Shown here piece after piece: positions 1-64,000 of a stretch of 64,000 nucleotides of DNA. The notes below the pieces were generated by a model that was not told the DNA's origin, ran no database searches, and saw only the letters and a program-made list of their open reading frames with translations. A program made the translations under genes and the position numbers. Origin of the DNA: Parafilimonas terrae. Its GTDB lineage: Bacteria > Bacteroidota > Bacteroidia > Chitinophagales > Chitinophagaceae. Position 1 is the first letter of the stretch, and each line of letters opens with the position of its first letter. The stretch lies in assembly GCF_900115755.1 (NCBI RefSeq), contig NZ_FOXQ01000001.1, positions 806,001 to 870,000 of the forward strand, read 5' to 3'.

Positions 1-1
1 T

Positions 2-529
2 GTAACAAAGTGGTGGGATTTTAATTTGAACGTTAACCTTTACAGGTCAAAGATCAACGCAGAAAACCTTAGCACTTTAACACAGGATGGTATGCTGAGC
101 TGGTTTGGAAAATGGAACAACAATATTAAGTTGCCTGCCAATTTCTCTGTACAATTATCTGCCAATTACCAGAGCAAAACAAACCTGCCGGTTAACCAGG
201 GCCGCCAGATGTTTGGACCTCCGCAGTCTGCACAGTCAGCTTCGCAGGGTTATATTAAACCTTTCTGGCGCACAGATATTGCTATCAAGAAAACGTTCTT
301 CAAAAACCAGGCAGGCGCCGTTACACTTAGCGTAAACGATATTTTCAGAACAAGCGCCAACAGGCAGATTTCTTATGCTGAAGATTTCTACCAGGATTAT
401 TACAGGTTAAATAATCCGCAACTGGTTCGCTTAAACTTTTCTTATCGTTTTGGCAAAATGGATGTTTCATTATTCAAACGCCAGAACAAAAGTCAAAGCA
501 GCATGGACCAGTCACAAATGGGCATGTAA
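2..529 (+). CDS. Outer-membrane beta-barrel protein, C-terminal part (5' end outside window)
   Basis: Only the last 175 residues are visible; the frame is open from base 2, so the start lies before the window. The segment alternates polar and hydrophobic/aromatic residues in beta-strand fashion and has the look of the last strands of Bacteroidota 'outer membrane beta-barrel family' (TonB-receptor-like) proteins, for example LSANYQSKTNLPVNQG near the middle and LNFSYRFGK near the end. About 30 hydrophilic, Gln/Ser/Met-rich residues follow the final strand. A strong terminator follows the stop. The plug and any carboxypeptidase-regulatory-like domain would be upstream and cannot be checked, so substrate and role are unknown. 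Confidence 0.75.
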   Translation, partial: VTKWWDFNLNVNLYRSKINAENLSTLTQDGMLSWFGKWNNNIKLPANFSVQLSANYQSKTNLPVNQGRQMFGPPQSAQSASQGYIKPFWRTDIAIKKTFFKNQAGAVTLSVNDIFRTSANRQISYAEDFYQDYYRLNNPQLVRLNFSYRFGKMDVSLFKRQNKSQSSMDQSQMGM

Positions 530-554
530 TATCAATGTATAAATAAACTGGCAG

Positions 555-586
555 AGCCTCGCAACAATTGCGGGGCTTTTGTTTTA
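555..586 (+). terminator. Rho-independent terminator after the barrel gene
   Basis: A 10-bp stem (AGCCTCGCAA pairing with TTGCGGGGCT, one G-U pair) with a CAA loop is followed by the T-rich run TTTTGTTTT. It lies 26 bases after the stop codon of the barrel gene and should end its transcript. Confidence 0.85.
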
Positions 587-649
587 ATTGGCTATCAATT
601 ATCAGGTATTAATAATTCTTATAACTTGTGGCATTTAAGATTGCAGTGC

Positions 650-1618
650 ATGCTTAAACTTCTGCTTAATTTTAAATGGTGTTATTTGGTGACGGTTATT
701 TTTTTCTGTCATGCACAAAGCTTTGCCCAGCTTACCTATAACGAATTAAGCGTTCAATACGACAGCCCGTGGACCTACAAAAAATTACAGCTTATTCCTG
801 TTCGGTTTAAAAATGCCGGCGGCGATAGTGGTTATGCCAATAAGCAAATGTTTAATGGAAAAATAACCAGTTTTGATGATGCCATGCGCAGGCGAAAAAT
901 AATTGTGAAGGAAATGAGTGAAGGTGGTGCAGACGTATCAACGCTGATGATTAAAAACCGGTCGAATGAAAATATAATGCTGATGAGCGGCGAAATGGTG
1001 CAGGGCGGCAAGCAGGACCGCGCCTTTGGTGAAACAGCTATTATTCCAAAGGGCAGGCGAAAAAACTATGTGCAGGTTTTTTGTGTTGAAAAAGGAAGAT
1101 GGGATAATAAGGCAAAATCTTTCAGGCATGCCGGCACGGCAGATGCCGGCGTGCGCAAACAGATTGATGTTTCCAAACGGCAAAGCAAAGTGTGGAAGCA
1201 GATTGACAGTGAGCTTTCTGAAAAGAATAAAAAGAACCAAACATCAGCTTACCTGAAGGCGTATAATGACAGCACTTATTTTGATACATCGTACCTGCAT
1301 TATTTTATTGAAAAAATGAAAAGTAGCGACAGCGCTTATGGAGGTTTTATTGCTATTACAGGTAACCGCATTATAAGAGCGGATATTTTTGGCGGCACCG
1401 ATCTCTGCCTTGCTGCTTACATTGAAAATATAAAAAGTTATGTGCACACATTGAAACCGGCGGATGGCATTCCATCAAAACCAAAAGAGGCGATAAAAGG
1501 TTTTACGGATAAATTCCTTAAAGATAAAACCACGCAAAAACAATACCTCGCCAAAAATGGCCGCATTTATTATAATGATGGTGTAATAATTCAATTGGTT
1601 GCGTATGATGATGAGTAG
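650..1618 (+). CDS. Secreted protein with ARPP-1/DUF6569-like domain
   Basis: I take the ATG at 650 rather than the TTG at 626, because it begins a clean Sec signal peptide: a hydrophobic stretch ending around SFAQ. The mature protein (about 295 residues) matches my recollection of the ARPP-1/DUF6569 family: an N-terminal strand region (SVQYDSPWTYKKLQLIPVRF), a middle MLMSGEMVQGGKQDRAFGET segment and the RKNYVQVFCVEKGRW motif. The family's biochemical role is not known to me. The next gene starts 54 bases on in the same direction, so the two may be co-transcribed. Export to the periplasm or outside is inferred from the signal peptide. The family call rests on memory of the motif, not on a search. 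Confidence 0.7.
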   Translation: MLKLLLNFKWCYLVTVIFFCHAQSFAQLTYNELSVQYDSPWTYKKLQLIPVRFKNAGGDSGYANKQMFNGKITSFDDAMRRRKIIVKEMSEGGADVSTLMIKNRSNENIMLMSGEMVQGGKQDRAFGETAIIPKGRRKNYVQVFCVEKGRWDNKAKSFRHAGTADAGVRKQIDVSKRQSKVWKQIDSELSEKNKKNQTSAYLKAYNDSTYFDTSYLHYFIEKMKSSDSAYGGFIAITGNRIIRADIFGGTDLCLAAYIENIKSYVHTLKPADGIPSKPKEAIKGFTDKFLKDKTTQKQYLAKNGRIYYNDGVIIQLVAYDDE

Positions 1619-1672
1619 CTTCTTCATGAAATCTGCCGGCGATACTAACGCCCTGCTTTGTAATTTTAACGC

Positions 1673-2383
1673 ATGCTCAATAATCCAAGGTTCACTTCAG
1701 TCTTAAAAAAATACCAGGATACATTCCACGCGGTGGTGCCATTCAATGCAGCAAAAGATAAATTATTGCTGATGAACTTCACCGCAACCAATGCCGATTT
1801 AAATGACAAAGAGCTGGAAGATGCCGGCAAGTTTTCCGCGTATATAGATAAAAAAATAAAAGATGCAGGTGCTGTGTATGGCATTGGCGGCTATACAGAA
1901 TACCGTTCTATTTATAACCGCAGCGACGTATTTGATGTGCCTGGCGCTGAGCCGTGGCGCCTGCATTTGGGCGTAGATATTTGGTGCAATGCAGGCACGC
2001 CTGTTTTTGCTTTCATGGGCGGCATGGTCCATAGCCTGGCCTTCAACAACCGCTTTGGCGATTATGGTGCTACATTAATTTTATTGCACCAGTTAGATGG
2101 CATTGCCTTTTATAGTTTGTATGGCCATATTTCATTAAACGATATAAATAACCGGCGCGCCGGCGAGTATATTACAAGAGGCGAAAAGTTTGCACAGTTT
2201 GGTAAGCCTGAAGAAAACGGCAACTGGCCGCCGCACTTACATTTCCAGCTTATTTACGATATGGAAATGAAGAAAGGCGATTACCCCGGCGTTTGCGCTT
2301 ATGGAGAAAAAGAGAAATACCTTAAGAATTGTCCGGACCCGGATTTGGTTTTAAATATGATGCAATATGCGCAGCCGGATTGA
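1673..2383 (+). CDS. M23-family (LytM-type) metallopeptidase domain protein
   Basis: The C-terminal half carries the M23 zinc-site pattern: HLGVDIW (first His and Asp), LYGHIS, and the HxH motif PPHLHFQL. M23 enzymes cleave peptide bonds in peptidoglycan or other cell-surface peptides. The first ~90 residues do not resemble a recognised domain. Oddly, no signal peptide or membrane segment is visible at the annotated N-terminus, and the upstream frame offers no better start, so the protein looks cytoplasmic or exported by another route. The start ATG at 1673 follows the upstream secreted-protein gene by 54 bases. It could be a non-peptidoglycan enzyme of the duplicated-hybrid-motif fold. Confidence 0.8.
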   Translation: MLNNPRFTSVLKKYQDTFHAVVPFNAAKDKLLLMNFTATNADLNDKELEDAGKFSAYIDKKIKDAGAVYGIGGYTEYRSIYNRSDVFDVPGAEPWRLHLGVDIWCNAGTPVFAFMGGMVHSLAFNNRFGDYGATLILLHQLDGIAFYSLYGHISLNDINNRRAGEYITRGEKFAQFGKPEENGNWPPHLHFQLIYDMEMKKGDYPGVCAYGEKEKYLKNCPDPDLVLNMMQYAQPD

Positions 2384-2404
2384 TTTTTTCAGACAATAGG
2401 TTTT

Positions 2405-2565
2405 CTCACAGATAATACAGAAGAAAAAACAAATCTGTGGGCATCTGTGTGATCTGTGAGCCATAAAAATATCACGTTGACATACTTTGAAGCTCTCACA
2501 GATAACACAGATTAACACAGAAGAAAAAACAAATCTGTGGGCATCTGTGTGATCTGTGAGCCATA
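2405..2565 (+). repeat. Palindromic repeat family A, two copies left of the GxxExxY gene
   Basis: Two copies begin at 2405 and 2495. A full copy is about 66 bp and imperfectly palindromic: the left arm starts CTCACAGATAACACAGAT and the right arm ends ATCTGTGTGATCTGTGAG. The first copy lacks about 10 bp of the left arm. A 34-bp linker starting CCATAAAAATAT separates them. Related copies occur at 2996-3342, 21216-21682 (inverted orientation) and 29370-29495. Confidence 0.9.
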
Positions 2566-2598
2566 ATATATTTACCATAAGAATAAAATTGTACCATA

Positions 2599-2979
2599 AT
2601 GGAAGAGATTAACACTATCACTTATAAAATAAGAGGTGCTGTATTCTCAATTTATAATCAATTGGGCCCGGGATTATTGGAAAGTGTATATGAAACCGTT
2701 CTCGCATTCGAATTAAGGGATATGGGGCTTTATGTTCAAACACAGGTTCCGGTGCCGGTAATCTACAGGAATATAAGAATGGAGGTAGGTTTTCGAGCCG
2801 ATATAATTGTAAATGACTTGGTAATTATTGAGATAAAATCTGTAGAAACTTTGCATGACGTTCATAAAAAACAATTGCTTACTTATCTTAAACTTACCAA
2901 TAAACATCTTGGCATACTGGTAAACTTCAATGTTTCAAAATTGATAGACAAAGAGAATATTATACGAATCATCAATTAA
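2599..2979 (+). CDS. GxxExxY family protein (PDDEXK_3-like fold)
   Basis: A complete 126-residue protein. It shows the family-naming motif GLLESVY (G-x-x-E-x-x-Y) around residues 25-31 and a PD-(D/E)XK-like core RADIIV...VIIEIKS, followed by QLLTYLKLTNKHLGILVNFN, which is typical of the family end. The family is widespread in Bacteroidota, Planctomycetes and Verrucomicrobia; no function is established to my knowledge, though the fold suggests nucleic-acid binding or cleavage. The gene lies inside an array of palindromic repeat A, with two copies on its left and four on its right, suggesting that gene and repeat travel together. ATG at 2599 is the only sensible start. No promoter was recognised. 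Confidence 0.9.
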   Translation: MEEINTITYKIRGAVFSIYNQLGPGLLESVYETVLAFELRDMGLYVQTQVPVPVIYRNIRMEVGFRADIIVNDLVIIEIKSVETLHDVHKKQLLTYLKLTNKHLGILVNFNVSKLIDKENIIRIIN

Positions 2980-2995
2980 TCTTCGTTTAAATCAG

Positions 2996-3342
2996 CACGA
3001 AAGAAAAATAATCTGTGGATGTCTGTGTGATCTGTGAGCCATAAAAATATCGCGTTTGACATGCTTTGAAGCTCTCACAGATAACGCAGATTAACACAGA
3101 AAGAAAAATAATCTGTGGGCATCTGTGTGATCTGTGAGCCATAAAATATCACGTTCGAGATATGTAAGTTTTCTCACAGATAACGCAGATTAACACAGAA
3201 AGAAAAATAATCTGTGGGCATCCGTGCAATCTGTGAGCCATAAAATATCACGTTCGAGATATGTAAGTTTTCTCACAGATAACGCAGATTAACACAGAAG
3301 AAAAAACAAATCTGTGGGCATCCGTGCAATCTGTGAGCAATA
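2996..3342 (+). repeat. Palindromic repeat family A, array right of the GxxExxY gene
   Basis: One copy with only the right arm (about 2996-3042) is followed by three full copies beginning at 3074, 3173 and 3272. The unit period is about 99 bp: a ~66-bp palindrome plus a ~33-bp linker starting CCATAAAATATC. Linkers of the last two units are nearly identical, which points to tandem duplication. The orientation matches the two copies at 2405-2565. Confidence 0.9.
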
Positions 3343-3415
3343 AAATATTTTCGGCCACTCAATAAAGTTTAATTGATTCATTATTTTTGAGCCGATAATC
3401 ATCAAACAAAAAAAT

Positions 3416-3589
3416 ATGTCTGGACATACTTCTCCAAACGATCCAAAAAAATTTACCGCAGTGCTTTTTACAGGTATTGTTGTTGCATTTGTATTTGCTA
3501 TGCTGATGATGCTTTGGCAAGGTGATTTTGAACACGATGAACACGGCGAAAGGCATTATAATACAACTGTTGTGGAACCCGGTTATTAA
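3416..3589 (+). CDS. Small single-pass membrane protein (57 aa)
   Basis: The frame ATG 3416 to TAA 3589 encodes 57 residues: a short soluble N-terminus (MSGHTSPNDPKKF), one hydrophobic helix of about 20 residues (AVLFTGIVVAFVFAMLMMLW) and a charged His-rich tail. A Bacteroidota -7-like element, TATTTTTG, lies at 3382-3389, which would place a transcript start shortly before the gene. It lies between the repeat array and the convergent barrel gene. Codon use and the sharp N-in helix pattern look real, although I cannot name a family. A longer minus-strand frame across the same bases has no such signals. Confidence 0.65.
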   Translation: MSGHTSPNDPKKFTAVLFTGIVVAFVFAMLMMLWQGDFEHDEHGERHYNTTVVEPGY

Positions 3590-3629
3590 ACCTGTTGAAT
3601 AAATAGTTGCCCGCTTAAAAGAAGAGCAG

Positions 3630-4931
3630 TTAAGGTATTCTTCTTACCAGGCTTGCATTAATGCCGGCGCTTGATATAGAAAGCTTGCCGGTGCCTAACC
3701 CGTTGAGGGAAGTTTTATAATAAGGTTCTATGCGAAAGCTTGTCTTTTTTCCTGTTTTAAGTTCGTAGCCTGCACTCAGGTTTAAAACAGAAAGCCAGTT
3801 TTGCGCTGCATGATAATAGGCGCGGCTGCCATAATGTTCTTCGCCATCCCGCAGATAATCGTAATTGTAAAACTCTTTATTCATTAAGTAAGAAGAAACG
3901 CCGGCTGTGGCAAACCATGCATGGTTCTTCTTTTCAATGAAGTTATATTTAATATTCAATGGAATTTCAAACATGGTGCAATAACCATCAACCGTAAGTA
4001 TCTCGGAGTTGCGGAAATAAGCAATGCCCGATTTATCAAAATATTTTCCTTTGGTGTAATAGTTCTTTCTGTCAATAAAAAAACCCGATTCAATACTTAG
4101 CTTATTAAATTTATAACCTGCCAGCAAACCCACATTGTAACCCAGTGGCCGTGCGCTTTGATATTTTATAAAGCTTAAGTCTGTGCCGGCAGCTAATCCT
4201 GCGTAGAAATAATGATTGTCGCCCTTAGGGTTTTTAATAATCTTTTTTGAAGTATTGCCTGTATTGAGCTGCGTAGTATCCGTTTCTGTTTTTGCTTTGG
4301 ATAAAGCAGGAAGATGGTTTTGTGTGATAACCTGCTCTTCATCTTTATTCAAATCAACAGCATTAGTATTATTATTGACAATGCTGTTATTTTCTGTTGG
4401 CAACCCTGCCTGGTTTTCTTTGAATTGATTTGCTGATGATTGATTGATTGCAGGTTCTTCCTTAACTGGTAACGGATGAAAAGCTGCTATATTATTCGTT
4501 GCCGGCAGCCTGCCGCTTTGTGTTATAACAATCTTATTGCTCCGGCTGTTTTTGTTTTCATTGCTGTTTATAATAACATCATCCATGCTATTATTAGCTG
4601 GTGCGGTTTTTACCTGTGCTTTATCTGCTGCTGCAGGTTGTTGATTATTATTTAACTCCTCCTTTACTTGCGAAGGGCTTTTGACAGTTTCATTATGCTG
4701 CCCATCTTTAAATTTATTGTATTCATTACTTGCTATCCAGCCTAAAGGAATAAGCAGCAGCCACCAAAAAGCAAAGCGGCGCCTGCGCTTTTTTTCTGCA
4801 ACAGGCGGCAATGGCTGTTCAGTTGCATGCACGGCATTATACACAGCATTCCAGTCGGCAGCCTTGCCGGCATCAATGTCGTAATTCTCTGCAGCTTTAC
4901 GCATCATTTCATCCATATCGTCTTCCTTCAT
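3630..4931 (-). CDS. Trans-envelope protein: inner-membrane helix, long linker, C-terminal beta-barrel
   Basis: About 433 residues. Order: an acidic cytoplasmic segment (~1-45), a basic stretch KKRRRR followed by a single hydrophobic helix (about residues 53-67), a ~150-residue low-complexity Asn/Gln/Lys linker, then ~200 residues with alternating beta-strand pattern typical of small outer-membrane barrels. Its start ATG overlaps the stop of the ECF sigma gene by ATGA, indicating translational coupling; an ATG nine bases further upstream is also possible. The position suggests that the N-terminal part acts as an anti-sigma-like partner, which is inference; I see no classical anti-sigma motif. 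One polypeptide that spans the inner membrane and also forms a barrel is unusual in general, but I have seen this layout after Bacteroidota ECF genes. Confidence 0.7.
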   Translation of the reverse strand: MKEDDMDEMMRKAAENYDIDAGKAADWNAVYNAVHATEQPLPPVAEKKRRRRFAFWWLLLIPLGWIASNEYNKFKDGQHNETVKSPSQVKEELNNNQQPAAADKAQVKTAPANNSMDDVIINSNENKNSRSNKIVITQSGRLPATNNIAAFHPLPVKEEPAINQSSANQFKENQAGLPTENNSIVNNNTNAVDLNKDEEQVITQNHLPALSKAKTETDTTQLNTGNTSKKIIKNPKGDNHYFYAGLAAGTDLSFIKYQSARPLGYNVGLLAGYKFNKLSIESGFFIDRKNYYTKGKYFDKSGIAYFRNSEILTVDGYCTMFEIPLNIKYNFIEKKNHAWFATAGVSSYLMNKEFYNYDYLRDGEEHYGSRAYYHAAQNWLSVLNLSAGYELKTGKKTSFRIEPYYKTSLNGLGTGKLSISSAGINASLVRRIP

Positions 4932-5503
4932 GTAAAGCATAATACATTGCCTTTGTCATCTTTTATTAAATATTTCTGAAGAAATGCCCTTGCCTTTGAA
5001 AGGTTTGATTTTGATGTGCCCACTGAAATACCAAGCATATTAGCTATTTCCTGGTGGGTGTACCCATCAATCACATAAAGATTAAAAACAACTTTATAAG
5101 CCGGGCTCAGTTTTCTTACCAGTTCCACCAGTTCTTTATACACAAGTTTATTCTCGCCGCTGTTATTCACTTTTAAATATTCCCCGTTTTCATTATGCGG
5201 TTTACCATTCGCGGTCACGAGGTTTTCCCTGCCCATAAAATCAATAGATGCATTTATTACTATCCGCTTTATCCATGCAAGCAGCATTGTTTCCACATGA
5301 TTATGATCGCGTATCTCGAACTTTTGAAAGTTCTTAAAAATCTTTACAAAAGCATCGTTGGCAGCAAGCGCGGCGTTATCAAAAGAATGCACATAACGGT
5401 AGGAAATGCGCAGTGCATACGGAAGGTATTTTTCATAAAACAGCTTCTGGCACTTTGCATCGTTTTCCATGCAGCCTTTCATTATGTACAAAAGATCATT
5501 CAA
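4928..5503 (-). CDS. ECF-type RNA polymerase sigma factor
   Basis: 191 residues with sigma region 2 (about 12-80, including LFYEKYLPYALRISYRYV and the WIKRIVINASIDF segment) and region 4 (about 125-180, with GYTHQEIANMLGISVGTSKS as the helix-turn-helix). ECF sigma factors redirect RNA polymerase to stress or surface-signal promoters. The frame starts with TTG at 5503 right after an in-frame stop; an ATG 21 bases inside (5482) is the alternative but would cut the usual beginning of region 2. The gene overlaps the downstream barrel protein gene by ATGA. The likely regulation is by that partner, as in other Bacteroidota ECF/anti-sigma pairs. Confidence 0.9.
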   Translation of the reverse strand: MNDLLYIMKGCMENDAKCQKLFYEKYLPYALRISYRYVHSFDNAALAANDAFVKIFKNFQKFEIRDHNHVETMLLAWIKRIVINASIDFMGRENLVTANGKPHNENGEYLKVNNSGENKLVYKELVELVRKLSPAYKVVFNLYVIDGYTHQEIANMLGISVGTSKSNLSKARAFLQKYLIKDDKGNVLCFT

Positions 5504-5650
5504 TCAGCGCAAATATTTTGATATGCTTTATTTAACTGCCGCCTTTGCAAAACAGTTGCTTTTATATTAAAAAATTGTTTGACTTATTTTTAGGCGCAGG
5601 CATTGGTTTTTCATGGCAGCTTCATCTTAATCCTATATGTAGCTTTTCTG

Positions 5651-5944
5651 CTATTCCAGCAATAGTTTCATGGCGAGGTTTTTCCATTCTTCATCCAGGC
5701 TTATAGCAGGCCGTTGTGCATTAGCGCGCCTGTACCAGTAATCTGCATTCCAAATGTCGCCTTCTTTCCGGTGCAGGTAAGCATGCACCCGGCAGGAATT
5801 TTTATCATCCAATGCATCAATTAATGAATGAGCTTTGCCCCAGTTGCCTTTGGCATCCCACCACAAAGCCTGCACATATAAAGGTAGGCTTGAAGCAGGC
5901 GTGTCATCATTTTCAATGGTTAATATAAATTCATCGTAGGTCAT
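5651..5944 (-). CDS. Conserved hypothetical protein (97 aa)
   Basis: A soluble helical protein of 97 residues with no signal peptide. Conspicuous features are LYVQALWWDAKGNWGKAH in the first half and AYLHRKEGDIWNADYWYRRA in the second, a pattern I recall from small uncharacterised proteins of Bacteroidota and Proteobacteria. The Trp/His/Tyr richness and helix spacing recall a single tetratricopeptide-like unit, but I would not assign it. Its start lies two bases after the stop of the upstream membrane-protein gene, so the two are probably one transcript with the radical SAM gene. Function unknown. Confidence 0.75.
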   Translation of the reverse strand: MTYDEFILTIENDDTPASSLPLYVQALWWDAKGNWGKAHSLIDALDDKNSCRVHAYLHRKEGDIWNADYWYRRANAQRPAISLDEEWKNLAMKLLLE

Positions 5945-5946
5945 AA

Positions 5947-6228
5947 TCAGTGCAAATTAAAATCGGAAAAACCAATGCTGCATGATATGCCGCTTAGCAG
6001 CAATAATATGCCCGCACTGTTTAAAAACCCTTTGCCCCAGTCTTTTGATCCCAGCAATATAATGAAGATGCCCAGCACCAAATTTATTACGCCGCCAAAT
6101 AAGCAAACAAGTCCTAATATCAAACCAAAATTATCCCGGTAATTAACTGCACCGCAAACAATACCAATAAGCACAACAATGCCGCAATTGACGGCTGTAA
6201 TTTTATAAGCAAGTTTCCAGTTATTCAT
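5947..6228 (-). CDS. Small integral membrane protein
   Basis: 93 residues when started at the ATG at 6228, four bases after the radical SAM stop; the longer ATG at 6264 would overlap that gene by 32 bases and adds a non-hydrophobic piece. Three hydrophobic helices are evident (about residues 8-28, 34-58 and 67-86), with a short charged loop KDWGKG. No family recognised. Tight spacing with the upstream radical SAM gene and the downstream 97-aa gene suggests a shared transcript. Confidence 0.65.
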   Translation of the reverse strand: MNNWKLAYKITAVNCGIVVLIGIVCGAVNYRDNFGLILGLVCLFGGVINLVLGIFIILLGSKDWGKGFLNSAGILLLLSGISCSIGFSDFNLH

Positions 6229-6232
6229 ATAT

Positions 6233-7645
6233 CTATAATTTATGCAGCAGCGGGCTGCGCTCATTTTGTAATTGCCTTACATACATTTCTTTTTCATCGC
6301 GGTAAAACATATTCATGGTTTCAAATGGAATAATTCGGCCATCTTTATTTACAATATGCACACAGCTTTTTTTAATAGCACGCACATCAAAATCATAGGC
6401 ATCAATAAACCGCATAATAATTATCCGGAATAAATTTTCATAGCTTAAACCGGGCGCATGAATTTGGGGCAAGCAGCAAAGCAGTTCTTTAAAATTGTTT
6501 TCCACGCGGTCAACCGAAATGCCTGTGCTGAAAATTTTAAGCATGTGTGCATGCAGTTGTTCATCCTGTTCATATACAATTGTATTGCGGCTGTTGTTTA
6601 AAAGATGCGCCGGATCAATATACCGTGTCATCGGAAAAACCTGTCCTGCAAGTTTTAATGCATAGCCCATCACCAGTGCATCGGGATTGCATGGCACCGG
6701 AATAAGATCGTTTGGCTGAAATACATTTGTTTGCTCTAAAATCTTTTGCCGCACATCTGTCATCGTTATCCTGTCTGTTGCCGCATCAAAATGTTTCAGC
6801 CTGCCTGCAATTTGTGTTGGCTGAAAGGTTACGCCTCTTACGCAGGGCTGTTTTAAAGCGAAGTCAATTATTTCTCCAATCTCATCATCATTCACGCCTT
6901 TTTGCAATGTAACCACCAATGTGGTAGAAAGATTAAATTCATTTAAATGCGCCAGCGCTTTTTTTCGCACATCCGTTAAATCTTTACCACGCAGTTGCAT
7001 CAATGCTTCCGGCTTAAAAGAATCAAACTGCAGGTAAATTTCAAAGTCGGGCATATACGAAGCAAGCTGCTTTACAAACGCTTTATCTTTTGCTATGCGG
7101 ATGCCATTAGTATTTACCATTAAGTGGCGGATAGGTTTGCTTTTTGCAATATCCAGTATCTCAAAAAAATCAGGGTGCACCGTTGGTTCGCCGCCGCTTA
7201 TTTGCACCACATCCGGCGTTCCTTCATTGGCAACAATTATATCCAGCATTTTCTCAATCTCATCAATTGTGCGGTGCCTTCCATAATGCGGCGAACTCAT
7301 TGCATAACAAGTGGGACAGGTAAGGTTGCAGCGGTCTGTAATTTCTATAATCGTTAAGCAACTGTGCTGTTCATGATCTACGCATAACCCGCAGTCGTAC
7401 GGACAACCATACAAAGTTTTTGTATTAAACTGCAAAGGCATTTCACTGGGCTTATTATAATTGCGGATGTTCTTATAATATTCAACATCGGTTGCAATTA
7501 ATACTTTTTGAAAACCATGCTCCGGGCAATTTTTCAGCATGAAAACATTATTGCCTTCAAACACAATTTTTGCATCAATTCTTTTTAAACAAACAGGGCA
7601 AAGGCTTATGGTGAAATCGTAATACGTATAGGCGCGCTCAGGCAT
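6233..7645 (-). CDS. Radical SAM protein resembling tetraether lipid synthase (Tes/MJ0619-type)
   Basis: 470 residues from the ATG at 7645; a longer frame to 7780 adds sequence from an upstream repeat and is rejected. The cysteine pattern is distinctive: C16-P-V-C19 with C40-P-E-H (rubredoxin-like site), C81/C85/C88/C96 (auxiliary cluster), then C106-x3-C110-x2-C113 (radical SAM cluster), and the SAM-binding ISGGEPT. This order matches archaeal Tes, which joins isoprenoid chains by C-C coupling to make membrane-spanning lipids; bacterial homologues exist with mostly unknown substrates. An Lgt-fold membrane enzyme is encoded just upstream (172 bases), supporting a lipid substrate. It could instead be a distant radical SAM enzyme with another role. 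Confidence 0.8.
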   Translation of the reverse strand: MPERAYTYYDFTISLCPVCLKRIDAKIVFEGNNVFMLKNCPEHGFQKVLIATDVEYYKNIRNYNKPSEMPLQFNTKTLYGCPYDCGLCVDHEQHSCLTIIEITDRCNLTCPTCYAMSSPHYGRHRTIDEIEKMLDIIVANEGTPDVVQISGGEPTVHPDFFEILDIAKSKPIRHLMVNTNGIRIAKDKAFVKQLASYMPDFEIYLQFDSFKPEALMQLRGKDLTDVRKKALAHLNEFNLSTTLVVTLQKGVNDDEIGEIIDFALKQPCVRGVTFQPTQIAGRLKHFDAATDRITMTDVRQKILEQTNVFQPNDLIPVPCNPDALVMGYALKLAGQVFPMTRYIDPAHLLNNSRNTIVYEQDEQLHAHMLKIFSTGISVDRVENNFKELLCCLPQIHAPGLSYENLFRIIIMRFIDAYDFDVRAIKKSCVHIVNKDGRIIPFETMNMFYRDEKEMYVRQLQNERSPLLHKL

Positions 7646-7730
7646 AAAAAATGTATGTATTATAAAGATAGATGTTCTGTTATTGTTTTTGAAAAGAAGC
7701 CGTATTGTAAAAACAAAAGGGTTATTAAAA

Positions 7731-7785
7731 ATTGTCTGAGCGGAGCCGAAGACAATTGCTGTTGAGCGAAGTCGAAACAATATTT
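7731..7785 (+). repeat. Short dispersed inverted repeat unit upstream of the radical SAM gene
   Basis: Contains TGTCTGAGCGGAGCCGAAGA followed by TTGAGCGAAGTCGAAACA: two direct, diverged copies of a GAGCGnAGnCGAAnACA word. Words like this are scattered through many Bacteroidota genomes between genes. It separates the radical SAM gene from the Lgt-like gene and is probably not coding. Confidence 0.45.
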
Positions 7786-7816
7786 TTAATAATGTGCCTG
7801 AAAAAAAGACGACTGT

Positions 7817-8524
7817 TTAATACTGCAATAATTGTTTCGGATGAATAATATATCTGTAATAATACATCAAGCCAGGCAGCGCAGTTATTTGTATGGTGGA
7901 AAGGCCAATGCTGAAGGTATAATGCGGCTTTATAAAATCAAGTATAAAGCGGAAGAAACAATAGGCGATCATAAATAGCTTAAACCGTGCCCCGTTTTGC
8001 AGTGTGTATTTTTTTTCAATTTTAATAAGCGCCATCCATAGTAATATCAAAAAAATAATTTCATACAAAGCCACAGGATGCCTGTAATAACTATCGCCCA
8101 AATGCATACCCCACGGCAGGTTTGTTGGCAACCCGTATGTTTCTTCATAAATACCCATGCTAAAACAACCAAGGCGCCCAACAATCAAAGCCAGTATGAT
8201 GGGATAGGTAAATAAATCACCGGAAGCTGTTTCTTCATGGATTATTTTTTTTACTAACTCCACGCCAATAAGGCCGCCCAATAAACCGCCCAGGATTGTT
8301 TTGTTTGAATAGAAATAAAACAAAATATTTTCGGACTGCACTAATCCTGCAGGATTTTCCAAACCACCAATTAACCTGCTGCCAATAAAAGCACCCAGGG
8401 TTGCGCCAATTATGATGGATAAGCGGTTAGGTGGTGCAATTATATCTCCTCGTTTTCTTTTTAAAAACAAGTAGTAACGAAAGCCAACAAATAAACCTGC
8501 AAATTCAGTAATGGTATGCAGCAA
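7817..8524 (-). CDS. Lgt-fold membrane protein (diverged prolipoprotein diacylglyceryl transferase family)
   Basis: 235 residues with about six to seven hydrophobic helices. Lgt landmarks are recognisable: GRLGCF (Lgt has GRxGNF), YRHPVALYE (Lgt RHPSQLYE) and YCFFRFILDF (Lgt region with Arg239). Two catalytically important E. coli Lgt residues are changed: the His of HGG is Leu here (LGG near residue 78), and the Asn of GRxGN is Cys120. This is therefore unlikely to be the housekeeping Lgt and may act on another lipid substrate. It lies upstream of the Tes-like radical SAM gene on the same strand. Lgt normally moves diacylglyceryl from phosphatidylglycerol to lipoprotein cysteines. Confidence 0.75.
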   Translation of the reverse strand: MLHTITEFAGLFVGFRYYLFLKRKRGDIIAPPNRLSIIIGATLGAFIGSRLIGGLENPAGLVQSENILFYFYSNKTILGGLLGGLIGVELVKKIIHEETASGDLFTYPIILALIVGRLGCFSMGIYEETYGLPTNLPWGMHLGDSYYRHPVALYEIIFLILLWMALIKIEKKYTLQNGARFKLFMIAYCFFRFILDFIKPHYTFSIGLSTIQITALPGLMYYYRYIIHPKQLLQY

Positions 8525-8585
8525 AATATTACTGTTGCCGATTGTTATGGTTACAGGAAATTGCAGTTATGTTGTTTTAAATATT

Positions 8586-9605
8586 TCAGCGTTTTTCAAT
8601 TCTATCATAAAAGCCGCCATAATTATTCATTATCACATTATCTTCTTTAAAAAATTTCATTGGAAAACCTAAATCAATAGCGCTTATTTCATTAAGATGC
8701 TGCATATCTTCATCCGGAATAGTAACATCAATTGTTTTCAAATTTTGCTCAAGTTGCGAAAGCTTTGTTGCGCCTACAATCGGGATAACAGAAAGTGGTT
8801 GTTGCATGGTCCATTTCAAAGCCACATGCGATGGGTCAACACCTAACTTTTCTGCAACATTCATTACTTCTTTTGTAATACGCTGGCTGTTTTCATTTAA
8901 CCGGTTGCTGCCTTCTTTTATTCTTCCAAAATCACCACGCAAATATTTACCGGTTAATGCACCGCCTGCCAGTGGCGCCCAGGGTGTAACCGTCATTCCA
9001 AAATGTTTTGCCATGGGCAGCAATTCACGTTCAGGCGTACGTTGCAATAAGCTGTATTCAACCTGCAATGCAATGAACTGGCTCCAGCCCATCAGTTCTG
9101 CCATAACATTACCTTTGGCCACTATCCATGCAGGCGTATCGCTTATGGCTGCATAACATACCTTGCCTTGTTTTATAAGGTCATCCAGGCCACGCAACAC
9201 TTCATCAATGGGTGTAAGGTCGTCCCATATATGCAGGTATAAAACATCAATAAAATCTGTCTGTAACCGTTGCAGGCTTGCTTCCACACTGCGCATCATA
9301 TTCTTGCGGTTATTGCCACTGGCATTAGGATTGGTTTTATTATCGTGCAAAGAATATTTTGTTGCTATAACGAAATAATCACGGTCACGGGCATTTAAAA
9401 ATTCACCAATTATTTTCTCGCTGGTGCCAAACTTGTAAATGTTTGCCGTATCTAAAAAATTACCGCCTGCTTCCGCATATTTTTCCATTATGGAAAAGCT
9501 GGCTTCTTTGTCTGCACCCCAGCCGTTTTCTGTTCCAAAGCCCATAGTGCCAAGGCATAATTCTGATACTTTTAAACCGCTCCTTCCAAGTAATTTATAT
9601 TTCAT
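8586..9605 (-). CDS. Aldo/keto reductase
   Basis: 339 residues, an NAD(P)H-dependent TIM-barrel oxidoreductase. The catalytic tetrad is visible: Asp in NFLDTANIYKF with the Tyr just after, Lys in VIATKYS and His in LYLHIWD. The N-terminus MKYKLLGRSGLKVSELCLGT is the family signature, and the C-terminal IPIVGATKLSQLEQNL is the cofactor-binding segment. It resembles the large YajO/PdxI-like general aldehyde/ketone reductases; the natural substrate cannot be read from sequence. It stands alone, 61 bases before the next minus-strand gene. Confidence 0.9.
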   Translation of the reverse strand: MKYKLLGRSGLKVSELCLGTMGFGTENGWGADKEASFSIMEKYAEAGGNFLDTANIYKFGTSEKIIGEFLNARDRDYFVIATKYSLHDNKTNPNASGNNRKNMMRSVEASLQRLQTDFIDVLYLHIWDDLTPIDEVLRGLDDLIKQGKVCYAAISDTPAWIVAKGNVMAELMGWSQFIALQVEYSLLQRTPERELLPMAKHFGMTVTPWAPLAGGALTGKYLRGDFGRIKEGSNRLNENSQRITKEVMNVAEKLGVDPSHVALKWTMQQPLSVIPIVGATKLSQLEQNLKTIDVTIPDEDMQHLNEISAIDLGFPMKFFKEDNVIMNNYGGFYDRIEKR

Positions 9606-9790
9606 TCGTGTATATTTATTTTTTCAGTCATGCGCATGAAATGTTACTATGAATATTTTCTTTGTGTTGAAGATTATCATGCTGGTTTCATACACTACAA
9701 AAATAATAAAGCATTTACAGGTTCAAACAATTAAAGCCTCATGAAAATGCAGAGGGATTTTAGATAAACTCGCAGTGAATACCTGGTAAT

Positions 9791-9812
9791 AAAAAAGCCC
9801 CAAACGGGGCTT
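9791..9812 (-). terminator. Terminator of the histone-like gene
   Basis: On the minus strand AAGCCCCGTTTGGGGCTT is followed by a T run. The perfect six-base stem AGCCCC/GGGGCT lies about ten bases after the stop of the Lys/Ala-rich gene. Confidence 0.85.
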
Positions 9813-9821
9813 ACAAATGCT

Positions 9822-10310
9822 TTAAGATGCGCTTTCTGTGCCTGTATCTTCAGGCGTTGGCACTTCAGGCGCTGGCTGAACATCGGTAGTTGTTAGTGGT
9901 AATTCAGGTTGTTGAGGTTCCGCAGCTTTAGGTGCAGCTTTTTTGGGCGCTGCTTTCTTAGCAGCTTTTTTGGGAGCCGCTTTTTTAGCAGCCTTCTTTG
10001 GTGCTGCTTTTTTCACAGCCTTTTTAGGAGCAGCTTTCTTAACGGCCTTTTTGGGCGCCGCTTTTTTTACAGCTTTCTTTGGCGCTGCTTTCTTAGCAGC
10101 TTTTTTAGGAGCCGCTTTCTTAGCAGCCTTCTTTGGTGCTGCTTTTTTCACAGCCTTTTTAGGAGCAGCTTTCTTAACGGCCTTTTTGGGCGCTGCTTTT
10201 TTTACAGCTTTCTTTGGCGCTGCTTTCTTAGCAGCTTTTTTAGGAGCCGCTTTCTTAGCAGCCTTTTTTGGTGCTGCTTTCTTTACAGCTTTTTTATTTG
10301 CTTTTGCCAT
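9822..10310 (-). CDS. Histone H1-like Lys/Ala-rich repeat protein
   Basis: 162 residues from the ATG at 10310. Residues ~6-130 are tandem 9-residue units of the type KKA(A/V)KKAAP, strongly basic, followed by a ~35-residue acidic, Pro/Thr-rich tail ending GTESAS. Such proteins resemble the C-terminal tail of eukaryotic histone H1 and AlgP/Hc1-type bacterial proteins, and bind DNA non-specifically. The A/V choice follows a five-unit pattern (A A V V V), which matches a 135-bp duplication in the DNA. A perfect 9-bp inverted repeat lies upstream and a terminator downstream, so it is a one-gene unit. Long antisense open frames here are artefacts of the repeat. Confidence 0.9.
   Translation of the reverse strand: MAKANKKAVKKAAPKKAAKKAAPKKAAKKAAPKKAVKKAAPKKAVKKAAPKKAVKKAAPKKAAKKAAPKKAAKKAAPKKAVKKAAPKKAVKKAAPKKAVKKAAPKKAAKKAAPKKAAKKAAPKKAAPKAAEPQQPELPLTTTDVQPAPEVPTPEDTGTESAS
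9956..10300 (-). repeat. 135-bp direct repeats inside the histone-like gene
   Basis: The word TCTTAGCAGC recurs at 9956, 10091 and 10226, exactly 135 bp apart, and the sequence between is nearly identical (a few silent differences). This gives two full copies and a partial third, each encoding five 9-residue units. It is a likely site of length variation by slippage or recombination. Confidence 0.9.
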
Positions 10311-10333
10311 GATGTGAATTTTTCTTTTATAGA

Positions 10334-10376
10334 AATGGATTGTAAGGTAAAAATGTTTTACAAATATCAATCCATT
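10334..10376. promoter_or_regulatory. Inverted repeat upstream of the histone-like gene
   Basis: AATGGATTG at 10334-10342 and its perfect complement CAATCCATT at 10368-10376 are separated by 25 bp, 24-66 bp before the start codon. It may be a paired regulator site or a leader hairpin; no known operator is recognised. Confidence 0.4.
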
Positions 10377-10419
10377 AGTAAATAAATTTTTTTGTTTTTA
10401 TAAAAATTTATTTATGCAG

Positions 10420-11535
10420 CTATGCATTAAATAAAGATTGAAGCTTTTTTACAATGTTGCGCCATGAGTAATAATCATAATATTGCTGCGGGGTATTTGC
10501 CTGCATACTTTCGTTATTGATTATTGCGGTAACAAAGGTGGAAACATCATTATCGTTTACCACTTTAATCTTCTCCCCGCAAACAGAAAGCTCTATGCCA
10601 GCCGCCCCGGATACGCAGGAAACCACGCTTACACCATAACCCATTGCCTCCACTATTTTTGTTTTAACGCCACCGCCTGTTATAACGGGATTAACGAAAA
10701 TATCAGCTGCTTTAAAATAAGCATATACATCATCTACAAAACCGGCATATACAATGTTCCTGTTCTTATAATCTTTAAGTTCATTAAAAGAAGCAGGCAA
10801 GCCTCTGCCGCAAATAAGAAAGCGGTAATTAAAAGACGGAGTTTTAAGTAAGGCCGGGTTTAATTCATTCAATATAAATAGCAGGGCGTGAAGGTTTGGT
10901 TTATAATCCAGTGTGCCATTAAAAAAAAGCAGTGTTGCATCAGTTGGAATGTTATGTTTTTTATATATGGCCCGTTTTACTTCAGGTTTATCAGCAGGCA
11001 TTTTATCAATATCAATTCCAAAAGGCACTAATACTGCATTCTTTTCCTTCACCATTTTTTTTGCTATGGCAAATTCTATATCTTCTTTTGTTTTGAAGAA
11101 AACTTTATCGGCATGGTTATAAACAGCGCTTTCATAAATTTTTAAAAGGCTATGCCACCATTTGCCAATGGTTCTGAAGCGTTCATATTCTATATTGTGT
11201 GTGTGCACAAACCATTTTATTCCAAGGCTTCTTTTTAAAACCCAGCCCATCCAGGCCATATAAGGATGTTCGGTAATAACATTCTTAATATCCTTTTGCT
11301 TTATTATTTTTTTTATCTGTGATACATAAAAAGGGTTTATATACCTTCTTCTTTCCTTGCTGAAAAGCGGCACCATATTATAGGTTTCAGCAAGGTTTAT
11401 ATCGTTGTCTTCAACCGAAACAACCGTAAGGTCATTTTGTTCGCCCAGGTATTTACAGAAAATGGCAATGCCTTTTTGCCCACCCATTTGTGCAGGCAAA
11501 ATTTTGTAGGAAACAATGTCAAGAATCTTTGCCAC
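10420..11535 (-). CDS. Glycosyltransferase, GT4-like (GT-B fold)
   Basis: 371 residues. The C-terminal half has GT-B nucleotide-sugar features: FFNGTLDYKPN, IVYAGFVDDVYAYFKAAD and the donor-binding GGGVKTKIVEAMGYGVSVVS with its glutamate. The N-terminal half is the acceptor domain (MGGQKGIAIFCKYLG). Enzymes of this type transfer sugars from nucleotide donors to lipid-linked glycans or polysaccharides at the cytoplasmic membrane. No other surface-polysaccharide genes surround it. It precedes the histone-like gene on the same strand with a ~110-base gap. Confidence 0.85.
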   Translation of the reverse strand: MAKILDIVSYKILPAQMGGQKGIAIFCKYLGEQNDLTVVSVEDNDINLAETYNMVPLFSKERRRYINPFYVSQIKKIIKQKDIKNVITEHPYMAWMGWVLKRSLGIKWFVHTHNIEYERFRTIGKWWHSLLKIYESAVYNHADKVFFKTKEDIEFAIAKKMVKEKNAVLVPFGIDIDKMPADKPEVKRAIYKKHNIPTDATLLFFNGTLDYKPNLHALLFILNELNPALLKTPSFNYRFLICGRGLPASFNELKDYKNRNIVYAGFVDDVYAYFKAADIFVNPVITGGGVKTKIVEAMGYGVSVVSCVSGAAGIELSVCGEKIKVVNDNDVSTFVTAIINNESMQANTPQQYYDYYSWRNIVKKLQSLFNA

Positions 11536-11607
11536 AGGAATTAATTATAGCCACAAATAAACTGATAAAAAAGTTATGGAAAGTTCAATCTATCAGTCAC
11601 CCAGAAA

Positions 11608-11955
11608 TTATTCCACAGGCTTGCGTGCAAGGCTGCCCGTTAACCCTGCGAAACCTGAAACCAGCCCGCCTGTGAACGCAGTTACAAAAATTAATAATAT
11701 GGATGAGCCGCCTAATGGCAGTAACGTAGCAATTTTTTGGGAGAGTAAATGGTCGTTAGCGTTATCAATAATCAATGCCATAACGCCCCACAGTAAAAAC
11801 AAACCAAGAAACGTGGCTAAAAAAGCGGCAAGCGCTTTTTGATGAATAAGCAAGGCAATTATGAATGAAGTAACGGCAAAGCTCCACCACGTGAAATACA
11901 ATGGTGCTGCATAACCCAGCAATGCCGTAAGCAAAACAACAATTATAAACTTCAT
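11608..11955 (-). CDS. Integral membrane protein, unknown function
   Basis: 115 residues with about four hydrophobic helices (roughly residues 2-20, 22-37, 42-66 and 76-104), short polar loops and a glycine-rich last helix (FTGGLVSGFAGLTGSLA). No family recognised. It lies 74 bases downstream of the penicillin acylase gene on the same strand and may share its transcript. Confidence 0.7.
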   Translation of the reverse strand: MKFIIVVLLTALLGYAAPLYFTWWSFAVTSFIIALLIHQKALAAFLATFLGLFLLWGVMALIIDNANDHLLSQKIATLLPLGGSSILLIFVTAFTGGLVSGFAGLTGSLARKPVE

Positions 11956-12029
11956 ATTAATTTTTAAATTTTTAAATCAGAAATCTTCAATTCAAAGGCA
12001 TGCATTCCAAAGCATTTTTGCTTTGAGTT

Positions 12030-14495
12030 TTATTTTTCAAAGATCATTCTGCCAAGGTTATCTCTTTTACCGGCAATATCATTTTTGCTATACAGTTTTA
12101 TGCGGTAATATTTACCCGCTGCCCAGGTATCTACAAAATTATCATAGTACCTGCTGCCGGGATTTCCGCTTTGCCCACCGGGATAAACGCCGTAAGCATT
12201 AATATCATCGGTTAATTCAACCACCATACGCCAGCTTGGCCCATGATCTTTTTTGAAAGCATTAATAATATCCTTTCCACCGCCTGCATTCAAATGAGGC
12301 CTGCTAAAGGCGGAAATTTTAAGCAGATGCGTAATGCCGCCATCTTTAAATTTTCCCCAGGCTAATACATTATCATCTTTAGCTTTTTCCAATACAGGTA
12401 TAATACTTTTAAATGCTGCTGTAACGTCGTCTTTCAGGGTTTCTTTTTGAGGTGTATTTATATCATCTGCAAATAATGCAACAGAATCCTTTAAAATAGC
12501 TTTTACCAATGTGCCCGGTTCAACCGGCGGAACAGGCAAAGAAGCCTGGTGAAGTTCATCACCATAAATCCTGCTTATACAACTATCCTTCCATAAGTCA
12601 AAAACAGTAGCGCCTTCAGACGCCGCATCATTTATTAAATTCCACGATGCCACGGTGGAGAGATATTGCTTTTCTTTATTATCTAACCTGGCATAAACAA
12701 TCTGCGACAATAAAAGCGGAACAGCCTTTTCTGCCAGCAGGTTATAATTGTTGTTTTGCAGCTTTTCCATATCATCTGTTGTAATATTTTGCATAGATGA
12801 TAAGTAGCGGTTAATAAGCCAGCCCCTGTACAAAGAAAAGTTGCCCGGCGTATAATAAGGATAGGTTTTTACATCATAAGGCGACTGGTTGGCGCTGCTT
12901 ACAAAACCTCTTTCAGGATTATACATTGGTATTTCCAGGCTATCAGGAATGTAATGCTGCCAGGCATAAGTGCTGTCAAACCCCGGCATAACAAAATCGC
13001 CCTGCCTGTACCATAATGCAGGAAATTTGCCTGCCTGACGAATGGCAATATCACCGGCTTTATCTGCAAAAACGAAATTTTGCCCCGGGCAGCTAAATGT
13101 GGAAATAGCATCAATATAATCATCGTAATTTTTAGCCCTTACCAATTTCAGAATGCAGGCAAGGTCATCGCTTTCCTCGTGCGCCTGCCAGTGCACAGCA
13201 TAATACTTGTCTGTATGCAGTTTATCAGGATAATGAGGATCATACATTACCGGCCCCCAAACCGTAATAGCAATATGCTCTGTATCGCTTGGCTTGTTGC
13301 GTACCTTAATTATTTCATTGCGCAATTCTGCTTTGCGCCAGCCATCATTAAACCAATATTCCTGCATAGTGCTGTCGCGAAATTTTACTTCATAATAATC
13401 TTTCACATCACGTTCTGCATTGGTTAAGCCCCAGGCAATATTTTCGTTAAACCCTATAAGTATGTTTGGTGCACCCGCCAGCGAAACACCATACGTATTA
13501 AATGCCGGCGTAGATATCTGCATTTCATACCAAAGCGATGGAAGGTTAAGCCCTAAATGCGGATCGTTGCACAAAATAGGCCTGCCGCTTTTTGTTTTGC
13601 TGCCGGCAACAGCCCAGTTATTACTGCCGTTATTTTTATCAGGTTTTATGGCGGGATTCAGCGGCGCAACAGCCGTTTTGAAATTAAAATATAAAGAGTC
13701 AGTTGTTGCAGGCGGAATTGAAAATTTAAGTGAATTTATTTTAGGCAGAGGATTGGTAATGATCGGTTGCATGGAATCCTGTACGTAAGGAAAGAGCGCT
13801 TCATACTGCGCTTTGGTAAGGAACGACTTTACATTAGTCCTTTCAAAATCTTCTTCATACCCGGCAAGATCATAAGCCATATATTTTGTAAGCAATGCAG
13901 TTTTCAGGTTGGTCCAAGGCTCAGGTTTGTAATTAAGCAATTTATATTCTAAAGGATAATCATTTTCCTTAAGGGTTTTAATGTATTCATTTACGCCTGC
14001 AGTATAAGCATCGCAGGCAGCTTTCATTTCAGGGTCGTTTTCCATGGCATGCAGGGCCTTTTCTGCGCCATATACTATTCCAAGCCTCCTGAAAAATTTA
14101 TCAATCTTCAAAAAGTTGGTGCCATTGGCCGAATCGCCCATTATTTCACTCAATCTTCCGCCCGCTGCATATACCTGGAATTCCATTTGCCACAACCTGA
14201 ATTTCGCATGCAGGTAACCCTGCACAAACCAGGCATCGTTTTCGTTTTCGGCATATACATGCGGCACTAATCTTTCGTCAAAGAAAACTTCTGTGGCGCC
14301 TTTTAATTGCGGAAAATTAAGATTATCGTTAAAGGTTTCATTTGCAGGTTCTGCATTCTGCCAGAAACCTTTTTGCGGAGAAAGAAAAAAACCAAAACGG
14401 GGCGTTTTACTGCCACTTAAAGTTTGCTGGTTATCTAAAAAATAAATAAGCACAATCGCTATAATAGCAGCAATAACGCACCCGATGATCCTCAT
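12030..14495 (-). CDS. Penicillin acylase family protein (Ntn-hydrolase)
   Basis: 821 residues with one N-terminal membrane helix (about 3-21), then the alpha chain, linker and beta chain of penicillin/acyl-homoserine-lactone acylases. The autocatalytic cleavage site is NNG-SNNWAVAG: Ser291 would become the N-terminal nucleophile, followed by the conserved DPHLGLNLPSLWYEM. The family hydrolyses amide bonds of acylated amines such as beta-lactams or quorum-sensing lactones; the substrate here is not readable. The N-terminal helix suggests periplasmic location anchored in the inner membrane. It precedes a small membrane protein gene and follows osmC, all on the minus strand. Confidence 0.92.
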   Translation of the reverse strand: MRIIGCVIAAIIAIVLIYFLDNQQTLSGSKTPRFGFFLSPQKGFWQNAEPANETFNDNLNFPQLKGATEVFFDERLVPHVYAENENDAWFVQGYLHAKFRLWQMEFQVYAAGGRLSEIMGDSANGTNFLKIDKFFRRLGIVYGAEKALHAMENDPEMKAACDAYTAGVNEYIKTLKENDYPLEYKLLNYKPEPWTNLKTALLTKYMAYDLAGYEEDFERTNVKSFLTKAQYEALFPYVQDSMQPIITNPLPKINSLKFSIPPATTDSLYFNFKTAVAPLNPAIKPDKNNGSNNWAVAGSKTKSGRPILCNDPHLGLNLPSLWYEMQISTPAFNTYGVSLAGAPNILIGFNENIAWGLTNAERDVKDYYEVKFRDSTMQEYWFNDGWRKAELRNEIIKVRNKPSDTEHIAITVWGPVMYDPHYPDKLHTDKYYAVHWQAHEESDDLACILKLVRAKNYDDYIDAISTFSCPGQNFVFADKAGDIAIRQAGKFPALWYRQGDFVMPGFDSTYAWQHYIPDSLEIPMYNPERGFVSSANQSPYDVKTYPYYTPGNFSLYRGWLINRYLSSMQNITTDDMEKLQNNNYNLLAEKAVPLLLSQIVYARLDNKEKQYLSTVASWNLINDAASEGATVFDLWKDSCISRIYGDELHQASLPVPPVEPGTLVKAILKDSVALFADDINTPQKETLKDDVTAAFKSIIPVLEKAKDDNVLAWGKFKDGGITHLLKISAFSRPHLNAGGGKDIINAFKKDHGPSWRMVVELTDDINAYGVYPGGQSGNPGSRYYDNFVDTWAAGKYYRIKLYSKNDIAGKRDNLGRMIFEK

Positions 14496-14538
14496 GTAAT
14501 GAGATGTTTAATTAATAAATTTAGATTGAAAACAAGGC

Positions 14539-14952
14539 TTAGCCCTCAAGCGTTGCTTCAGATGAAATTTTCATGTTCAACGCTTTGCTGATGGGGCAAT
14601 TTTCTTCGGCGTTCTTCACACATTCATCAAACTTTTCTTTGCTTATGCCCGGCACCTTGCCTTTTACAACCAGGTGGGATTCGGTGAGCACACCGTTTTC
14701 AAAGTTAATATTGGAAGTTGTTTCGAGGCTTTCAGGCGTAAAACCCGCTTCACCCAAAACAAAACTTAACTTCATGGTAAAGCAGCCGGCATGTGCAGCA
14801 GCAATCAACTCTTCCGGGTTAGTGCCTGTGCCTTCTTCAAACCTCGATTTATAAGAATACTGGGTATTACTTAAAGTACCGCTTTGCGTGGTTACTGTAC
14901 CATTTCCTTCTTTTCCTGAACCGTTCCAAACGGCAGTTGCATGTCTTTTCAT
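14539..14952 (-). CDS. osmC: OsmC-type peroxiredoxin (organic hydroperoxide reductase)
   Basis: 137 residues. OsmC/Ohr proteins reduce organic hydroperoxides with two cysteines: here Cys57 in AHAGCFTMKLS and Cys119 in NCPISKAL, correctly spaced, with Arg37 and Glu47-48 of the active site nearby (SRFEEGTGTNPEELI). The start MKRHATAVWNG is the family start. It sits 43 bases upstream of penicillin acylase on the same strand and is divergent from the csaA-like gene. Confidence 0.93.
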   Translation of the reverse strand: MKRHATAVWNGSGKEGNGTVTTQSGTLSNTQYSYKSRFEEGTGTNPEELIAAAHAGCFTMKLSFVLGEAGFTPESLETTSNINFENGVLTESHLVVKGKVPGISKEKFDECVKNAEENCPISKALNMKISSEATLEG

Positions 14953-15031
14953 AAAGATTATTTTTTTGTTATTAATTTACGAACCAATTTATAGGTACAA
15001 AATAATATACAAAATTCACTAATAACAAAAT

Positions 15032-15361
15032 ATGATAAGCTGGGATGATTTTGAGAAGATTGATATACGCTGTGGAACGGTTACAGAAGTACATGATTTT
15101 CCAAATGCAAGAAAGCCTGCATACCAGCTTACGATTGATTTTGGTGAATTGGGAATAAAAAAATCTTCCGCACAAATAACACATCATTATTCAAAAGAAA
15201 ATTTAAAAGATAAACAGGTTGTTGCCATTATAAATTTCCCTGTAAAACAAATAGCCAATTTTTTTAGTGAATGCCTGGTGCTGGGTGTGTATGATGAAAA
15301 CAATAATGTTGTATTACTGCAGCCGGAACGAAATGTAAAGAACGGGATGAAGGTGGGATGA
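15032..15361 (+). CDS. csaA: CsaA-like tRNA-binding domain protein
   Basis: 109 residues forming a single OB-fold tRNA-binding domain as in CsaA: start FEKIDIRCGTVTEVHDFPNA, middle SSAQITHHYS, end ECLVLGVYDENNNVVLLQPE. B. subtilis CsaA is described as a dimeric tRNA-binding protein with chaperone-like activity in secretion. Divergent from osmC with an 79-base A/T-rich spacer. Confidence 0.92.
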   Translation: MISWDDFEKIDIRCGTVTEVHDFPNARKPAYQLTIDFGELGIKKSSAQITHHYSKENLKDKQVVAIINFPVKQIANFFSECLVLGVYDENNNVVLLQPERNVKNGMKVG

Positions 15362-15365
15362 ATAA

Positions 15366-15512
15366 CGTGAAACGTCAATCGTCAAACGTGAATACAGGTA
15401 CATGAAATTGTAAGCGTAATTTGAATGTCTTAAAGAATAAATGAATTAAACGTGTTATTAAGCAATGATCAAACTCAGAAGATTTCACCTTTGACGATTC
15501 ACGTTTGACGGG
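15366..15512. repeat. Inverted repeat around a csaA-ogt spacer
   Basis: GTCAATCGTCAAACGTGAAT near 15374 and TTTGACGATTCACGTTTGAC near 15490 are inverted, diverged copies built from the words CGTTTGAC and GATTCACGTTTGAC, ~95 bp apart. Words like this occur as dispersed intergenic repeats in Bacteroidota. Nothing coding lies between them. Confidence 0.5.
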
Positions 15513-15525
15513 CGCAACGCACAAC

Positions 15526-16026
15526 ATGGAAGAGCTCTACTACACATATTATCAAAGCCCGATTGGCATGATAAAAATTGCGGGCACGGATCATTACATT
15601 GCTGAATTATCATTTATTGATAAGCCGGGGCAAATGAAACATGGCGAACCGGGCATAAGCGAAGTGATGCACCAATGTACAGAACAACTGATAGAGTTTT
15701 TTAGTGGCAAGCGCAAAGAGTTTGATATACCAGTTCATCAGCCCGGCACTTTTTTTCAGCAGAAAGTATGGGGCGAACTATTGCAAATACCTTATGGCAA
15801 AACCATTTCCTATCTTGAATTAAGCCGCCTTATCGGTGATGAAAAAGCCGTACGCGCTGTGGCAGCAACCAATGGCAAAAACAAGATTGGCATCATCATT
15901 CCCTGCCACCGTGTAATTGGCAGCGATAAAAGCCTGGTTGGCTATGCCGGCGGTGTGTGGAGAAAAAAATGGCTGCTGCAGCATGAGTTTAAGATTTCTC
16001 ATGGCATACAAACGCTGTTTGATTAA
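15526..16026 (+). CDS. ogt: Methylated-DNA-protein-cysteine methyltransferase
   Basis: 166 residues from the ATG at 15526; a TTG 21 bases upstream is less likely. It repairs O6-alkylguanine by moving the alkyl group irreversibly to Cys127 in IIIPCHRVIG. Other family marks are PYGKTISYLELSRLIG (DNA-binding helix) and SLVGYAGGVWRKKWLLQHE. There is no Ada-type DNA-binding domain, so this is the constitutive Ogt form. A hairpin terminator shared with the convergent lactonase gene follows. Confidence 0.95.
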   Translation: MEELYYTYYQSPIGMIKIAGTDHYIAELSFIDKPGQMKHGEPGISEVMHQCTEQLIEFFSGKRKEFDIPVHQPGTFFQQKVWGELLQIPYGKTISYLELSRLIGDEKAVRAVAATNGKNKIGIIIPCHRVIGSDKSLVGYAGGVWRKKWLLQHEFKISHGIQTLFD

Positions 16027-16034
16027 TAAAAAAA

Positions 16035-16059
16035 CCACAGATGTCTCGTTCATCTGTGG
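16035..16059 (-). terminator. Terminator between ogt and the lactonase gene
   Basis: Perfect 9-bp stem CCACAGATG/CATCTGTGG with a 7-base loop. On the minus strand it is followed by a run of seven T, so it chiefly serves the lactonase gene ending at 16090; it may also slow plus-strand transcription from ogt. Confidence 0.8.
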
Positions 16060-16089
16060 CTGAATTGTTTAAAACAATTTAATGATATC

Positions 16090-17223
16090 TTAATTCACCG
16101 GCGTCATCACCAAACAAACCGGTTTCTGCACATCTATCTTAACATTGGTATCCTGCAGCAAGCCAAAGTTTTTATTGATCACAAATATCTGAACGGTATT
16201 ATTATTCTGGCTGGCAACTAATAAAAATCTTCCTGTAGGATCAACCATCATACCACGCGGGTTTGCGTTTACAGCCTGTGTGCCGTTTGCCAGCAACGTA
16301 CCGTCTGTTTGCACTTTATACAAAGCAACGTCATTAGCTGCCCCACGGTTAGAGGTATATAAAAATTTACCGTTGGGCGAAATAGCGATCTCTGCACTGC
16401 CGCGGTCATTCTTATCGCCTGCCGTTGTAGATGCGATGGTTTGCTTTGGTGTGAAATTGCCATCTGCATAACCATAAACAATAATATTACCGGCAAGCTC
16501 ATTAATCAAATAAGCTGTTTTTCCATCAGGGCTGAATACTATATGCCTTGGCCCCAAACCATCATCTACGGTAACATAGCCAGGATCGTTTGCCGGCGTA
16601 AGCACATCTTTTGCGTCGGCGCCATTGAAGTTATATTGATAAACCCGGTCTGTACCAAGGTCAGGAGAAAAAACAAATTTACCATCCGGTGAAAAAATAA
16701 CCTGGTGCGGGTGCGGCATTTCCTGGCGGGTAACATTTACACCATAACCTTCATGACCAACCAACTGCACATGCGGCTGCAGCGAACCATCTTCGTTTGT
16801 TTTAAACACTGTAATATTTCCACCTGCATAATTGGCTGTAATTACATTCTTACCGGATGCATCAACGCTTACATAGCAAGGCGCATAACCATCCGTTGGC
16901 TGCTTATTTAAAAAAGTAAGCTGGCCGCTTTTCTTATCAAATGCAAAGGCGCTAAGCTCACCGGGTTTATCGCCGCCGTTCTCATTTACAGCATACACAA
17001 ATTTTCCATCTTTGGTAACGCATATCCATGAAGGATTTTGTACGCCGCTTGTTTTACTTACAAGCGTTGCCTCGCCTTTATTGGGATTAAATTTATACAC
17101 GTAAATACCATCGTTAGCACCGCCATCCGTGTAAGTACCAACAAATAAATATTGAATAGGATTTTGAGCATTAAGATTTAGCATAGCAAATGCAGTAATT
17201 AGTATTAAAAATATTTTTTTCAT
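16090..17223 (-). CDS. Secreted lactonase-family beta-propeller protein
   Basis: 377 residues with a Sec signal peptide ending near LNLNAQ. The rest is a seven-bladed propeller of the 6-phosphogluconolactonase (YbhE/Pgl) type: LFVGTYTDGGANDGIYVYKF, VYAVNENGG, HPHQVIFSPDGKFVF, GPRHIVFSPDGKTAYL, NPRGMMVDPTGRFLLVAS. Cytoplasmic members hydrolyse 6-phosphogluconolactone; the exported position here argues for another lactone or sugar-derived substrate. It stands alone between two terminators. Confidence 0.9.
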   Translation of the reverse strand: MKKIFLILITAFAMLNLNAQNPIQYLFVGTYTDGGANDGIYVYKFNPNKGEATLVSKTSGVQNPSWICVTKDGKFVYAVNENGGDKPGELSAFAFDKKSGQLTFLNKQPTDGYAPCYVSVDASGKNVITANYAGGNITVFKTNEDGSLQPHVQLVGHEGYGVNVTRQEMPHPHQVIFSPDGKFVFSPDLGTDRVYQYNFNGADAKDVLTPANDPGYVTVDDGLGPRHIVFSPDGKTAYLINELAGNIIVYGYADGNFTPKQTIASTTAGDKNDRGSAEIAISPNGKFLYTSNRGAANDVALYKVQTDGTLLANGTQAVNANPRGMMVDPTGRFLLVASQNNNTVQIFVINKNFGLLQDTNVKIDVQKPVCLVMTPVN

Positions 17224-17312
17224 ACAGTAACTATAAATTTTTTAATAGTTGTAAATGTAAAAGAAGATTAGAAAATTGAGTTGTTAATTTAAGCATGAAA
17301 GTTATCAAAATA

Positions 17313-17347
17313 AAAGGGGTTGCCTTTAATTAAAGACAACCCCTTTC
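17313..17347 (-). terminator. Terminator of the T9SS-cargo gene
   Basis: A 15-bp stem with one mismatch: AAAGGGGTTGCCTTT, loop AATT, AAAGACAACCCCTTT. It starts 16 bases after the stop of the minus-strand gene ending at 17363. On the minus strand it is followed by TTTTA. Confidence 0.8.
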
Positions 17348-17362
17348 AATATCAGCATGTAT

Positions 17363-18370
17363 TTATTGTTTAATAAAAACAGCAGATTGCATTATGTCCC
17401 CATCAATTATTTTTATAAAATAAGCGCCTGCGGCAAATTTGTTTACACTTATCTTATTAGCAAAGCCGGGTTTGATTATACCCTGAAATACCTGTTTTCC
17501 ATTTTCGTTAAAAATCTGTATTACAACCGATTCTTTTTTAGATTGAAAATTAATATTAATAAAATCCTGTGCAGGGTTAGGATATACTTTTAATGAATTG
17601 TTATCCTCAATAACTGCATTGGCAATAACAGCATTCAGGCCAGGCAATTTTTGTATGCTGAATGCGGCAATTTTTGTGGTTGACCATTTGCCATTATCAT
17701 CTTTAACTCTTACAAACAAACTATCAGCACCTGCAGGTATTTCGCTATACAATATTTTAAACTTAAAAGTGCTATCCTGGGAAACTGTTGCAAAAGTTTT
17801 TACGCTTGTTTTACCAAACCCTTTATCATTCTTAAACAAATATTCCACTGCAATTACGTGAACAGTATCCGGCGTTTTAATAATTTCAACACTTTGACTG
17901 TTAGTGCTGCTCCACTTACCATAACTATCTTTAAAGCGCGTGTATAATTTGTGATAGCCTGCCGCAAGAGAGGCTGTTGCTGCTGTAAAACTTTTCACAA
18001 TTGAAGTGTCGCTGTTACTTATAGCTATTTGTTTACCCTTCCCAAATCCCGGGTCTTTATCAAAAAAATATTCACCGCCAATAATAACAGACTGCGTATC
18101 GGCTGGCAATACTTCTACGTTGCTGCTGTTTATAATACCCCATTTTCCGTTGCTGTCCTTCATGCGTATATACAACTTATGCATACCCGGCTTTAGCGAT
18201 GTAGTTACAATATTTAAAGAATAACTGCTATCGGCTGCAACGGCAACATTAAGTTTTGTATTCAGCCCAACACCTTTGTCTTTATCAAAAAAGTACTCAG
18301 CCTGTTTAAGGCTTTGTGCATTTAAAAGAAAAGTGCAGGCCATACAAAACATTGTTAGCAATGTTTTCAT
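17363..18370 (-). CDS. T9SS-secreted protein with three internal repeats
   Basis: 335 residues: signal peptide (ending near LLNAQS), then three ~75-residue repeats, each beginning AEYFFDKDKG, GEYFFDKDPG or VEYLFKNDKG and ending with a LYIRMKDSNGKWG-like strand. The final ~75 residues are a type IX secretion C-terminal domain (VYPNPAQDFININF and IKIIDGDIMQSAVFIKQ). T9SS carries such cargo across the outer membrane and attaches or releases it. The repeat unit resembles beta-sandwich modules without a name known to me. Downstream of a parallel-beta-helix protein gene on the same strand (21-base gap), so a two-gene unit of exported proteins is likely. Confidence 0.88.
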   Translation of the reverse strand: MKTLLTMFCMACTFLLNAQSLKQAEYFFDKDKGVGLNTKLNVAVAADSSYSLNIVTTSLKPGMHKLYIRMKDSNGKWGIINSSNVEVLPADTQSVIIGGEYFFDKDPGFGKGKQIAISNSDTSIVKSFTAATASLAAGYHKLYTRFKDSYGKWSSTNSQSVEIIKTPDTVHVIAVEYLFKNDKGFGKTSVKTFATVSQDSTFKFKILYSEIPAGADSLFVRVKDDNGKWSTTKIAAFSIQKLPGLNAVIANAVIEDNNSLKVYPNPAQDFININFQSKKESVVIQIFNENGKQVFQGIIKPGFANKISVNKFAAGAYFIKIIDGDIMQSAVFIKQ

Positions 18371-18391
18371 AATCGTGTTTTAAATCGATGA

Positions 18392-19498
18392 TTATTTGAT
18401 TGTCCTGGCGCTTATAGTTACAGATAAGCCTGAAGACTGCGTGGCAACACCGGACGTGGTGAGTTTATATATTACCGGTATATTAGCTAATCCTGAAAGC
18501 GTATAACGGTTTTGAGCTACCGCTCCGCCAAATGCACCACGGTCTGCTCCGTCTGATCCATTTTTGCTGCCTTTTGAATTGGTTTTAAGCTGGTATTTTC
18601 CATCGCTTGTTCCTGAAGCAACAAATAATGTTGTTATATCAGCAATAACTTTATTGTTATTAGCGGTTCCAAACTGCGTGGACAACGTGCCAATATTATA
18701 AGTTAGTTTTTCTTTATTGCCACCATTTATATCAACAGAGGCATTCGTTGTTTTCAAAATATTATTGCTGAATTCTGAAGTAGTAAACTGAAGCTGCAGG
18801 TTAGGGCTTGCATTTACAGGCCCGTCGAAAACATTGTTCTTGCATTGTTTTACAGGCCATGTATTCCAGTTAAGTGTTTTCTGGCAAATATTGTTGTTGA
18901 ATATAATACCGGTTGGCGCAATAAAGCTTGAATAGCCATTGGTATAAAAAGCATTGGTTGCATACGTGTTTGAAAAGAAGTTCTGAAGGATATATACATC
19001 TGTTAATTCTGTTGCAAATTGAACGCCTCTTTCAATGCGGCAGCGCTTAACAGTAATACCACTTGCGTTAACGTAAATCTTCCCATCGGAGGCATAACCA
19101 TTAACCACAATATTCAATCCTGTAACAGATGAACCCTGAACGTTTAAAGTTAACTGGCTAACCTTTACTTCAAGCGCATCGTTTGTAACCTTTGGGTTTT
19201 CTGTGAGAAAATATCCTGCTCCTATAATGGCAAGTTTTTTTGTAACGGTTGCACTTACATATACAGTAGTTGAACCTTCAACATACAGCGTATCATTATT
19301 AGCAACAGCTGCCCAGGCTACGGCCTGGTTTATTTGGTTAAACACAGGGTAGGTGGATGTTCCTCCTAAATTATCACCATATATGCTGGTGCCATTGTAA
19401 TTCGATTTATTATTTACCCGCCAGATTTTTGCATTGGCTGTATGAACATTCAACAACAGTATAGTTGCTGAAAGCAATAAAGAATAAATCTTTTTCAT
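18392..19498 (-). CDS. Secreted right-handed beta-helix-like protein
   Basis: 368 residues from the ATG at 19498, which starts a signal peptide ending near HTANAK; the frame extends 63 codons upstream without signal features. The mature part opens with IWRVNNKSNYNG and has Asn-rich turns and short repeated strands (NNNICQKTLNWNTWPVKQC, SGITVKRCRIERGVQFAT) typical of right-handed parallel beta-helices (pectate-lyase-like or adhesin-like). No catalytic motif is visible and there is no clear T9SS domain at the end. It precedes the T9SS cargo gene by 21 bases. Confidence 0.7.
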   Translation of the reverse strand: MKKIYSLLLSATILLLNVHTANAKIWRVNNKSNYNGTSIYGDNLGGTSTYPVFNQINQAVAWAAVANNDTLYVEGSTTVYVSATVTKKLAIIGAGYFLTENPKVTNDALEVKVSQLTLNVQGSSVTGLNIVVNGYASDGKIYVNASGITVKRCRIERGVQFATELTDVYILQNFFSNTYATNAFYTNGYSSFIAPTGIIFNNNICQKTLNWNTWPVKQCKNNVFDGPVNASPNLQLQFTTSEFSNNILKTTNASVDINGGNKEKLTYNIGTLSTQFGTANNNKVIADITTLFVASGTSDGKYQLKTNSKGSKNGSDGADRGAFGGAVAQNRYTLSGLANIPVIYKLTTSGVATQSSGLSVTISARTIK

Positions 19499-19760
19499 GA
19501 TTTTATGATTTAGTTTTTTAAATAATAACCAGTAAACGGGAAGTTTTATTGATGAATTGGCACGGCGCTTATACGTTTGAAACCTCATCGCAGCCTGGCT
19601 TTCAGGTATAAATTGACGATTAAAAAAACCCGGAAAGAAGCAACAGTTATTATTTGCACTGAATGGTTTATTATTTGCTGCAAACACAATGAAAGCTGAA
19701 TGATGCAGGAAAAAAATATCAGGTTAATATAGTTGTAGAAGAACCTAAGAAGATTAAAAC

Positions 19761-21137
19761 TTAAATTTTATCCCATACATATTGGGCAAACTTTTCAAGC
19801 GAAGGGTCTCTTGCACCCATGAGTAATATAACGCAATCATTGGAAAGATGTGATTGAACAGCATCCGGAAAATCATTTCTGTTTTCAATAAAAAAAGCAT
19901 GCTTATGCAGCGTCTTTATATCATTAATCAAGTCATTGGCCGAAATATCTTTTAGCGCTGTGCCGCCTGCATAAAAAATTTCACTCATCCATATTTCATC
20001 CTGCGGGCGTAAAGCCGCTGCAATTTCTCTTACATAATCTTCGCGCAAAAATTTTGTTGGTGTGTAACCATGCGGCTGAAACCAGGCAATCAATTTTTCA
20101 GCCACCGGCTGGCAGGCCTTAATGCTGGCGGCACATTTGGCTGGGTTATGCGCATAATCATCCACCAGCCAAACACCTTTTTTATTGCCGATAACCTGGT
20201 GGCGGCGATAAATGCCTTCATAATGCTGCAATGCATTTGCGCAAATATTTAAATCAACACCAATAATATTAGCGGCTGCAATAGCAGCCAATGCATTTTC
20301 TCCATTATGTTTTCCAAGCACATGAAGGCTGAATGCTGCTTGATTTATTGCAAAACTTATTTCAAACCCATGTTGTTGAAAATTTTTTGCCGTATAACCC
20401 GCCTCCACTTTTTCATCGGCAGAAAAATCATGTACTATGTTTTGAGATAATGCCGAAGCAAGCTTATTGTTCCGGTTAACAATAAATGTTTCACTGTTAT
20501 TTTTGAACTGTGCAAAAAGCTTTATAAGCTCAGGATAATCTTTGTGGTCCTTATCAACATTCAGCAATATACCAATAGAAGGACGATATTGTACAATGCT
20601 GCCATCGCTTTCGTCGGCTTCTATTATAAGCCATTCGCCATTACCTGCTTTTGCATTGCCTATCTTGCCCTGCTTTATTAAACGCGTTAAGCCTGCGCCG
20701 CTTATAAGGCCAGGCTGTAAGCCTGCATGTTCCAGTATTTCAAACAGCATAGCTACTGTTGTGCTCTTGCCGGATGTGCCGCCTACCGCAATTGTTTTTT
20801 TTGTTTGTGTAATGAGCGCCAACAGTTCACTGCGCTTCATAACAGGTATATTTAAATGCTTTGCCTTCTGCACTTCCGGCACGGTATCTTCAACTGCTGC
20901 TGAAACAATAACAAGTTGCACATTGCTGTTTAAGCCTTCACCATTTTGAAGAAAACAGCTTATGCCTTCTGCTTCTAATTTGCTTTTTGTTTCATTGGGT
21001 TCGCCCGGCTTAAAATAACGGTCGCTGCCGCTCACATTTTTATTGATGGATTTTAAATATTGGGCAAGCGCACTCATTCCGGTGCCTGCAATGCCTATAA
21101 AAAAGACGTTCTTAAAATCGTTTATGGAAGTAATCAT
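19761..21137 (-). CDS. Mur ligase family protein (MurC/Mpl-like)
   Basis: 458 residues in three Mur-ligase domains: N-terminal Rossmann-like (FFIGIAGTGMSALAQYL), central ATPase (GGTSGKSTTVAML P-loop; EADESDGS; LLNVDKDHKDYPE) and C-terminal domain (VDDYAHNPAKCAASIKAC, WFQPHGYTP). MurC adds L-Ala to UDP-MurNAc and Mpl adds recycled tripeptide. The gene is away from any division/cell-wall cluster, and its P-loop reads TSGKST where MurC has THGKTT, so recycling or a specialised ligation is more likely than the housekeeping step. Stands alone next to a repeat array. Confidence 0.85.
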   Translation of the reverse strand: MITSINDFKNVFFIGIAGTGMSALAQYLKSINKNVSGSDRYFKPGEPNETKSKLEAEGISCFLQNGEGLNSNVQLVIVSAAVEDTVPEVQKAKHLNIPVMKRSELLALITQTKKTIAVGGTSGKSTTVAMLFEILEHAGLQPGLISGAGLTRLIKQGKIGNAKAGNGEWLIIEADESDGSIVQYRPSIGILLNVDKDHKDYPELIKLFAQFKNNSETFIVNRNNKLASALSQNIVHDFSADEKVEAGYTAKNFQQHGFEISFAINQAAFSLHVLGKHNGENALAAIAAANIIGVDLNICANALQHYEGIYRRHQVIGNKKGVWLVDDYAHNPAKCAASIKACQPVAEKLIAWFQPHGYTPTKFLREDYVREIAAALRPQDEIWMSEIFYAGGTALKDISANDLINDIKTLHKHAFFIENRNDFPDAVQSHLSNDCVILLMGARDPSLEKFAQYVWDKI

Positions 21138-21215
21138 AATTATTTAAACGAAAGCAATATAGCAAGAAAGCGTATGCATGCTAAATATTGATTTAGCGTT
21201 GTTGTTTGGTTTGTT

Positions 21216-21682
21216 GCTCACAGATTACACAGATGTACTCAGATTTGTTTTCTTCTGTGTTAAATCTGCGCTATCTGTGAAAAATTCATTTCCATCTTAG
21301 AATAAATATTTCATGGCTCACAGATTACACAGATGTACTCAGATTTGTTTTCTTCTGTGTTAAATCTGCGCTATCTGTGAAAAATTCATTTCCATCTTGG
21401 AATAAATATTTCATGGCTCACAGATTACACAGATGCACTCAGATTTGTTTTCTTCTGTGTTAAATCTGCGCTATCTGTGAAAAATTCATTTCCATTTGGA
21501 ATAAATATTTCATGGCTCACAGATTACACAGATGCACTCAGATTTGTTTTCTTCTGTGTTAAATCTTCGCTATCTGTGAAAAATTCATTTCCATTTGGAA
21601 TAAATATTTCATGGCTCACAGATTACACAGATGCACTCAGATTTGTTTTCTTCTGTGTTAAATCTGCGCTATCTGTGAGCAT
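21216..21682 (-). repeat. Five-copy tandem array of palindromic repeat family A
   Basis: Copies start at 21216, 21316, 21416, 21515 and 21614 (period 99-100 bp). Each begins GCTCACAGATTACACAGATG and ends near ATCTGCGCTATCTGTGA, separated by a ~35-bp linker containing GAATAAATATTTCATG. Arms are complementary, so each unit can fold into a long hairpin. This is the reverse complement of the copies at 2405-3342. Both palindrome and linker are nearly identical across units, indicating recent tandem duplication. It lies between the Mur ligase and zinc-peptidase genes; no protein-coding gene of the family is here. Confidence 0.92.
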
Positions 21683-21732
21683 TTCATTCCAATTGGAATA
21701 GAATAAGATTTCGAAGAAAGGTTGCAAGGAAA

Positions 21733-22572
21733 TTAATCCAGGTTCGGGTCATTAAAAGTATCGCCCTGGCTTATATCGCCGGTTTGATAGCCTTTCTTAA
21801 ACCAATACATTCTTTGAGCTGATGTGCCGTGTGTAAATGCATCCGGCACAACGCGGCCCTGCGACGCTTTTTGCAACCGGTCGTCTCCAACTGCACTGGC
21901 CGCACTTAAGGCTTCTTCTATATCGCCCTGTTCAAGATAAGATTGATTATAATGCGCCCATACGCCGGCCAGGAAATCGGCCTGCAGCTCAAGTTTCACA
22001 CTCAGTTTATTATATCCTGTTTCGCTTAAATGCTGCCGCATGCCATCAACTTTATCTGTAATGCCCAGCTGATGTTGCACATGGTGGCCTATTTCATGCG
22101 CTAAAACATAGGCCATCGCAAAATCACCTTTTTCTGCGCCAAAACGATTGGTTAATTCATTAAAAAAAGAAAGATCGATATATACTTTCTGATCAGAAGG
22201 GCAATAAAACGGGCCGGTTGCCGAGCTTGCTAACCCGCAGCCTGCCTGCGTTTGGCCTGTAAACAAAACAAGTGTAGGCTCTGTATATTGCCTGCCCATT
22301 TTATTAAACTGGTCAGTCCATACTTCGTTGGCAGAAGTAAGCACTACATCCATATATTGTTTTAATGTATCGCCCGGGTCATCAGGATCCTGGTAACCGC
22401 TTTGGGTTTGCTGGCCAATATTCTGCTGAGGTATCTGGCTTGGATCGCCACCTAAAAAATAAACAATAACAGCTATTACTAAACCACCAATTCCGCCGAA
22501 AGCCAGTTTGCCGCCTGACATTCCGCGGCGGTCTTCTATATTACCGCCTTCGCGCCGCCCTCTCCATTGCAT
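21733..22572 (-). CDS. Neutral zinc metallopeptidase, YpfJ family
   Basis: 279 residues. The start MQWRGRREGGNIEDRRG and a glycine-rich membrane helix (about 20-40) are the family's N-terminal hallmark. The zinc site HEIGHHVQHQLG (HExxH) is followed by LELQADFLAGVWAHY, whose Glu/Asp supply the third ligand. The family (YpfJ/KPN_02809) is membrane-anchored with an extracytoplasmic catalytic domain; substrates are unknown. Monocistronic by spacing. Confidence 0.93.
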   Translation of the reverse strand: MQWRGRREGGNIEDRRGMSGGKLAFGGIGGLVIAVIVYFLGGDPSQIPQQNIGQQTQSGYQDPDDPGDTLKQYMDVVLTSANEVWTDQFNKMGRQYTEPTLVLFTGQTQAGCGLASSATGPFYCPSDQKVYIDLSFFNELTNRFGAEKGDFAMAYVLAHEIGHHVQHQLGITDKVDGMRQHLSETGYNKLSVKLELQADFLAGVWAHYNQSYLEQGDIEEALSAASAVGDDRLQKASQGRVVPDAFTHGTSAQRMYWFKKGYQTGDISQGDTFNDPNLD

Positions 22573-22682
22573 AATGAAAAATTTTTTAAATGAAGTTATT
22601 TGAAAATTAGTAAAAATTAATCCTGCAGCATTACCGGAACATTACTTTCCTGTAAAAATTTTTGCCCAACAAGCGTTTACTA

Positions 22683-23375
22683 TTACAAAACATGCATATC
22701 AGGGTGCAGTGAAATATATACCTGCGTTACTTTAACACCGCTCTTGTGTATGATAATACCAGTGCATATCTGCTGCTGATTGGCATTCACAACTTCAAAT
22801 GCTATGCCTTGCTGCTGCGCATCGTATATATCAATTTTTCTTCCGTCATCCGTATAAGCGGCCACCTTTTTCAATTTTGGATATTGCTGTTTTATATCTT
22901 TCAAAGAAGCATACACATGTAAGCCATCTGCGGTTTCAAAAAAAGATGATGTGGTACGAATTTGCTGCACTGTCTTGGCACGCATGCTGGTGTCTTTATA
23001 AGCGGTATAAACATTCAACTGCGTTTTGTTATTATGCTCATCCGGTTTTTTCCCATACCAGGTAAGCCATGCTTTTCCCATAGCAGCATCGCTCATATCA
23101 GGCTTTCCAAAAACCTCAAGCCCGCTGTCATCCATTCCAATTTCGATATTGCCGATGCTTTTGCCCGGAACTATTACTTTATTAGCAGGTTCTTCGTTTG
23201 TAATTGTATCGTTATTTGTTTCACCGCTATTATTTATGCCTGATAAAGAATCCCTTTCACTTGGTTTCACATCATTCTGTATAGCAGCGGAATCTGCTGT
23301 ATTATTTTCTGCGCCGGGTTGCTGATTACATGCTTCAAAAAACAGCAATGCAATTATTAAAGAAAGATATTTCAT
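22683..23375 (-). CDS. Putative lipoprotein of unknown function
   Basis: 230 residues. The N-terminus MKYLSLIIALLFFEAC has a lipobox ending at Cys16, followed by a ~55-residue Asn/Thr/Glu-rich linker, then a compact domain containing NIEIGMDDSGLEVFGKP. This segment resembles small lipoproteins that carry a 'G.v.iG.s...v...lG.P' motif. No enzyme motif. Likely anchored at the outer or inner membrane facing the periplasm. Confidence 0.75.
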   Translation of the reverse strand: MKYLSLIIALLFFEACNQQPGAENNTADSAAIQNDVKPSERDSLSGINNSGETNNDTITNEEPANKVIVPGKSIGNIEIGMDDSGLEVFGKPDMSDAAMGKAWLTWYGKKPDEHNNKTQLNVYTAYKDTSMRAKTVQQIRTTSSFFETADGLHVYASLKDIKQQYPKLKKVAAYTDDGRKIDIYDAQQQGIAFEVVNANQQQICTGIIIHKSGVKVTQVYISLHPDMHVL

Positions 23376-23758
23376 TCGTACAAGTTTGTTTTTTCAATGG
23401 CCTCATGCCTGCCTGCCCGGCAGACAGGGAACGCTCTGATGTACATTCCCTGTGTGTGGATATTTTTAATCTTTTACCGGCATATTAAACCTCATTATAT
23501 TCATTTATTACGTATCAAAATTTCTTTGACCAGGCCGGTTTATATTGAAAGTTTTTATGTTATTCAAACATCGTTCCCAATTCTATGAATGTTTCTTCAA
23601 TGTTGAATATTTTTGACCAGGATTGATTATAAAATTATTTGTATTCTCAAACATTAAAGCCTTTTATCTTGCAGAGGCTATGGAAGGAAAAATACCGGAA
23701 TAAACAATTCACGGATAGCAACTTTAACCAGGTTAATTAAACCATTCAATAAAAAGAT
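23376..23758. other. Intergenic region with one GC-rich palindrome
   Basis: 383 bases without a gene between the divergent lipoprotein and sulfatase genes. It holds a small GC-rich palindrome at 23407-23430 (GCCTGCCTGCCCGGCAGACA), whose relatives are at 26518-26540 and 42308-42329. The remainder is A/T-rich and presumably contains the sulfatase promoter, but I found no convincing -33/-7 pair. Confidence 0.6.
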
Positions 23759-25288
23759 ATGAAGTCGATTTTAATTTCAGCATTTTTATTTTGTACGGTT
23801 TCATTGTTAGCCCAAACTAACCGCCCGAATATTATATTCATCATTTCTGACGATCATGCTTACCAGGCTATAAGCGCTTATGGCAATAAATTTATAACCA
23901 CTCCTAATATAGACAGGATAGCGCACGACGGTGTGCTGCTCACCAATAACTGCGTGGGCAATTCGCTGTGCGGCCCCAGCAGGGCTACATTGCTTACAGG
24001 CAAATTCAGCCATAAAAACGGTTATGCATTAAACGGAAGAGAAGCCTTTGATGTAAGCCAGTTTGTATTTCCGCAATTGCTGCAGCAAAACGGTTATCAA
24101 ACCGCCTGGATTGGCAAAATGCATTTAAACAGCCTGCCAAATGGTTTTGATTACCTGAAAATATTAAACGGCCAGGGCACTTATTACAATCCTCAATTTA
24201 TCAGCAAAGCAGATACCACTCAATATCATGGTTATGTTACTAATCTTATTTCCGGGTTCTTTTTCGACTGGTTAAAAGACAGGGATAAAAGCAAACCATT
24301 TTTTGCAGTTGTAGGTGAAAAAGCTACGCACAGGGAATGGCTGCCCGACATTCAGGACCTCGGCGCTTATGATAATATTGACTTTCCTCTTCCTGAAACT
24401 TTTTACGATAATTACGATAAAAGACTGGCCGCAAAAGACCAGGATATGACCATTGATAAAACCATGCGCCTGAAAGAAGACCTGAAAGTGCACCAGGGCT
24501 TTGGCGAAGGCGCAGGATATGGCGAATACAGCCGCATGGATGAAGCACAGAAAAAAGCTTATGAAGATTATTATGGAAAAATAAGTAAGGAGTTTGATGA
24601 CAAAAAGCTGAGCGGTAAAGACCTCGTGCAATGGAAATATGAACGCTACCTGAAAGATTATTATGCTACGGCAAAATCTATGGACAGGAATATTGGGAGG
24701 ATTCTTGATTATTTAGACAGCACGGGATTAAGTAAAAACACGGTGGTAATTTATGCATCAGACCAGGGATTTTATATGGGTGAACACGGCTGGTTCGACA
24801 AACGTTTTATTTATGAAGAGTCGCTTAAAACAGCATTCATAATAAAATATCCCGGCGTTATTCAACCCGGCTGGAAATTAGACAGCCTGGTGTCTAACAT
24901 TGACTGGGCGCCTACTGTTTTAGACATTGCGGGCCTAAAATCACCGGCGGAAGTGCAGGGCCGTTCATTTTACCCTTTACTAAAAAAAGAGGCTGTGCCG
25001 GATTGGCCTGATGCGGAATACTATCATTATTACGAATACCCGCAGCCGCATCATGTTTCGCCGCATTTTGGTATCCGCACAAAAGATTATATGCTGGTAC
25101 GTTTTTATAAAGGTGTAAATTCCTGGGAGCTTTTTGACCTTACAAAAGATCCGCACGAATTAAATAATGTTTACGGTCAGGCAGGGTATAAAGCCATTCA
25201 AAATGAATTAATGAAAAAGCTGAAAGGCCTGATAATTAAATATGATGATAAAGAAGCATTGACGCTTTTTAACACGGCTGTAAAATAG
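23759..25288 (+). CDS. Secreted sulfatase (type I, Cys-type)
   Basis: 509 residues with signal peptide ending near LLAQT. The start of the mature domain RPNIIFIISDDHAY supplies the metal-binding Asp pair. The formylglycine signature is Cys71-Gly-Pro-Ser-Arg75 in LCGPSRATLLTG, so activation by an FGE or anaerobic maturase is needed. YASDQGFYMGEHGWFDKRF completes the metal and substrate site. Sulfatases remove sulfate esters from glycans or mucins; the C-terminal region with EYPQPHHVSPHFGIRTKDY resembles heparan/iduronate-type sulfatases of Bacteroidota, but specificity cannot be read. It is alone on the plus strand, convergent with sdhB. Confidence 0.93.
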   Translation: MKSILISAFLFCTVSLLAQTNRPNIIFIISDDHAYQAISAYGNKFITTPNIDRIAHDGVLLTNNCVGNSLCGPSRATLLTGKFSHKNGYALNGREAFDVSQFVFPQLLQQNGYQTAWIGKMHLNSLPNGFDYLKILNGQGTYYNPQFISKADTTQYHGYVTNLISGFFFDWLKDRDKSKPFFAVVGEKATHREWLPDIQDLGAYDNIDFPLPETFYDNYDKRLAAKDQDMTIDKTMRLKEDLKVHQGFGEGAGYGEYSRMDEAQKKAYEDYYGKISKEFDDKKLSGKDLVQWKYERYLKDYYATAKSMDRNIGRILDYLDSTGLSKNTVVIYASDQGFYMGEHGWFDKRFIYEESLKTAFIIKYPGVIQPGWKLDSLVSNIDWAPTVLDIAGLKSPAEVQGRSFYPLLKKEAVPDWPDAEYYHYYEYPQPHHVSPHFGIRTKDYMLVRFYKGVNSWELFDLTKDPHELNNVYGQAGYKAIQNELMKKLKGLIIKYDDKEALTLFNTAVK

Positions 25289-25307
25289 GCTGACAACACA
25301 CGCTGAA

Positions 25308-26072
25308 TTATTTATCAGCCCCAAAACCAGCCATCGCATATTCTTTGTTCAGGCGGGCAATGTTGGTTACAGAAATTTCTTTAGGACAGGCAGCCTCGCA
25401 TGCATTTGTATTGGTGCAGGCGCCGAAGCCTTCCTTATCCATTTGGTTAATCATGGCTACCACGCGGGTTTTGCGTTCTGGATCGCCCTGTGGTAATAAA
25501 GCCAGGTGAGAAACCTTTGCAGATACAAACAACATGGCAGAACTGTTTTTGCAGGCTGCAACGCAGGCGCCGCAACCTATGCAGGCTGCTGCGGCAAAAG
25601 CTTTATCGGCATTTTCTTTTTCAATGGGAATAGCATTTGCATCAACCGCATTACCGGTGTTTACAGAAATATAGCCACCGGCCTGTATAATCCTGTCGAA
25701 AGCAGAGCGGTCAACTACCAGGTCTTTTATAACCGGGAAAGCTTTGGCACGCCAGGGTTCAACAATAATGGTATCGCCGTCTTTAAAAGCACGCATGTGC
25801 AACTGGCAAACGGTATTTGCCTGCCAGGGGCCGTGCGGCTTACCATCAATATACATGGAACACATGCCGCAAATACCTTCACGGCAATCATGATCAAAAG
25901 CAATAGGGTCTTTACCTTCAGTAATTAACCGCTCATTCAGCACATCAAACATTTCAAGAAAACTCATTTCACTCGAAATGCCTTCTACTTTATAGGTTTC
26001 AAATTTTCCTTTCTCTTTATTATTTCTTTGACGCCACACTTTAAGTGTGAGATTCATGTTGTAATGTTCCAT
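25308..26072 (-). CDS. sdhB: Succinate dehydrogenase/fumarate reductase iron-sulfur subunit
   Basis: About 254 residues from the ATG at 26072 (an ATG at 26057 giving [10 protein letters not shown] is equally possible). The N-terminal ferredoxin domain binds the [2Fe-2S] cluster with CREGICGMC and a later Cys; the C-terminal domain binds [4Fe-4S] and [3Fe-4S] with [12 protein letters not shown] and [14 protein letters not shown]. It transfers electrons from the flavoprotein to the membrane quinone site. Last gene of sdhCAB. A ~490-bp S23-type element separates it from sdhA, so translation of sdhB probably depends on reading through that insert or on a promoter inside it. Confidence 0.95.
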
Positions 26073-26077
26073 ATCAA

Positions 26078-26483
26078 CTAATGTATCAATTTGAAAATTT
26101 GAAAATTTGAAAATGAATAGATCAGCATCCAAATAAAACCAGGAATCTTTCCTTTTGAAGAAGATATGATTTTTGATAAAATGTCGTTCAAATCATTTCT
26201 AAATTTTGCATCACAATAATAACTTTCATTGCACTCACATAAGATCAGCCAATATAAGTTTCGCTGGCTTCCTTGCGGCAATTTTCATTTTATGAATAAA
26301 ATCTGCCTTGCTTTCTGCATTTTGCGCTTCAAAAACATTTGCCCCAATCGATGTTGCTGAGCGTAAAAACTGTTTAGCAATTACAAACTTTTGCTTTTGT
26401 TCAAGAACCTCGCAATAATTAATTATTGCCAGTGAAAAATTAATTGTTTTGTTGACAATAATATTGTCTTTATCATTTCTCAT
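26078..26483 (-). pseudogene. Four-helix-bundle protein (S23/IVS family), frameshifted
   Basis: From 26483 the frame gives ~75 residues typical of the family (IVNKTINFSLAIINYCEVL, LRSATSIGANVFEAQNAES, KADFIHKMKIAA), then ends early. Family sequence continues in two other frames: KEASET, then LYWLILCECNESYYC onwards to about 26078. Restoring one A in GCAAGG and one T in ACTTAT would rejoin it (around 26240-26275). Homologues are encoded in 23S rRNA intervening sequences of several bacteria and bind nucleic acid or act with Avd-like partners. The gene lies between sdhA and sdhB, flanked by an 18-bp inverted repeat. Either true decay or two sequencing errors in short homopolymers. Confidence 0.8.
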
Positions 26484-26566
26484 AATCTAAAAATTTGAAG
26501 TTGGGTAAATTGAATTTTCCCTGTCTGCCGACAGGCAGGAAATTACCGCATTTTCAAATTTTCAAA
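26090..26566 (-). mobile_element. Candidate S23/IVS-type element in the sdh operon, bounded by inverted repeats
   Basis: TTTGAAAATTTGAAAATG at 26098-26115 (part of a three-fold TTTGAAAA run from 26090) is repeated exactly in inverse at 26549-26566. The right repeat abuts the sdhA stop codon directly and the left one ends 17 bases before sdhB. A GC-rich palindrome (26518-26540) lies just inside the right repeat, and the frameshifted S23 gene fills the middle. The arrangement looks like a small inserted element, but no transposase and no target duplication were identified. Confidence 0.55.
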
Positions 26567-28540
26567 CTATTTATAACTCCGCTGTGTTGGATGCACCACT
26601 TCATAATCCAATGCTTCCTTGTGCAGCTCCCAATCTTCATCGCCTTTATATTCCCAGGCCGAAACAAACATATAATGCTCATCGTCGCGCATGGCCTCGC
26701 CTTCTTCCGTTTGATACTCTTCCCTGAAATGCCCGCCGCAGCTTTCGTTGCGGTCTAACGCATCAATGCACATTAGTTCTCCCAATTCTATAAAGTCTGC
26801 CACGCGGCCGGCCTTATCTAATTCAGGATTAAATTCATCAATGCTTCCGGGTATTTTTACATTGCTCCAAAATTCTTTTCTCAACGCACGGATTTCTTCA
26901 ATTGCTTCTTTCAGCCCCTGCGCATTCCTGGCCATGCCGCATTTATCCCACATAATTTTTCCGAGACGTTTATGAAGGCTTTCAACAGATTCACTGCCTT
27001 TAATATTCATCAGCGTTTGTATCCTTTCCGCTACTTTCTTTTCTGCTTCTTCAAATGCAGGATGCGTGGTAGGAATAGCAGGCGTTCTTATTTCATCTGC
27101 CAGGTAATTTCCTATTGTGTATGGTATTACGAAATAACCGTCTGCCAAACCCTGCATAAGAGCACTTGCACCCAAACGGTTGGCGCCATGATCGCTGAAG
27201 TTACATTCACCCAAAGCATATAAACCGGGAACAGTAGTTTGCAACTCATAATCCACCCAAAGGCCACCCATTGTGTAATGCACTGCGGGATATATGCGCA
27301 TAGGCACCTCGTAAGGATTTTCCCCGGTAATCTTTTCATACATATCGAAAAGGTTGCCGTATTTTTCCTTTACAACCTCATCCCCCATTTGTTTAATTTG
27401 TTCGGACGATGGGTTATCTATGCCGCGCTTGCCAGCCTCAATTTTACCGTAACGTTCAATGGCGGATGCATAATCGAGATAAACAGCCTGTTTTGATGAA
27501 CCAACGCCGTAACCGGCATCGCATCTTTCTTTGGCAGCCCTTGAGGCAACATCTCTCGGAACGAGATTACCATAAGCCGGGTACCTTCTTTCCAGGTAAT
27601 AATCCCTTTCTTCCTCCGGAATCTGGTTAGCCGGCCTGTTATCGCCTTTTTTCTTCGGCACCCATATACGGCCATCGTTGCGCAGGCTTTCGCTCATTAG
27701 TGTAAGCTTGCTTTGATAATCGCCGCTCACAGGTATGCAGGTTGGATGTATTTGTGTAAAACAAGGATTGCCAAAATAAGCGCCTTTTTTATGCGCTTTC
27801 CATGCGGCGGTAACATTACAGCCCATAGCATTTGTTGAAAGATAGAAAACGTTGCCATAACCGCCGGAACATAGTACTACGGAATGGCCGAAATGCCTCT
27901 CCAACTGACCTGTTATAAGATTACGGCAGATTATACCGCGGGCTTTTCCGTCAATAACAACCACATCAAGCATTTCGTGGCGGGAATACATAGTTACATT
28001 GCCTAAAGCCACCTGCCTTTCCAATGCCTGGTAAGCGCCTATTAATAGCTGCTGGCCTGTTTGGCCCGCTGCATAAAAAGTTCTTTGTACCTGTACGCCG
28101 CCAAAGCTCCTGTTGCTTAACAGGCCGCCATACTCACGGGCAAAAGGCACGCCCTGCGCCACACATTGGTCAATAATATTGGCACTTACTTCTGCCAGGC
28201 GGTGCACATTAGATTCACGGCTTCTGTAATCGCCGCCTTTTATAGTATCATAAAATAAACGAAAAACGCTGTCGCCATCATTCTGATAATTCTTTGCGGC
28301 GTTAATGCCGCCCTGTGCAGCAATAGAGTGCGCACGGCGGGGAGAATCCTGAAAACAAAATGCTTTTACTTTATAACCCAATTCCCCTAATGAGGCGGCA
28401 GCAGAAGCACCGGCCAAACCAGTTCCAATTACAATAATTTCAATTTTACGCTTATTTGCCGGGTTAACGAGCTTGCAATGGCCTTTGTAATCTGTCCATT
28501 TATCTTCTAATTTTCCTTCTGGAATTTTTGCATCAAGCAT
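26567..28540 (-). CDS. sdhA: Succinate dehydrogenase/fumarate reductase flavoprotein subunit
   Basis: 657 residues. FAD-binding [18 protein letters not shown] near the N-terminus; the covalent-FAD His is in [19 protein letters not shown]; substrate and catalytic residues lie in [12 protein letters not shown] and [18 protein letters not shown]. It oxidises succinate to fumarate (or the reverse) at the cytoplasmic face of the membrane. Size and architecture match the Bacteroidota menaquinone-linked type-B complex. Second gene of sdhCAB, 38 bases after sdhC. Confidence 0.97.
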
Positions 28541-28578
28541 ATTGAAAGTTTCAAAATTTAGAAAAGAATAAAAAATAA

Positions 28579-29280
28579 TCAGTTTACCGGCGCACTAAGC
28601 CAGCCCAGGTAGAAACTTACAGGCATCATGGCAAACGCAAGAGATACAACAATAGAAAATATATAACCGCACCATCTTATAATTACAAGATACCTTTTAT
28701 TATAAACACCCATTGTTTTAAACGAGCTGTAAAAACCATGTAAAAGATGATAGGCAAGTGAGATGCATCCCAAAACATATACAACCACAATCCATAAGGT
28801 TTGAAACCGGTAGTACATTAAAGAATACAGGTCGTGCACTTCTTTTGTGCCATTATTAATGCTTGCTTCAGGCATGCGGCCAAAACGTGATGGCACCCAG
28901 AAATCAATAAGATGAATAATTAGAAAAAGCAATATTAATGTGCCGAGCAAACCCATGCTGCGGCTATACCAGCGGCTGCCGCGGTTGCCATAATCTACAG
29001 CATACCCAATGCCGCGTTTGCTGCGGTTTTCTGCTTCCAGCACAAGCCCCTGAACAATATGCAGTATGATAAAAAGAAATAAACCTATTTCCAGGATACG
29101 CGGAACAACATTGGCGCCTAAGAAATTTGCAGCCCTGTTAAACATTTCACCGTGATCGCCTGCCCAAACAAGTGCATTAACGCCTACATGAACTATTAAA
29201 AAAAGAATAAGAAAAATTCCGGTTAAGGCCATCGTTATCTTCTGACCTATTGAAGATGTAAAAACCTGCTTCCAAGTCAT
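28579..29280 (-). CDS. sdhC: Succinate dehydrogenase cytochrome b subunit (type B)
   Basis: 233 residues with five hydrophobic helices and conserved haem-ligand histidines in the helices (for example in [25 protein letters not shown] and LIIHLIDFW). Start [15 protein letters not shown] is typical of Bacteroidota SdhC. It anchors SdhAB and passes electrons between the iron-sulfur subunit and menaquinone through two haems b. First gene of the operon; a good promoter with a palindrome lies upstream at 29313-29347. Confidence 0.95.
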
Positions 29281-29312
29281 ATTTGCAAGATTAGTTTAGA
29301 TAAATCCGCCCG

Positions 29313-29347
29313 CAAAATTACGGCACGATTGTCACAATCATGTCAAA
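29313..29347 (-). promoter_or_regulatory. Promoter of sdhCAB with central palindrome
   Basis: On the minus strand TTTG (29347-29344) and TAATTTTG (29320-29313) fit the Bacteroidota -33/-7 consensus with a 23-bp spacer. The start codon follows 32 bases after the -7 element. A perfect 13-bp palindrome, GATTGTGACAATC (29327-29339), lies between the two elements, where a repressor or Crp/Fnr-like activator could act. Confidence 0.6.
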
Positions 29348-29369
29348 AAAATGATTTATAGAGGAAAAC

Positions 29370-29495
29370 AACAGTGTGCATCCATGTAATCCATGAGCAA
29401 CAGAACACCAGGTTTAGCATAATATAAATTGCTCACAGATAACGCAGATTCATAAAAGAAAAATAAATCTGTGTACATCCGTGTAACCTGTGAGC
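29370..29495 (+). repeat. Palindromic repeat family A: one decayed half and one full copy
   Basis: A degenerate right arm (TGTGCATCCATGTAATCCATG, ~29372-29394) is followed by a full copy at 29432-29495 starting CTCACAGATAACGCAGATT and ending CCTGTGAG. Orientation as at 2405-3342. It lies between divergent sdhC and the ABC permease gene. Confidence 0.75.
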
Positions 29496-29614
29496 AACAA
29501 AATAACACGTTTACATGAACGAGGCTCTGATCATACAGATTATGAATAATCACGCAAAGTTTCCGCTCATCTAAAATTTATTTTCACTACCAATCTGTTT
29601 TATACTTTTGGTAT

Positions 29615-30874
29615 ATGCGAAAGCTTTTGAATATTTTATGGAACAGCTTTAAGATGTCGCTGGGCGAATTAAAAAATAATAAGCTGCGCAGCGGGCTTTC
29701 GCTTATTGGCGTTGCCTTTGGTATTTTTTGCATAATAAGTGTGCTTACAACTGTGAACAGCCTTGAATATAAAATTCAAAGCGATATCGCTGCCCTCGGC
29801 ACCAATACAATTTATATTGATAAATGGCAATACGGCGCAGGCGATGACGGCGATTATCCCTGGTGGAAATTTGTAAACAGGCCTGATCCGAAATTCCGTG
29901 ATGTAAAGCTGGTGAAGCAACGCAGCACGCTTGCTGAAAATGTTGCTTTCTTTATTGAAGACAATGCCGATCTTAAATACAAAAACCAGGAAGTAAAAAA
30001 CTCAAGTATTTATGGTGTAAGCGAAGAATTCAATCAAATTCAAACTATTGACCTTATACAGGGCCGCTACTTTACCGAAACAGAATTTAACAACGGCAAC
30101 CCGGTTGTAGTGATGGGTTATGAAAACGCCAGGCTGTTATTTGGCTCTGCCAACAGTGCGGTGGGCAAAGTGGTAACGTTCAGCAATTTTAAGGCAACCG
30201 TTATAGGCGTTATAGAAAAGCAGGGAAGCAGTTTTGGCCCCGGTTATAATTTTGATGAATCCATAATCCTTCCTTATCATTTCTATACAAAAGTGTATGG
30301 CACCAACCAGCCTTTTAACCAGCATTATGTGATGGTAAAAGGCAGGGCCAATGTACCATCCGGCGCGCTGGTGGATGAGTTGGAAGGTGTAATGCGGCAA
30401 ATACGCAGATTAAGCCCTAAGCAGGAAGATAATTTTGCGCTCAACGATATTAACTTTATGACCGAGGCAGTGAGTGGTTTCTTTGGCACCGTAAACATTG
30501 GCGGCTGGGCCATTGCAGGATTGAGTTTAATTGTGGGCGCATTTGGTGTTGCCAACATTATGTTTGTTACCGTGCGTGAACGTACGAGCCAGATTGGATT
30601 GAAAAAAGCCATTGGTGCTAAAAGCAGAACGATATTACTTGAGTTTTTACTGGAAAGCGCATTTCTATGTATCATCGGCGGTTTTATTGGCCTGCTTATG
30701 GTGTGGGGCCTCGCCGCCATTCTAAGCACATTCCTGCCTTTTGCAATTGTTATTTCCGGCAAAATAATCCTGCTCGCTTTTTCTATTTGCGTAATACTCG
30801 GTATTCTTTCAGGCATTATTCCCGCATCCATTGCAGCACGCATGAACCCAGTGGTGGCTATAAGAAGCAAATAG
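29615..30874 (+). CDS. MacB-like ABC transporter permease (FtsX domain)
   Basis: 419 residues: one N-terminal helix (about 22-45), a ~230-residue periplasmic MacB-type domain, then three C-terminal FtsX helices (GGWAIAGLSLIVGAFGVANI; ESAFLCIIGGFIGLLMVWGL; ISGKIILLAFSICVILGILSG) and the PASIAARMNPVVAIRSK ending. The segment FVTVRERTSQIGLKKAIGAK is the coupling helix region. MacB-type systems transmit ATPase motion to the periplasm for export or signalling. No ATPase or membrane-fusion gene lies next to it, so partners must be elsewhere. Confidence 0.9.
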   Translation: MRKLLNILWNSFKMSLGELKNNKLRSGLSLIGVAFGIFCIISVLTTVNSLEYKIQSDIAALGTNTIYIDKWQYGAGDDGDYPWWKFVNRPDPKFRDVKLVKQRSTLAENVAFFIEDNADLKYKNQEVKNSSIYGVSEEFNQIQTIDLIQGRYFTETEFNNGNPVVVMGYENARLLFGSANSAVGKVVTFSNFKATVIGVIEKQGSSFGPGYNFDESIILPYHFYTKVYGTNQPFNQHYVMVKGRANVPSGALVDELEGVMRQIRRLSPKQEDNFALNDINFMTEAVSGFFGTVNIGGWAIAGLSLIVGAFGVANIMFVTVRERTSQIGLKKAIGAKSRTILLEFLLESAFLCIIGGFIGLLMVWGLAAILSTFLPFAIVISGKIILLAFSICVILGILSGIIPASIAARMNPVVAIRSK

Positions 30875-30936
30875 TTTAGCTGATTGGGTTATCCAATTAC
30901 TTCACTTGTATTTCTATAAAATCATTCAAAAAATTA

Positions 30937-30978
30937 TTGCCACAGGTACACAGCTTTTTATCTGTGCATCTGTGGCAA
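30937..30978. terminator. Long hairpin after the ABC permease gene
   Basis: TTGCCACAGGTACACAG pairs with CTGTGCATCTGTGGCAA (two mismatches) around an 8-base loop, 62 bases after the stop codon. No clear T-run follows. It shares CACAG/CTGTG words with repeat family A, so it may be a terminator or a diverged copy. Confidence 0.5.
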
Positions 30979-31083
30979 ACAAAAATTAATACAAGGTGAT
31001 TAATGCCGGGTTCCGGAAATTAATGTCAGTGAGTTTAAGCTAATAACTGTTATAAAAGCTATGTTGTAGCTTGCAGCAACATA

Positions 31084-32037
31084 ATGATTGAAGCGAAGAA
31101 TATCACTAAAAAATTCAGGCAACAAACCGCCGTTGATAATATTTCTTTCAACATTGAAGAAGGAGAAAACTTTGTATTGCTGGGCACAAGCGGCTGCGGC
31201 AAAACTACTACACTTAAAATGCTTAACCGGCTGATTGAACCTACTGCCGGTTCTATTTATATCAATCAAAAAAATATTGAAGAGCAAAATGCTGAAACGC
31301 TCAGAAGAAGCATTGGTTATGTATTGCAGAATACAGGCTTGTTTCCGCATTACACCGTTGCAGAAAATATTGCCGTTGTTCCTAATCTTTTTAAATGGAA
31401 TAAAGAGAAGATAAGATTACGTGTGGAAGAGCTGATGCGCAAACTTCATCTTTCAAAAGAATATTACAATGCTTATCCAAACGAATTAAGCGGCGGCCAG
31501 CAACAACGCGTTGGATTGGCAAGAGCTTTGGCGGCTGATGCTGCTATATTATTAATGGATGAACCTTTTGGCGCGCTTGATCCCATAACCAGGACAAAAG
31601 TGCGTACTGATTTTATAAATCTTGAAGAGTTTAAAAAGAAAACAATTGTGCTTGTTACGCATGACGTACAGGAAGCTTTTGAACTTGCCGACAGGATTTG
31701 TTTAATGGATAAAGGCAAAATAATTCAAACGGGCACACCGGCTGAATTGCTGTTTAAACCAGTTGACAGTTTTGTAAAAACTTTCTTTGATGAACAAAGA
31801 TTGCAGCTGGAATATAAATCTGTAACGCTGCAAATGCTCTGGCAATTTTTGAAAGATGACCATAGCAACACATCATCATTAAAAGAAATTTCGTCGCAGA
31901 CAAATATCTGGCAGGCGCTTGAATATTTAAATACAAATAATGACGATAGCGTCAGCACAAAAAATAATAATACAGTCAAAGAAATAAACTATGCTTCTCT
32001 TATGCATGCTTTCAATCAATATAAAAAATACAATTGA
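31084..32037 (+). CDS. ABC transporter ATPase, OpuCA/EgtV-like
   Basis: 317 residues. Walker A GTSGCGKTT (34-42), Q-loop in YVLQNTGLFPH, signature LSGGQQQRVGLARAL, Walker B LLMDEPFGALD, H-loop VTHD. The order and the NTGLFPHYTVAENIA segment are typical of quaternary-amine (betaine/choline) importers, the family that includes EgtV. A ~75-residue C-terminal extension lacks recognisable CBS domains. Its stop overlaps the start of the permease gene by one base (TGATG), so both are translated together. egtB and egtD follow, pointing to a trimethylammonium compound such as ergothioneine or hercynine as substrate. Confidence 0.9.
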   Translation: MIEAKNITKKFRQQTAVDNISFNIEEGENFVLLGTSGCGKTTTLKMLNRLIEPTAGSIYINQKNIEEQNAETLRRSIGYVLQNTGLFPHYTVAENIAVVPNLFKWNKEKIRLRVEELMRKLHLSKEYYNAYPNELSGGQQQRVGLARALAADAAILLMDEPFGALDPITRTKVRTDFINLEEFKKKTIVLVTHDVQEAFELADRICLMDKGKIIQTGTPAELLFKPVDSFVKTFFDEQRLQLEYKSVTLQMLWQFLKDDHSNTSSLKEISSQTNIWQALEYLNTNNDDSVSTKNNNTVKEINYASLMHAFNQYKKYN

Positions 32038-33608
32038 TGGAACAGCAACAAAACCTTTGGAATTTCATAGTACAGCAGCGGGATAAATTGCTCGATCAAA
32101 CCATTGCACATATCGGGCTTACATTTATTTCATTGCTTATTGCTGTTGCCATTGGTTTGCCGCTGGGCATTTTCATTGCAAGAAGAAGAAAAGCAGCAGG
32201 CATTGTTTTAAACATTGCCGGTATTTTGCAAACTATACCAAGCATTGCATTGCTTGGCTTTATGATCCCGCTATTAGGTATCGGTCCATTGCCCGCCATT
32301 ACGGCTTTGTTTTTATATGCGTTGCTTCCAATTATAAGAAATACATACACAGGCATTAAAGAAACAGATGCTAGTGTGCTGGAAGCCGCAACAGCCATGG
32401 GTTTCAGCAGGTGGCAGGTTTTAACAAAAGTTGAATTACCGCTTGCATTTCCGGTTATACTTGCAGGCATAAGAACGGCCACTGTTATTAATGTTGGCGT
32501 GGCAACGCTGGCTGCTTATATTGCTGCCGGTGGCCTGGGCGAATTTATTTTTGGCGGCATTTCCCTTAACAATACTAACATGATTTTAGCAGGTGCTATT
32601 CCTGCCGCCCTGCTTGCTATTCTGTTTGATTTTTTATTATCACGCATTCAAAAAATCAACTTAAAAAAATTAAGACTGGCTGTTTGGCTGATGCCGGTTA
32701 TCATTTTATTGCTATCCTCTTTTTATGTTATTCCTTCCTTTGAAAAAAATAAATTGCTTGCAGGGTTTACGCCGGAATTTATGGGGCGGCAGGATGGATA
32801 CCTTGGCTTAAAATCAGTTTATCAACTCAACATTAAAAATGTGGTTATCAGCGATGCTGTAATGTATAAAGCTGCCTATGAAAAAAAATTAGACATAATA
32901 AGCGGCTATAGCACAGATGGCAGGCTGAAAGCTTTTGATCTTGTTGTACTGGATGATGACAGGCATATTTTTCCGCCATATTATGCAGCGCCCGTTATTC
33001 GCGCAGATGTGCTGAAAACATATCCGCAGCTTGAAAATGTATTGAATATGCTTTCAGGGAAAATAAATGATTCCATAATGACAGCGTTGAATTATGAAGT
33101 GGATTATTTAAAACAATCGCCGGAAAAAGTGGCAAGAAATTTTCTGCTTGAAAATGATTTGTATAAGCCACCGCAAAATGGTAATAAAGGAACTATACGC
33201 TTAGGTTCAAAAATTTTTGGCGAGCAATATATTCTCATCAATATGTATGCAATGCTTATCAGGGGTTATACCAATCTAAATGTTGAAACAAAAACAGGCC
33301 TGGGTGGTACAAAAATTTGCTTTGATGCATTAACCAACAATCAAATTGATATGTATCCCGAATATACGGGAACAGGGTTGCTGGCTATTTTAAATGCTTC
33401 AGCTAATACATTGGATAAATTAAAACAGAATAAAGACAGCATATATCATTATGTGTCTGGCCAATTCAAACAAAAATATAATTTAACATGGCTGAAGCCG
33501 ATAGGTTTTAATAATGCTTATGCATTAATGATGAGAAGAAAACAAAGTGATGAACTGAATGTACATTCAATAAGTGAACTAACGAATTATATTGATAAGC
33601 AGAAATGA
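32037..33608 (+). CDS. ABC permease fused to a substrate-binding domain, EgtU/OpuBB-BC-like, with permuted lobe order
   Basis: 523 residues from the ATG at 32037. Residues 20-205 form the permease (ISLLIAVAIGLPLGIFIARR; EAATAMGFSRWQVLTKVELP coupling helix), and ~212-233 is a further helix. The rest is a periplasmic OpuC-type binding domain with its halves swapped: residues 242-375 (FTPEF, STDGRLKAFDLVVLDDDRH, FPPYYAAPVIR, NYEVDY) are normally the second half, while 385-520 (IRLGSKIFGEQ, YPEYTGTGLLAIL, GFNNAYAL, SISELTNY) are normally the first. Fused permease/binding proteins of this family include the ergothioneine importer EgtU. Overlaps the ATPase gene and sits 58 bases before egtB. Confidence 0.88.
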   Translation: MEQQQNLWNFIVQQRDKLLDQTIAHIGLTFISLLIAVAIGLPLGIFIARRRKAAGIVLNIAGILQTIPSIALLGFMIPLLGIGPLPAITALFLYALLPIIRNTYTGIKETDASVLEAATAMGFSRWQVLTKVELPLAFPVILAGIRTATVINVGVATLAAYIAAGGLGEFIFGGISLNNTNMILAGAIPAALLAILFDFLLSRIQKINLKKLRLAVWLMPVIILLLSSFYVIPSFEKNKLLAGFTPEFMGRQDGYLGLKSVYQLNIKNVVISDAVMYKAAYEKKLDIISGYSTDGRLKAFDLVVLDDDRHIFPPYYAAPVIRADVLKTYPQLENVLNMLSGKINDSIMTALNYEVDYLKQSPEKVARNFLLENDLYKPPQNGNKGTIRLGSKIFGEQYILINMYAMLIRGYTNLNVETKTGLGGTKICFDALTNNQIDMYPEYTGTGLLAILNASANTLDKLKQNKDSIYHYVSGQFKQKYNLTWLKPIGFNNAYALMMRRKQSDELNVHSISELTNYIDKQK

Positions 33609-33666
33609 TTTTCGTGAAGGTGAAAACGCCAATTTGCATTCACGATCCACAATAAAAAAATGATCA

Positions 33667-34812
33667 ATGAATTTACAAGAACGTTTTAAACAAGTACGCC
33701 AGCATTCAATTGACATTTGTTCCAATCTTCAAACAGAAGATTATGTTGTGCAACCTGTAGTAGATGTGAGCCCGCCCAAATGGCATCTCGGCCACACTAC
33801 ATGGTTTTGGGAAGAGTTTGTTTTAAAACCGAATGATGAAAATTATGAGCAGTTCAATCCTAACTATAATTATGTTTTCAACAGCTATTACGAATCGGCA
33901 GGAACAAGGGTTATAAGAACAGACCGCGGTAATTTAAGCAGGCCGTCTGTTGAAGAAATTTATCAATACCGCAAGCATGTTGATAAAGGCATGCTGCATT
34001 TTTTAAAAAATAATTTAAGCAAAGCACTGCAGGATTTGATTGTACTTGGCCTTAATCATGAAGAACAGCACCAGGAATTACTGGCAACCGACATCAAGTA
34101 TATTTTAGGCAACAATCCTTTGTTTCCTGCCTTATATCCCGAAGAAAAAAAATCATCATTACCTGCAAAAAAAACATGGATACACATTGATGAAGGCATT
34201 TATGAAATAGGCTTTGAAGGAGAAGGCTTTTGTTTCGATAATGAGTTAAACCGTCATAAAGTTTATTTAAATGATTATTCCATTTGCAGTGAGCTTGTAA
34301 CCAATAAAGAATACCTTGAATTTATAAATGCAGGCGGTTATAAAAATTTTATTTACTGGCACATGGAAGGATGGGAATGGGTGAAAGCCAATGGAATTAA
34401 TGCGCCTATGTACTGGCATTTTATTGATGGCGAATGGATGAATTATACATTAAACGGCTTACTGCCGCTTGATGAGCATGAACCTGTTTGTCACGTTAGT
34501 TTTTATGAAGCTTATGCTTATGCATCGTGGAAGGGTTCGCGTTTGCCAACAGAAGCTGAATGGGAAATAGCAGCAACAAAATTTAACTGGGGCAAACGTT
34601 GGGAGTGGACAGAAAGTGCTTACCTTCCTTACCCCGGCTTTTCAAAAGCGCCGGGCGCTATTGGTGAATACAATGGCAAGTTTATGGTGAGCCAGAAAGT
34701 ATTGCGCGGTGCAAGCGACGTAACACCGCCAAACCATAGCCGCATTACGTATCGGAATTTTTTTCATCCGCCGTTACGATGGCAATATACAGGCATAAGA
34801 TTAGCTAAATAA
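33667..34812 (+). CDS. egtB: Ergothioneine synthesis sulfoxide synthase EgtB
   Basis: 381 residues. N-terminal DinB-like domain with iron ligands His43 (WHLGHTTWFWEE) and His131/His135 (NHEEQHQE), and C-terminal formylglycine-enzyme-like domain (about 165-381; RLPTEAEWEIAATKF, LRGASDVTPPNHSRITYRN). EgtB joins hercynine to cysteine or gamma-glutamylcysteine with O2, making the C-S bond of ergothioneine. It is shorter than the mycobacterial enzyme. It follows the transporter genes and precedes egtD, with a terminator-like hairpin between egtB and egtD. No egtA or egtC is nearby, which fits EgtB types that use free cysteine (inference). Confidence 0.93.
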   Translation: MNLQERFKQVRQHSIDICSNLQTEDYVVQPVVDVSPPKWHLGHTTWFWEEFVLKPNDENYEQFNPNYNYVFNSYYESAGTRVIRTDRGNLSRPSVEEIYQYRKHVDKGMLHFLKNNLSKALQDLIVLGLNHEEQHQELLATDIKYILGNNPLFPALYPEEKKSSLPAKKTWIHIDEGIYEIGFEGEGFCFDNELNRHKVYLNDYSICSELVTNKEYLEFINAGGYKNFIYWHMEGWEWVKANGINAPMYWHFIDGEWMNYTLNGLLPLDEHEPVCHVSFYEAYAYASWKGSRLPTEAEWEIAATKFNWGKRWEWTESAYLPYPGFSKAPGAIGEYNGKFMVSQKVLRGASDVTPPNHSRITYRNFFHPPLRWQYTGIRLAK

Positions 34813-34817
34813 AATAA

Positions 34818-34856
34818 GCTGCGGGCTTTGAGCTGGTTAAACTCAAAGCCTGCAGC
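34818..34856 (+). terminator. Hairpin between egtB and egtD
   Basis: GCTGCGGGCTTTGAG and CTCAAAGCCTGCAGC form a 15-bp stem with one mismatch and a 9-base loop, followed by AAAATTTT. It begins six bases after the egtB stop. It probably terminates or attenuates the upstream transcript, so egtD may be less expressed or have its own promoter. Confidence 0.7.
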
Positions 34857-34883
34857 AAAATTTTAAATTATCAATCATTAATT

Positions 34884-35852
34884 ATGGAGCTGGCAACAAT
34901 AACACATCAGAAAACAAAATTTTATAAAGATGTTTTGAAAGGATTGCGTTCATTTCCAAGGCGTCTTGATTCAAAATATTTTTATGATGCAACCGGCGAT
35001 AAATTATTTCAGCAGATAATGAATTGCGATGAGTATTATCTCACCAATTGCGAAATGGAAATACTGCAGCAACAATCAGATAATATTATTTCATCTATAA
35101 AAAATATTGAAAAGAATTTCGATGTGGTTGAATTGGGTGCAGGCGATTGCAGCAAATCCATACATCTTCTGAAAAAGCTTTTTGAGCTTGATAACAGCTT
35201 TACTTTTTTTCCAATTGATATTTCAAAACATGTTATTGAACTTATTGAAAAGGAACTTCCAAAACAAATAAAAGCCTTAAACATTCATGGCCTTAATGGC
35301 GAATACATAGACATGCTGAAACAATCCGGCGCCATTTCATCCAAAAGAAAATTAGTGCTGTTTATGGGCAGCAATATCGGCAACATGAATAGTTATGAAT
35401 CAGTTGCATTTTTAAAAGAAGTGAGAAGCTGTTTGAAAAAAGATGATCACCTGCTGATTGGTTTTGACCTGAAGAAAGATCCTGCCATTATTTTAGATGC
35501 TTATAATGATAAAGAAGGTATAACACGTGAGTTTAACCTCAATCTTTTACGAAGGATAAACAGGGAACTTAATGCAGATTTTGTTATTGAAAATTTTACA
35601 CATTTTCCTGTGTATAATCCGGAAAGCGGCGAATGCAAAAGTTATCTTGTAAGCAATTGCAAACAACGCATTTTTATTGGTGATACAGAATTCATAGACC
35701 TTGATGCTTATGAAACCATTCACACAGAAATTTCTATGAAATATTCCATAAAACAAACCAATGAAATGGCGGAAAAAAGCGGCTTTAAACCTGTTGAATA
35801 TTTTTACGATTCAAAACAATGGTTTGCCGATGTGTTATGGAAATGCATATAG
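34884..35852 (+). CDS. egtD: L-histidine N-alpha-trimethyltransferase EgtD
   Basis: 322 residues, near the usual EgtD length. N-terminal LRSFPRRLDSKYFYDATGDKLF is the family mark; the SAM site is VELGAGDCSKSIHLL; MGSNIGNMNSYESV and LLIGFDLKKDPAIILDAYND follow. EgtD methylates histidine three times to hercynine, the betaine used by EgtB. Downstream of egtB and convergent with a PLP-enzyme gene only seven bases away. Together with the ABC transporter this makes an ergothioneine locus. Confidence 0.95.
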   Translation: MELATITHQKTKFYKDVLKGLRSFPRRLDSKYFYDATGDKLFQQIMNCDEYYLTNCEMEILQQQSDNIISSIKNIEKNFDVVELGAGDCSKSIHLLKKLFELDNSFTFFPIDISKHVIELIEKELPKQIKALNIHGLNGEYIDMLKQSGAISSKRKLVLFMGSNIGNMNSYESVAFLKEVRSCLKKDDHLLIGFDLKKDPAIILDAYNDKEGITREFNLNLLRRINRELNADFVIENFTHFPVYNPESGECKSYLVSNCKQRIFIGDTEFIDLDAYETIHTEISMKYSIKQTNEMAEKSGFKPVEYFYDSKQWFADVLWKCI

Positions 35853-35859
35853 ATACCAG

Positions 35860-36996
35860 CTATAAAGCCTGCTGCATTGCCTGTTGTATATCTTCAATTA
35901 TATCTCTTGTATCCTCAATTCCAACAGACAACCTTAACAGGCTATCCTTTATGCCAATGGCATATCTTTCTTCTTTTGTAAGATACCTGTGCGAAGTAAC
36001 TGCGGGGGAACATATTAAACTTTCCACACCGCCGAGGCTTAAGGCCGGGCTGATTAATTTAAGCTTCTGCTGAAATGCAGTTACGCCTTCAAAACCTGTT
36101 TTTAATTCAAAAGACAACATGCCGCCAAAACCATTCATTTGTTTTACCGCTATGCTATATTGAGGATGCGAAAATAACCCCGGGTAATATACATTTTCAA
36201 TGTTTGTATTACCATTTAAATACTCAGCTATAGCCAATGCATTTTCATTTTGTTTTTTAACTCTTAATGAAAGCGTTTTCAAACTTCGCTCTGCCATGTA
36301 ACATTCATAAGGTGTTAATGAGCCTCCATACATTTTAGCGGTATTAAAAATCACGTCTTTATTTTCATGGCTGCCGGATACCAATGCGCCATAAGGAAGG
36401 TCATTATGGCCGCCCAGGTATTTTGTTCCGCTATGTACAGAAATATCAAAGCCATGCAACAGCGGCAACTGATTTATGGGAGAAGCGAATGTGTTATCTA
36501 TAATCGTAAGAATATTATTGGCTTTAGCAATAGCCGCAATTTCTTCAAGCGGAAGTATATTCAATAAAGGATTGGAAGGCGTTTCTATATAAATGATCCG
36601 GGTGTTTTTATGGATAAGATTTTTAAACGCTTCAACATCACCAGCAAAACTGCATTTAATGCCGCGTTTTGGCAATTCATCATTAGCAAACTTCAGCGTG
36701 CCGCCATACAAATCTTTTGAAAAGATGATGTGGTCTTCATTATTCAAAAAACTAAGAATAGCAGTGCTTATGGCAGCCATGCCCGAGCTAAAAACCATAC
36801 CCCATGCACCTTGTTCCAGGTTACAGATAATCTGTCCCAGCCTTTGCTGGTTATAGGTAGAATAAAAGCCGGGATATTGTAATGTTTTGCGGTCTATATA
36901 TTCGTAAGCAACTGCCGGCTGAATACCCGAAGTAACGGCGCCATTATATAATTCTTCATTAAGCGGATGAACACAATCCGTATCAAAATTTCTCAT
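35860..36996 (-). CDS. PLP-dependent Cys/Met metabolism enzyme (cystathionine synthase/lyase type)
   Basis: 378 residues, fold-type I. N-terminal substrate tyrosine region GFYSTYNQQRLGQI; FSSGMAAISTAIL phosphate-binding; IDNTFASP with the PLP-ring Asp; Lys in SVHSGTKYLGGHND forms the Schiff base; LGGVESLICSPAVTSH closes the site. The family holds cystathionine gamma-synthase, gamma-lyase, beta-lyase and methionine gamma-lyase, which I cannot separate by eye. Its place next to egtBD makes a C-S lyase role in the last ergothioneine step (EgtE) conceivable, though EgtE proper belongs to another PLP branch. Confidence 0.88.
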   Translation of the reverse strand: MRNFDTDCVHPLNEELYNGAVTSGIQPAVAYEYIDRKTLQYPGFYSTYNQQRLGQIICNLEQGAWGMVFSSGMAAISTAILSFLNNEDHIIFSKDLYGGTLKFANDELPKRGIKCSFAGDVEAFKNLIHKNTRIIYIETPSNPLLNILPLEEIAAIAKANNILTIIDNTFASPINQLPLLHGFDISVHSGTKYLGGHNDLPYGALVSGSHENKDVIFNTAKMYGGSLTPYECYMAERSLKTLSLRVKKQNENALAIAEYLNGNTNIENVYYPGLFSHPQYSIAVKQMNGFGGMLSFELKTGFEGVTAFQQKLKLISPALSLGGVESLICSPAVTSHRYLTKEERYAIGIKDSLLRLSVGIEDTRDIIEDIQQAMQQAL

Positions 36997-37044
36997 GCCT
37001 AAAGCTACTCAGGAAATTTGTAAAGCGGAAGAAAATTATGCAGC

Positions 37045-37470
37045 TCAGCTATATACATGTTCGTGCGTGAATAAATAAGGCACATAAAAAACAATAAAAG
37101 CGCCCAGTATAAGAACTGTTCCGGCCAGCAATTCACCAAACTGTTTTACAGCAAGTGCATCGCCTGAATGTGGTGCATGCAGTGAATAATAAACGGCTAT
37201 GCCGGTAAGTGCAATAAAAACTATTCGGAATATAATGCTGCCGCCTTTTATATAATGATTGAAAAAATAAAACAGCACACCGCTTATGGTTACAACCAAT
37301 ACAGAAATAATAATGATAGATGATACATTAATAAGGGCCGAAGGATTATACTCTGTTATGGCGCGGTACGCAAAATTGAAAATAAGATTGGCAAATGTTG
37401 CAAAGATGCCGGCAAACAACCCCGATAATACTGATTTGGAGAATTCCGTTTGCTCATAATCGTAATTCAT
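37045..37470 (-). CDS. Four-helix integral membrane protein, unknown function
   Basis: 141 residues with four hydrophobic segments (about 14-35, 48-70, 78-95 and 112-132). Starts with a charged MNYDYEQTEFSKS. No family recognised. It lies 27 bases downstream of the ClC channel gene on the same strand and is probably co-transcribed. Confidence 0.7.
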   Translation of the reverse strand: MNYDYEQTEFSKSVLSGLFAGIFATFANLIFNFAYRAITEYNPSALINVSSIIIISVLVVTISGVLFYFFNHYIKGGSIIFRIVFIALTGIAVYYSLHAPHSGDALAVKQFGELLAGTVLILGAFIVFYVPYLFTHEHVYS

Positions 37471-37497
37471 ACTAAAATGTTTTAGTTTTTATAAATA

Positions 37498-39384
37498 TTA
37501 AATGTCTTCTCTTGAGAATTTTGACTGCATGAAATATTTCCCTTTTATCAAAAACTTTTTCGTTCTTCTCTTTACTGAAATGGAAACCCTGTAGTCATTT
37601 TCCTGTTTGTAATGATTGCTGTAAGCCTGCACTATATCGTTTGAAGTAATAACCCCTTTTACTTTTTTGTTATTACCTTCTATTACTGCCACACATTGCA
37701 TATCGTAATTGGCCATTACTTCAGAAACCGAGGCCAGGCTTTGCCTTTCCTGTACAACAGGCAGCTTTTCTGAAATGAGGGTTTGAATGGAGTTTGAAGC
37801 AATGCTGTCATCGGAAGTAAACACCTTGCTGGTTTCCACATAGCCAATAAAGTTTTCCTTTTTATCAGTTACAATAAGAAAGCTGTCCTGGTAAGTATTG
37901 ATATTATCCAGCAGCCACTGTTTAATATCGCCTATTTTGTTGTCAATGCAAACAAGCACCGGCGCATCGTCCATTACATTCAATGCATTGATGGTTTGCA
38001 AAACATCAGGCTTATAAACATCCGGCGTGCGTATGCCGCGCCTTTGAATTTTTTCAGTCATTATGCTTCCTTTCATCAGGAAGAAAGAAATAGAATAAGC
38101 TGCTGTGCATGCGCCGATCAAGGGCAGCAGTGCATGTGGCTGCGCCGTGGTTTCCATTAAAAAAACAATGGAAGTAAGTATTGCCCTTGATGCACCGGCA
38201 AACATGGCAGCCATACCTATAAGTGCTGCCGTGGCAATGTTTATTTCACTACCCGGAAATATCTTCAATACAAACACACCTATTAAAGCGCCCGCTGCAC
38301 CACCAATTGTAAATAACGGCGCCAGCGTTCCGCCTGATGTGCCGCTGCTTAAAGCCACAACCCATGAAAGATATTTCAGGAAACAAAGTATCAGCAACAT
38401 GCTTAAAGGCAGTGAGCCGGTAAGCAGGTCTGTTATATTTGAATATCCAACACCTAAAGTGGAAGGTGCAAAATAACCTGTAATACCAACTACGATTGCA
38501 CCAATTGCCGGCCACCACATCCAGTGCACAGGAAGCTTTTCAAAATAATCTTCCAGCAGGTAAACCGATTTTGAAATGATGGCGGCAATAACACCTATAA
38601 ACAAACCCATAGCTACATAAGTAACCAATGCGATGCCTGAAGCTACCGGTATATCCGGCATTGCAAAAACCGGTGTGTTTCCAAAACATACCAGGTGCAC
38701 AGCCGCGCCGGTGGCGCAGGATAAGGCAACAGGTATTACAGACTTGGGTGAAAATTCAAACAGTAGTAATTCTATGGCCAGCAAAGTGGCAGCCAATGGG
38801 CTTCCGAAAATAGCAGCCATACCCGCACAAGCGCCTGCAGCCAGCATGATTTTTCTTTCACTTGATGATATGCGCATAATCTGCCCGCTCACCGAACCGA
38901 ATGCGCCACCCGTTGCTATAATGGGGCCTTCTGCACCAAACGGGCCACCTGTTCCAATAGAAATTGCTGCCGATATGGGCTTTAAAAATGTAAGCTTTAT
39001 GGGTATTTTACTTTCGCCGGTTATAATTTTTTCCATGGCTTCCGGTATGCCGTGGCCACGTATGGCAGAAGACCCGAACCTCGCCATAATACCCACAATA
39101 ACACTTCCGGCAATGGGCACCAATATTACCATCCAGCCTAATGGATTATGCAGCGGCGTTGTAGCCTCAAAAGAAAATTTTCCGTAAAAAGATATATTGG
39201 TAATCAGGTCTATCAGCAGAACAAGGCCTTTGGCTATAAAGCCTATGACCAATGCATTTAAAATAGCCTGGAGGCTCAGTAAAAATACCCTTCCGGTAAC
39301 AGGTTGCTCACTTTCAGGTATAGTCTCCGGTTTAAAGTTTTCATCTAATGTAGGTGATACCGGAATACTATTCGCTCGAATCAT
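37498..39384 (-). CDS. ClC-family chloride channel/antiporter with C-terminal CBS pair
   Basis: 628 residues from the ATG at 39384. ClC selectivity motifs are present: GHGIPEAM (GxGIP), FGAEGPIIATGGA (GxEGP, containing the gating glutamate) and GTSGGTLAPLF (GxFxP region). About 430 residues of membrane helices are followed by two CBS domains (~450-600; MDDAPVLVCIDNKIGDI and MANYDMQCVAVIEGNNKKVKG), which often bind adenine nucleotides. The gating glutamate fits a Cl-/H+ exchanger or a gated channel. A -7-like TACTTTTG lies just upstream. Divergent from the Crp/Fnr gene. Confidence 0.93.
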   Translation of the reverse strand: MIRANSIPVSPTLDENFKPETIPESEQPVTGRVFLLSLQAILNALVIGFIAKGLVLLIDLITNISFYGKFSFEATTPLHNPLGWMVILVPIAGSVIVGIMARFGSSAIRGHGIPEAMEKIITGESKIPIKLTFLKPISAAISIGTGGPFGAEGPIIATGGAFGSVSGQIMRISSSERKIMLAAGACAGMAAIFGSPLAATLLAIELLLFEFSPKSVIPVALSCATGAAVHLVCFGNTPVFAMPDIPVASGIALVTYVAMGLFIGVIAAIISKSVYLLEDYFEKLPVHWMWWPAIGAIVVGITGYFAPSTLGVGYSNITDLLTGSLPLSMLLILCFLKYLSWVVALSSGTSGGTLAPLFTIGGAAGALIGVFVLKIFPGSEINIATAALIGMAAMFAGASRAILTSIVFLMETTAQPHALLPLIGACTAAYSISFFLMKGSIMTEKIQRRGIRTPDVYKPDVLQTINALNVMDDAPVLVCIDNKIGDIKQWLLDNINTYQDSFLIVTDKKENFIGYVETSKVFTSDDSIASNSIQTLISEKLPVVQERQSLASVSEVMANYDMQCVAVIEGNNKKVKGVITSNDIVQAYSNHYKQENDYRVSISVKRRTKKFLIKGKYFMQSKFSREDI

Positions 39385-39402
39385 TTTATAAATTAAAGGG
39401 TG

Positions 39403-39410
39403 CAAAAGTA
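39403..39410 (-). promoter_or_regulatory. -7 element of the ClC gene
   Basis: TACTTTTG on the minus strand matches TAnnTTTG and lies 18 bases before the ClC start codon. No clear -33 TTTG partner is visible; the upstream region is a TTTAAAAAATATATTTTA stretch. Confidence 0.4.
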
Positions 39411-39522
39411 TATCATAAAATATATTTTTTAAACTGATTGACTAAAATTTATGACAATTTAAATATCTTAAGCAATGTTTTTAATGACTTAGCTTCATTG
39501 AATTTTTCTTTATTATTGAGCC

Positions 39523-40212
39523 ATGAATGGCAGGAATAATAATGATTGCAACCCTGAAATTTGTTTTCTGTGTAAGTATTGTTTAAAGGAATGGGTACCC
39601 TCAATAGAGCAGTTTAAAACAACCGTGCGGCTAAAAAAAGGCGGCCAGTTATTTAAGGAAGGTGATGCCGTAAATGGGATATTCTTTTTAAAACAGGGCA
39701 AATTAAAAGTGCATAAATCATGGGAAGAAGGCAGGCAAATGGTAATACGTTTTGCAAAAGCCGGGGATGTTATTGGCCATCGCGGGTTGGGCAGCGGTAC
39801 AATCTATCCTGTTTCTGCAACTGCGCTGGAGAATATTACAGCCTGTTTTATTGAGCGCAGTTTCTTTCTCCGTTCCATACAGGTAAACCCTGAATTTGCC
39901 CTGCAGTTAATGATGTTTTATTCTGATGAGCTGCAGGATGCTGAAAAACGGATACGTGATCTCGCCCTGATGGATGTGCGGGGCCGCATTGCCGATACCT
40001 TTTTAATGCTGCAAAAAAAATTTGGTACAGATGAGGAGGGTTATATTGATGTAGTGCTTACACGGCAGGATATAGCTTCTTTTGCGGGTACTATTTATGA
40101 AACATTTTTCAGGATAGCCAACGAATTTGCCAAACAAAAAATCATTCGTTATTCAGGGAAGAGAGTGAAAATACTTAAGCCTTCAAAACTTGAAGTATAT
40201 TCAAAAATTTAA
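39523..40212 (+). CDS. Crp/Fnr-family transcriptional regulator with N-terminal Cys cluster
   Basis: 229 residues: cyclic-nucleotide-binding-like barrel (about 25-140; LFKEGDAVNGIFFLKQGKLK) and C-terminal winged helix (~150-220; TRQDIASFAGTIYETFFRIA as recognition region). The first 20 residues hold C9-x4-C14-x2-C17-x2-C20, which could bind an iron-sulfur cluster as in Fnr, making it an oxygen or NO sensor; the residues for cAMP are not conserved to my eye. Divergent from ClC. Its targets are unknown, though the palindrome in the sdh promoter is of a kind Crp/Fnr proteins could use. Confidence 0.9.
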   Translation: MNGRNNNDCNPEICFLCKYCLKEWVPSIEQFKTTVRLKKGGQLFKEGDAVNGIFFLKQGKLKVHKSWEEGRQMVIRFAKAGDVIGHRGLGSGTIYPVSATALENITACFIERSFFLRSIQVNPEFALQLMMFYSDELQDAEKRIRDLALMDVRGRIADTFLMLQKKFGTDEEGYIDVVLTRQDIASFAGTIYETFFRIANEFAKQKIIRYSGKRVKILKPSKLEVYSKI

Positions 40213-40301
40213 AATCGTTTCAACTTTTCGCCCGGAGAATACAGGGCCAACAGAGATATTCTATTACGCTGTTTACTCCTTTGCTCTGTGCGAAAAAATG
40301 T

Positions 40302-40988
40302 TCATTGCAGCATTAACCGGCCAAAATACTGGCCTGAATCATCTTCTTCCAATACTTCCATTGTAAAGCCGCAATGCGATGCGATTGATTGCATGGTTAA
40401 CTGATCCGCATATAACCACTTAAACCATGCAGAAAAATTACCACGATACTCGTAACGGTAATCTATCTCACCATAATAATGAGCAGGGAATTTTTTCGGG
40501 GCATACATATATTTCACATCTGATGAATCAAATAATATATGGCCGCCCGGTTTCAGTAATTGCTTGAGATGATGCAATAATATCTGCAATCCATTCAAAG
40601 TTCCGGCAAGCCCAATACCGTTCATTAAAAAGAGCAATGTATCAAACTGCTTTTTCTTCCAGGAAAAAATATCTGCCTGTATCACTTTCTTTACGCCGCG
40701 TTGTTTCATTACCCAAACCGCTCCTGCAGAAATATCCATTGCCGTAACAGGAAAGTTTCTTTGCTGTAATATTAAACTGTGGCAACCGGCAGCAGCGCCA
40801 ATATCCAGTACCTGGCCTGTGCAACCTTCCATAGCCAGCAGTTCCCCCGGCGACATATCTTTTTCACTCCTGAAATAAACAGGAACCGGCATTTCTTCCT
40901 TTCTGCCATACTTATTATGAATCCAAAGCTTATAGCGACCATTACCTTGCTGGTAATCTTTTAATGCTTCGCCTAAAACATCCTGCAT
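40302..40988 (-). CDS. Class I SAM-dependent methyltransferase
   Basis: 228 residues from the ATG at 40988 (the longer frame to 41072 runs into the divergent pncB start). Motif I is VLDIGAAAGCHSL, motif II region VTAMDISAGAVWVMK, then FDTLLFLMNGIGLAG and LKPGGHILFDSSDV. Cytoplasmic. Substrate unreadable. Divergent from pncB with a 62-base spacer. Confidence 0.85.
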   Translation of the reverse strand: MQDVLGEALKDYQQGNGRYKLWIHNKYGRKEEMPVPVYFRSEKDMSPGELLAMEGCTGQVLDIGAAAGCHSLILQQRNFPVTAMDISAGAVWVMKQRGVKKVIQADIFSWKKKQFDTLLFLMNGIGLAGTLNGLQILLHHLKQLLKPGGHILFDSSDVKYMYAPKKFPAHYYGEIDYRYEYRGNFSAWFKWLYADQLTMQSIASHCGFTMEVLEEDDSGQYFGRLMLQ

Positions 40989-41050
40989 AATAAATGCTAT
41001 TTTCAAATTCAGGTTACAAATTTCAGTACATAAATTGCTTTGAAATTGCC

Positions 41051-42235
41051 ATGCAGAAATTTTATTTATCATCTTTACTCGATAACGATTTTTATAAGTT
41101 CACCATGCAGTTTGCGGTGGTGCGATTATTCCCCCGGGCCAAAGCGAGGTATCATTTCATCAATCGCGGAAAACATAGTTTTCCTGACGGTTTCGCTGCA
41201 GCATTGCAGCAGTTGGTAAATGCTATGAGCGATTTAAAGCTCACTAAAGAAGAGCGGCAGTTTCTTGCTGCCACATGCCCGTACCTTCCACCCACTTATC
41301 TTGATTTTTTGGAAGGATACCGTTATAACGCAAACGAAGTGCATATACAGCAAAACGATGGTGAATTATCTGTTGCCGTGGAAGGATATTGGTACCGTAC
41401 CATTTTATGGGAAGTGCCTTTGCTATGCTTGATAAGTGAACTGTATTACAGGCTGAATAATATGCAGCGTATAAGCGATGAGGAGGTATATGTTGTTACA
41501 AAAGAAAAGATAGAATGCTATAATAAACTCGGGATAACCATTGCAGAATTTGGCACACGCCGCAGGCATTCATACAATGTGCATAAAATAGTTATGCGTG
41601 CACTGGAAGAAAATAGCGGCGCTGCTTTTGTGGGCACCAGCAATGTGCATTTTGCGCAGCTTTACAATACAAAACCCATTGGCACACATGCGCATGAATG
41701 GTTTATGTTTCATGCAGCAAAGTATGGTTATAAAATGGCCAATTCAATGGCGCTGGAACATTGGACGGAAACGTACCGCGGCGATTTGGGGATTGCCTTA
41801 TCCGACACATTCACTACAAAAGTTTTCTTTCAGCAATTCGATAAAAAGTTTGCGAAACTGTTTGATGGCGTTCGTCACGACAGTGGCGACCCACTCGATT
41901 TTGCTGCAGCCACCGTTGCCCATTATAAAAGCCTTGGCATTAACCCGCTTTCAAAAACCATTATATTTTCTGATGCGTTGAATTTTGAAAAGGTAAAACG
42001 CATTGCAGCTTTTGCTAAAGATAAAATAGGCATATCGTTTGGCATTGGCACCAATTTTACAAACGATGTGGGTTTACCGCCCATGAATATTGTAATGAAA
42101 TTAACGGAAGCCTATCCGGAATGCGGGCCATGGACAAATGTGGTAAAGCTGTCCGATGAAAAAGGAAAATATACCGGCGATGCGGGCAGCATTGCACTTG
42201 CCAAAACAATATTACAGATTGAAGATTCAATGTAA
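41051..42235 (+). CDS. pncB: Nicotinate phosphoribosyltransferase
   Basis: 394 residues from the ATG at 41051. It converts nicotinate and PRPP with ATP to nicotinate mononucleotide in NAD salvage. Family features: SSLLDNDFYKFTMQFAV at the start, FGTRRRHSYNVHKIVMRA, GTSNVHFAQLYNTKPIGTHA with the autophosphorylated His region, GVRHDSGDPLDF, and GIGTNFTNDVG near the end. Length matches the short bacterial form. Single gene by spacing. Confidence 0.96.
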   Translation: MQKFYLSSLLDNDFYKFTMQFAVVRLFPRAKARYHFINRGKHSFPDGFAAALQQLVNAMSDLKLTKEERQFLAATCPYLPPTYLDFLEGYRYNANEVHIQQNDGELSVAVEGYWYRTILWEVPLLCLISELYYRLNNMQRISDEEVYVVTKEKIECYNKLGITIAEFGTRRRHSYNVHKIVMRALEENSGAAFVGTSNVHFAQLYNTKPIGTHAHEWFMFHAAKYGYKMANSMALEHWTETYRGDLGIALSDTFTTKVFFQQFDKKFAKLFDGVRHDSGDPLDFAAATVAHYKSLGINPLSKTIIFSDALNFEKVKRIAAFAKDKIGISFGIGTNFTNDVGLPPMNIVMKLTEAYPECGPWTNVVKLSDEKGKYTGDAGSIALAKTILQIEDSM

Positions 42236-42307
42236 TTTAGTTAAGCGTTAATGTTTGGAATATTCAATACGCCATATTCAACACTCAAGTTGCAAAGATT
42301 AAGCATT

Positions 42308-42329
42308 CCTGCCCGTAAGGCAGGCGGGG
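42308..42329. repeat. Small GC-rich palindrome
   Basis: CCTGCCCGTAAGGCAGGCGG: CCTGCC pairs with GGCAGG around CGTAA. Relatives at 23407-23430 and 26518-26540. These look like a dispersed short palindrome family. Confidence 0.5.
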
Positions 42330-42452
42330 ATTATTGTTTTGTTGAACATTGATTGAAGATTAAAAAACAGCTTGCAGTTAACCGTTCATAGTTATTATTG
42401 ATACCTGTTTAGAAATTTCGTACACCTTTGAGCGCAGCAAACCTGAAACATC

Positions 42453-43694
42453 ATGGCTAACGACAGGAAAGCAGCAGTAGGATTTATTTTCATTACGTTG
42501 TTAATCGACACTATGGGCTGGGGGCTTATCATTCCCGTATTGCCCGAATTAATTGCAGAACTGAAACATATAACCATCAACGAGGCAAGCGCTTACGGCG
42601 GGCTGCTTTTATCCACTTATGCCATCACACAATTCCTGTTTTCACCGGTAATCGGCAACTTAAGCGACCGCTATGGCCGCAGGCCTGTGCTACTATCATC
42701 ATTATTGGGCTTTGGTATAGATTATATCATTCTTGCGCTGGCGCCCACCTTCGGATGGCTGTTCCTGGGGCGCGTTATTGCAGGCATTACAGGCGCCAGT
42801 TTCACAACCGGCTCCGCTTACATTGCCGATGTAAGCACACCGGAAACAAGGGCCAAAAATTTTGGATTGATAGGCGCTGCATTCGGGCTGGGCTTTATTA
42901 TAGGCCCCGCATTAGGCGGCTTATTATCAGGATGGGGAATAAGGGCGCCTTTCTTCGCAGCAGCAGCGCTGTGCTTATTAAATACTTTGTATGGATATTT
43001 TGTTTTGCCCGAATCGTTAAGCAAAGAAAACCGCCGCGCCTTTAACTGGAAAAAAGCGAATCCCTTTGGTTCATTGCAATTCCTTAGAAAAACACCGGCT
43101 ATCAGCGGGCTTGCATTCGGCTTTTTTCTTATTTATATGGCTGCCCAGGCCGTTCAGGGCAACTGGAGTTTTTTTACCATGTACCGTTTTAACTGGACGC
43201 CGGGCCTGGTGGGCGTTTCCCTTGCCGTAGTGGGCGTGCTGGTGGGCGCCGTGCAGGTGGGGTTAACAAGAGTGCTGAACCCAAAAATCGGCGATGCAAA
43301 AAGCATTTATCTCGGGCTGATCTTATACACCGTTGGCCTGGTGTTATTCGCCTTTGCCACTTCCACCTGGATGATGTTTGCCTTCCTCGTTCCTTATTGT
43401 TTGGGTGGTGTTGCAGGCCCCGCGCTGCAATCAACGCTGGCAGGGCATGTTGCGCCCAATCAGCAGGGAGAATTGCAGGGCGCATTAACCGGGCTTATGA
43501 GCCTCACCACGGTGCTTGGCCCGTTGCTTATGAATAACCTGTTTACTTTCTTCACCAGTTCGAAAGCCCCTTTTTTATTCCCGGGCGTATCATTTTTATT
43601 AGGCGCTGTGTTTATGCTGTTCAGCCTTATTATTATATGGTTTGTATTAAACAGGGAGAAAAAACTGGCGGCGGAAAACACAAGACGGCAATAG
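42453..43694 (+). CDS. MFS transporter, TetA-like drug:H+ antiporter
   Basis: 413 residues with twelve hydrophobic helices. The loop 2-3 motif A GNLSDRYGRRPVLL and the helix 5 motif C GLGFIIGPALGGLLSGW are those of proton-driven drug exporters, and VLPELIAEL with LLIDTMGWGLIIP matches TCR/Tet-like TetA proteins. Probably exports a small drug or metabolite; resistance cannot be claimed from sequence. No tetR-like regulator is adjacent. A bidirectional terminator follows. Confidence 0.9.
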   Translation: MANDRKAAVGFIFITLLIDTMGWGLIIPVLPELIAELKHITINEASAYGGLLLSTYAITQFLFSPVIGNLSDRYGRRPVLLSSLLGFGIDYIILALAPTFGWLFLGRVIAGITGASFTTGSAYIADVSTPETRAKNFGLIGAAFGLGFIIGPALGGLLSGWGIRAPFFAAAALCLLNTLYGYFVLPESLSKENRRAFNWKKANPFGSLQFLRKTPAISGLAFGFFLIYMAAQAVQGNWSFFTMYRFNWTPGLVGVSLAVVGVLVGAVQVGLTRVLNPKIGDAKSIYLGLILYTVGLVLFAFATSTWMMFAFLVPYCLGGVAGPALQSTLAGHVAPNQQGELQGALTGLMSLTTVLGPLLMNNLFTFFTSSKAPFLFPGVSFLLGAVFMLFSLIIIWFVLNREKKLAAENTRRQ

Positions 43695-43781
43695 CTGCTG
43701 TTCTTTATCTACACCGCTGGCCTTCTAAAATAGTGCATGCAAAATTACCTGGGATGTTATACCTCAGCATCCGGAAATTAT

Positions 43782-43809
43782 AAAGCCGCTCTTTATAAGA
43801 AGCGGCTTT
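43782..43809. terminator. Bidirectional terminator between MFS and LysM genes
   Basis: AAAGCCGCT and AGCGGCTTT form a perfect 9-bp stem around a 10-base loop between two convergent genes. On both strands the stem itself ends in a T run. Confidence 0.8.
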
Positions 43810-43815
43810 ACGGTA

Positions 43816-44184
43816 TTAACGGGGTATCTTCAGTTTCCAGCCCGGCTGAATAAGATCGGGATTGGAGATCACATCTTTATTGGCTTCATAAATCTTTTGC
43901 CAGCTTACGCCAAACTGCTTACCAATTTTGGAAAGGTTATCGCCCGCCTTCACTTCATATTCTTCCGTTGCGCCTTCCGCAGTAGTAATATTTAAAACAA
44001 GGTCGCCTGCGCGGTAATCGGGGTCAATCTTATTGTAAATATCCCACAACTGTTTCTTTACATCTTCCGACGGCGCCTGGCCGTCAATATATAAAACATT
44101 ATCCTGCTCCCTTACCTGCAGGCCGGTTACGCCCGCTGTTTGGGCAGCGGTTACCAGTTCATTATATTTATCCTGTAGTGCCAT
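43816..44184 (-). CDS. BON-LysM protein, Kbp/YgaU-like
   Basis: 122 residues from the ATG at 44184; a longer start would overlap the upstream gene. Residues ~5-65 form a BON-like domain (DNVLYIDGQAPSEDVKK) and ~72-122 a LysM domain (YEVKAGDNLSKIGKQFGVSW ending LIQPGWKLKIP). E. coli Kbp (YgaU) has the same two domains and binds potassium in the cytoplasm. No signal peptide, consistent with that. The upstream gene, 10 bases away, encodes a lipoprotein with two BON domains, so they form a pair. Confidence 0.9.
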   Translation of the reverse strand: MALQDKYNELVTAAQTAGVTGLQVREQDNVLYIDGQAPSEDVKKQLWDIYNKIDPDYRAGDLVLNITTAEGATEEYEVKAGDNLSKIGKQFGVSWQKIYEANKDVISNPDLIQPGWKLKIPR

Positions 44185-44194
44185 AGTATTGCTT

Positions 44195-44686
44195 TTATTC
44201 AATGGTTAATTTGTTTTCTATTTTCTTAGGTTTAATGGCATGCAGCTTCATCATTAAAGCCTGGAGGTCGGCCCTTTTAATTTTACCCGTGAGCGTAACC
44301 ACGCCATCATTAATAGCTGCCGTTACGCCATTATAACCGGAGACAATATCATTCACAGCGGTTTTTAAAGAATCATCCGGAGATATTACAACAGGTGCCG
44401 GCGGTGGTGCGGGTGGGGTTACGGTAATTGTGCTTTTTACATCTTTCACGCCTTTTACTGTTTTAACGGCATCTGTTGCTGAAGCGTCGCAACCTTCTGC
44501 TTCACAGCTTCCGGTGAGCGTAACCACGCCACCAGTTACAGAAGCGGTAATGCCTGTATAGCCGGGGTTTTTAGCAAGCTCATCGCTCACAGCCTTTTGT
44601 ATGTCAGCATCTTTAGGGCCGCACGATGCAAACAGAATGCATAGCCCCGCTATAAATGCGGTCCACCTGAGTTTAAAATTTTTCAT
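44195..44686 (-). CDS. Lipoprotein with two BON domains
   Basis: 163 residues. Signal peptide with lipobox ending at Cys22 (LFASCGPKD). Two BON units (about 28-90 and 105-163) each end in the GVVTLTGxxxxxxxxxA pattern and are joined by a Pro-rich linker (PPAPPPAPV). BON domains bind phospholipid or bridge envelope layers, as in OsmY. Operon with the Kbp-like gene. Confidence 0.9.
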   Translation of the reverse strand: MKNFKLRWTAFIAGLCILFASCGPKDADIQKAVSDELAKNPGYTGITASVTGGVVTLTGSCEAEGCDASATDAVKTVKGVKDVKSTITVTPPAPPPAPVVISPDDSLKTAVNDIVSGYNGVTAAINDGVVTLTGKIKRADLQALMMKLHAIKPKKIENKLTIE

Positions 44687-45070
44687 GATGAATTTTTGAA
44701 GTTAAATAATTAGAAATACCCAATCCTGGCGGACGGGCATTATTAATGGCATGCCGAATATATCTTAAAAATCATGCCAAGCGTATTGAGGGTTTTGTGC
44801 ATTTATCCTGGTATCATGTTTTACGCAGGTTTGGAACATTAGTAGATTTAGTGAATTGATGATGATGTGGGGCGATTGCATTGATTGAAAACGCAGGGTC
44901 TCGTGGCTTTGCACTAATGCTTTTAACGAAGACCCTGCTACGACAAATTATTAACTGACACAGTTTTTTTTACACTCCCTAAGCAATTTTATAAACGATT
45001 TTTTTATGCTCTATCAATATTGAGCAGACTCTAAAAAGTTATGCGACTTGTGTGCTTGTCAAATGAAAAA
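44687..45070. other. Intergenic region at the left edge of the accessory island
   Basis: 384 bases without a gene. Notable: GCAGGGTCT near 44891 and AGACCCTGC near 44930 are perfect inverted 9-mers ~30 bp apart that could form a hairpin; further on the sequence becomes A/T-rich. No open frame of note and no tRNA were seen, so no insertion target could be named. Confidence 0.5.
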
Positions 45071-45508
45071 TTAATTTTTTTTATTTCTATTGAAATGATT
45101 ATCTAATAATCTTCTTTTAATCCTTTTGATAGTATACGACGGTAAATAGGGGTTTAGCTTTTTATCAACAATTGCATTTGCTTCATTTATTTTTCCTTTT
45201 AATGCTAATAGTCTTGCTTGAAATAAATGAAATGTATTTGTATAACTATTTGCGGTGGCATTTTGTCTCTCAAACCTTTTTAAGGTTTCTTCCATTTCAC
45301 TTATATTATTATGTCTCTCACATATTTCTAATTTTGTTATTAGTGGAAAAGAACTTTCTGGATAAATTTCTATAGCTTCATTGATAGTTTTCAAAGCATT
45401 TTCTTCATCATTATATTGATTAGAGTAATTTTCAGCTAATGCACTTAAATACATTTCCCTTGCAATTAATGACCTTATTTTACCTAAATCATCAATTAAT
45501 TCCGACAA
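45071..45508 (-). CDS. TPR-like helical protein, probably 5'-truncated
   Basis: 145 residues from a TTG; the frame remains open for about 19 codons upstream but with no ATG, and it runs into the IS110 remnant. Helical repeats (TINEAIEIYPESSFPLITKL; LFQARLLALKGKINEANAIV) look like tetratricopeptide-type units, ending in a basic RIKRRLLDNHFNRNKKN tail. It is likely the C-terminal end of a larger protein cut by a rearrangement at ~45530. Strongly A/T-rich compared with its neighbours. No function assigned. Confidence 0.5.
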   Translation of the reverse strand: MSELIDDLGKIRSLIAREMYLSALAENYSNQYNDEENALKTINEAIEIYPESSFPLITKLEICERHNNISEMEETLKRFERQNATANSYTNTFHLFQARLLALKGKINEANAIVDKKLNPYLPSYTIKRIKRRLLDNHFNRNKKN

Positions 45509-45532
45509 AATCTTTTGGAAATTATTTGGTAA

Positions 45533-46024
45533 GCAACGTTGCTTGCTGAAACAAATGGCTTTCTTTTATTTAAAAATGCATCTCAACTGGTTAGTTATTG
45601 CGGATATGATGTTGTAGAAAACCAATCAGGCAAGCACGTTGGCAAAACTAAAATATCGAAGAAAGGCAATGGGCACATAAGGCGCGTATTGCACATGCCT
45701 GCCTTTAATGTGGTAAGATACCAGGTTCAGCCTTTTATACAACTCTATGAAAGAACATTGCAAAAGCATAATATAAAAATGAAAAGTTATGTTGCTGTGC
45801 AAAAGAAAATACTTGTAATCATTTATTCTCTGTGGAAAAACAATCAGGTATTTAATGAACAACATCAATACAATACAACCAGAGATGAGGAGTTGGTGCA
45901 TTCCTCTCGGCTCAGCTTCGAAGAAGCTGCACAAAAAAATAGCTCTGAAGCAAATCAGAGCTACACAAGGTATACAACCATCGAAGTATCGTCGTTTGCA
46001 TCCTCTCGGCTTTTGCAAAAATAA
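45533..46024 (+). pseudogene. IS110-family transposase, C-terminal remnant
   Basis: The frame, open from 45533, gives ATLLAETNGFLLFKNASQLV, then SYCGYDVVENQSGKHVGKTK and GNGHIRRVLHMPAF, the Transposase_20 part of IS110/IS116/IS902 enzymes, followed by the usual C-terminal helix (SYVAVQKKILVIIYSLWKNN). The N-terminal DEDD-type catalytic domain is missing, since a stop codon and unrelated sequence precede 45533. The element is therefore dead and its left end lost. Confidence 0.88.
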
Positions 46025-46151
46025 CACTTAAAATTATTTGGAATTACAGACAGTACCTTGCGCCAGATAGAGGTTTGCAATTAGCTGATGTTACAAGGTC
46101 AAGCGCAACTTTCATAAAACCCAATGTTGCCTGCTGGCATATTCAATGGGC

Positions 46152-47822
46152 TCATTCATCCCAAGGAAATTTAACTCTTTCAGAATTTAATATTTCCATT
46201 CGCCATTTGTTTTTTTCGGATGTATCGCCTTTGTATCGGTACCTTGTTTGAGATTTCCATTGCAAAACATCGTCAAAACTTCTGTCATCATCAGGTTTTT
46301 CGTTAGGATACTTTTTTCGGAATTCTAAATACCTTTCAATTTGTAAATTAAGTATTTGTTCCCTCTTGTACTGTTCCCAATTCCAAATTTGTTTTCCGCA
46401 CAACTCTTCAATAATTGCAGCTCTTTCTGGAAGTAATTTTAATACTTCTCCATTAGCATTTTTCCTTGTCGTATTTTTATAATTTGCAATTTGGTCTGCA
46501 AGCCATTTCCCTATTAGCCATTTCCCATCGGGAGTCTTTTGCAAAGGTAATTTTAGCTTATGTGATCTTTCATTCCAAGCTGTTTCAAGTTGAAAGTAAT
46601 TTTCTAACCAAATATCATCGTCAGATTTTCCGCCTGCATTCATTGTTTCCCAAACAAACCCAACGGATTGAAGTTTCTCAAATTCACCTTCTAGAAAATA
46701 TGGTATTATTTTTTTCTTCCTTCTTAATTTTTGTCTTGCAAACCACCCGCCAAGTTCGTAGTCGGGATGATTTCTGTCTTTGTGTTGTGGTACATAAGCT
46801 CTTGTTTGCTTATGCTTTACCATATACTGTTTAAGTTTTTGAAAATTTTGCTCCCATATGTAAGCACTCCTGGAATATTTCCCATCTCCTATAGGGAACC
46901 CGGCTTCTCGTAATCTGAGTTCTAATTCTAAGGGCAAAATGTCAAACCTAATCAGCTCTTTAATTCTGTCGTACCAATTAACTAACTGTCTATTCTCTAC
47001 ATATTGTGTGTTATCATTAATTACCCCTGTCGGGTTTACTGAATTTTTGTATTCAACATATTGTGGTAAGAAAATTTCAAAGTTTTCAAAATCTGTATCA
47101 GTAACTACTGGCGGTTTATTACTGTAATTTCTTTCATTCGGCAACTCGCCATTTTCAAAAATTATATCTTCAGGTATAAAAACCTCATCTGTAGCTACTC
47201 CATTTTCTCCGTCGGTTGGCTGTGTTTCTTTTTCAGTGCCTTTTTCAAATTGAGAATAAAGTAATCCTTGTTCGTCATACTTAGTAATTAATTCTTTGTC
47301 AAGTTTGAAAAGGAATTGGCTTTGTAAGGTTAAAAATTCCCGAAAATATTGTTTTACTTCTGAAAGAAGTTTATTGCCTTGTTTGTCTGTTGCCGGTTGA
47401 AAGTCAAGCTGAATGCAAGCCTCAATATTGTTTATAAAACCTGAATGTGTCAAATTAGATGAGCCGATAATAACTCTTGTGTGTTTTTGCCCTTCAAACA
47501 GAAAAAGTTTTGGGTGATAAGTTATATACTCTTCTTCTCTATGATAGATGTATGTTTCAATTCCTTTTTCAAGTAATAGTTCTAAAGCCTGTTTTGATGT
47601 TCCTTTGTTGTCTACTCCAATGTAAAAGACAAGTTTTTTAAAATTTTGTTGAGCAATATTTAAAGATTTGTCGAGTTTTAAAATGCCTGATGATGCAGCA
47701 AAAGCTACGAAGCCGTGAAAAGTTTCAAAAATTTTATTGTCAGAGAAAGATGCAGCAAGTTGTTCTCCTACATTTATTTGGTTGTCATTATGTAAACCGT
47801 GTCCGATGAAATTTACTTGCAT
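46152..47822 (-). CDS. PLD-like nuclease protein with C-terminal helicase-associated domains
   Basis: 556 residues. The N-terminal ~180 residues carry one PLD-type HKD motif: YHPKLFLF followed by VIIGSSNLTHSGF, so a dimer would be needed for a full active site. A ~100-residue acidic linker follows. The C-terminal ~290 residues have Trp-rich units resembling the helicase-associated (HA) domain: DYELGGWFARQKLRRKK, LQSVGFVWETM and WLIGKWLADQIANY. No helicase or methylase gene is adjacent. PLD nucleases with such parts appear in restriction/defence contexts, so a DNA-targeting role is plausible but unproven. More A/T-rich than its surroundings; lies between two mobile-element remnants. Confidence 0.75.
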   Translation of the reverse strand: MQVNFIGHGLHNDNQINVGEQLAASFSDNKIFETFHGFVAFAASSGILKLDKSLNIAQQNFKKLVFYIGVDNKGTSKQALELLLEKGIETYIYHREEEYITYHPKLFLFEGQKHTRVIIGSSNLTHSGFINNIEACIQLDFQPATDKQGNKLLSEVKQYFREFLTLQSQFLFKLDKELITKYDEQGLLYSQFEKGTEKETQPTDGENGVATDEVFIPEDIIFENGELPNERNYSNKPPVVTDTDFENFEIFLPQYVEYKNSVNPTGVINDNTQYVENRQLVNWYDRIKELIRFDILPLELELRLREAGFPIGDGKYSRSAYIWEQNFQKLKQYMVKHKQTRAYVPQHKDRNHPDYELGGWFARQKLRRKKKIIPYFLEGEFEKLQSVGFVWETMNAGGKSDDDIWLENYFQLETAWNERSHKLKLPLQKTPDGKWLIGKWLADQIANYKNTTRKNANGEVLKLLPERAAIIEELCGKQIWNWEQYKREQILNLQIERYLEFRKKYPNEKPDDDRSFDDVLQWKSQTRYRYKGDTSEKNKWRMEILNSERVKFPWDE

Positions 47823-47983
47823 ACTTAGGGTGTGTCAAAATGCTTGCAGCCAACGCGAATATTTGTGAAATTATACGAAATAAAAAGTCAACAACAATTT
47901 TTTACAACAACTGATTTTTATTTTTTTGTGCTTAAAATACGCAGCTATCTCATAAAAAATAGTTTTGCAAATGCAATTTCGCA

Positions 47984-48271
47984 TTATTTAATCATTCCCT
48001 TTATGTCTTCCAGCGGGCTGATGATCTTACTTAAATCTTTATTCGTTACATGCAGATAGCCAATGTGGTTTTTATGCTATTGTGCCCCAGCAATTTTTGT
48101 ATAAATGTAACATCTATTCCTTTTTCCAGAAGGTGAGTTGCAAAGCTGTGCCACAACTGTGCATGCCTCCCGGTTGCCATATTCCCGCTTTTGTTTCATA
48201 GGCCGCAAAGTCCTTTTCCCTGCTCATAGCTTTACTAAAGAGATATTGCGGGTAAGAGAACCCTTGTAATT
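47984..48271 (-). pseudogene. Tyrosine recombinase/integrase C-terminal remnant
   Basis: Read on the minus strand in three frames: YPQYLFSKAM...KAGI...GGMHS, then [20 protein letters not shown] and [13 protein letters not shown], then [18 protein letters not shown] to a TAA at 47984. The joins need one restored T each (around 48145 and 48058). The H-x-L-R-H box reads W instead of R in the reconstructed frame, so a catalytic residue is lost too. The remaining LGH box and late Tyr identify the family. No upstream N-terminal part is present. Confidence 0.8.
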
Positions 48272-48322
48272 ATTCTTAGCCCAGTACGCTGATTGTTTAA
48301 CGGTACATAACGCTTTCCATCA

Positions 48323-49342
48323 TCAGTTTCTTATTTCCCTTCGCATAAATAAATAATAAGACCAGGCAAAACATACAACCGTAGCTGCTACCAAACCACT
48401 TACCTGCGGCCATACAATCATCAGGCTTTCTTTAAACGGCAACGGGGAAGGAATAGCGCCTGCCATTTGCTCCATGGTAAGCGGGCCAAGGCTTCTCACC
48501 GAAGGCATAAGCAGCGTGGTTACGGCATCGGTATAAAGCCTGCCCGGCGCCAGCCTCAGCACATTTAAAACAATATTGTTGTAATAAATCGTCTGCCCTG
48601 GTGAAATAAAAGCAGGATTGGGCAACAGCGCTTTGGCTATCATGTTTACAATCATCTGGTAAAAAATGGTAAAGAACAACCAAATGCCAATAGCTGTAAG
48701 CGCCGATGTTGCAGCCTGTTTAAATTTTACAGACAATAAAATAGAAAGGCTTAACCAGAAAGCAACATAAGCAATGCTCAATGCCGTAAAAGAAAAGATG
48801 CGCAGTATTTCTTCCGGATCAATGCGCACACCGGTAATTAAAAGGCCACCGCCAATCATTAATAAAACAAGCGAAAAGAACAAAGTGCTTACAATGATTA
48901 ATGCGCTTATAAATTTTGACAGCAATAAATTGTCCCTGTAAACAGGCTGTGCCATGAGCCGGATAAGCGTTCCGCTGTTTTGTTCCGAATTGATGGCATC
49001 AAACCCCAATCCAATACCTAACAAGGGCCCTAAAAAATTAAGGAATACATGAAACGGCGGCAACGTGCCATCGGTAGTAGTCAATAATTTCAAATAAAGA
49101 AAAAGATGGCCGGGGTCTTTTACATTGGCCACAGCCGTTGCTATGTTGCTTAATGAAACATACATCGACCCGAAAAATGTAAGTACAATTAAAGCCAGCA
49201 ATACGGTAAAACGCCAGCTTCGTATATTATCAGCAATTTCTTTATGCACCATTACCCTGAACGGGTTTGCAGTGGTATATGGCTGGCTACTGCTTGCTTT
49301 TTTGAAGAAAGGATTTTTGAAAGAAACCTCCAGGCTTTTCAT
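48323..49342 (-). CDS. ABC-2 type transporter permease
   Basis: 339 residues: a helix at about 44-66, a ~50-residue loop, then five further helices (for example IVSTLFFSLVLLMIGGGLLI; ALSIAYVAFWLSLSILLSV; AIGIWLFFTIFYQMIVNMI). The DAINSEQNSGTLIRLMAQP motif is typical of ABC-2 exporters related to NosY/gliding-type permeases. Its start overlaps the ATPase gene by 56 bases, so the two are coupled; an internal ATG (M31) is the alternative start. Third gene of a trio with the NEW3 protein and ATPase. Confidence 0.88.
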   Translation of the reverse strand: MKSLEVSFKNPFFKKASSSQPYTTANPFRVMVHKEIADNIRSWRFTVLLALIVLTFFGSMYVSLSNIATAVANVKDPGHLFLYLKLLTTTDGTLPPFHVFLNFLGPLLGIGLGFDAINSEQNSGTLIRLMAQPVYRDNLLLSKFISALIIVSTLFFSLVLLMIGGGLLITGVRIDPEEILRIFSFTALSIAYVAFWLSLSILLSVKFKQAATSALTAIGIWLFFTIFYQMIVNMIAKALLPNPAFISPGQTIYYNNIVLNVLRLAPGRLYTDAVTTLLMPSVRSLGPLTMEQMAGAIPSPLPFKESLMIVWPQVSGLVAATVVCFAWSYYLFMRREIRN

Positions 49343-50300
49343 CTGTATTCTCTGTTAGATTGTTTTCAAAATATTTTTGATAAATTTCATCGAGGCCATA
49401 TTCTTTTTGCTGTACGCCAGTTATATCAAAATTTTCATTCACAAAAAAGCGTACGATATCCGGCGTTACATTTTGTGAGCAGGCGATCTCAATATTGTTA
49501 TCATTAACTGCAATTTTCTCTACTGCTTCCATCTGCAACAATGCATGCTCCAGGCGCCAGGGTGTTGCAACCGGTTCTTTTAAAGTTATATCCACCACAT
49601 AATTTTCTTCAGCAAATAAATTGCGCGACAGTTGATCAAGATTGCCTTCCACCAGCAGTTTGCCGCCAACAAAAATGCCTACCCTGTCGCACACCTGCTG
49701 CACCTGGTGCAGGTGATGGGAAGATAATAATACCGTTAATCCCTGCTGGCGGCTTAGCTGCCGTATTAAAGCAAGAAACTCCTTTACGCCGCTGGGGTCA
49801 ATGCCCAGTGTTGGTTCATCGAGTATAATAACTTCGGGCTGTTTAATAAGCACATCGGCAAGGCCCAGCCGCTGTTTCATACCGCGGGAAAAAGCGCCGG
49901 TTTTTTTATTGATATCAGCGCCGAGGCCTACCTCCTTCAGCATATCGTGTGCCCTTTCCTTTACCTCAGCTTCAGCAACGCCATTTAACCTTGCTATATA
50001 GAGCAGGTTTTCAAGCGCCGTCATGCTATCATAAAAACCCACACTATCCGGCATATAACCCACTTTACGTTTTACGGCAATAGGATTGGCCGTAGCATTA
50101 TAACCGCAAACCTCCGCTGTGCCGGCAGTAGGCTCTGTAAGCCCCAGCATCATTAATATGGCCGTGGTTTTTCCTGCGCCGTTCGGGCCAAGCAGGCCGA
50201 ATATTTCGCCTTTGTTCACCACAAGATTAAGATCATCAACTGCTTTGAGTTTACCATAGCATTTGGTTAACCCCCGCAACTGTATAACAGCATTTTCCAT
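49287..50300 (-). CDS. ABC transporter ATPase (ABC-2/NosF-like)
   Basis: 337 residues from the ATG at 50300. Walker A GPNGAGKTT, signature SRGMKQRLGLADVL, Walker B VIILDEPTLGID, and LLSSHHLHQVQQVCDRVG with the H-loop. The C-terminal ~100 residues form the regulatory tail of exporter-type ATPases. Four bases after the NEW3 gene stop and overlapping the permease start, it drives the ABC-2 permease; the cargo is unknown. Confidence 0.92.
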   Translation of the reverse strand: MENAVIQLRGLTKCYGKLKAVDDLNLVVNKGEIFGLLGPNGAGKTTAILMMLGLTEPTAGTAEVCGYNATANPIAVKRKVGYMPDSVGFYDSMTALENLLYIARLNGVAEAEVKERAHDMLKEVGLGADINKKTGAFSRGMKQRLGLADVLIKQPEVIILDEPTLGIDPSGVKEFLALIRQLSRQQGLTVLLSSHHLHQVQQVCDRVGIFVGGKLLVEGNLDQLSRNLFAEENYVVDITLKEPVATPWRLEHALLQMEAVEKIAVNDNNIEIACSQNVTPDIVRFFVNENFDITGVQQKEYGLDEIYQKYFENNLTENTDEKPGGFFQKSFLQKSKQ

Positions 50301-50304
50301 AACC

Positions 50305-51135
50305 TTATCTCCTTCCGTATTTTCGAATGAGGCGATATACGAGGAATACAGCAAGCAGTATCACCACAATGCCAATCCAGCCCGATAGTATGGAAGTTTT
50401 AACCGTCATCCTGAAAGTTGCATCGGAACTGGCATTACTGTTTTTGGCGGTGAAAACAGTAACATAATCACCGGCAATGGTTTTATCGGGCACCGTTAAG
50501 GTTGCCGTTACATCAGCCGTTTTACCGGGCTCTATTTGTGCTATTTTGGAAGGCACAAAACCCGCCTGCCATTTGGCAGGTGTTTGCGCAGTAAGATTTA
50601 TTTCTTTTAAAGGAATGGTGCCGGTATTTGTTACCACAAGATGAATATCTCTTTTGCTGCCTTCAGTTATATCATCGCTTAAAAGACCGGCTGGAGTGGA
50701 AAGATTAATTCCATAAGCGCCTTTTACCACAGCTTGCAGGTTTAATCGCAAAGTATCTTTCGGGGAGATAGCCATCACCGGTATATCGTACCTGGCAGGC
50801 TTTGCAAGCTGGCTGGCATTTATTTCAATACTTATATCCTGCGTTTTGCCGGCATCAACACTCACAGAAGATACCTGGCTTCCTATGGTGCGGAATGCAA
50901 TGAGCCATCCGTCGGGCATCTGCGCATATAAATCGTATATGCGTGTTTCCGAAGAACCATTATGCAAATTGGCATTGTAACGGAATGTTTCACTAACCGC
51001 CGCCTCAATATTGATGAGGTTTGAAGTGAACGAAGATGGCGCTGAAGCACCCGCGGTTGTTTGTGCTGATAACGGTAGAAAAAAACATAGGCCTGCTGAT
51101 AAGAAAAAACATGCAAGCAAGCTGAAAGGGCGCAT
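50305..51135 (-). CDS. NEW3-domain membrane protein, partner of ABC transporter
   Basis: 276 residues from the ATG at 51135, giving a signal peptide ending near LPLSAQ. Two immunoglobulin-like repeats follow, the second clearly NEW3-like (LVVTNTGTIPLKEINLTAQT; WQAGFVPSKIAQIEPGKTAD), and one C-terminal membrane helix (ILSGWIGIVVILLAVFLVY) before RKYGRR. It is thus periplasmic and anchored at its C-terminus. The gene precedes the ABC ATPase by four bases; NEW3-ABC neighbour sets occur in many bacteria and archaea, and an accessory/export role is inferred. Confidence 0.85.
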   Translation of the reverse strand: MRPFSLLACFFLSAGLCFFLPLSAQTTAGASAPSSFTSNLINIEAAVSETFRYNANLHNGSSETRIYDLYAQMPDGWLIAFRTIGSQVSSVSVDAGKTQDISIEINASQLAKPARYDIPVMAISPKDTLRLNLQAVVKGAYGINLSTPAGLLSDDITEGSKRDIHLVVTNTGTIPLKEINLTAQTPAKWQAGFVPSKIAQIEPGKTADVTATLTVPDKTIAGDYVTVFTAKNSNASSDATFRMTVKTSILSGWIGIVVILLAVFLVYRLIRKYGRR

Positions 51136-51544
51136 TATGCGCCGGCTGGTAATTGTAGATTCTGCGAACATACCTTAATAAATAAAAATTATTATGATTG
51201 AAATAATAGCTTCATTTATTATATAAGCAGCTTTTACGCCGTAAGGCAAAAGCAGTTTATTGCAGCAGTGTTTGCAATTTTGTGCCGCCAAGGTAATAAA
51301 GCAAGGATATTAAAAAAAAGTGTGACTGATAGTTTTAAGAAAATTTTTAATGATTAAAACAAACAGCATTTTGCCTTCATAACAATTTAAAACAGTTTAT
51401 AAACTGCATCATTTATTTTGATATATATGGGATAATCGATGCAGCCAGTACATACTATCTGTTATGATAAGCAAACAATAGGAGTAATTAAAAAATATTT
51501 TAAAACAATCCAAAAATGGACTACATTTGGTTTAAATATAGATT
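51136..51544. other. Divergent intergenic region
   Basis: 409 A/T-rich bases between the NEW3 gene and the toxin-antitoxin pair. The only feature I can support is the promoter at 51498-51529. No small gene or RNA was recognised. Confidence 0.5.
51498..51529 (+). promoter_or_regulatory. Promoter of the DUF2384-RES operon
   Basis: TTTT at 51498-51501 and TACATTTG at 51522-51529 (matches TAnnTTTG) are separated by 20 bp. The start codon is 15 bases beyond, so the leader would be very short. Confidence 0.55.
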
Positions 51545-52141
51545 ATGGCAAAGGTTAGTAAAAATGCAAAGCCTATTAATTTGAAAAGCAGCAATTCTTA
51601 TAGTACTGCCAAAAAAAATAATACCAAAGCCAAAGATGCTATTCACAATACAAAATATAACAGAACTTCTCCTGTCAGCAATAAATTACAGGAAGCTGCC
51701 GTGCAATATGGCAGCATGACAATTTTAAACCATGCTTCTAAAAATATTTTTTGGGATGAAGATATGTATGCAGTACCCGCCGCTGATAAAATAACCATTA
51801 TTAAAAAAGGTATCTCCAAAAGAGAGCTTGAGGCCGTTAAGCAAGAATCAGGGCTTGATTATGATACATTAAGCAATGTACTTTCTGTATCAAAAGCAAA
51901 GCTGCACAGTAAAAAAGGCGCTGAAAAGTTTGATCAAAATACCAGTGAGCGCATTATGTTGCTGGCAGATGTAATTGCTTATGGCCAAAATGTATTTGAA
52001 GATAAAAAAACATTCAATGAATGGCTTAAAACCAGCAATACAGCACTTGGCGGCAAAGCGCCCATCGAACTAATGGATACTATTTATGGCATAGATGAAG
52101 TAAAGAAAGAAATTGGCAGAATTGAATATGGTGTATTTTAA
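51545..52141 (+). CDS. DUF2384 (MbcA/ParS/Xre-type) antitoxin
   Basis: 198 residues. The C-terminal ~60 residues are the toxin-binding MbcA/ParS domain (LADVIAYGQNVFEDKKTFNEWL ending in GIDEVKKEIGRIEYGVF), preceded by an Xre-like DNA-binding helix region (~90-135, SKRELEAVKQESGLDYDTLS). The first ~50 residues are unusually long, basic and Asn/Ser/Lys-rich, of low complexity. It neutralises the RES toxin of the next gene and likely represses the operon. Spacing to the toxin gene is 11 bases. Confidence 0.92.
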   Translation: MAKVSKNAKPINLKSSNSYSTAKKNNTKAKDAIHNTKYNRTSPVSNKLQEAAVQYGSMTILNHASKNIFWDEDMYAVPAADKITIIKKGISKRELEAVKQESGLDYDTLSNVLSVSKAKLHSKKGAEKFDQNTSERIMLLADVIAYGQNVFEDKKTFNEWLKTSNTALGGKAPIELMDTIYGIDEVKKEIGRIEYGVF

Positions 52142-52152
52142 ATTAAAATCGC

Positions 52153-52608
52153 ATGTTGCTATACAGGATAGGCGCTGCAAAATATGCCAATGATGTAACA
52201 GGAGAAGGTGCAAGGCTAAATGGGGGAAGATGGAACCATGCCGGTATTCCCTGCATTTATACAGGAGAATCGCGGGCAATTGTTTTACTGGAATATTCTG
52301 CGCATATATCAATCCTCAATATTAAAAGAGCCTTATCTTTTACTACATTTTCTGTTCCCGACGACTCCATTATGGAATTGAAAATTGCCACTCTTCCCGG
52401 CAACTGGAAAGACTTTCCGCATCCAAAAGAAACAAGGGATTTAGGCAGCAAACTGTTAACCGAAAGAAGAAGCCTGGTTATAAAAATCCCTTCTGCAATT
52501 ATTCCGCAAGAATATATTTATCTGATAAACCCTGAACATCTCGAAGTAAACAAAATGAAAATAATTAATGTGGAAGATTATGCGTATGATGTGCGGATAA
52601 AGAGTTAG
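52153..52608 (+). CDS. RES-domain toxin
   Basis: 151 residues, a full-length RES domain: YRIG near the start (Arg), GARLNGGRWNHAG, IYTGESRAIVLLEYSAH (catalytic Glu and neighbours) and EYIYLINPEHLEV near the end. RES toxins such as MbcT degrade NAD+ (phosphorolysis) or ADP-ribosylate targets, stopping growth. Encoded directly after its antitoxin, as is standard for this family. Terminator follows. Confidence 0.94.
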   Translation: MLLYRIGAAKYANDVTGEGARLNGGRWNHAGIPCIYTGESRAIVLLEYSAHISILNIKRALSFTTFSVPDDSIMELKIATLPGNWKDFPHPKETRDLGSKLLTERRSLVIKIPSAIIPQEYIYLINPEHLEVNKMKIINVEDYAYDVRIKS

Positions 52609-52696
52609 TGAACCTATGCCATGTTGCGGGCAATTTGCTTTATCTTAAAAAATGTATAAGCACTTATATATTTTAAGAATAGCATCCTTAAAACAA

Positions 52697-52726
52697 AAAC
52701 TGCGAAGCTTTTACACTTCGCAGTTT
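52697..52726. terminator. Bidirectional terminator between RES and SWIB genes
   Basis: AAACTGCGAAG and CTTCGCAGTTT form a perfect 11-bp stem around an 8-base loop between two convergent genes. Confidence 0.85.
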
Positions 52727-52749
52727 ATATATTTTGTTAGCAAGCAAAA

Positions 52750-53052
52750 TTATTTACTGATATTATCATTAACAATCTTAGCTAAATCAAACATAGAAAC
52801 CTGGTCTTTACCAAATAATGGTTTCAGTTTTGCATCTGCATTAATCATGCGTTTATTCTTCTTGTCCTGCAGGTTATTCTTCTTGATATAATCCCATATT
52901 TTCTTTACGATTTCCGTACGGGGTGCTGCTTTATCGCCAATTACTGCAGCCAGTTTTTCATTGGGTGCAAGTGGCGCCATAAAAGCTGCATTTGGTTTTC
53001 TTGCTGCTTTTTTTGCTGCTTTTTTTGGAGCAGCTTTTTTTGCTGTTGCCAT
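52750..53052 (-). CDS. SWIB/MDM2-domain protein with histone-like N-terminal tail
   Basis: 100 residues. Residues 1-22 are a short Lys/Ala tail (KKAAPKKAAKKAARK), resembling the histone-like protein at 9822-10310; residues ~25-100 form the SWIB domain (AVIGDKAAPRTEIVKKIWDY, NNLQDKKNKRMINADAKLKP). SWIB domains bind chromatin-related proteins in eukaryotes and are common in Bacteroidota and Chlamydiae, where they may act in nucleoid compaction. Terminator shared with the convergent RES gene. Confidence 0.93.
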   Translation of the reverse strand: MATAKKAAPKKAAKKAARKPNAAFMAPLAPNEKLAAVIGDKAAPRTEIVKKIWDYIKKNNLQDKKNKRMINADAKLKPLFGKDQVSMFDLAKIVNDNISK

Positions 53053-53259
53053 GTGTTTAAATTTAAAGAGTTATTATTTTTTTTAATAAAAACCTTATTT
53101 ATAAAGGTTTTCAAGGGAGAAAGATACATATACTGAAATGAATTAACCTAATAAATACGTACAATTAATTCACATTATTTTTTTACTGATGAATAAGTTT
53201 TGAGAGGAGAATTTGAAGGGGTATAGTCAGTTTACAAGTTGTAAATAATATATCTCTCT

Positions 53260-55293
53260 CTATTCATTATTTATAACATAGGTTTTCCTGTTAATACCAA
53301 CGCCTTTTAAAGTGAGCGATTTCCATTGTTTTGGTAAAGCCGTCTTTATCTGAACAATGCCAGATGCCGTAATATCCAAACCGCCAAAACCCATTAAAAC
53401 CGCTTGTAAAATACCGCCTGCGCCGGTGGCAAAATAAGGATTTGTACCACCTTTTGTTTCGGCAATTACCCTGAATGGTGGATTGAGATTTGGTTCATAA
53501 GCGTCTTTAAACCAATGATATGCCTTTTCTCCATTGCCTAATCTTGAATACAGTAAAGCAAATATTCCCTGCGTCATGGCAGGCGTGCCTTCATTGGGCA
53601 CACGGGTTGAATAATATTCAAGGTCTTTACGAATTTGCGCTGTATCTGTAATCGTTTTTAAAGGATAAGCCAACAGGTTTACGTCAGCCTGTTTAATGCC
53701 TTCGCCTTTATATTGCGCATGCTCCTGCGTAACGCCATTTGACATTTTTAAGATGGGAATATTATCTGCAACAGTTTGCCAGTCTGTATTCCATTTCAAA
53801 CCTAAAATATTAGCAGCAGCAATAGCCGCTTTCAAATTGGCGATGGCTGCCGCATTGGTAAATGCATTGTTATCCACATTCTCGGCCCATTCATCTGCAG
53901 CAACAACATTTTTTATATCGTATTGATGCGGGCCATTTCTTTCAACACGGCTTGCCCAGAAATCTGCTGTTGATGAAAGCATAGGCCATCCTGTTAAGCG
54001 CAGCCATGCAGTATCTTGTGTAACGCAAAAATAATTCCATGCAGCCAGTGCAACATCTGCTGTTATGTGATGTTCAAAGGGGCCGCTTAATGCCCATACC
54101 GGCGTTTCTTCCACACCGGTTTCAGCGCTTTCCCACGGATACATGGCGCCTTTATAACCATGTGAAAAAGCATTGCGTTTTGCCGCTTCCAATCGCTCAT
54201 AACGGTATTCAACCATATTCTTTGCCAGCTCAGGATGCATCACCAGCAAGGCGGGAAACATCCATAAATCTGCATCCCAAAACACATGTCCATTATAACC
54301 CAAACCGCTTAAACCCATTGGCGATAAGGAATAGTTTGTTCCTTCCCTTGAAAAAGCATATAAATGATACAGCATGCTGTGCACATCCTGCTGCGACTGC
54401 GCATCACCATCAATAACAATATCACTCACCCATAAGCTATCCCAGGCTTTGTTATGAAAATTCATTAATCTTTCTTTGCCTTCAAGCTTTGCAAACAAGG
54501 TCATGCGTTCTGCTTCATTCAAAGGGTCGGCATGTTGAGCAGATGTTATAGAAGAACCTGCAACAGAATAAGTATAAGTTGTTCCTGTTTTAATGGTTTT
54601 GGAAAACTTCATTAAGTGCATATTGTTGTCCCACATTTCATGAATAACCTTTGGTTCACTGCCATGCGGCTCATCAAACAAAAATGTATTGGATGCACAC
54701 ATTAACAATTTACCCGTTGGCGATTTTGCCTGCGATGTAAGCAATGAAATGGTTACATGCGGCCGGTCTATTTCATTGTAATAATTCTCTACATCACGCA
54801 ACGCGTCCGGCGCCTCCATTACACTGGCGGCTGTGATATTAATATCCTTTTTTGCGGTGATACTAATATTGCTTAAAACGGTATAAGGCAATTGGCGCAA
54901 TGCATAATACGTGTATTGAACAGAAGCTTTATCGCCGTAATCGAAACTCGTGGTGAATGCAGCATGCTGCATATCTAACTGCTGCCTGAAATTGGAAACA
55001 GATGTCGCATCCAGCCTTTTGCCATCTACTTCGAGATACATATTTAAAAGATTGAAGCTGCGCAGGAAATTGCTTACACGGCCACGTCCATATAAATCGT
55101 AAGCGCCTGCAAGCACCACATCTTTTACCTTAAAAGGTTCGGGCGATGATACAATACCGATCATGCCATTGGCCACCGTGATGCCGTAATAATTGGATGG
55201 GTCAATTTTATCTGCTTTAATTATCCATGGATCTTGTGAGAAGGAGAATAGTGAAAGCTGAACAGCAAATAAGAGTACTATTATTTTCTTCAT
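53260..55293 (-). CDS. Secreted glycoside hydrolase, family GH65
   Basis: 677 residues with signal peptide ending near LFSFSQ. N-terminal beta-sandwich (about 20-280), then an (alpha/alpha)6 barrel with GHVFWDADLWMFPALLVMHP and the catalytic acid glutamate in VAADEWAENVDNNAFTNAAA, and a short C-terminal sheet domain. GH65 contains trehalose/maltose/kojibiose phosphorylases and hydrolases; the secreted location and sequence flavour (ATHL1/PGGHG-like) favour a hydrolase. Last gene of the minus-strand set after two VCBS lipoproteins, 40 bases downstream, suggesting use of a surface-bound glycan or glycoside. Confidence 0.9.
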   Translation of the reverse strand: MKKIIVLLFAVQLSLFSFSQDPWIIKADKIDPSNYYGITVANGMIGIVSSPEPFKVKDVVLAGAYDLYGRGRVSNFLRSFNLLNMYLEVDGKRLDATSVSNFRQQLDMQHAAFTTSFDYGDKASVQYTYYALRQLPYTVLSNISITAKKDINITAASVMEAPDALRDVENYYNEIDRPHVTISLLTSQAKSPTGKLLMCASNTFLFDEPHGSEPKVIHEMWDNNMHLMKFSKTIKTGTTYTYSVAGSSITSAQHADPLNEAERMTLFAKLEGKERLMNFHNKAWDSLWVSDIVIDGDAQSQQDVHSMLYHLYAFSREGTNYSLSPMGLSGLGYNGHVFWDADLWMFPALLVMHPELAKNMVEYRYERLEAAKRNAFSHGYKGAMYPWESAETGVEETPVWALSGPFEHHITADVALAAWNYFCVTQDTAWLRLTGWPMLSSTADFWASRVERNGPHQYDIKNVVAADEWAENVDNNAFTNAAAIANLKAAIAAANILGLKWNTDWQTVADNIPILKMSNGVTQEHAQYKGEGIKQADVNLLAYPLKTITDTAQIRKDLEYYSTRVPNEGTPAMTQGIFALLYSRLGNGEKAYHWFKDAYEPNLNPPFRVIAETKGGTNPYFATGAGGILQAVLMGFGGLDITASGIVQIKTALPKQWKSLTLKGVGINRKTYVINNE

Positions 55294-55333
55294 ATAGCAA
55301 ACAATAAACTAAACAATAATGCAACTTACATTT

Positions 55334-58300
55334 CTATGGTTTGTTACCCGGAGCTTTAAAATTAATAACCATTGTGCTATCGTTGTTCCTTGCTAAAATA
55401 TATGCCTCTTTACCGCCTGCAAGTTTTAATGGCTTAATTGAACGCACCTGCCCTTTTACAATAACGCCATTTATATTTTCAGCAGTAAAATTTCCATTGC
55501 CTTTATTTATAAGAATGGTGCCGTAATCTGCATCATACCGGCCCATTTGTATATTATTATCATAATAATTTCCGCCCAATAAAATATCCGGAAGGTTATC
55601 ATCATTTACATTAACAATGGTCGCCGTTCTGTAAGTTGTTAACTGTGCCTGCCAGGGCATAGGCACAGGTTTGAAATTCATTTTACCATCATTAATAAAA
55701 ATTGTATTATCAAACCAGTTTGCCGTTAATGTATCAGCAGATTTCATTTTACTTTCAGAGAACAAATCACGCAAAGATGCTTTTGCAAAATCACCTGCGA
55801 GAGGATATTTCTTTTTTATAAAAGGCATTTGTTTTTGCAGTTCTTCTTTATTGGCAAAAGGCAACTCTCTGCCGGCAAGGTAATAAGTAAGCACCTGCTC
55901 CCTGATGCCGTTGTCATCAAAATCATTGATGTACAGGCGAACAGGTTGTTTATCGTTTGCCAGCAGGCGGCTGTTTAATCCAAGATTGCCAGCAATCAAA
56001 TCGATATCCCCATCATTATCTATATCATAAGGCAATACAAAATTCCACCAGCCTTTTTTATCTGTTAAGTATTTTTTAGAGAAATGATCTTTATCGTTTA
56101 TAAAAGCAACGATGCCATCCCATTCAAGCGAAACGATTAAATCTTTATCACCATCTTTATCTATATCATACCAAACGGCATTGGTAACCATTCCTGCTTT
56201 TGACAGGTCTTTCGCATATTCTGCCGTAACATCTTTAAACTTACCGGTTCCATCATTCATTAATAAATAAGAAGGCGGCACGGCTCCATAATGAAAAGGA
56301 ACAGCCCTTCCGCCAATGAATAAATCAACATAACCATCACTATTAAAATCGTAAGGAACCACGCAGGATTGCGATGTATATATGTTTGCAAAAGCATCAT
56401 GTTTCTTCGTTAAATTACCTTTAGCATCATTGAGGTAAATACGTGGCAGCAAGTTTACATTTGTGCCATAATATTCATTGCCGCCGCTTGCAATAATTAA
56501 GTCTGTATTACCGTCGTTATTTACATCTGCCCAGCAGGCATCAACATCTTCATACAAACTATCTTTATCTAAATCAGGCTCATTCACCTTTTTAAATTTT
56601 CCTGCAGCGTTTTGAATAAATAAAGCAGGTCTTGTTCTTTTTGCGGCGCCGATAAATACATCATCAAGCCCATCGTGGTTAATGTCGGCAACAGCTAATG
56701 CGGGGCCTTCTGTTGAATTTTTATGAGGCAATAGCTGCTCCCTGTCAAATTCAGGAAATTCATTTTCTTCGTGTTTATATTTTAAACCGATAGCATTGGC
56801 TATATCTGCTGCTTGCGGGCCTGCATTTACATTATACTTTGATAGTTCATTATAGTTAAATTTTGGAAGGCCCGGTGTGTATTTAACTTCAACCGTTTTA
56901 CCTGTGTCTGCCTGCCAGTTTAATGGCTGATAAGAATTATCAGGCCAAATAATTATCATACTGTCAACAACCACATTCTTTAACCCTATATGCAAAGGAA
57001 TTTCGGCGCTTGACATAAAGCCATGCACCGAAACATTTTCATAAGTTCTTATATCATGCCTGGCATACACAATAATTTTTGCTCCTATAGCATTTATATT
57101 TTTGTCGGTGCCTTTAAGTTTGATATTAATATAATCTTTAGCATGACTGTCGTTTGACTTGTTTTGATAAAGGGTGGCTATATCGTTAATGTTGTTTGTA
57201 ATAATATCCAGATCACCATCACCATCAAAATCTGCACATACAGCACCATTGGCAAATGTGGATACGTCGTTTTTAATAGCAGATGCAATATCATTAAATG
57301 ATAGCGAACCATTATTTCTATAAAACTTGTTGGGTATTTTTATTTCAGGAAACTTTTTGCTGAGCATCATATCCTTATCGTTAAGATTCTTCAGCCTTAT
57401 ATCCATTTGCATCTGGTCGTTTGAAACATAATTAATGTAATCAATATCGTTTAAACGCTTGGGAATGCCATTTGAAATAAAAAGGTCTTTCAAGCCATCA
57501 TTATCAAAATCCATCCATAATGGCGACCAGCTCCAGTCTGTAGTGCCAATGCCTGCATAAAGGCCTATTTCACTAAACATGCCGTTACCACGGTTATACT
57601 GAAGTGCATTGTGCGAAAACTGGTAACTGTAACCATATTTTATCTTCATCATATAAACATCATATTCGGCTTCTGCTTCCGAACGTTTAAGAATATCCGG
57701 GTTATCTGACAGCATATCTGTGCTAATGATTTCGGGTTGGGCATCATTATTGGCATCAGCTACATCAACACCCATTGAGTATTCGCTTGTGTGCATGAAT
57801 CGGATAGAGTCTTCTTCTTTAAAACCACCTTTATGATCGTTTATATATAAATAATCTTTTTCATGAAAATCATTGGCAACATATACATCGGGCCATCCAT
57901 CCATATTAATGTCAGCAACAGAAACACCGAGGCCATACCCTAAGATAGAACTGTTTATGCCAGACTGCAGCGTCACATCAGTGAAATGCCCGTTATCATT
58001 TCTGAACAAACGATCGCCTGATACATTGCTTTTTATAGCAGATGCTGTGCTCCTGGGTTTATATGTACCGTTTTGATGAACGGAATGATTTAAAAGATAC
58101 ATATCCAAATCTCCATCACCATCATAATCAAAAAAAGCAGCGTGTGTGCTAAAGCCTGAAAAATCCAGGCCATATTGCTTTGCCTCTTCTTCATAATAAG
58201 GCACGCCGTTCTTAATGCCTTTGCATACAAGCAGAATGTTATGGCCTTTTAATACTTCAAACTGCCCAACGCGGCAAATATAAATATCGAGCAGGCCATC

Positions 58301-58675
58301 ATTGTTTATATCAACAACAGAAACACCGGTGCTCCATCCGCCATCGTTTGGAATCTGCGCCTGTGCGGTAACATCTTTAAACTGCATGTTGCCTTCATTA
58401 ATATACAATTTATCCTGCTGCTGGTTAGAGCCAAAAAACACATCAATTTTTCCATCATTATTAAAATCGCCTGCGGCAATACCTGCACCATTATAATAAT
58501 ACATGTAATGAAAAACATTAAACTGATTGGAAGGAGTGAGCTTGTTTGAAAAATCAAGACCCGTTTGCTGCGGGCTTAATACTTCAAAAGCTGCAGGTAT
58601 ATTATCAGCATTTCGGCAACCGAAATTAAGCAACACAATAAGCGATATAAAAAGAAAGCAATATCTTTTTTGCAT
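55334..58675 (-). CDS. Giant VCBS/FG-GAP-repeat lipoprotein (ASPIC/UnbV-type)
   Basis: 1113 residues from the ATG at 58675; lipobox Cys in LLNFGCRN. It has many calcium-loop repeats of the DxNNDGxxD type (AAGDFNNDGKIDVFFGSN, VVDINNDGLLDIYICR, FDYDGDGDLDMYLLN) arranged as integrin-like propeller blades, with an ASPIC/UnbV segment in the middle (VHGFMSSAEIPLHIGL). Likely anchored in the outer membrane and facing outward. Such proteins often accompany SusC/SusD-type uptake genes, but none is in the window. In line with a close paralogue upstream (42-base gap) and GH65 downstream. Confidence 0.88.
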   Translation of the reverse strand: MQKRYCFLFISLIVLLNFGCRNADNIPAAFEVLSPQQTGLDFSNKLTPSNQFNVFHYMYYYNGAGIAAGDFNNDGKIDVFFGSNQQQDKLYINEGNMQFKDVTAQAQIPNDGGWSTGVSVVDINNDGLLDIYICRVGQFEVLKGHNILLVCKGIKNGVPYYEEEAKQYGLDFSGFSTHAAFFDYDGDGDLDMYLLNHSVHQNGTYKPRSTASAIKSNVSGDRLFRNDNGHFTDVTLQSGINSSILGYGLGVSVADINMDGWPDVYVANDFHEKDYLYINDHKGGFKEEDSIRFMHTSEYSMGVDVADANNDAQPEIISTDMLSDNPDILKRSEAEAEYDVYMMKIKYGYSYQFSHNALQYNRGNGMFSEIGLYAGIGTTDWSWSPLWMDFDNDGLKDLFISNGIPKRLNDIDYINYVSNDQMQMDIRLKNLNDKDMMLSKKFPEIKIPNKFYRNNGSLSFNDIASAIKNDVSTFANGAVCADFDGDGDLDIITNNINDIATLYQNKSNDSHAKDYINIKLKGTDKNINAIGAKIIVYARHDIRTYENVSVHGFMSSAEIPLHIGLKNVVVDSMIIIWPDNSYQPLNWQADTGKTVEVKYTPGLPKFNYNELSKYNVNAGPQAADIANAIGLKYKHEENEFPEFDREQLLPHKNSTEGPALAVADINHDGLDDVFIGAAKRTRPALFIQNAAGKFKKVNEPDLDKDSLYEDVDACWADVNNDGNTDLIIASGGNEYYGTNVNLLPRIYLNDAKGNLTKKHDAFANIYTSQSCVVPYDFNSDGYVDLFIGGRAVPFHYGAVPPSYLLMNDGTGKFKDVTAEYAKDLSKAGMVTNAVWYDIDKDGDKDLIVSLEWDGIVAFINDKDHFSKKYLTDKKGWWNFVLPYDIDNDGDIDLIAGNLGLNSRLLANDKQPVRLYINDFDDNGIREQVLTYYLAGRELPFANKEELQKQMPFIKKKYPLAGDFAKASLRDLFSESKMKSADTLTANWFDNTIFINDGKMNFKPVPMPWQAQLTTYRTATIVNVNDDNLPDILLGGNYYDNNIQMGRYDADYGTILINKGNGNFTAENINGVIVKGQVRSIKPLKLAGGKEAYILARNNDSTMVINFKAPGNKP

Positions 58676-58717
58676 GAGATTATTACCTGGCAAGTATTAT
58701 CAGTTTAGTTTAAATAA

Positions 58718-61700
58718 TTAATTATTCCCGCTATATAAAACGGGGAAATCATCGTTACGCAAAAAGAGTATAAAATTTTTATTCCTTCCGTGTATTTCAC
58801 AAATATCTCTCACAACACCTTTTACTTTTACACCCGATTGCCTTGAATCAGCAGCTACAAAATTTCCTTTGCCCCTATTAATAAGCACATTGCCAAAGCT
58901 TGCATCAAGCCTTCCAAATTGCGGCGGAAAATTATCTTGATTACCACCAACAATTAAATCCGGCAATCCATCTTTATTAATATCTCTTACAAGAATTGAA
59001 TTTGCGTTTGAAAGCTGCACTGCTACCGGCAGTTTTTGAATTTCAAAATTACCATCGCCTTTGTTTATTGCAATAACCGAACTGCAATAATCAAAAATTT
59101 TCACAGATGATTTATTTAAAATATCGGGTGGCAACAAATCCTGTATAGATTTTTTTGAATAGGCCGCATGTGTAAGATTTTGCTTTTTTATCAATGGAAT
59201 TTCATCTTCCATATCATGCTTTAAAAACACCGGCATATCGCGGCTCTCAACTGTTCTTGTTAATATCTTATCTGTGCTGCCATTTTGATCAAAATCATTC
59301 ATCCATAATTTTACGGGATGTTTTTCATCAGGCCGCAAATAAAAATTCTCACCAATATTCCCTAATATTAAATCTGTTTTGCCGTCATTGTTTATATCTG
59401 CAACAGCAACCGTTTTCCAAAGTCCGTTTAAGTTTTGAAGATTTGTTTTTATCTCCACAAAATGATCGCCGTTGTAAGAAAATATTTTGGGAGACATCCA
59501 TTCGCCGCAAATAACTAACTCTTTATCTGCATTGCCGGTTACATCAGCCCACACAGCGCCGGTAACCATCCCCACATTTGCAATGCCGGCATTTTTTGAT
59601 TTAGGCATGCTTGTAAAATTGCCATTGCTATCATTCACATAAATATAACTTGCAGGATTGCCACCATAATTCCTGGGCTCGCTTCTGCCGCCAACAAATA
59701 AATCCAAATCACCATCTTTATCAAAATCATAAGCCGCTGCAATAGCGGTGTTCATTCCGTTTAAAGGAAATGCTTTTGCATTTAAAGTAAAATTTCCCTT
59801 ACCATCATTTATAAACAAACGGTTTCGTGTTTCTTCTGCAAAAGGAAAATAACTATTTCCCCCAGGACCTATAAACAAATCAACATCTCCATCTTTATCT
59901 GCATCAAAAAATAAAACAGCACCATCTTCAAAATTTAAAAATGGCTTAAAAGCAGACTCTTCTTTTTTATTAAAAGAGCCATCCGGCTGCTGAATATATA
60001 ATTGCCCGGGATGATTTTTTGTGCCGCCAATATATACATCGTCCAGCCCATCTGCATTTACATCGGCCGCTGCGGCCTTAGGGCCTTCACGGGAAAGCAT
60101 TTCGGGAATATTGGGTTCGTAATAATAATCCAAATATGCATCTTCCTCATGTTTTTCAAAATTGCTTTTTAAGCTATCAAACAAAGGCTTTGCAGCATTT
60201 GCAGCTGAAGAAAAATGATAGTAATTTTTTTCTGTTGTTTTATGAATTGTATAAACGCTGTCAGCTTTCAGGCTTGTGTATTTGTTGTAAGTTCTATCCG
60301 GCCAGATGATAATAGCAGAATCAATATTGTCTATTTCACCAAGACCAATTACCTGTTTATAATCAACTGAAGACTGGAAACCCCTTGAAGGAATTACATC
60401 CCGTGCAAAAACCTGGTTGCCCGCATATAATTTAATAACAGCACCAACTGCAAAAGTATTTAAGCTATCACCCTTGAGAAAGAAAGCAGCATAATGATTT
60501 TTATTTACCTTCCTGCAATTGTTTTTATAAACAAAAGCAGGCTGATTTATATTACTGACAACAAGGTCTAAATCGCCATCATTATCAAGGTCTGCATAAG
60601 CAGCACCGTTTGAAAAAGATGATTGAGTGAACCCCCATTTACTTCCAACATCTTCAAACTTTAAATTACCGGCGTTTTTAAAACATTTATTGATTAAAGG
60701 GTTTTTAGGAATGTGGGCAAGCACTTCATCCACACTGGCCTTTTCGCCTGTTTGCATCATTTTCCTGATAACATCATTGGCAAAAAAATCCATAAAGTCA
60801 AGATCAATAACATCGCCATTCACCCCATTGCAAACATAAATATCATTCAGGCCGTCGTTATCAGCATCAAACATTAGTGCGCCCCAGCTCCAGTCTGTTG
60901 CCGATACGCCACTATAATCAGCAATATCTGAAAAGCTGCCGTCTTTATTATTCAGCTGCAGGCAATTTTTAGTGTATTGATAATAAAATCCCTGCTGCAA
61001 CTTTTTTTGAAACACATCAATATTATCAAACGAGCCAAGTGTTTTTAAACGCGAATCATCTTCGGGCAACATATCTGTAGTAAATATTTCGGGATAGCCG
61101 TCATTATTTATATCAGCAATATCTGCACCCATTGAAGAAAAACTTATATGCGGCATGTAACACTCAATCTCATCTTTAAAAGTGCCGTTTTGCTGATTAA
61201 TATAGAGATAGTCGCGTTCATAAAAATCGTTTGCAATGTATATATCGGGATAGCCGTCGTTATTTAGATCACCCACTGAAACGCCCAGCCCAAAACTTAT
61301 GAGCGTGCCATGAATGCCTGCATCTTTTGTTACCTCAGTAAAATGGCCGCCATCATTTCTGTACAAATGGTTGCCACCCCCTTTTAAAAAATCATCAACC
61401 GGCCATTGGTCTTGCGGCAAGTCTCTCTGGTTATCGTATTCAAGTATATTTACAGGCATGGGGCTGTTATCAATCAAAAAACAATCAAGATCGCCATCAA
61501 GGTCGTAATCAAAAAAAGAAACCTGCGTTGTATAAGCTGAAATATCCAAACTATATTTTGCAGCTTCTTCAGTGAACGTAAGATTATGATTATTTATGTA
61601 AAGCTTGTTTTTACGATTACCATTTTTAATATGGCCGGAGTTACAAACGAAAACATCAAGCCAGCCATCATTATTAATGTCAACAAATACGGCACCGGTG

Positions 61701-62029
61701 CTCCACATGCTGTCTTGTTTCATGCCGCAGCTTGCAGAAATATCTTCAAACTTTAAGTTGCCTTTATTAAGGTATAATTTGTTTTCGCCCTGGTTTGACG
61801 TTAAGAAAACATCGGCCAAACCATCGTTATTAATATCACCTGTTGCTACGCCACCGCCGTTATAAAAATTACGGAAAGAAAAGCCGTTTTCATAATTACC
61901 ATCAACTACTGTATTATTAAAATTGATACCTGAATTTTCAACCAGGCTAAACAATTGCTCAGCATGTTTTTCTTTGCAGGAAAGAAGAAAAAAGAATGAC
62001 ACAAAAAAAAGTGTTGACAACAATCTCAT
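58718..62029 (-). CDS. Giant VCBS/FG-GAP-repeat lipoprotein, paralogue of the downstream gene
   Basis: 1103 residues; lipobox Cys in FFLLSCKEK. It has the same layout as the next gene: repeated DINNDGxxDxF units (ATGDINNDGLADVFLTSN, VFVDINNDGWLDVFVCNSG, FDYDLDGDLDCFLIDN), a mid-protein ASPIC/UnbV stretch (IPSRGFQSSVDYKQVIGLG) and a second propeller in the C-terminal half. Length, order of motifs and shared phrases show recent duplication within the operon. Exported and probably surface-exposed; ligand unknown. Confidence 0.88.
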   Translation of the reverse strand: MRLLSTLFFVSFFFLLSCKEKHAEQLFSLVENSGINFNNTVVDGNYENGFSFRNFYNGGGVATGDINNDGLADVFLTSNQGENKLYLNKGNLKFEDISASCGMKQDSMWSTGAVFVDINNDGWLDVFVCNSGHIKNGNRKNKLYINNHNLTFTEEAAKYSLDISAYTTQVSFFDYDLDGDLDCFLIDNSPMPVNILEYDNQRDLPQDQWPVDDFLKGGGNHLYRNDGGHFTEVTKDAGIHGTLISFGLGVSVGDLNNDGYPDIYIANDFYERDYLYINQQNGTFKDEIECYMPHISFSSMGADIADINNDGYPEIFTTDMLPEDDSRLKTLGSFDNIDVFQKKLQQGFYYQYTKNCLQLNNKDGSFSDIADYSGVSATDWSWGALMFDADNDGLNDIYVCNGVNGDVIDLDFMDFFANDVIRKMMQTGEKASVDEVLAHIPKNPLINKCFKNAGNLKFEDVGSKWGFTQSSFSNGAAYADLDNDGDLDLVVSNINQPAFVYKNNCRKVNKNHYAAFFLKGDSLNTFAVGAVIKLYAGNQVFARDVIPSRGFQSSVDYKQVIGLGEIDNIDSAIIIWPDRTYNKYTSLKADSVYTIHKTTEKNYYHFSSAANAAKPLFDSLKSNFEKHEEDAYLDYYYEPNIPEMLSREGPKAAAADVNADGLDDVYIGGTKNHPGQLYIQQPDGSFNKKEESAFKPFLNFEDGAVLFFDADKDGDVDLFIGPGGNSYFPFAEETRNRLFINDGKGNFTLNAKAFPLNGMNTAIAAAYDFDKDGDLDLFVGGRSEPRNYGGNPASYIYVNDSNGNFTSMPKSKNAGIANVGMVTGAVWADVTGNADKELVICGEWMSPKIFSYNGDHFVEIKTNLQNLNGLWKTVAVADINNDGKTDLILGNIGENFYLRPDEKHPVKLWMNDFDQNGSTDKILTRTVESRDMPVFLKHDMEDEIPLIKKQNLTHAAYSKKSIQDLLPPDILNKSSVKIFDYCSSVIAINKGDGNFEIQKLPVAVQLSNANSILVRDINKDGLPDLIVGGNQDNFPPQFGRLDASFGNVLINRGKGNFVAADSRQSGVKVKGVVRDICEIHGRNKNFILFLRNDDFPVLYSGNN

Positions 62030-62103
62030 ACAGGAAGCAGGTTATTTGGAAAAAGTTTTATTTAAAATATAAAAATTGCGGGGCTTAATATTAAACTGAT
62101 ATT

Positions 62104-64000
62104 TTATTCACCATGTGCATGCTGTGCAGCGCTCATATCCATCATATTCATGTTGTTTTCCTTATGCTGTTTTTCAAAGTCAAAAGTTTTTAATTGAATG
62201 GTTTCAATTTCGTTGCTGCCTTCTTTTATTTTTAAAAACTGGCAAGGCTTAATATTTTTAAAAACCTGTGTTTTGTTTGTGGCTGGCCATGTTATAGCTA
62301 TTTCATCAATTATGTTTGCCTGGCCAATACCAATTTCCCTGCGCAAAGGAGAACAGCCAAAGCTGCCTCCTGAATTTTCTTCCCTGTAAAGGCTTCGTTC
62401 TATGCCATTTTCTTTAAAAGATATTTTTATTCTTGCACCTATTGCCGAACGGTTACTTTTTGTTCCCTCCAGCGTTAAGCTTATCCACTTGTTATTATTC
62501 TGCCCGGGATTAAGATAAAACGAATTGTAATAAACATCACCTGCATAAGCGCCGCCTATTTCTTCAAAAATATCCTGGTCACCATCGTTATCCAGATCAG
62601 CAAAAGATACACCGTGCCCCTTTTGTAAATTACCAACCCGTGCAGCCGTAGTTATATCTACGAATTTTTTGCCTTCTATATTTTTAAAAAGCTTATTGGG
62701 CACAAGGGATTTGTAATCCGGGTTGCCTGTTCCCAAATACATATCAAGATAACCATCGTTATCAATATCGCCGAAGTTTGAACCCATGGCAAATACAGAT
62801 TTATCAAGCCCTGCTTCAACGCTTACATTCGTAAATGTTCCATTATGATTATTATGATAGAGATACATTTTGCTGGCATCAGGCAAAGGTTTTCCCAAGG
62901 CTTCTGCAGCAGTTGTATAAGCAATAGGATAATTATCGCAATCGTATCCGCAAACAAAAATATCAGGCCAGCCATCATTATCATAATCCCAAAACCAGGT
63001 GGGAAAAGTTTTTACATATATATCATCCAGGCCTGCCTGGCGGGTTGCATCAGCAAAATGTACAACTCCGTTTTGCACGCCTTCATTCTTAAGCAACAAT
63101 CTCATGCCATTGTATGTTGAAATAAAAATATCCTGCAAGCCATCGTTGTTATAATCTGCAGAGGCCACTCCCTTTACATAACCTACTACATCACAACCTG
63201 CCTGTTTTGCAAGATTCGTAAATGTACCGTCGCCATTACTTATATATAATTCGCAAGGCTGAGGATCATGAGAATCGGTTGTTTCGTTACCAATAAACAA
63301 ATCGAGCCATCCATCGTTATTAAAATCTTTCCAAACAGCAGTTTGTGTAGAATGAAAAGACAGCAAGCCGCTTTGAATGGTAACATCAGTAAACGTTCCG
63401 TCTCCATTATTGCGCAGCAAAGAATTAGGTTGTTTGCCATACTCGCCCGAAAGCCAGCCACCACGTAAAACCAATATGTCTGTATAACCATCGTTGTTAT
63501 AATCAGCCTGTATCATATTCAATCCGCCTGTAAATTTTTTCAGGCCTGATTGTGTGGTTACATCTGTAAAACTGCCGTTGGCATTATTCTTAAAAAAGTG
63601 CATAAAACCCTTTCCCAATCTTAAATCAGAAGTTATTACATCCAGATAACCATCATTATTAAAATCATCAACAATGGCGCCGCCTGCATCATTTTCAGTG
63701 TCGAAATTAAAATCTGAAGCCACATCAATAAACGGCTTCACAGTAATCCCTGAATTATCTTTGCCCATATCAGGTATAAGAAATGCCTTGGGCACTTTTG
63801 CAGGATATTCACCCAATGTCATATAGGCAATATTTAATACCCATCTTGAAGCCAAATCATCCGGTTTTTTAGTAAGCACCTCTTTATATAATTCAATGGC
63901 TTTTTGCGAGCCCGTTTCATCATGGTGCAGGCCCATTCCCTGCAACGGAAATATGCATGACTCTGCCATGTGATGGTTGATGCAATTGGTGCGCTCGCCA
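62104..64000 (-). CDS. CRTAC1/FG-GAP-repeat protein, 5' end outside window
   Basis: 631 residues visible; the frame stays open to the right edge, and the sequence before the first Met (CINHHMAESCIFPLQG) looks like part of the family's HH...SCIFP motif, so the true start is beyond 64000. A short TPR-like piece (AIELYKEVLTKKPDDLASRW) precedes ~450 residues of VCBS/FG-GAP blades (VDDFNNDGYLDVITSD, FGDIDNDGYLDMYLGTG) and an ASPIC/UnbV end (EENSGGSFGCSPLRREIGIG). Ends His/Met-rich (NMNMMDMSAAQHAHGE), conceivably metal binding. First visible gene of the minus-strand set, 74 bases upstream of the first VCBS lipoprotein. Confidence 0.88.
   Translation of the reverse strand, partial: GERTNCINHHMAESCIFPLQGMGLHHDETGSQKAIELYKEVLTKKPDDLASRWVLNIAYMTLGEYPAKVPKAFLIPDMGKDNSGITVKPFIDVASDFNFDTENDAGGAIVDDFNNDGYLDVITSDLRLGKGFMHFFKNNANGSFTDVTTQSGLKKFTGGLNMIQADYNNDGYTDILVLRGGWLSGEYGKQPNSLLRNNGDGTFTDVTIQSGLLSFHSTQTAVWKDFNNDGWLDLFIGNETTDSHDPQPCELYISNGDGTFTNLAKQAGCDVVGYVKGVASADYNNDGLQDIFISTYNGMRLLLKNEGVQNGVVHFADATRQAGLDDIYVKTFPTWFWDYDNDGWPDIFVCGYDCDNYPIAYTTAAEALGKPLPDASKMYLYHNNHNGTFTNVSVEAGLDKSVFAMGSNFGDIDNDGYLDMYLGTGNPDYKSLVPNKLFKNIEGKKFVDITTAARVGNLQKGHGVSFADLDNDGDQDIFEEIGGAYAGDVYYNSFYLNPGQNNNKWISLTLEGTKSNRSAIGARIKISFKENGIERSLYREENSGGSFGCSPLRREIGIGQANIIDEIAITWPATNKTQVFKNIKPCQFLKIKEGSNEIETIQLKTFDFEKQHKENNMNMMDMSAAQHAHGE

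Follow-up and report, generated by a model that had tools for sequence, protein, structure and literature searches.

What would a Tes-like radical SAM protein (tetraether synthase, Tes) and an Lgt-like protein (prolipoprotein diacylglyceryl transferase, Lgt) do side by side in the genome of Parafilimonas terrae? Both open reading frames, suggested in an earlier note to form a two-enzyme module, are present on the minus strand of the window, the whole stretch of 64,000 nucleotides that was analysed (contig NZ_FOXQ01000001.1, positions 806,001 to 870,000), and the pair proves to be a genuine conserved unit, but a third gene, coding for a small membrane protein, had been overlooked (Table 1). The ATG of this small gene lies 4 nt beyond the radical SAM stop codon. 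Past the TTG at 8524 that the list gives as its start, the Lgt-like frame continues upstream as far as a CTG (8566) that aligns with the start of homologues; the radical SAM frame in the list of open reading frames begins further upstream, with a TTG at 7780. A search did not confirm an inverted repeat suspected by eye in the spacer at 7640-7830, and promoter-like sites at the locus are no more frequent than in shuffled sequence. The three-gene module is well supported, and its chemistry is what we infer: with a rough probability of 45%, it is a three-part modification system in which the small protein would be lipidated on a cysteine of its tail and the radical SAM protein would then modify the lipid or lipopeptide.

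Table 1. Features of the three-gene module, in window positions.
Feature	Position	Strand	Details
Lgt-like membrane protein gene	7817..8566	-	249 aa; start CTG 8566 (homology) or TTG 8524
Tes-superfamily radical SAM protein gene	6233..7645	-	470 aa, ATG start
Small membrane protein gene	5947..6228	-	93 aa, roughly 3 TM; presumed to be the dedicated substrate
Tail-cysteine codon of the small protein	5980..5982	-	Cys83 of 93, ...LLLLSGISC-SIGFSDFNLH; basis: ORF sequence and alignments

The gene-neighbourhood survey proposed in the earlier note revealed a close association of both enzymes. In 149 genomes of the order, the Lgt-like gene adjoins the radical SAM gene at all 11 radical SAM loci (Fisher p 9e-16), and the pair occurs in 98 of 108 loci overall, spread over ten phyla of bacteria and two bins of archaea. 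Niabella pedocola (L093) and Pedobacter rhodius (L084) are culturable hosts that carry it. Among the ten loci lacking the neighbour, three with room on both sides (L053, L057, L111) have a close Lgt-like copy elsewhere in the genome, and three genomes, all of them metagenome bins (L112, L119, L110), yielded no Lgt-like gene at any position. Several myxococcal relatives (L205, L206, L207, L209, L211) also lack an adjoining Lgt-like gene, and in G694 this gene lies about 3 kb off on the opposite strand; matches to the Lgt family occur in their genomes (E 9e-70 to 9e-18), and part of these could be ordinary Lgt. The tree label 'Lgt' on L204 depends on an opposite-strand gene. In annotated mycobacterial plasmids (M. 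branderi, M. avium), the order is Lgt-like gene, two hypothetical proteins and radical SAM gene.

Small open reading frames with a cysteine tail adjoin the pair on the sense strand in 82 of the 108 loci, and 29 loci carry more than one. The strict tail pattern was written after the data had been seen, and the controls use the identical pattern, which occurs antisense in one of the 108 loci and in four of 1040 outside control windows. The alignments of the tails were assembled from proteins selected for their cysteine; among small transmembrane frames taken directly 3′ of the radical SAM gene without such selection, 70 of 79 have a cysteine in their last 20 residues, as do 82 of 201 background frames. 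Five of the nine exceptions resemble an ICMT-type methyltransferase that belongs to a variant operon; of these copies, the one of L061 was searched. The tail consensus, [LIV]-G-x-[GSA]-x-C, is hydrophobic, and cysteines elsewhere in the small proteins are rare (0.7%). The tail of this locus, SGISC, misses the strict pattern, as do 25 other loci; some of the failing loci show visible tail variants, and none was seen in L047, L053, L080, L089 and L140, nor, near contig ends, in L071, L077, L112, L114 and L148. In the alphaproteobacterial proteins, the cysteine closes the first transmembrane segment rather than the last, and the two hypothetical proteins of the M. branderi plasmid, outside the motif definition, terminate in SGGLCTGLNPADYAG and TVGVCTGLNPAMYTGA. 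Lysines and arginines are more numerous before the last transmembrane segment than after the cysteine in 95 of 112 proteins, fewer in 4 and equal in 13, so that the C-terminus is predicted to lie outside, on the face of the membrane where the active site of Lgt is also found (PMC4728403).

In eleven pairwise comparisons of the small gene, dN/dS was 0.05-0.26 in eight and 0.69 in one (Paenibacillus), the other two being saturated. When the host genome is scanned with the tail profile, the tail of the small protein at this locus comes out best (E 3.8e-9, with the protein itself included in the profile), and matches at E<1e-3 fall at the module alone in seven Bacteroidota genomes, all of which fed the profile. 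The same profile missed the cyanobacterial and Paenibacillus tails at E<1e-3, and hence the absence of further substrates applies to Bacteroidota only. Pfam and NCBIfam searches of 70 small proteins, summarized without cut-offs, gave no family with more than five matches, the most frequent being DUF4064 (best E 7.7e-5). A clear assignment to any curated family is thus lacking for the small proteins; one of the 70 carries an EF hand. The name of NF058595, 'lipo-invert putative C-terminal anchoring domain', suggests that its curators have in mind a lipoprotein-like anchor that is inverted and sits at the C-terminus, but the small proteins score far under its cut-off of 37 bits: two of the 70 match at E<=0.1 (best 0.051), scores of 12-13 bits were recorded for two small proteins, the protein of this locus does not match at that threshold of E, 198 genomes of the host phylum gave no match above the cut-off and three weak ones, and the host's own genome gave none above it.

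What is understood of protein lipidation in bacteria mainly concerns N-terminal cysteines. In the mechanism that we favour, the small membrane protein would be the dedicated substrate of both enzymes, with a last helix running from inside to outside that would close in the tail cysteine, loosely like a lipobox shifted from the N-terminal to the C-terminal end. With a phospholipid as donor, the Lgt-like enzyme would attach a diacylglyceryl-type group to this cysteine. The radical SAM protein is expected to have a hydrophobic tunnel that takes up alkyl chains next to SAM and a C-terminal Fe-S cluster, and it would introduce a C-C or C-S bond into that lipid or lipopeptide. In the Tes reaction itself, a lipid intermediate that carries sulfur is formed (PMC9433317). 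The outcome would be a small lipoprotein anchored by a lipid at its C-terminus ('inverted'), with the lipid modified by radical chemistry. A further version, put forward tentatively and as somewhat unlikely, is an undescribed kind of protein lipidation in at least ten phyla of bacteria: the Lgt paralogue would lipidate the C-terminal cysteine, and the radical SAM protein would then join the attached lipid tail either with a second tail or by way of a C-S bond, so that the tail-anchored lipoproteins would be fixed in the membrane or span it. Counted against the mechanism are the loci failing the strict pattern, the first-segment cysteine of the alphaproteobacterial proteins, the selection for cysteine behind the tail alignments, the late writing of the pattern, and the location of the partners, as the radical SAM protein should be cytosolic and the tail cysteine is predicted outside. 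Nothing describing a module of an Lgt-like protein, a Tes-like radical SAM protein and a small protein was found in searches of an open-access library. If true, the favoured mechanism would add a new lipidation route, one in which the Lgt paralogue, the Tes-like radical enzyme and the C-terminal-cysteine substrates all belong to a single conserved module. A function would also be suggested for many of the bacterial 'Tes homologues' for which the synthesis of membrane-spanning lipids has been proposed (PMC8941075), with a bearing on the use of such genes for inferring the producers of lipid biomarkers.

The cysteines of the radical SAM protein (16, 19, 40, 81, 85, 88, 96, 106, 110 and 113, and further on 268, 319, 390, 391 and 428) follow the layout of Tes, as had been claimed for it. 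In the alignment, C16xxC19-x20-C40xxH43, C81xxxC85xxC88xxH91 and C106xxxC110xxC113 match the rubredoxin (CX2CX20CX2H), [Fe4S4]N (CX3CX2C plus His) and radical SAM (CX3CX2C) ligands described for M. jannaschii Tes (PMC9433317), where the histidine of [Fe4S4]N is unnumbered and was assigned to His83 through the alignment; the protein of this locus conserves each of the 11 ligand columns that were examined. Structure prediction for both enzymes, another proposal of the earlier note, gave models with the folds of Tes (7TOM) and Lgt (5AZB), the AF2 model of the radical SAM protein matching 7TOM with Z 45.1 over 402 residues at 35% identity, although it is poor across much of 354-399, the region of Cys390/391, which may join Cys319/Cys428 in a cluster. 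In the alignment, the [Fe4S4]N ligands are absent from the module protein L063 and, judged by eye, also from that of M. branderi, which was likewise counted against the mechanism.

The protein shares with Tes (GDGT-MAS, MJ0619, PDB 7TOL/7TOM) the fold, the rubredoxin site, [Fe4S4]N, the radical SAM cluster and Met439, but it is not Tes itself, an identification that was considered and rejected. Its score against the Tes family NF045702 is 297.3 bits, under the cut-off of 450 that is reached in 30 of 60 Thermoplasmatota genomes (530-691 bits), and in the phylogeny, also suggested in the earlier note, it falls outside the single clade formed by the 14 Tes rows (support 100/98; 88 rows in the tree). 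At the C-terminus, C456 and Met439 are kept, whereas Ile replaces Tyr459, Ser C455 and Glu C470, the pattern of Cys455/456/470 being that of the Tes rows in the alignment. Met439 and Tyr459 are invariant among 1000 archaeal homologues, but the Tes variants Y459F/L remain active (PMC9433317), and the Tyr459 difference is therefore no proof of a different chemistry. In contrast with Tes, the radical SAM protein has an invariant Cys319 and a near-invariant CC390/391 of its own, and its gene is linked to the Lgt-like and small-protein genes. Its top NCBIfam match is TrsS (NF045646), a radical SAM (seleno)protein, with 337.1 bits over nearly the full length, yet below the cut-off of 490; since TrsS above the cut-off appeared in none of 140 genomes of the phylum of G541, and hence in no row of the tree, both were placed relative to each other by score only.

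These features would also suit enzymes acting on free membrane lipids, joining tails into long diacids or membrane-spanning lipids along the lines of the earlier note, with the small protein as an accessory or anchor. A part in the synthesis of brGDGTs has been proposed for bacterial Tes homologues (PMC8941075); the fold and metal sites of Tes, Met439 included, and the Lgt-type donor site of the neighbour fit such a role. We regard it as improbable, because the radical SAM clade is separate from Tes, none of the 14 loci of Tes-type proteins (L064, L065, L192-L203; flanks of 1.5 kb or less in 12) showed an Lgt-like gene beside it, and the retention of the cysteine, the frequent tandems and the otherwise variable small proteins would be left unexplained. 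Moreover, work on the lipids of Flavobacterium and Pedobacter strains from soil deals mainly with hydroxy fatty acids and, in the text consulted, mentions no such lipid (PMC10025309).

Small variable proteins with one conserved cysteine, often in tandem beside a radical SAM gene, together with the peptide maturases SuiB and SkfB among the next structural neighbours, recall instead a RiPP-like route, in which the radical SAM protein would cross-link the tail cysteine, through a thioether or otherwise, and the Lgt-like protein would lipidate or export the product as a short lipopeptide signal or antimicrobial. DAG-RiPPs of Bacteroidota, lipidated MNIO peptides of the lipoprotein pathway, share with the module a ribosomal small substrate, an Lgt-type lipidation of cysteine and an extra metalloenzyme (PMC12636315). 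However, as described in that source they use an N-terminal lipobox, the general lipoprotein pathway and an MNIO, whereas the module has a separate Lgt paralogue, a Tes-like radical SAM protein and a C-terminal cysteine in a multi-TM protein rather than a leader and core. The radical SAM protein is also structurally much nearer to Tes than to those maturases (Z 45 against 18-19) and gave no SPASM match in Pfam, which makes this route rather unlikely.

Lipidation of the tail cysteine, as favoured here, would depend on an active Lgt-like enzyme. The protein keeps the Lgt scaffold, as the earlier note had it: it scores 74.8 bits against PF01790 (cut-off 24.9) and 43.9 against the equivalog TIGR00544, under its cut-off of 118.9, and its AF2 model (pLDDT 94.7) matches 5AZB with Z 13.9 over 241 residues, the next entry reaching 6.2. 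Residue alignment bore out the Leu in place of the catalytic H103 (His, or Tyr/Trp/Phe, was required of Lgt at this position) and the Cys in place of N146, and added His at Y26 and Asp at E243. The Cys at N146 is also found in the two other Lgt proteins of the host (L040 and L041) and is reported for distant Lgt proteins (PMC13251419), so that it is no mark of lost function, and its use as a diagnostic change was rejected. Nor does the protein look simply degenerate, and a plainly dead copy was rejected, as the donor-site residues are intact beside an altered acceptor site: R143, R239, E202 and Y235 of E. coli Lgt are kept in all 27 Lgt-like rows (26 linked to radical SAM genes and the orphan L062), and both donor-site arginines, Arg143 and Arg239, in all 30 aligned rows. 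A donor site kept beside a lost H103 was counted for the mechanism, with the C-terminal cysteine as the predicted acceptor in place of that of Lgt; the substitution of H103, Y26 and N146, essential in E. coli Lgt, was counted against it, and low activity is presumed for the homologue of M. smegmatis that has Y26H/N146C (PMC13251419). It is very unlikely that the Lgt-like protein merely scaffolds, without catalysis, small membrane subunits whose cysteine, at a hydrophobic helix end, binds metal or haem or forms a disulfide, as the three substitutions might suggest, because a scaffold would not need the four invariant residues and the small proteins have a single conserved cysteine with no second conserved ligand.

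Finally, an ICMT-type methyltransferase is an additional member in a deeper clade, which was counted for the mechanism, and no such gene adjoins the module at this locus, which was counted against it. In eukaryotes, this class of enzymes caps lipidated C-terminal cysteines. Tes-like radical SAM genes on haloarchaeal and M. vanbaalenii plasmids are followed by a methyltransferase gene in all four loci examined, where no Lgt-like gene was detected by profile (two loci) or in the annotation (all four). The radical SAM proteins of these loci belong to the same superfamily, and TrsS is the best match of the two that were searched, again below its cut-off.

An Lgt-like gene, a Tes-like radical SAM (rSAM) gene and a small membrane-protein gene lie on one strand of the window, the Lgt-like start being placed at a CTG because the frame is open that far and the position lines up with homologue starts. 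The rSAM-Lgt spacer contains two near-copies of the 15-base motif TTCGRCTYCGCTCAR, for which the rest of the window gave no match with one mismatch allowed, and no inverted repeat was detected in the spacer. The second gene upstream of the Lgt-like one encodes a repeat protein rich in lysine, alanine and proline (KKAAPKKA units) that resembles a histone-H1-type tail.

Features of the module and its surroundings in the window
Feature	Position	Strand	Remark
Small membrane protein	5947-6228	-	ATG 4 nt past rSAM stop
rSAM protein, 470 aa	6233-7645	-	start ATG 7645
Lgt-like membrane protein	7817-8566	-	start CTG 8566, aligned with homologue starts
Spacer motif copies	7736-7776	-
Lysine/alanine/proline-rich repeat protein	9822-10370	-

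The linkage of both enzyme genes, anticipated in the earlier note, was borne out by their neighbourhoods. In the window's order, rSAM was detected at E<=1e-20 in 11 of 149 genomes and the Lgt-like gene adjoined it in all 11 (one copy cut by a contig end), while Lgt-like matches at E<=1e-10 occurred in 14 genomes: the same 11, genome G034 with a close copy and no rSAM, and two weak matches (Fisher p 9e-16 for the association, cut at 1e-40). The G034 gene (L062, G034:C10:163757-164416) is an intact member of this subfamily whose genome shows no rSAM partner at E<=1e-20. Across the phylum, 34 of 395 genomes had an rSAM match and 30 of these loci an Lgt-like neighbour (for two, clear only once the stretches were widened to L059 and L060); among the other four, G179 and G406 carry an unlinked copy and no neighbour, and L064 and L065 are Tes-type loci without Lgt. 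In a set of 108 loci, made of 28 including the window plus the best 80 of 584 confirmed in a wider scan of named genomes, the Lgt-like gene lay at most 4.5 kb away in the same orientation in 98. Genome-wide searches for the remaining ten gave a strong copy elsewhere in five genomes (E 6e-94 to 6e-85), a weaker one in two (5e-56, 2e-50) and none in three metagenome bins. The two genes are neighbours in Bacteroidota, Cyanobacteriota, Bacillota, Pseudomonadota, Chloroflexota, Actinomycetota, Acidobacteriota, Elusimicrobiota, Planctomycetota and Myxococcota, several of these represented by bins only, as well as in two archaeal bins. The latter (L146, Thalassarchaeaceae; L076, Woesearchaeota) may be mis-binned; Lgt is reported absent from archaea (PMC13251419). 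A contig binned as Limnohabitans (L086), whose module groups with Flavobacterium (100/100, rSAM tree), is probably mis-binned or transferred. No Lgt-like gene adjoined Tes-type proteins at any of 14 loci (L064, L065, L192-L203; twelve with flanks of at most 1.5 kb), none was present in three archaeal genomes with rSAM relatives outside the module clade (G565, G567, G550), and several myxococcal relatives inside the clade had no adjacent copy.

The pair had been regarded as a two-enzyme module, but a third gene usually belongs to it, encoding a small transmembrane (TM) protein with a cysteine near its C-terminus, located after the rSAM gene, between both enzymes or beside the Lgt-like gene. These proteins have no clear curated family in Pfam or NCBIfam and can scarcely be aligned to one another, sharing a last TM that ends in approximately [LIV]-G-x-[GSA]-x-C, followed by 3-22 residues, in alignments of proteins picked for having a tail Cys. 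Since this pattern was drawn up after the data had been seen, controls were run with the same pattern: matching ORFs were found in 82 of 108 loci in sense (more than one in 29), in 1 of 108 in antisense and in 4 of 1040 outside windows. The strict pattern fails in the window's own tail (SGISC) and in 25 other loci, several of which show variants; none was seen in L047, L053, L080, L089 and L140, nor, near contig ends, in L071, L077, L112, L114 and L148. Without selection on Cys, a small ORF with at least two TMs directly follows rSAM in 79 of 108 loci, and 70 of these 79 carry a Cys within their final 20 residues, as compared to 82 of 201 background ORFs. Five of the nine exceptions resemble an ICMT-type methyltransferase; the remaining four comprise the Lgt-like gene itself, two alphaproteobacterial proteins in which the Cys ends the first TM, and one other protein. 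A set of 112 ORFs selected for the Cys, a few of them doubtful, has 0.7% Cys outside the tail. The part before the last TM is richer in K/R than the part after the Cys in 95 of them, poorer in 4 and equal in 13, so that by the positive-inside rule the C-terminus is predicted to lie outside. Purifying selection was indicated in eight of nine computable gene pairs (dN/dS 0.05-0.26; the other 0.69), two further pairs being saturated. A Bacteroidota tail profile, searched in nine genomes, gave no match below 1e-3 other than those at the module (11 matches in 7 Bacteroidota genomes, each of which had supplied rows to the profile) and missed even the own tails of the other two. The N-terminal parts are variable, with an EF hand in L146 and, by eye, three tandem copies in L150 that begin with a zinc-ribbon-like segment. 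Many Bacteroidota tails end in His (NLH, GMH, NFH, SVH), for example in the window, L086, L107, L111 and L120.

The rSAM protein is a member of a sister family of Tes, and not Tes, because the 14 Tes rows of an 88-row tree form a single clade (100/98) and the window sits in another, together with module proteins of many phyla; its nearest named relatives are Chitinophagaceae (Niabella, Chitinophaga). M. jannaschii Tes was by far the top PDB sequence match (phmmer E 4e-69, profile E 5e-97), and the AF2 model (pLDDT 84.7, but poor over much of 354-399) aligned with its structure 7TOM over 402 residues (Z 45.1, rmsd 2.4), the next family being MoaA (Z 19.4). The Tes-like cysteine layout was confirmed, as all rubredoxin, [Fe4S4]N and radical-SAM ligands, as defined in PMC9433317, are present. 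On the other hand, Tyr459, Cys455 and Cys470 of Tes are not kept (Cys456 is) and the NCBIfam score is below the Tes cut-off (297 against 450 bits), which, with the position in the tree, rules out Tes itself; the score for TrsS (NF045646) was also below cut-off (337 against 490 bits). The window's clade retains Met439 of Tes; all 57 module-type rows have Cys319, and at least 90% of them Cys390/391. Not every protein has the [Fe4S4]N ligands, which are absent from module protein L063 and Tes-type L065 (alignment) and, by eye, from M. branderi rSAM. Two proteins of the window's phylum (L064, L065; genomes G209, G434) are Tes-type, scoring 493.8 bits in one case, above the Tes cut-off, and 441.9 in the other, slightly below it. 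One genome of the Myxococcota sample contains a cluster of three Tes-superfamily rSAM genes with no Lgt-like neighbour (L239, G675:C568:1-15000).

The Lgt-like protein has the Lgt fold (pLDDT 94.7; 5AZB Z 13.9 over 241 residues, next entry 6.2). The claim that it lacks key residues stood for the His and in part for the Asn: in 30 aligned rows (E. coli Lgt, host Lgt proteins L040 and L041, 26 rSAM-linked proteins and orphan L062), every one of the 27 Lgt-like rows has a hydrophobic residue or Thr in place of H103, but Cys stands at N146 in 28 of 30 rows, L040 and L041 included, and R143, R239 and E202 are intact in every row. Y235 is present in 27 of 27 Lgt-like rows, position 243 is E or D, and Y26 is kept in the deeper clade and exchanged for His in that of the window. 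In published work, R143 and R239 sit by the phospholipid donor and H103 is proposed for acceptor binding (PMC4728403); also described are N146C in distant Lgt proteins and Y26H/N146C in a second M. smegmatis homologue of presumed low activity (PMC13251419). In our reading of these residues, the protein would be an enzyme with its donor site retained and its acceptor site changed.

The usual company of the three parts, the small proteins, often in tandem and variable except for one fixed Cys, the orientation of the tail, and the donor residues retained beside a changed acceptor site suggest that the small protein may be the substrate, to whose tail Cys the Lgt-like enzyme would attach a diacylglyceryl-type group on the outer face. 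The rSAM might then use radical chemistry to form a C-C or C-S bond on this lipid or lipopeptide, given the sulfur-bearing lipid intermediate in Tes. Against this proposal, drawn from genes, families and folds, residues key to Lgt are changed, and the rSAM is expected in the cytosol whereas the tail Cys is predicted outside. The deeper clade (L059-L061, L073-L076) also carries an ICMT-type methyltransferase (by Pfam in L061, by eye in the others), and L059-L061 a DUF4395-type protein. In eukaryotes, lipidated C-terminal cysteines get capped, a process that the ICMT-type gene recalls by analogy. No publications on the module were found in the open-access literature; its general plan is that of modifying enzymes with a dedicated small substrate. 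The NCBIfam 'lipo-invert' C-terminal anchoring domain (NF058595), weakly matched by only 2 of 70 small proteins, suggests by its name that curators hold a related idea.

Finally, plasmids served as an independent check: nine records of a plasmid collection match the rSAM, and eight were opened. The Lgt-like gene adjoins rSAM in four (Persicobacter, M. branderi, M. avium and Nonomuraea), and a methyltransferase takes its place in the other four (M. vanbaalenii and three haloarchaea). Two annotated hypothetical proteins with C-terminal ends SGGLCTGLNPADYAG and TVGVCTGLNPAMYTGA lie between the enzymes in M. branderi, and a small ORF ending in FVIGTGICGSLLS follows rSAM in Persicobacter. In all three haloarchaeal plasmids opened (L283, L286, L287), rSAM and methyltransferase genes are divergent from DUF547 and peroxiredoxin/redoxin genes, which gives this rSAM superfamily another gene arrangement besides the module.
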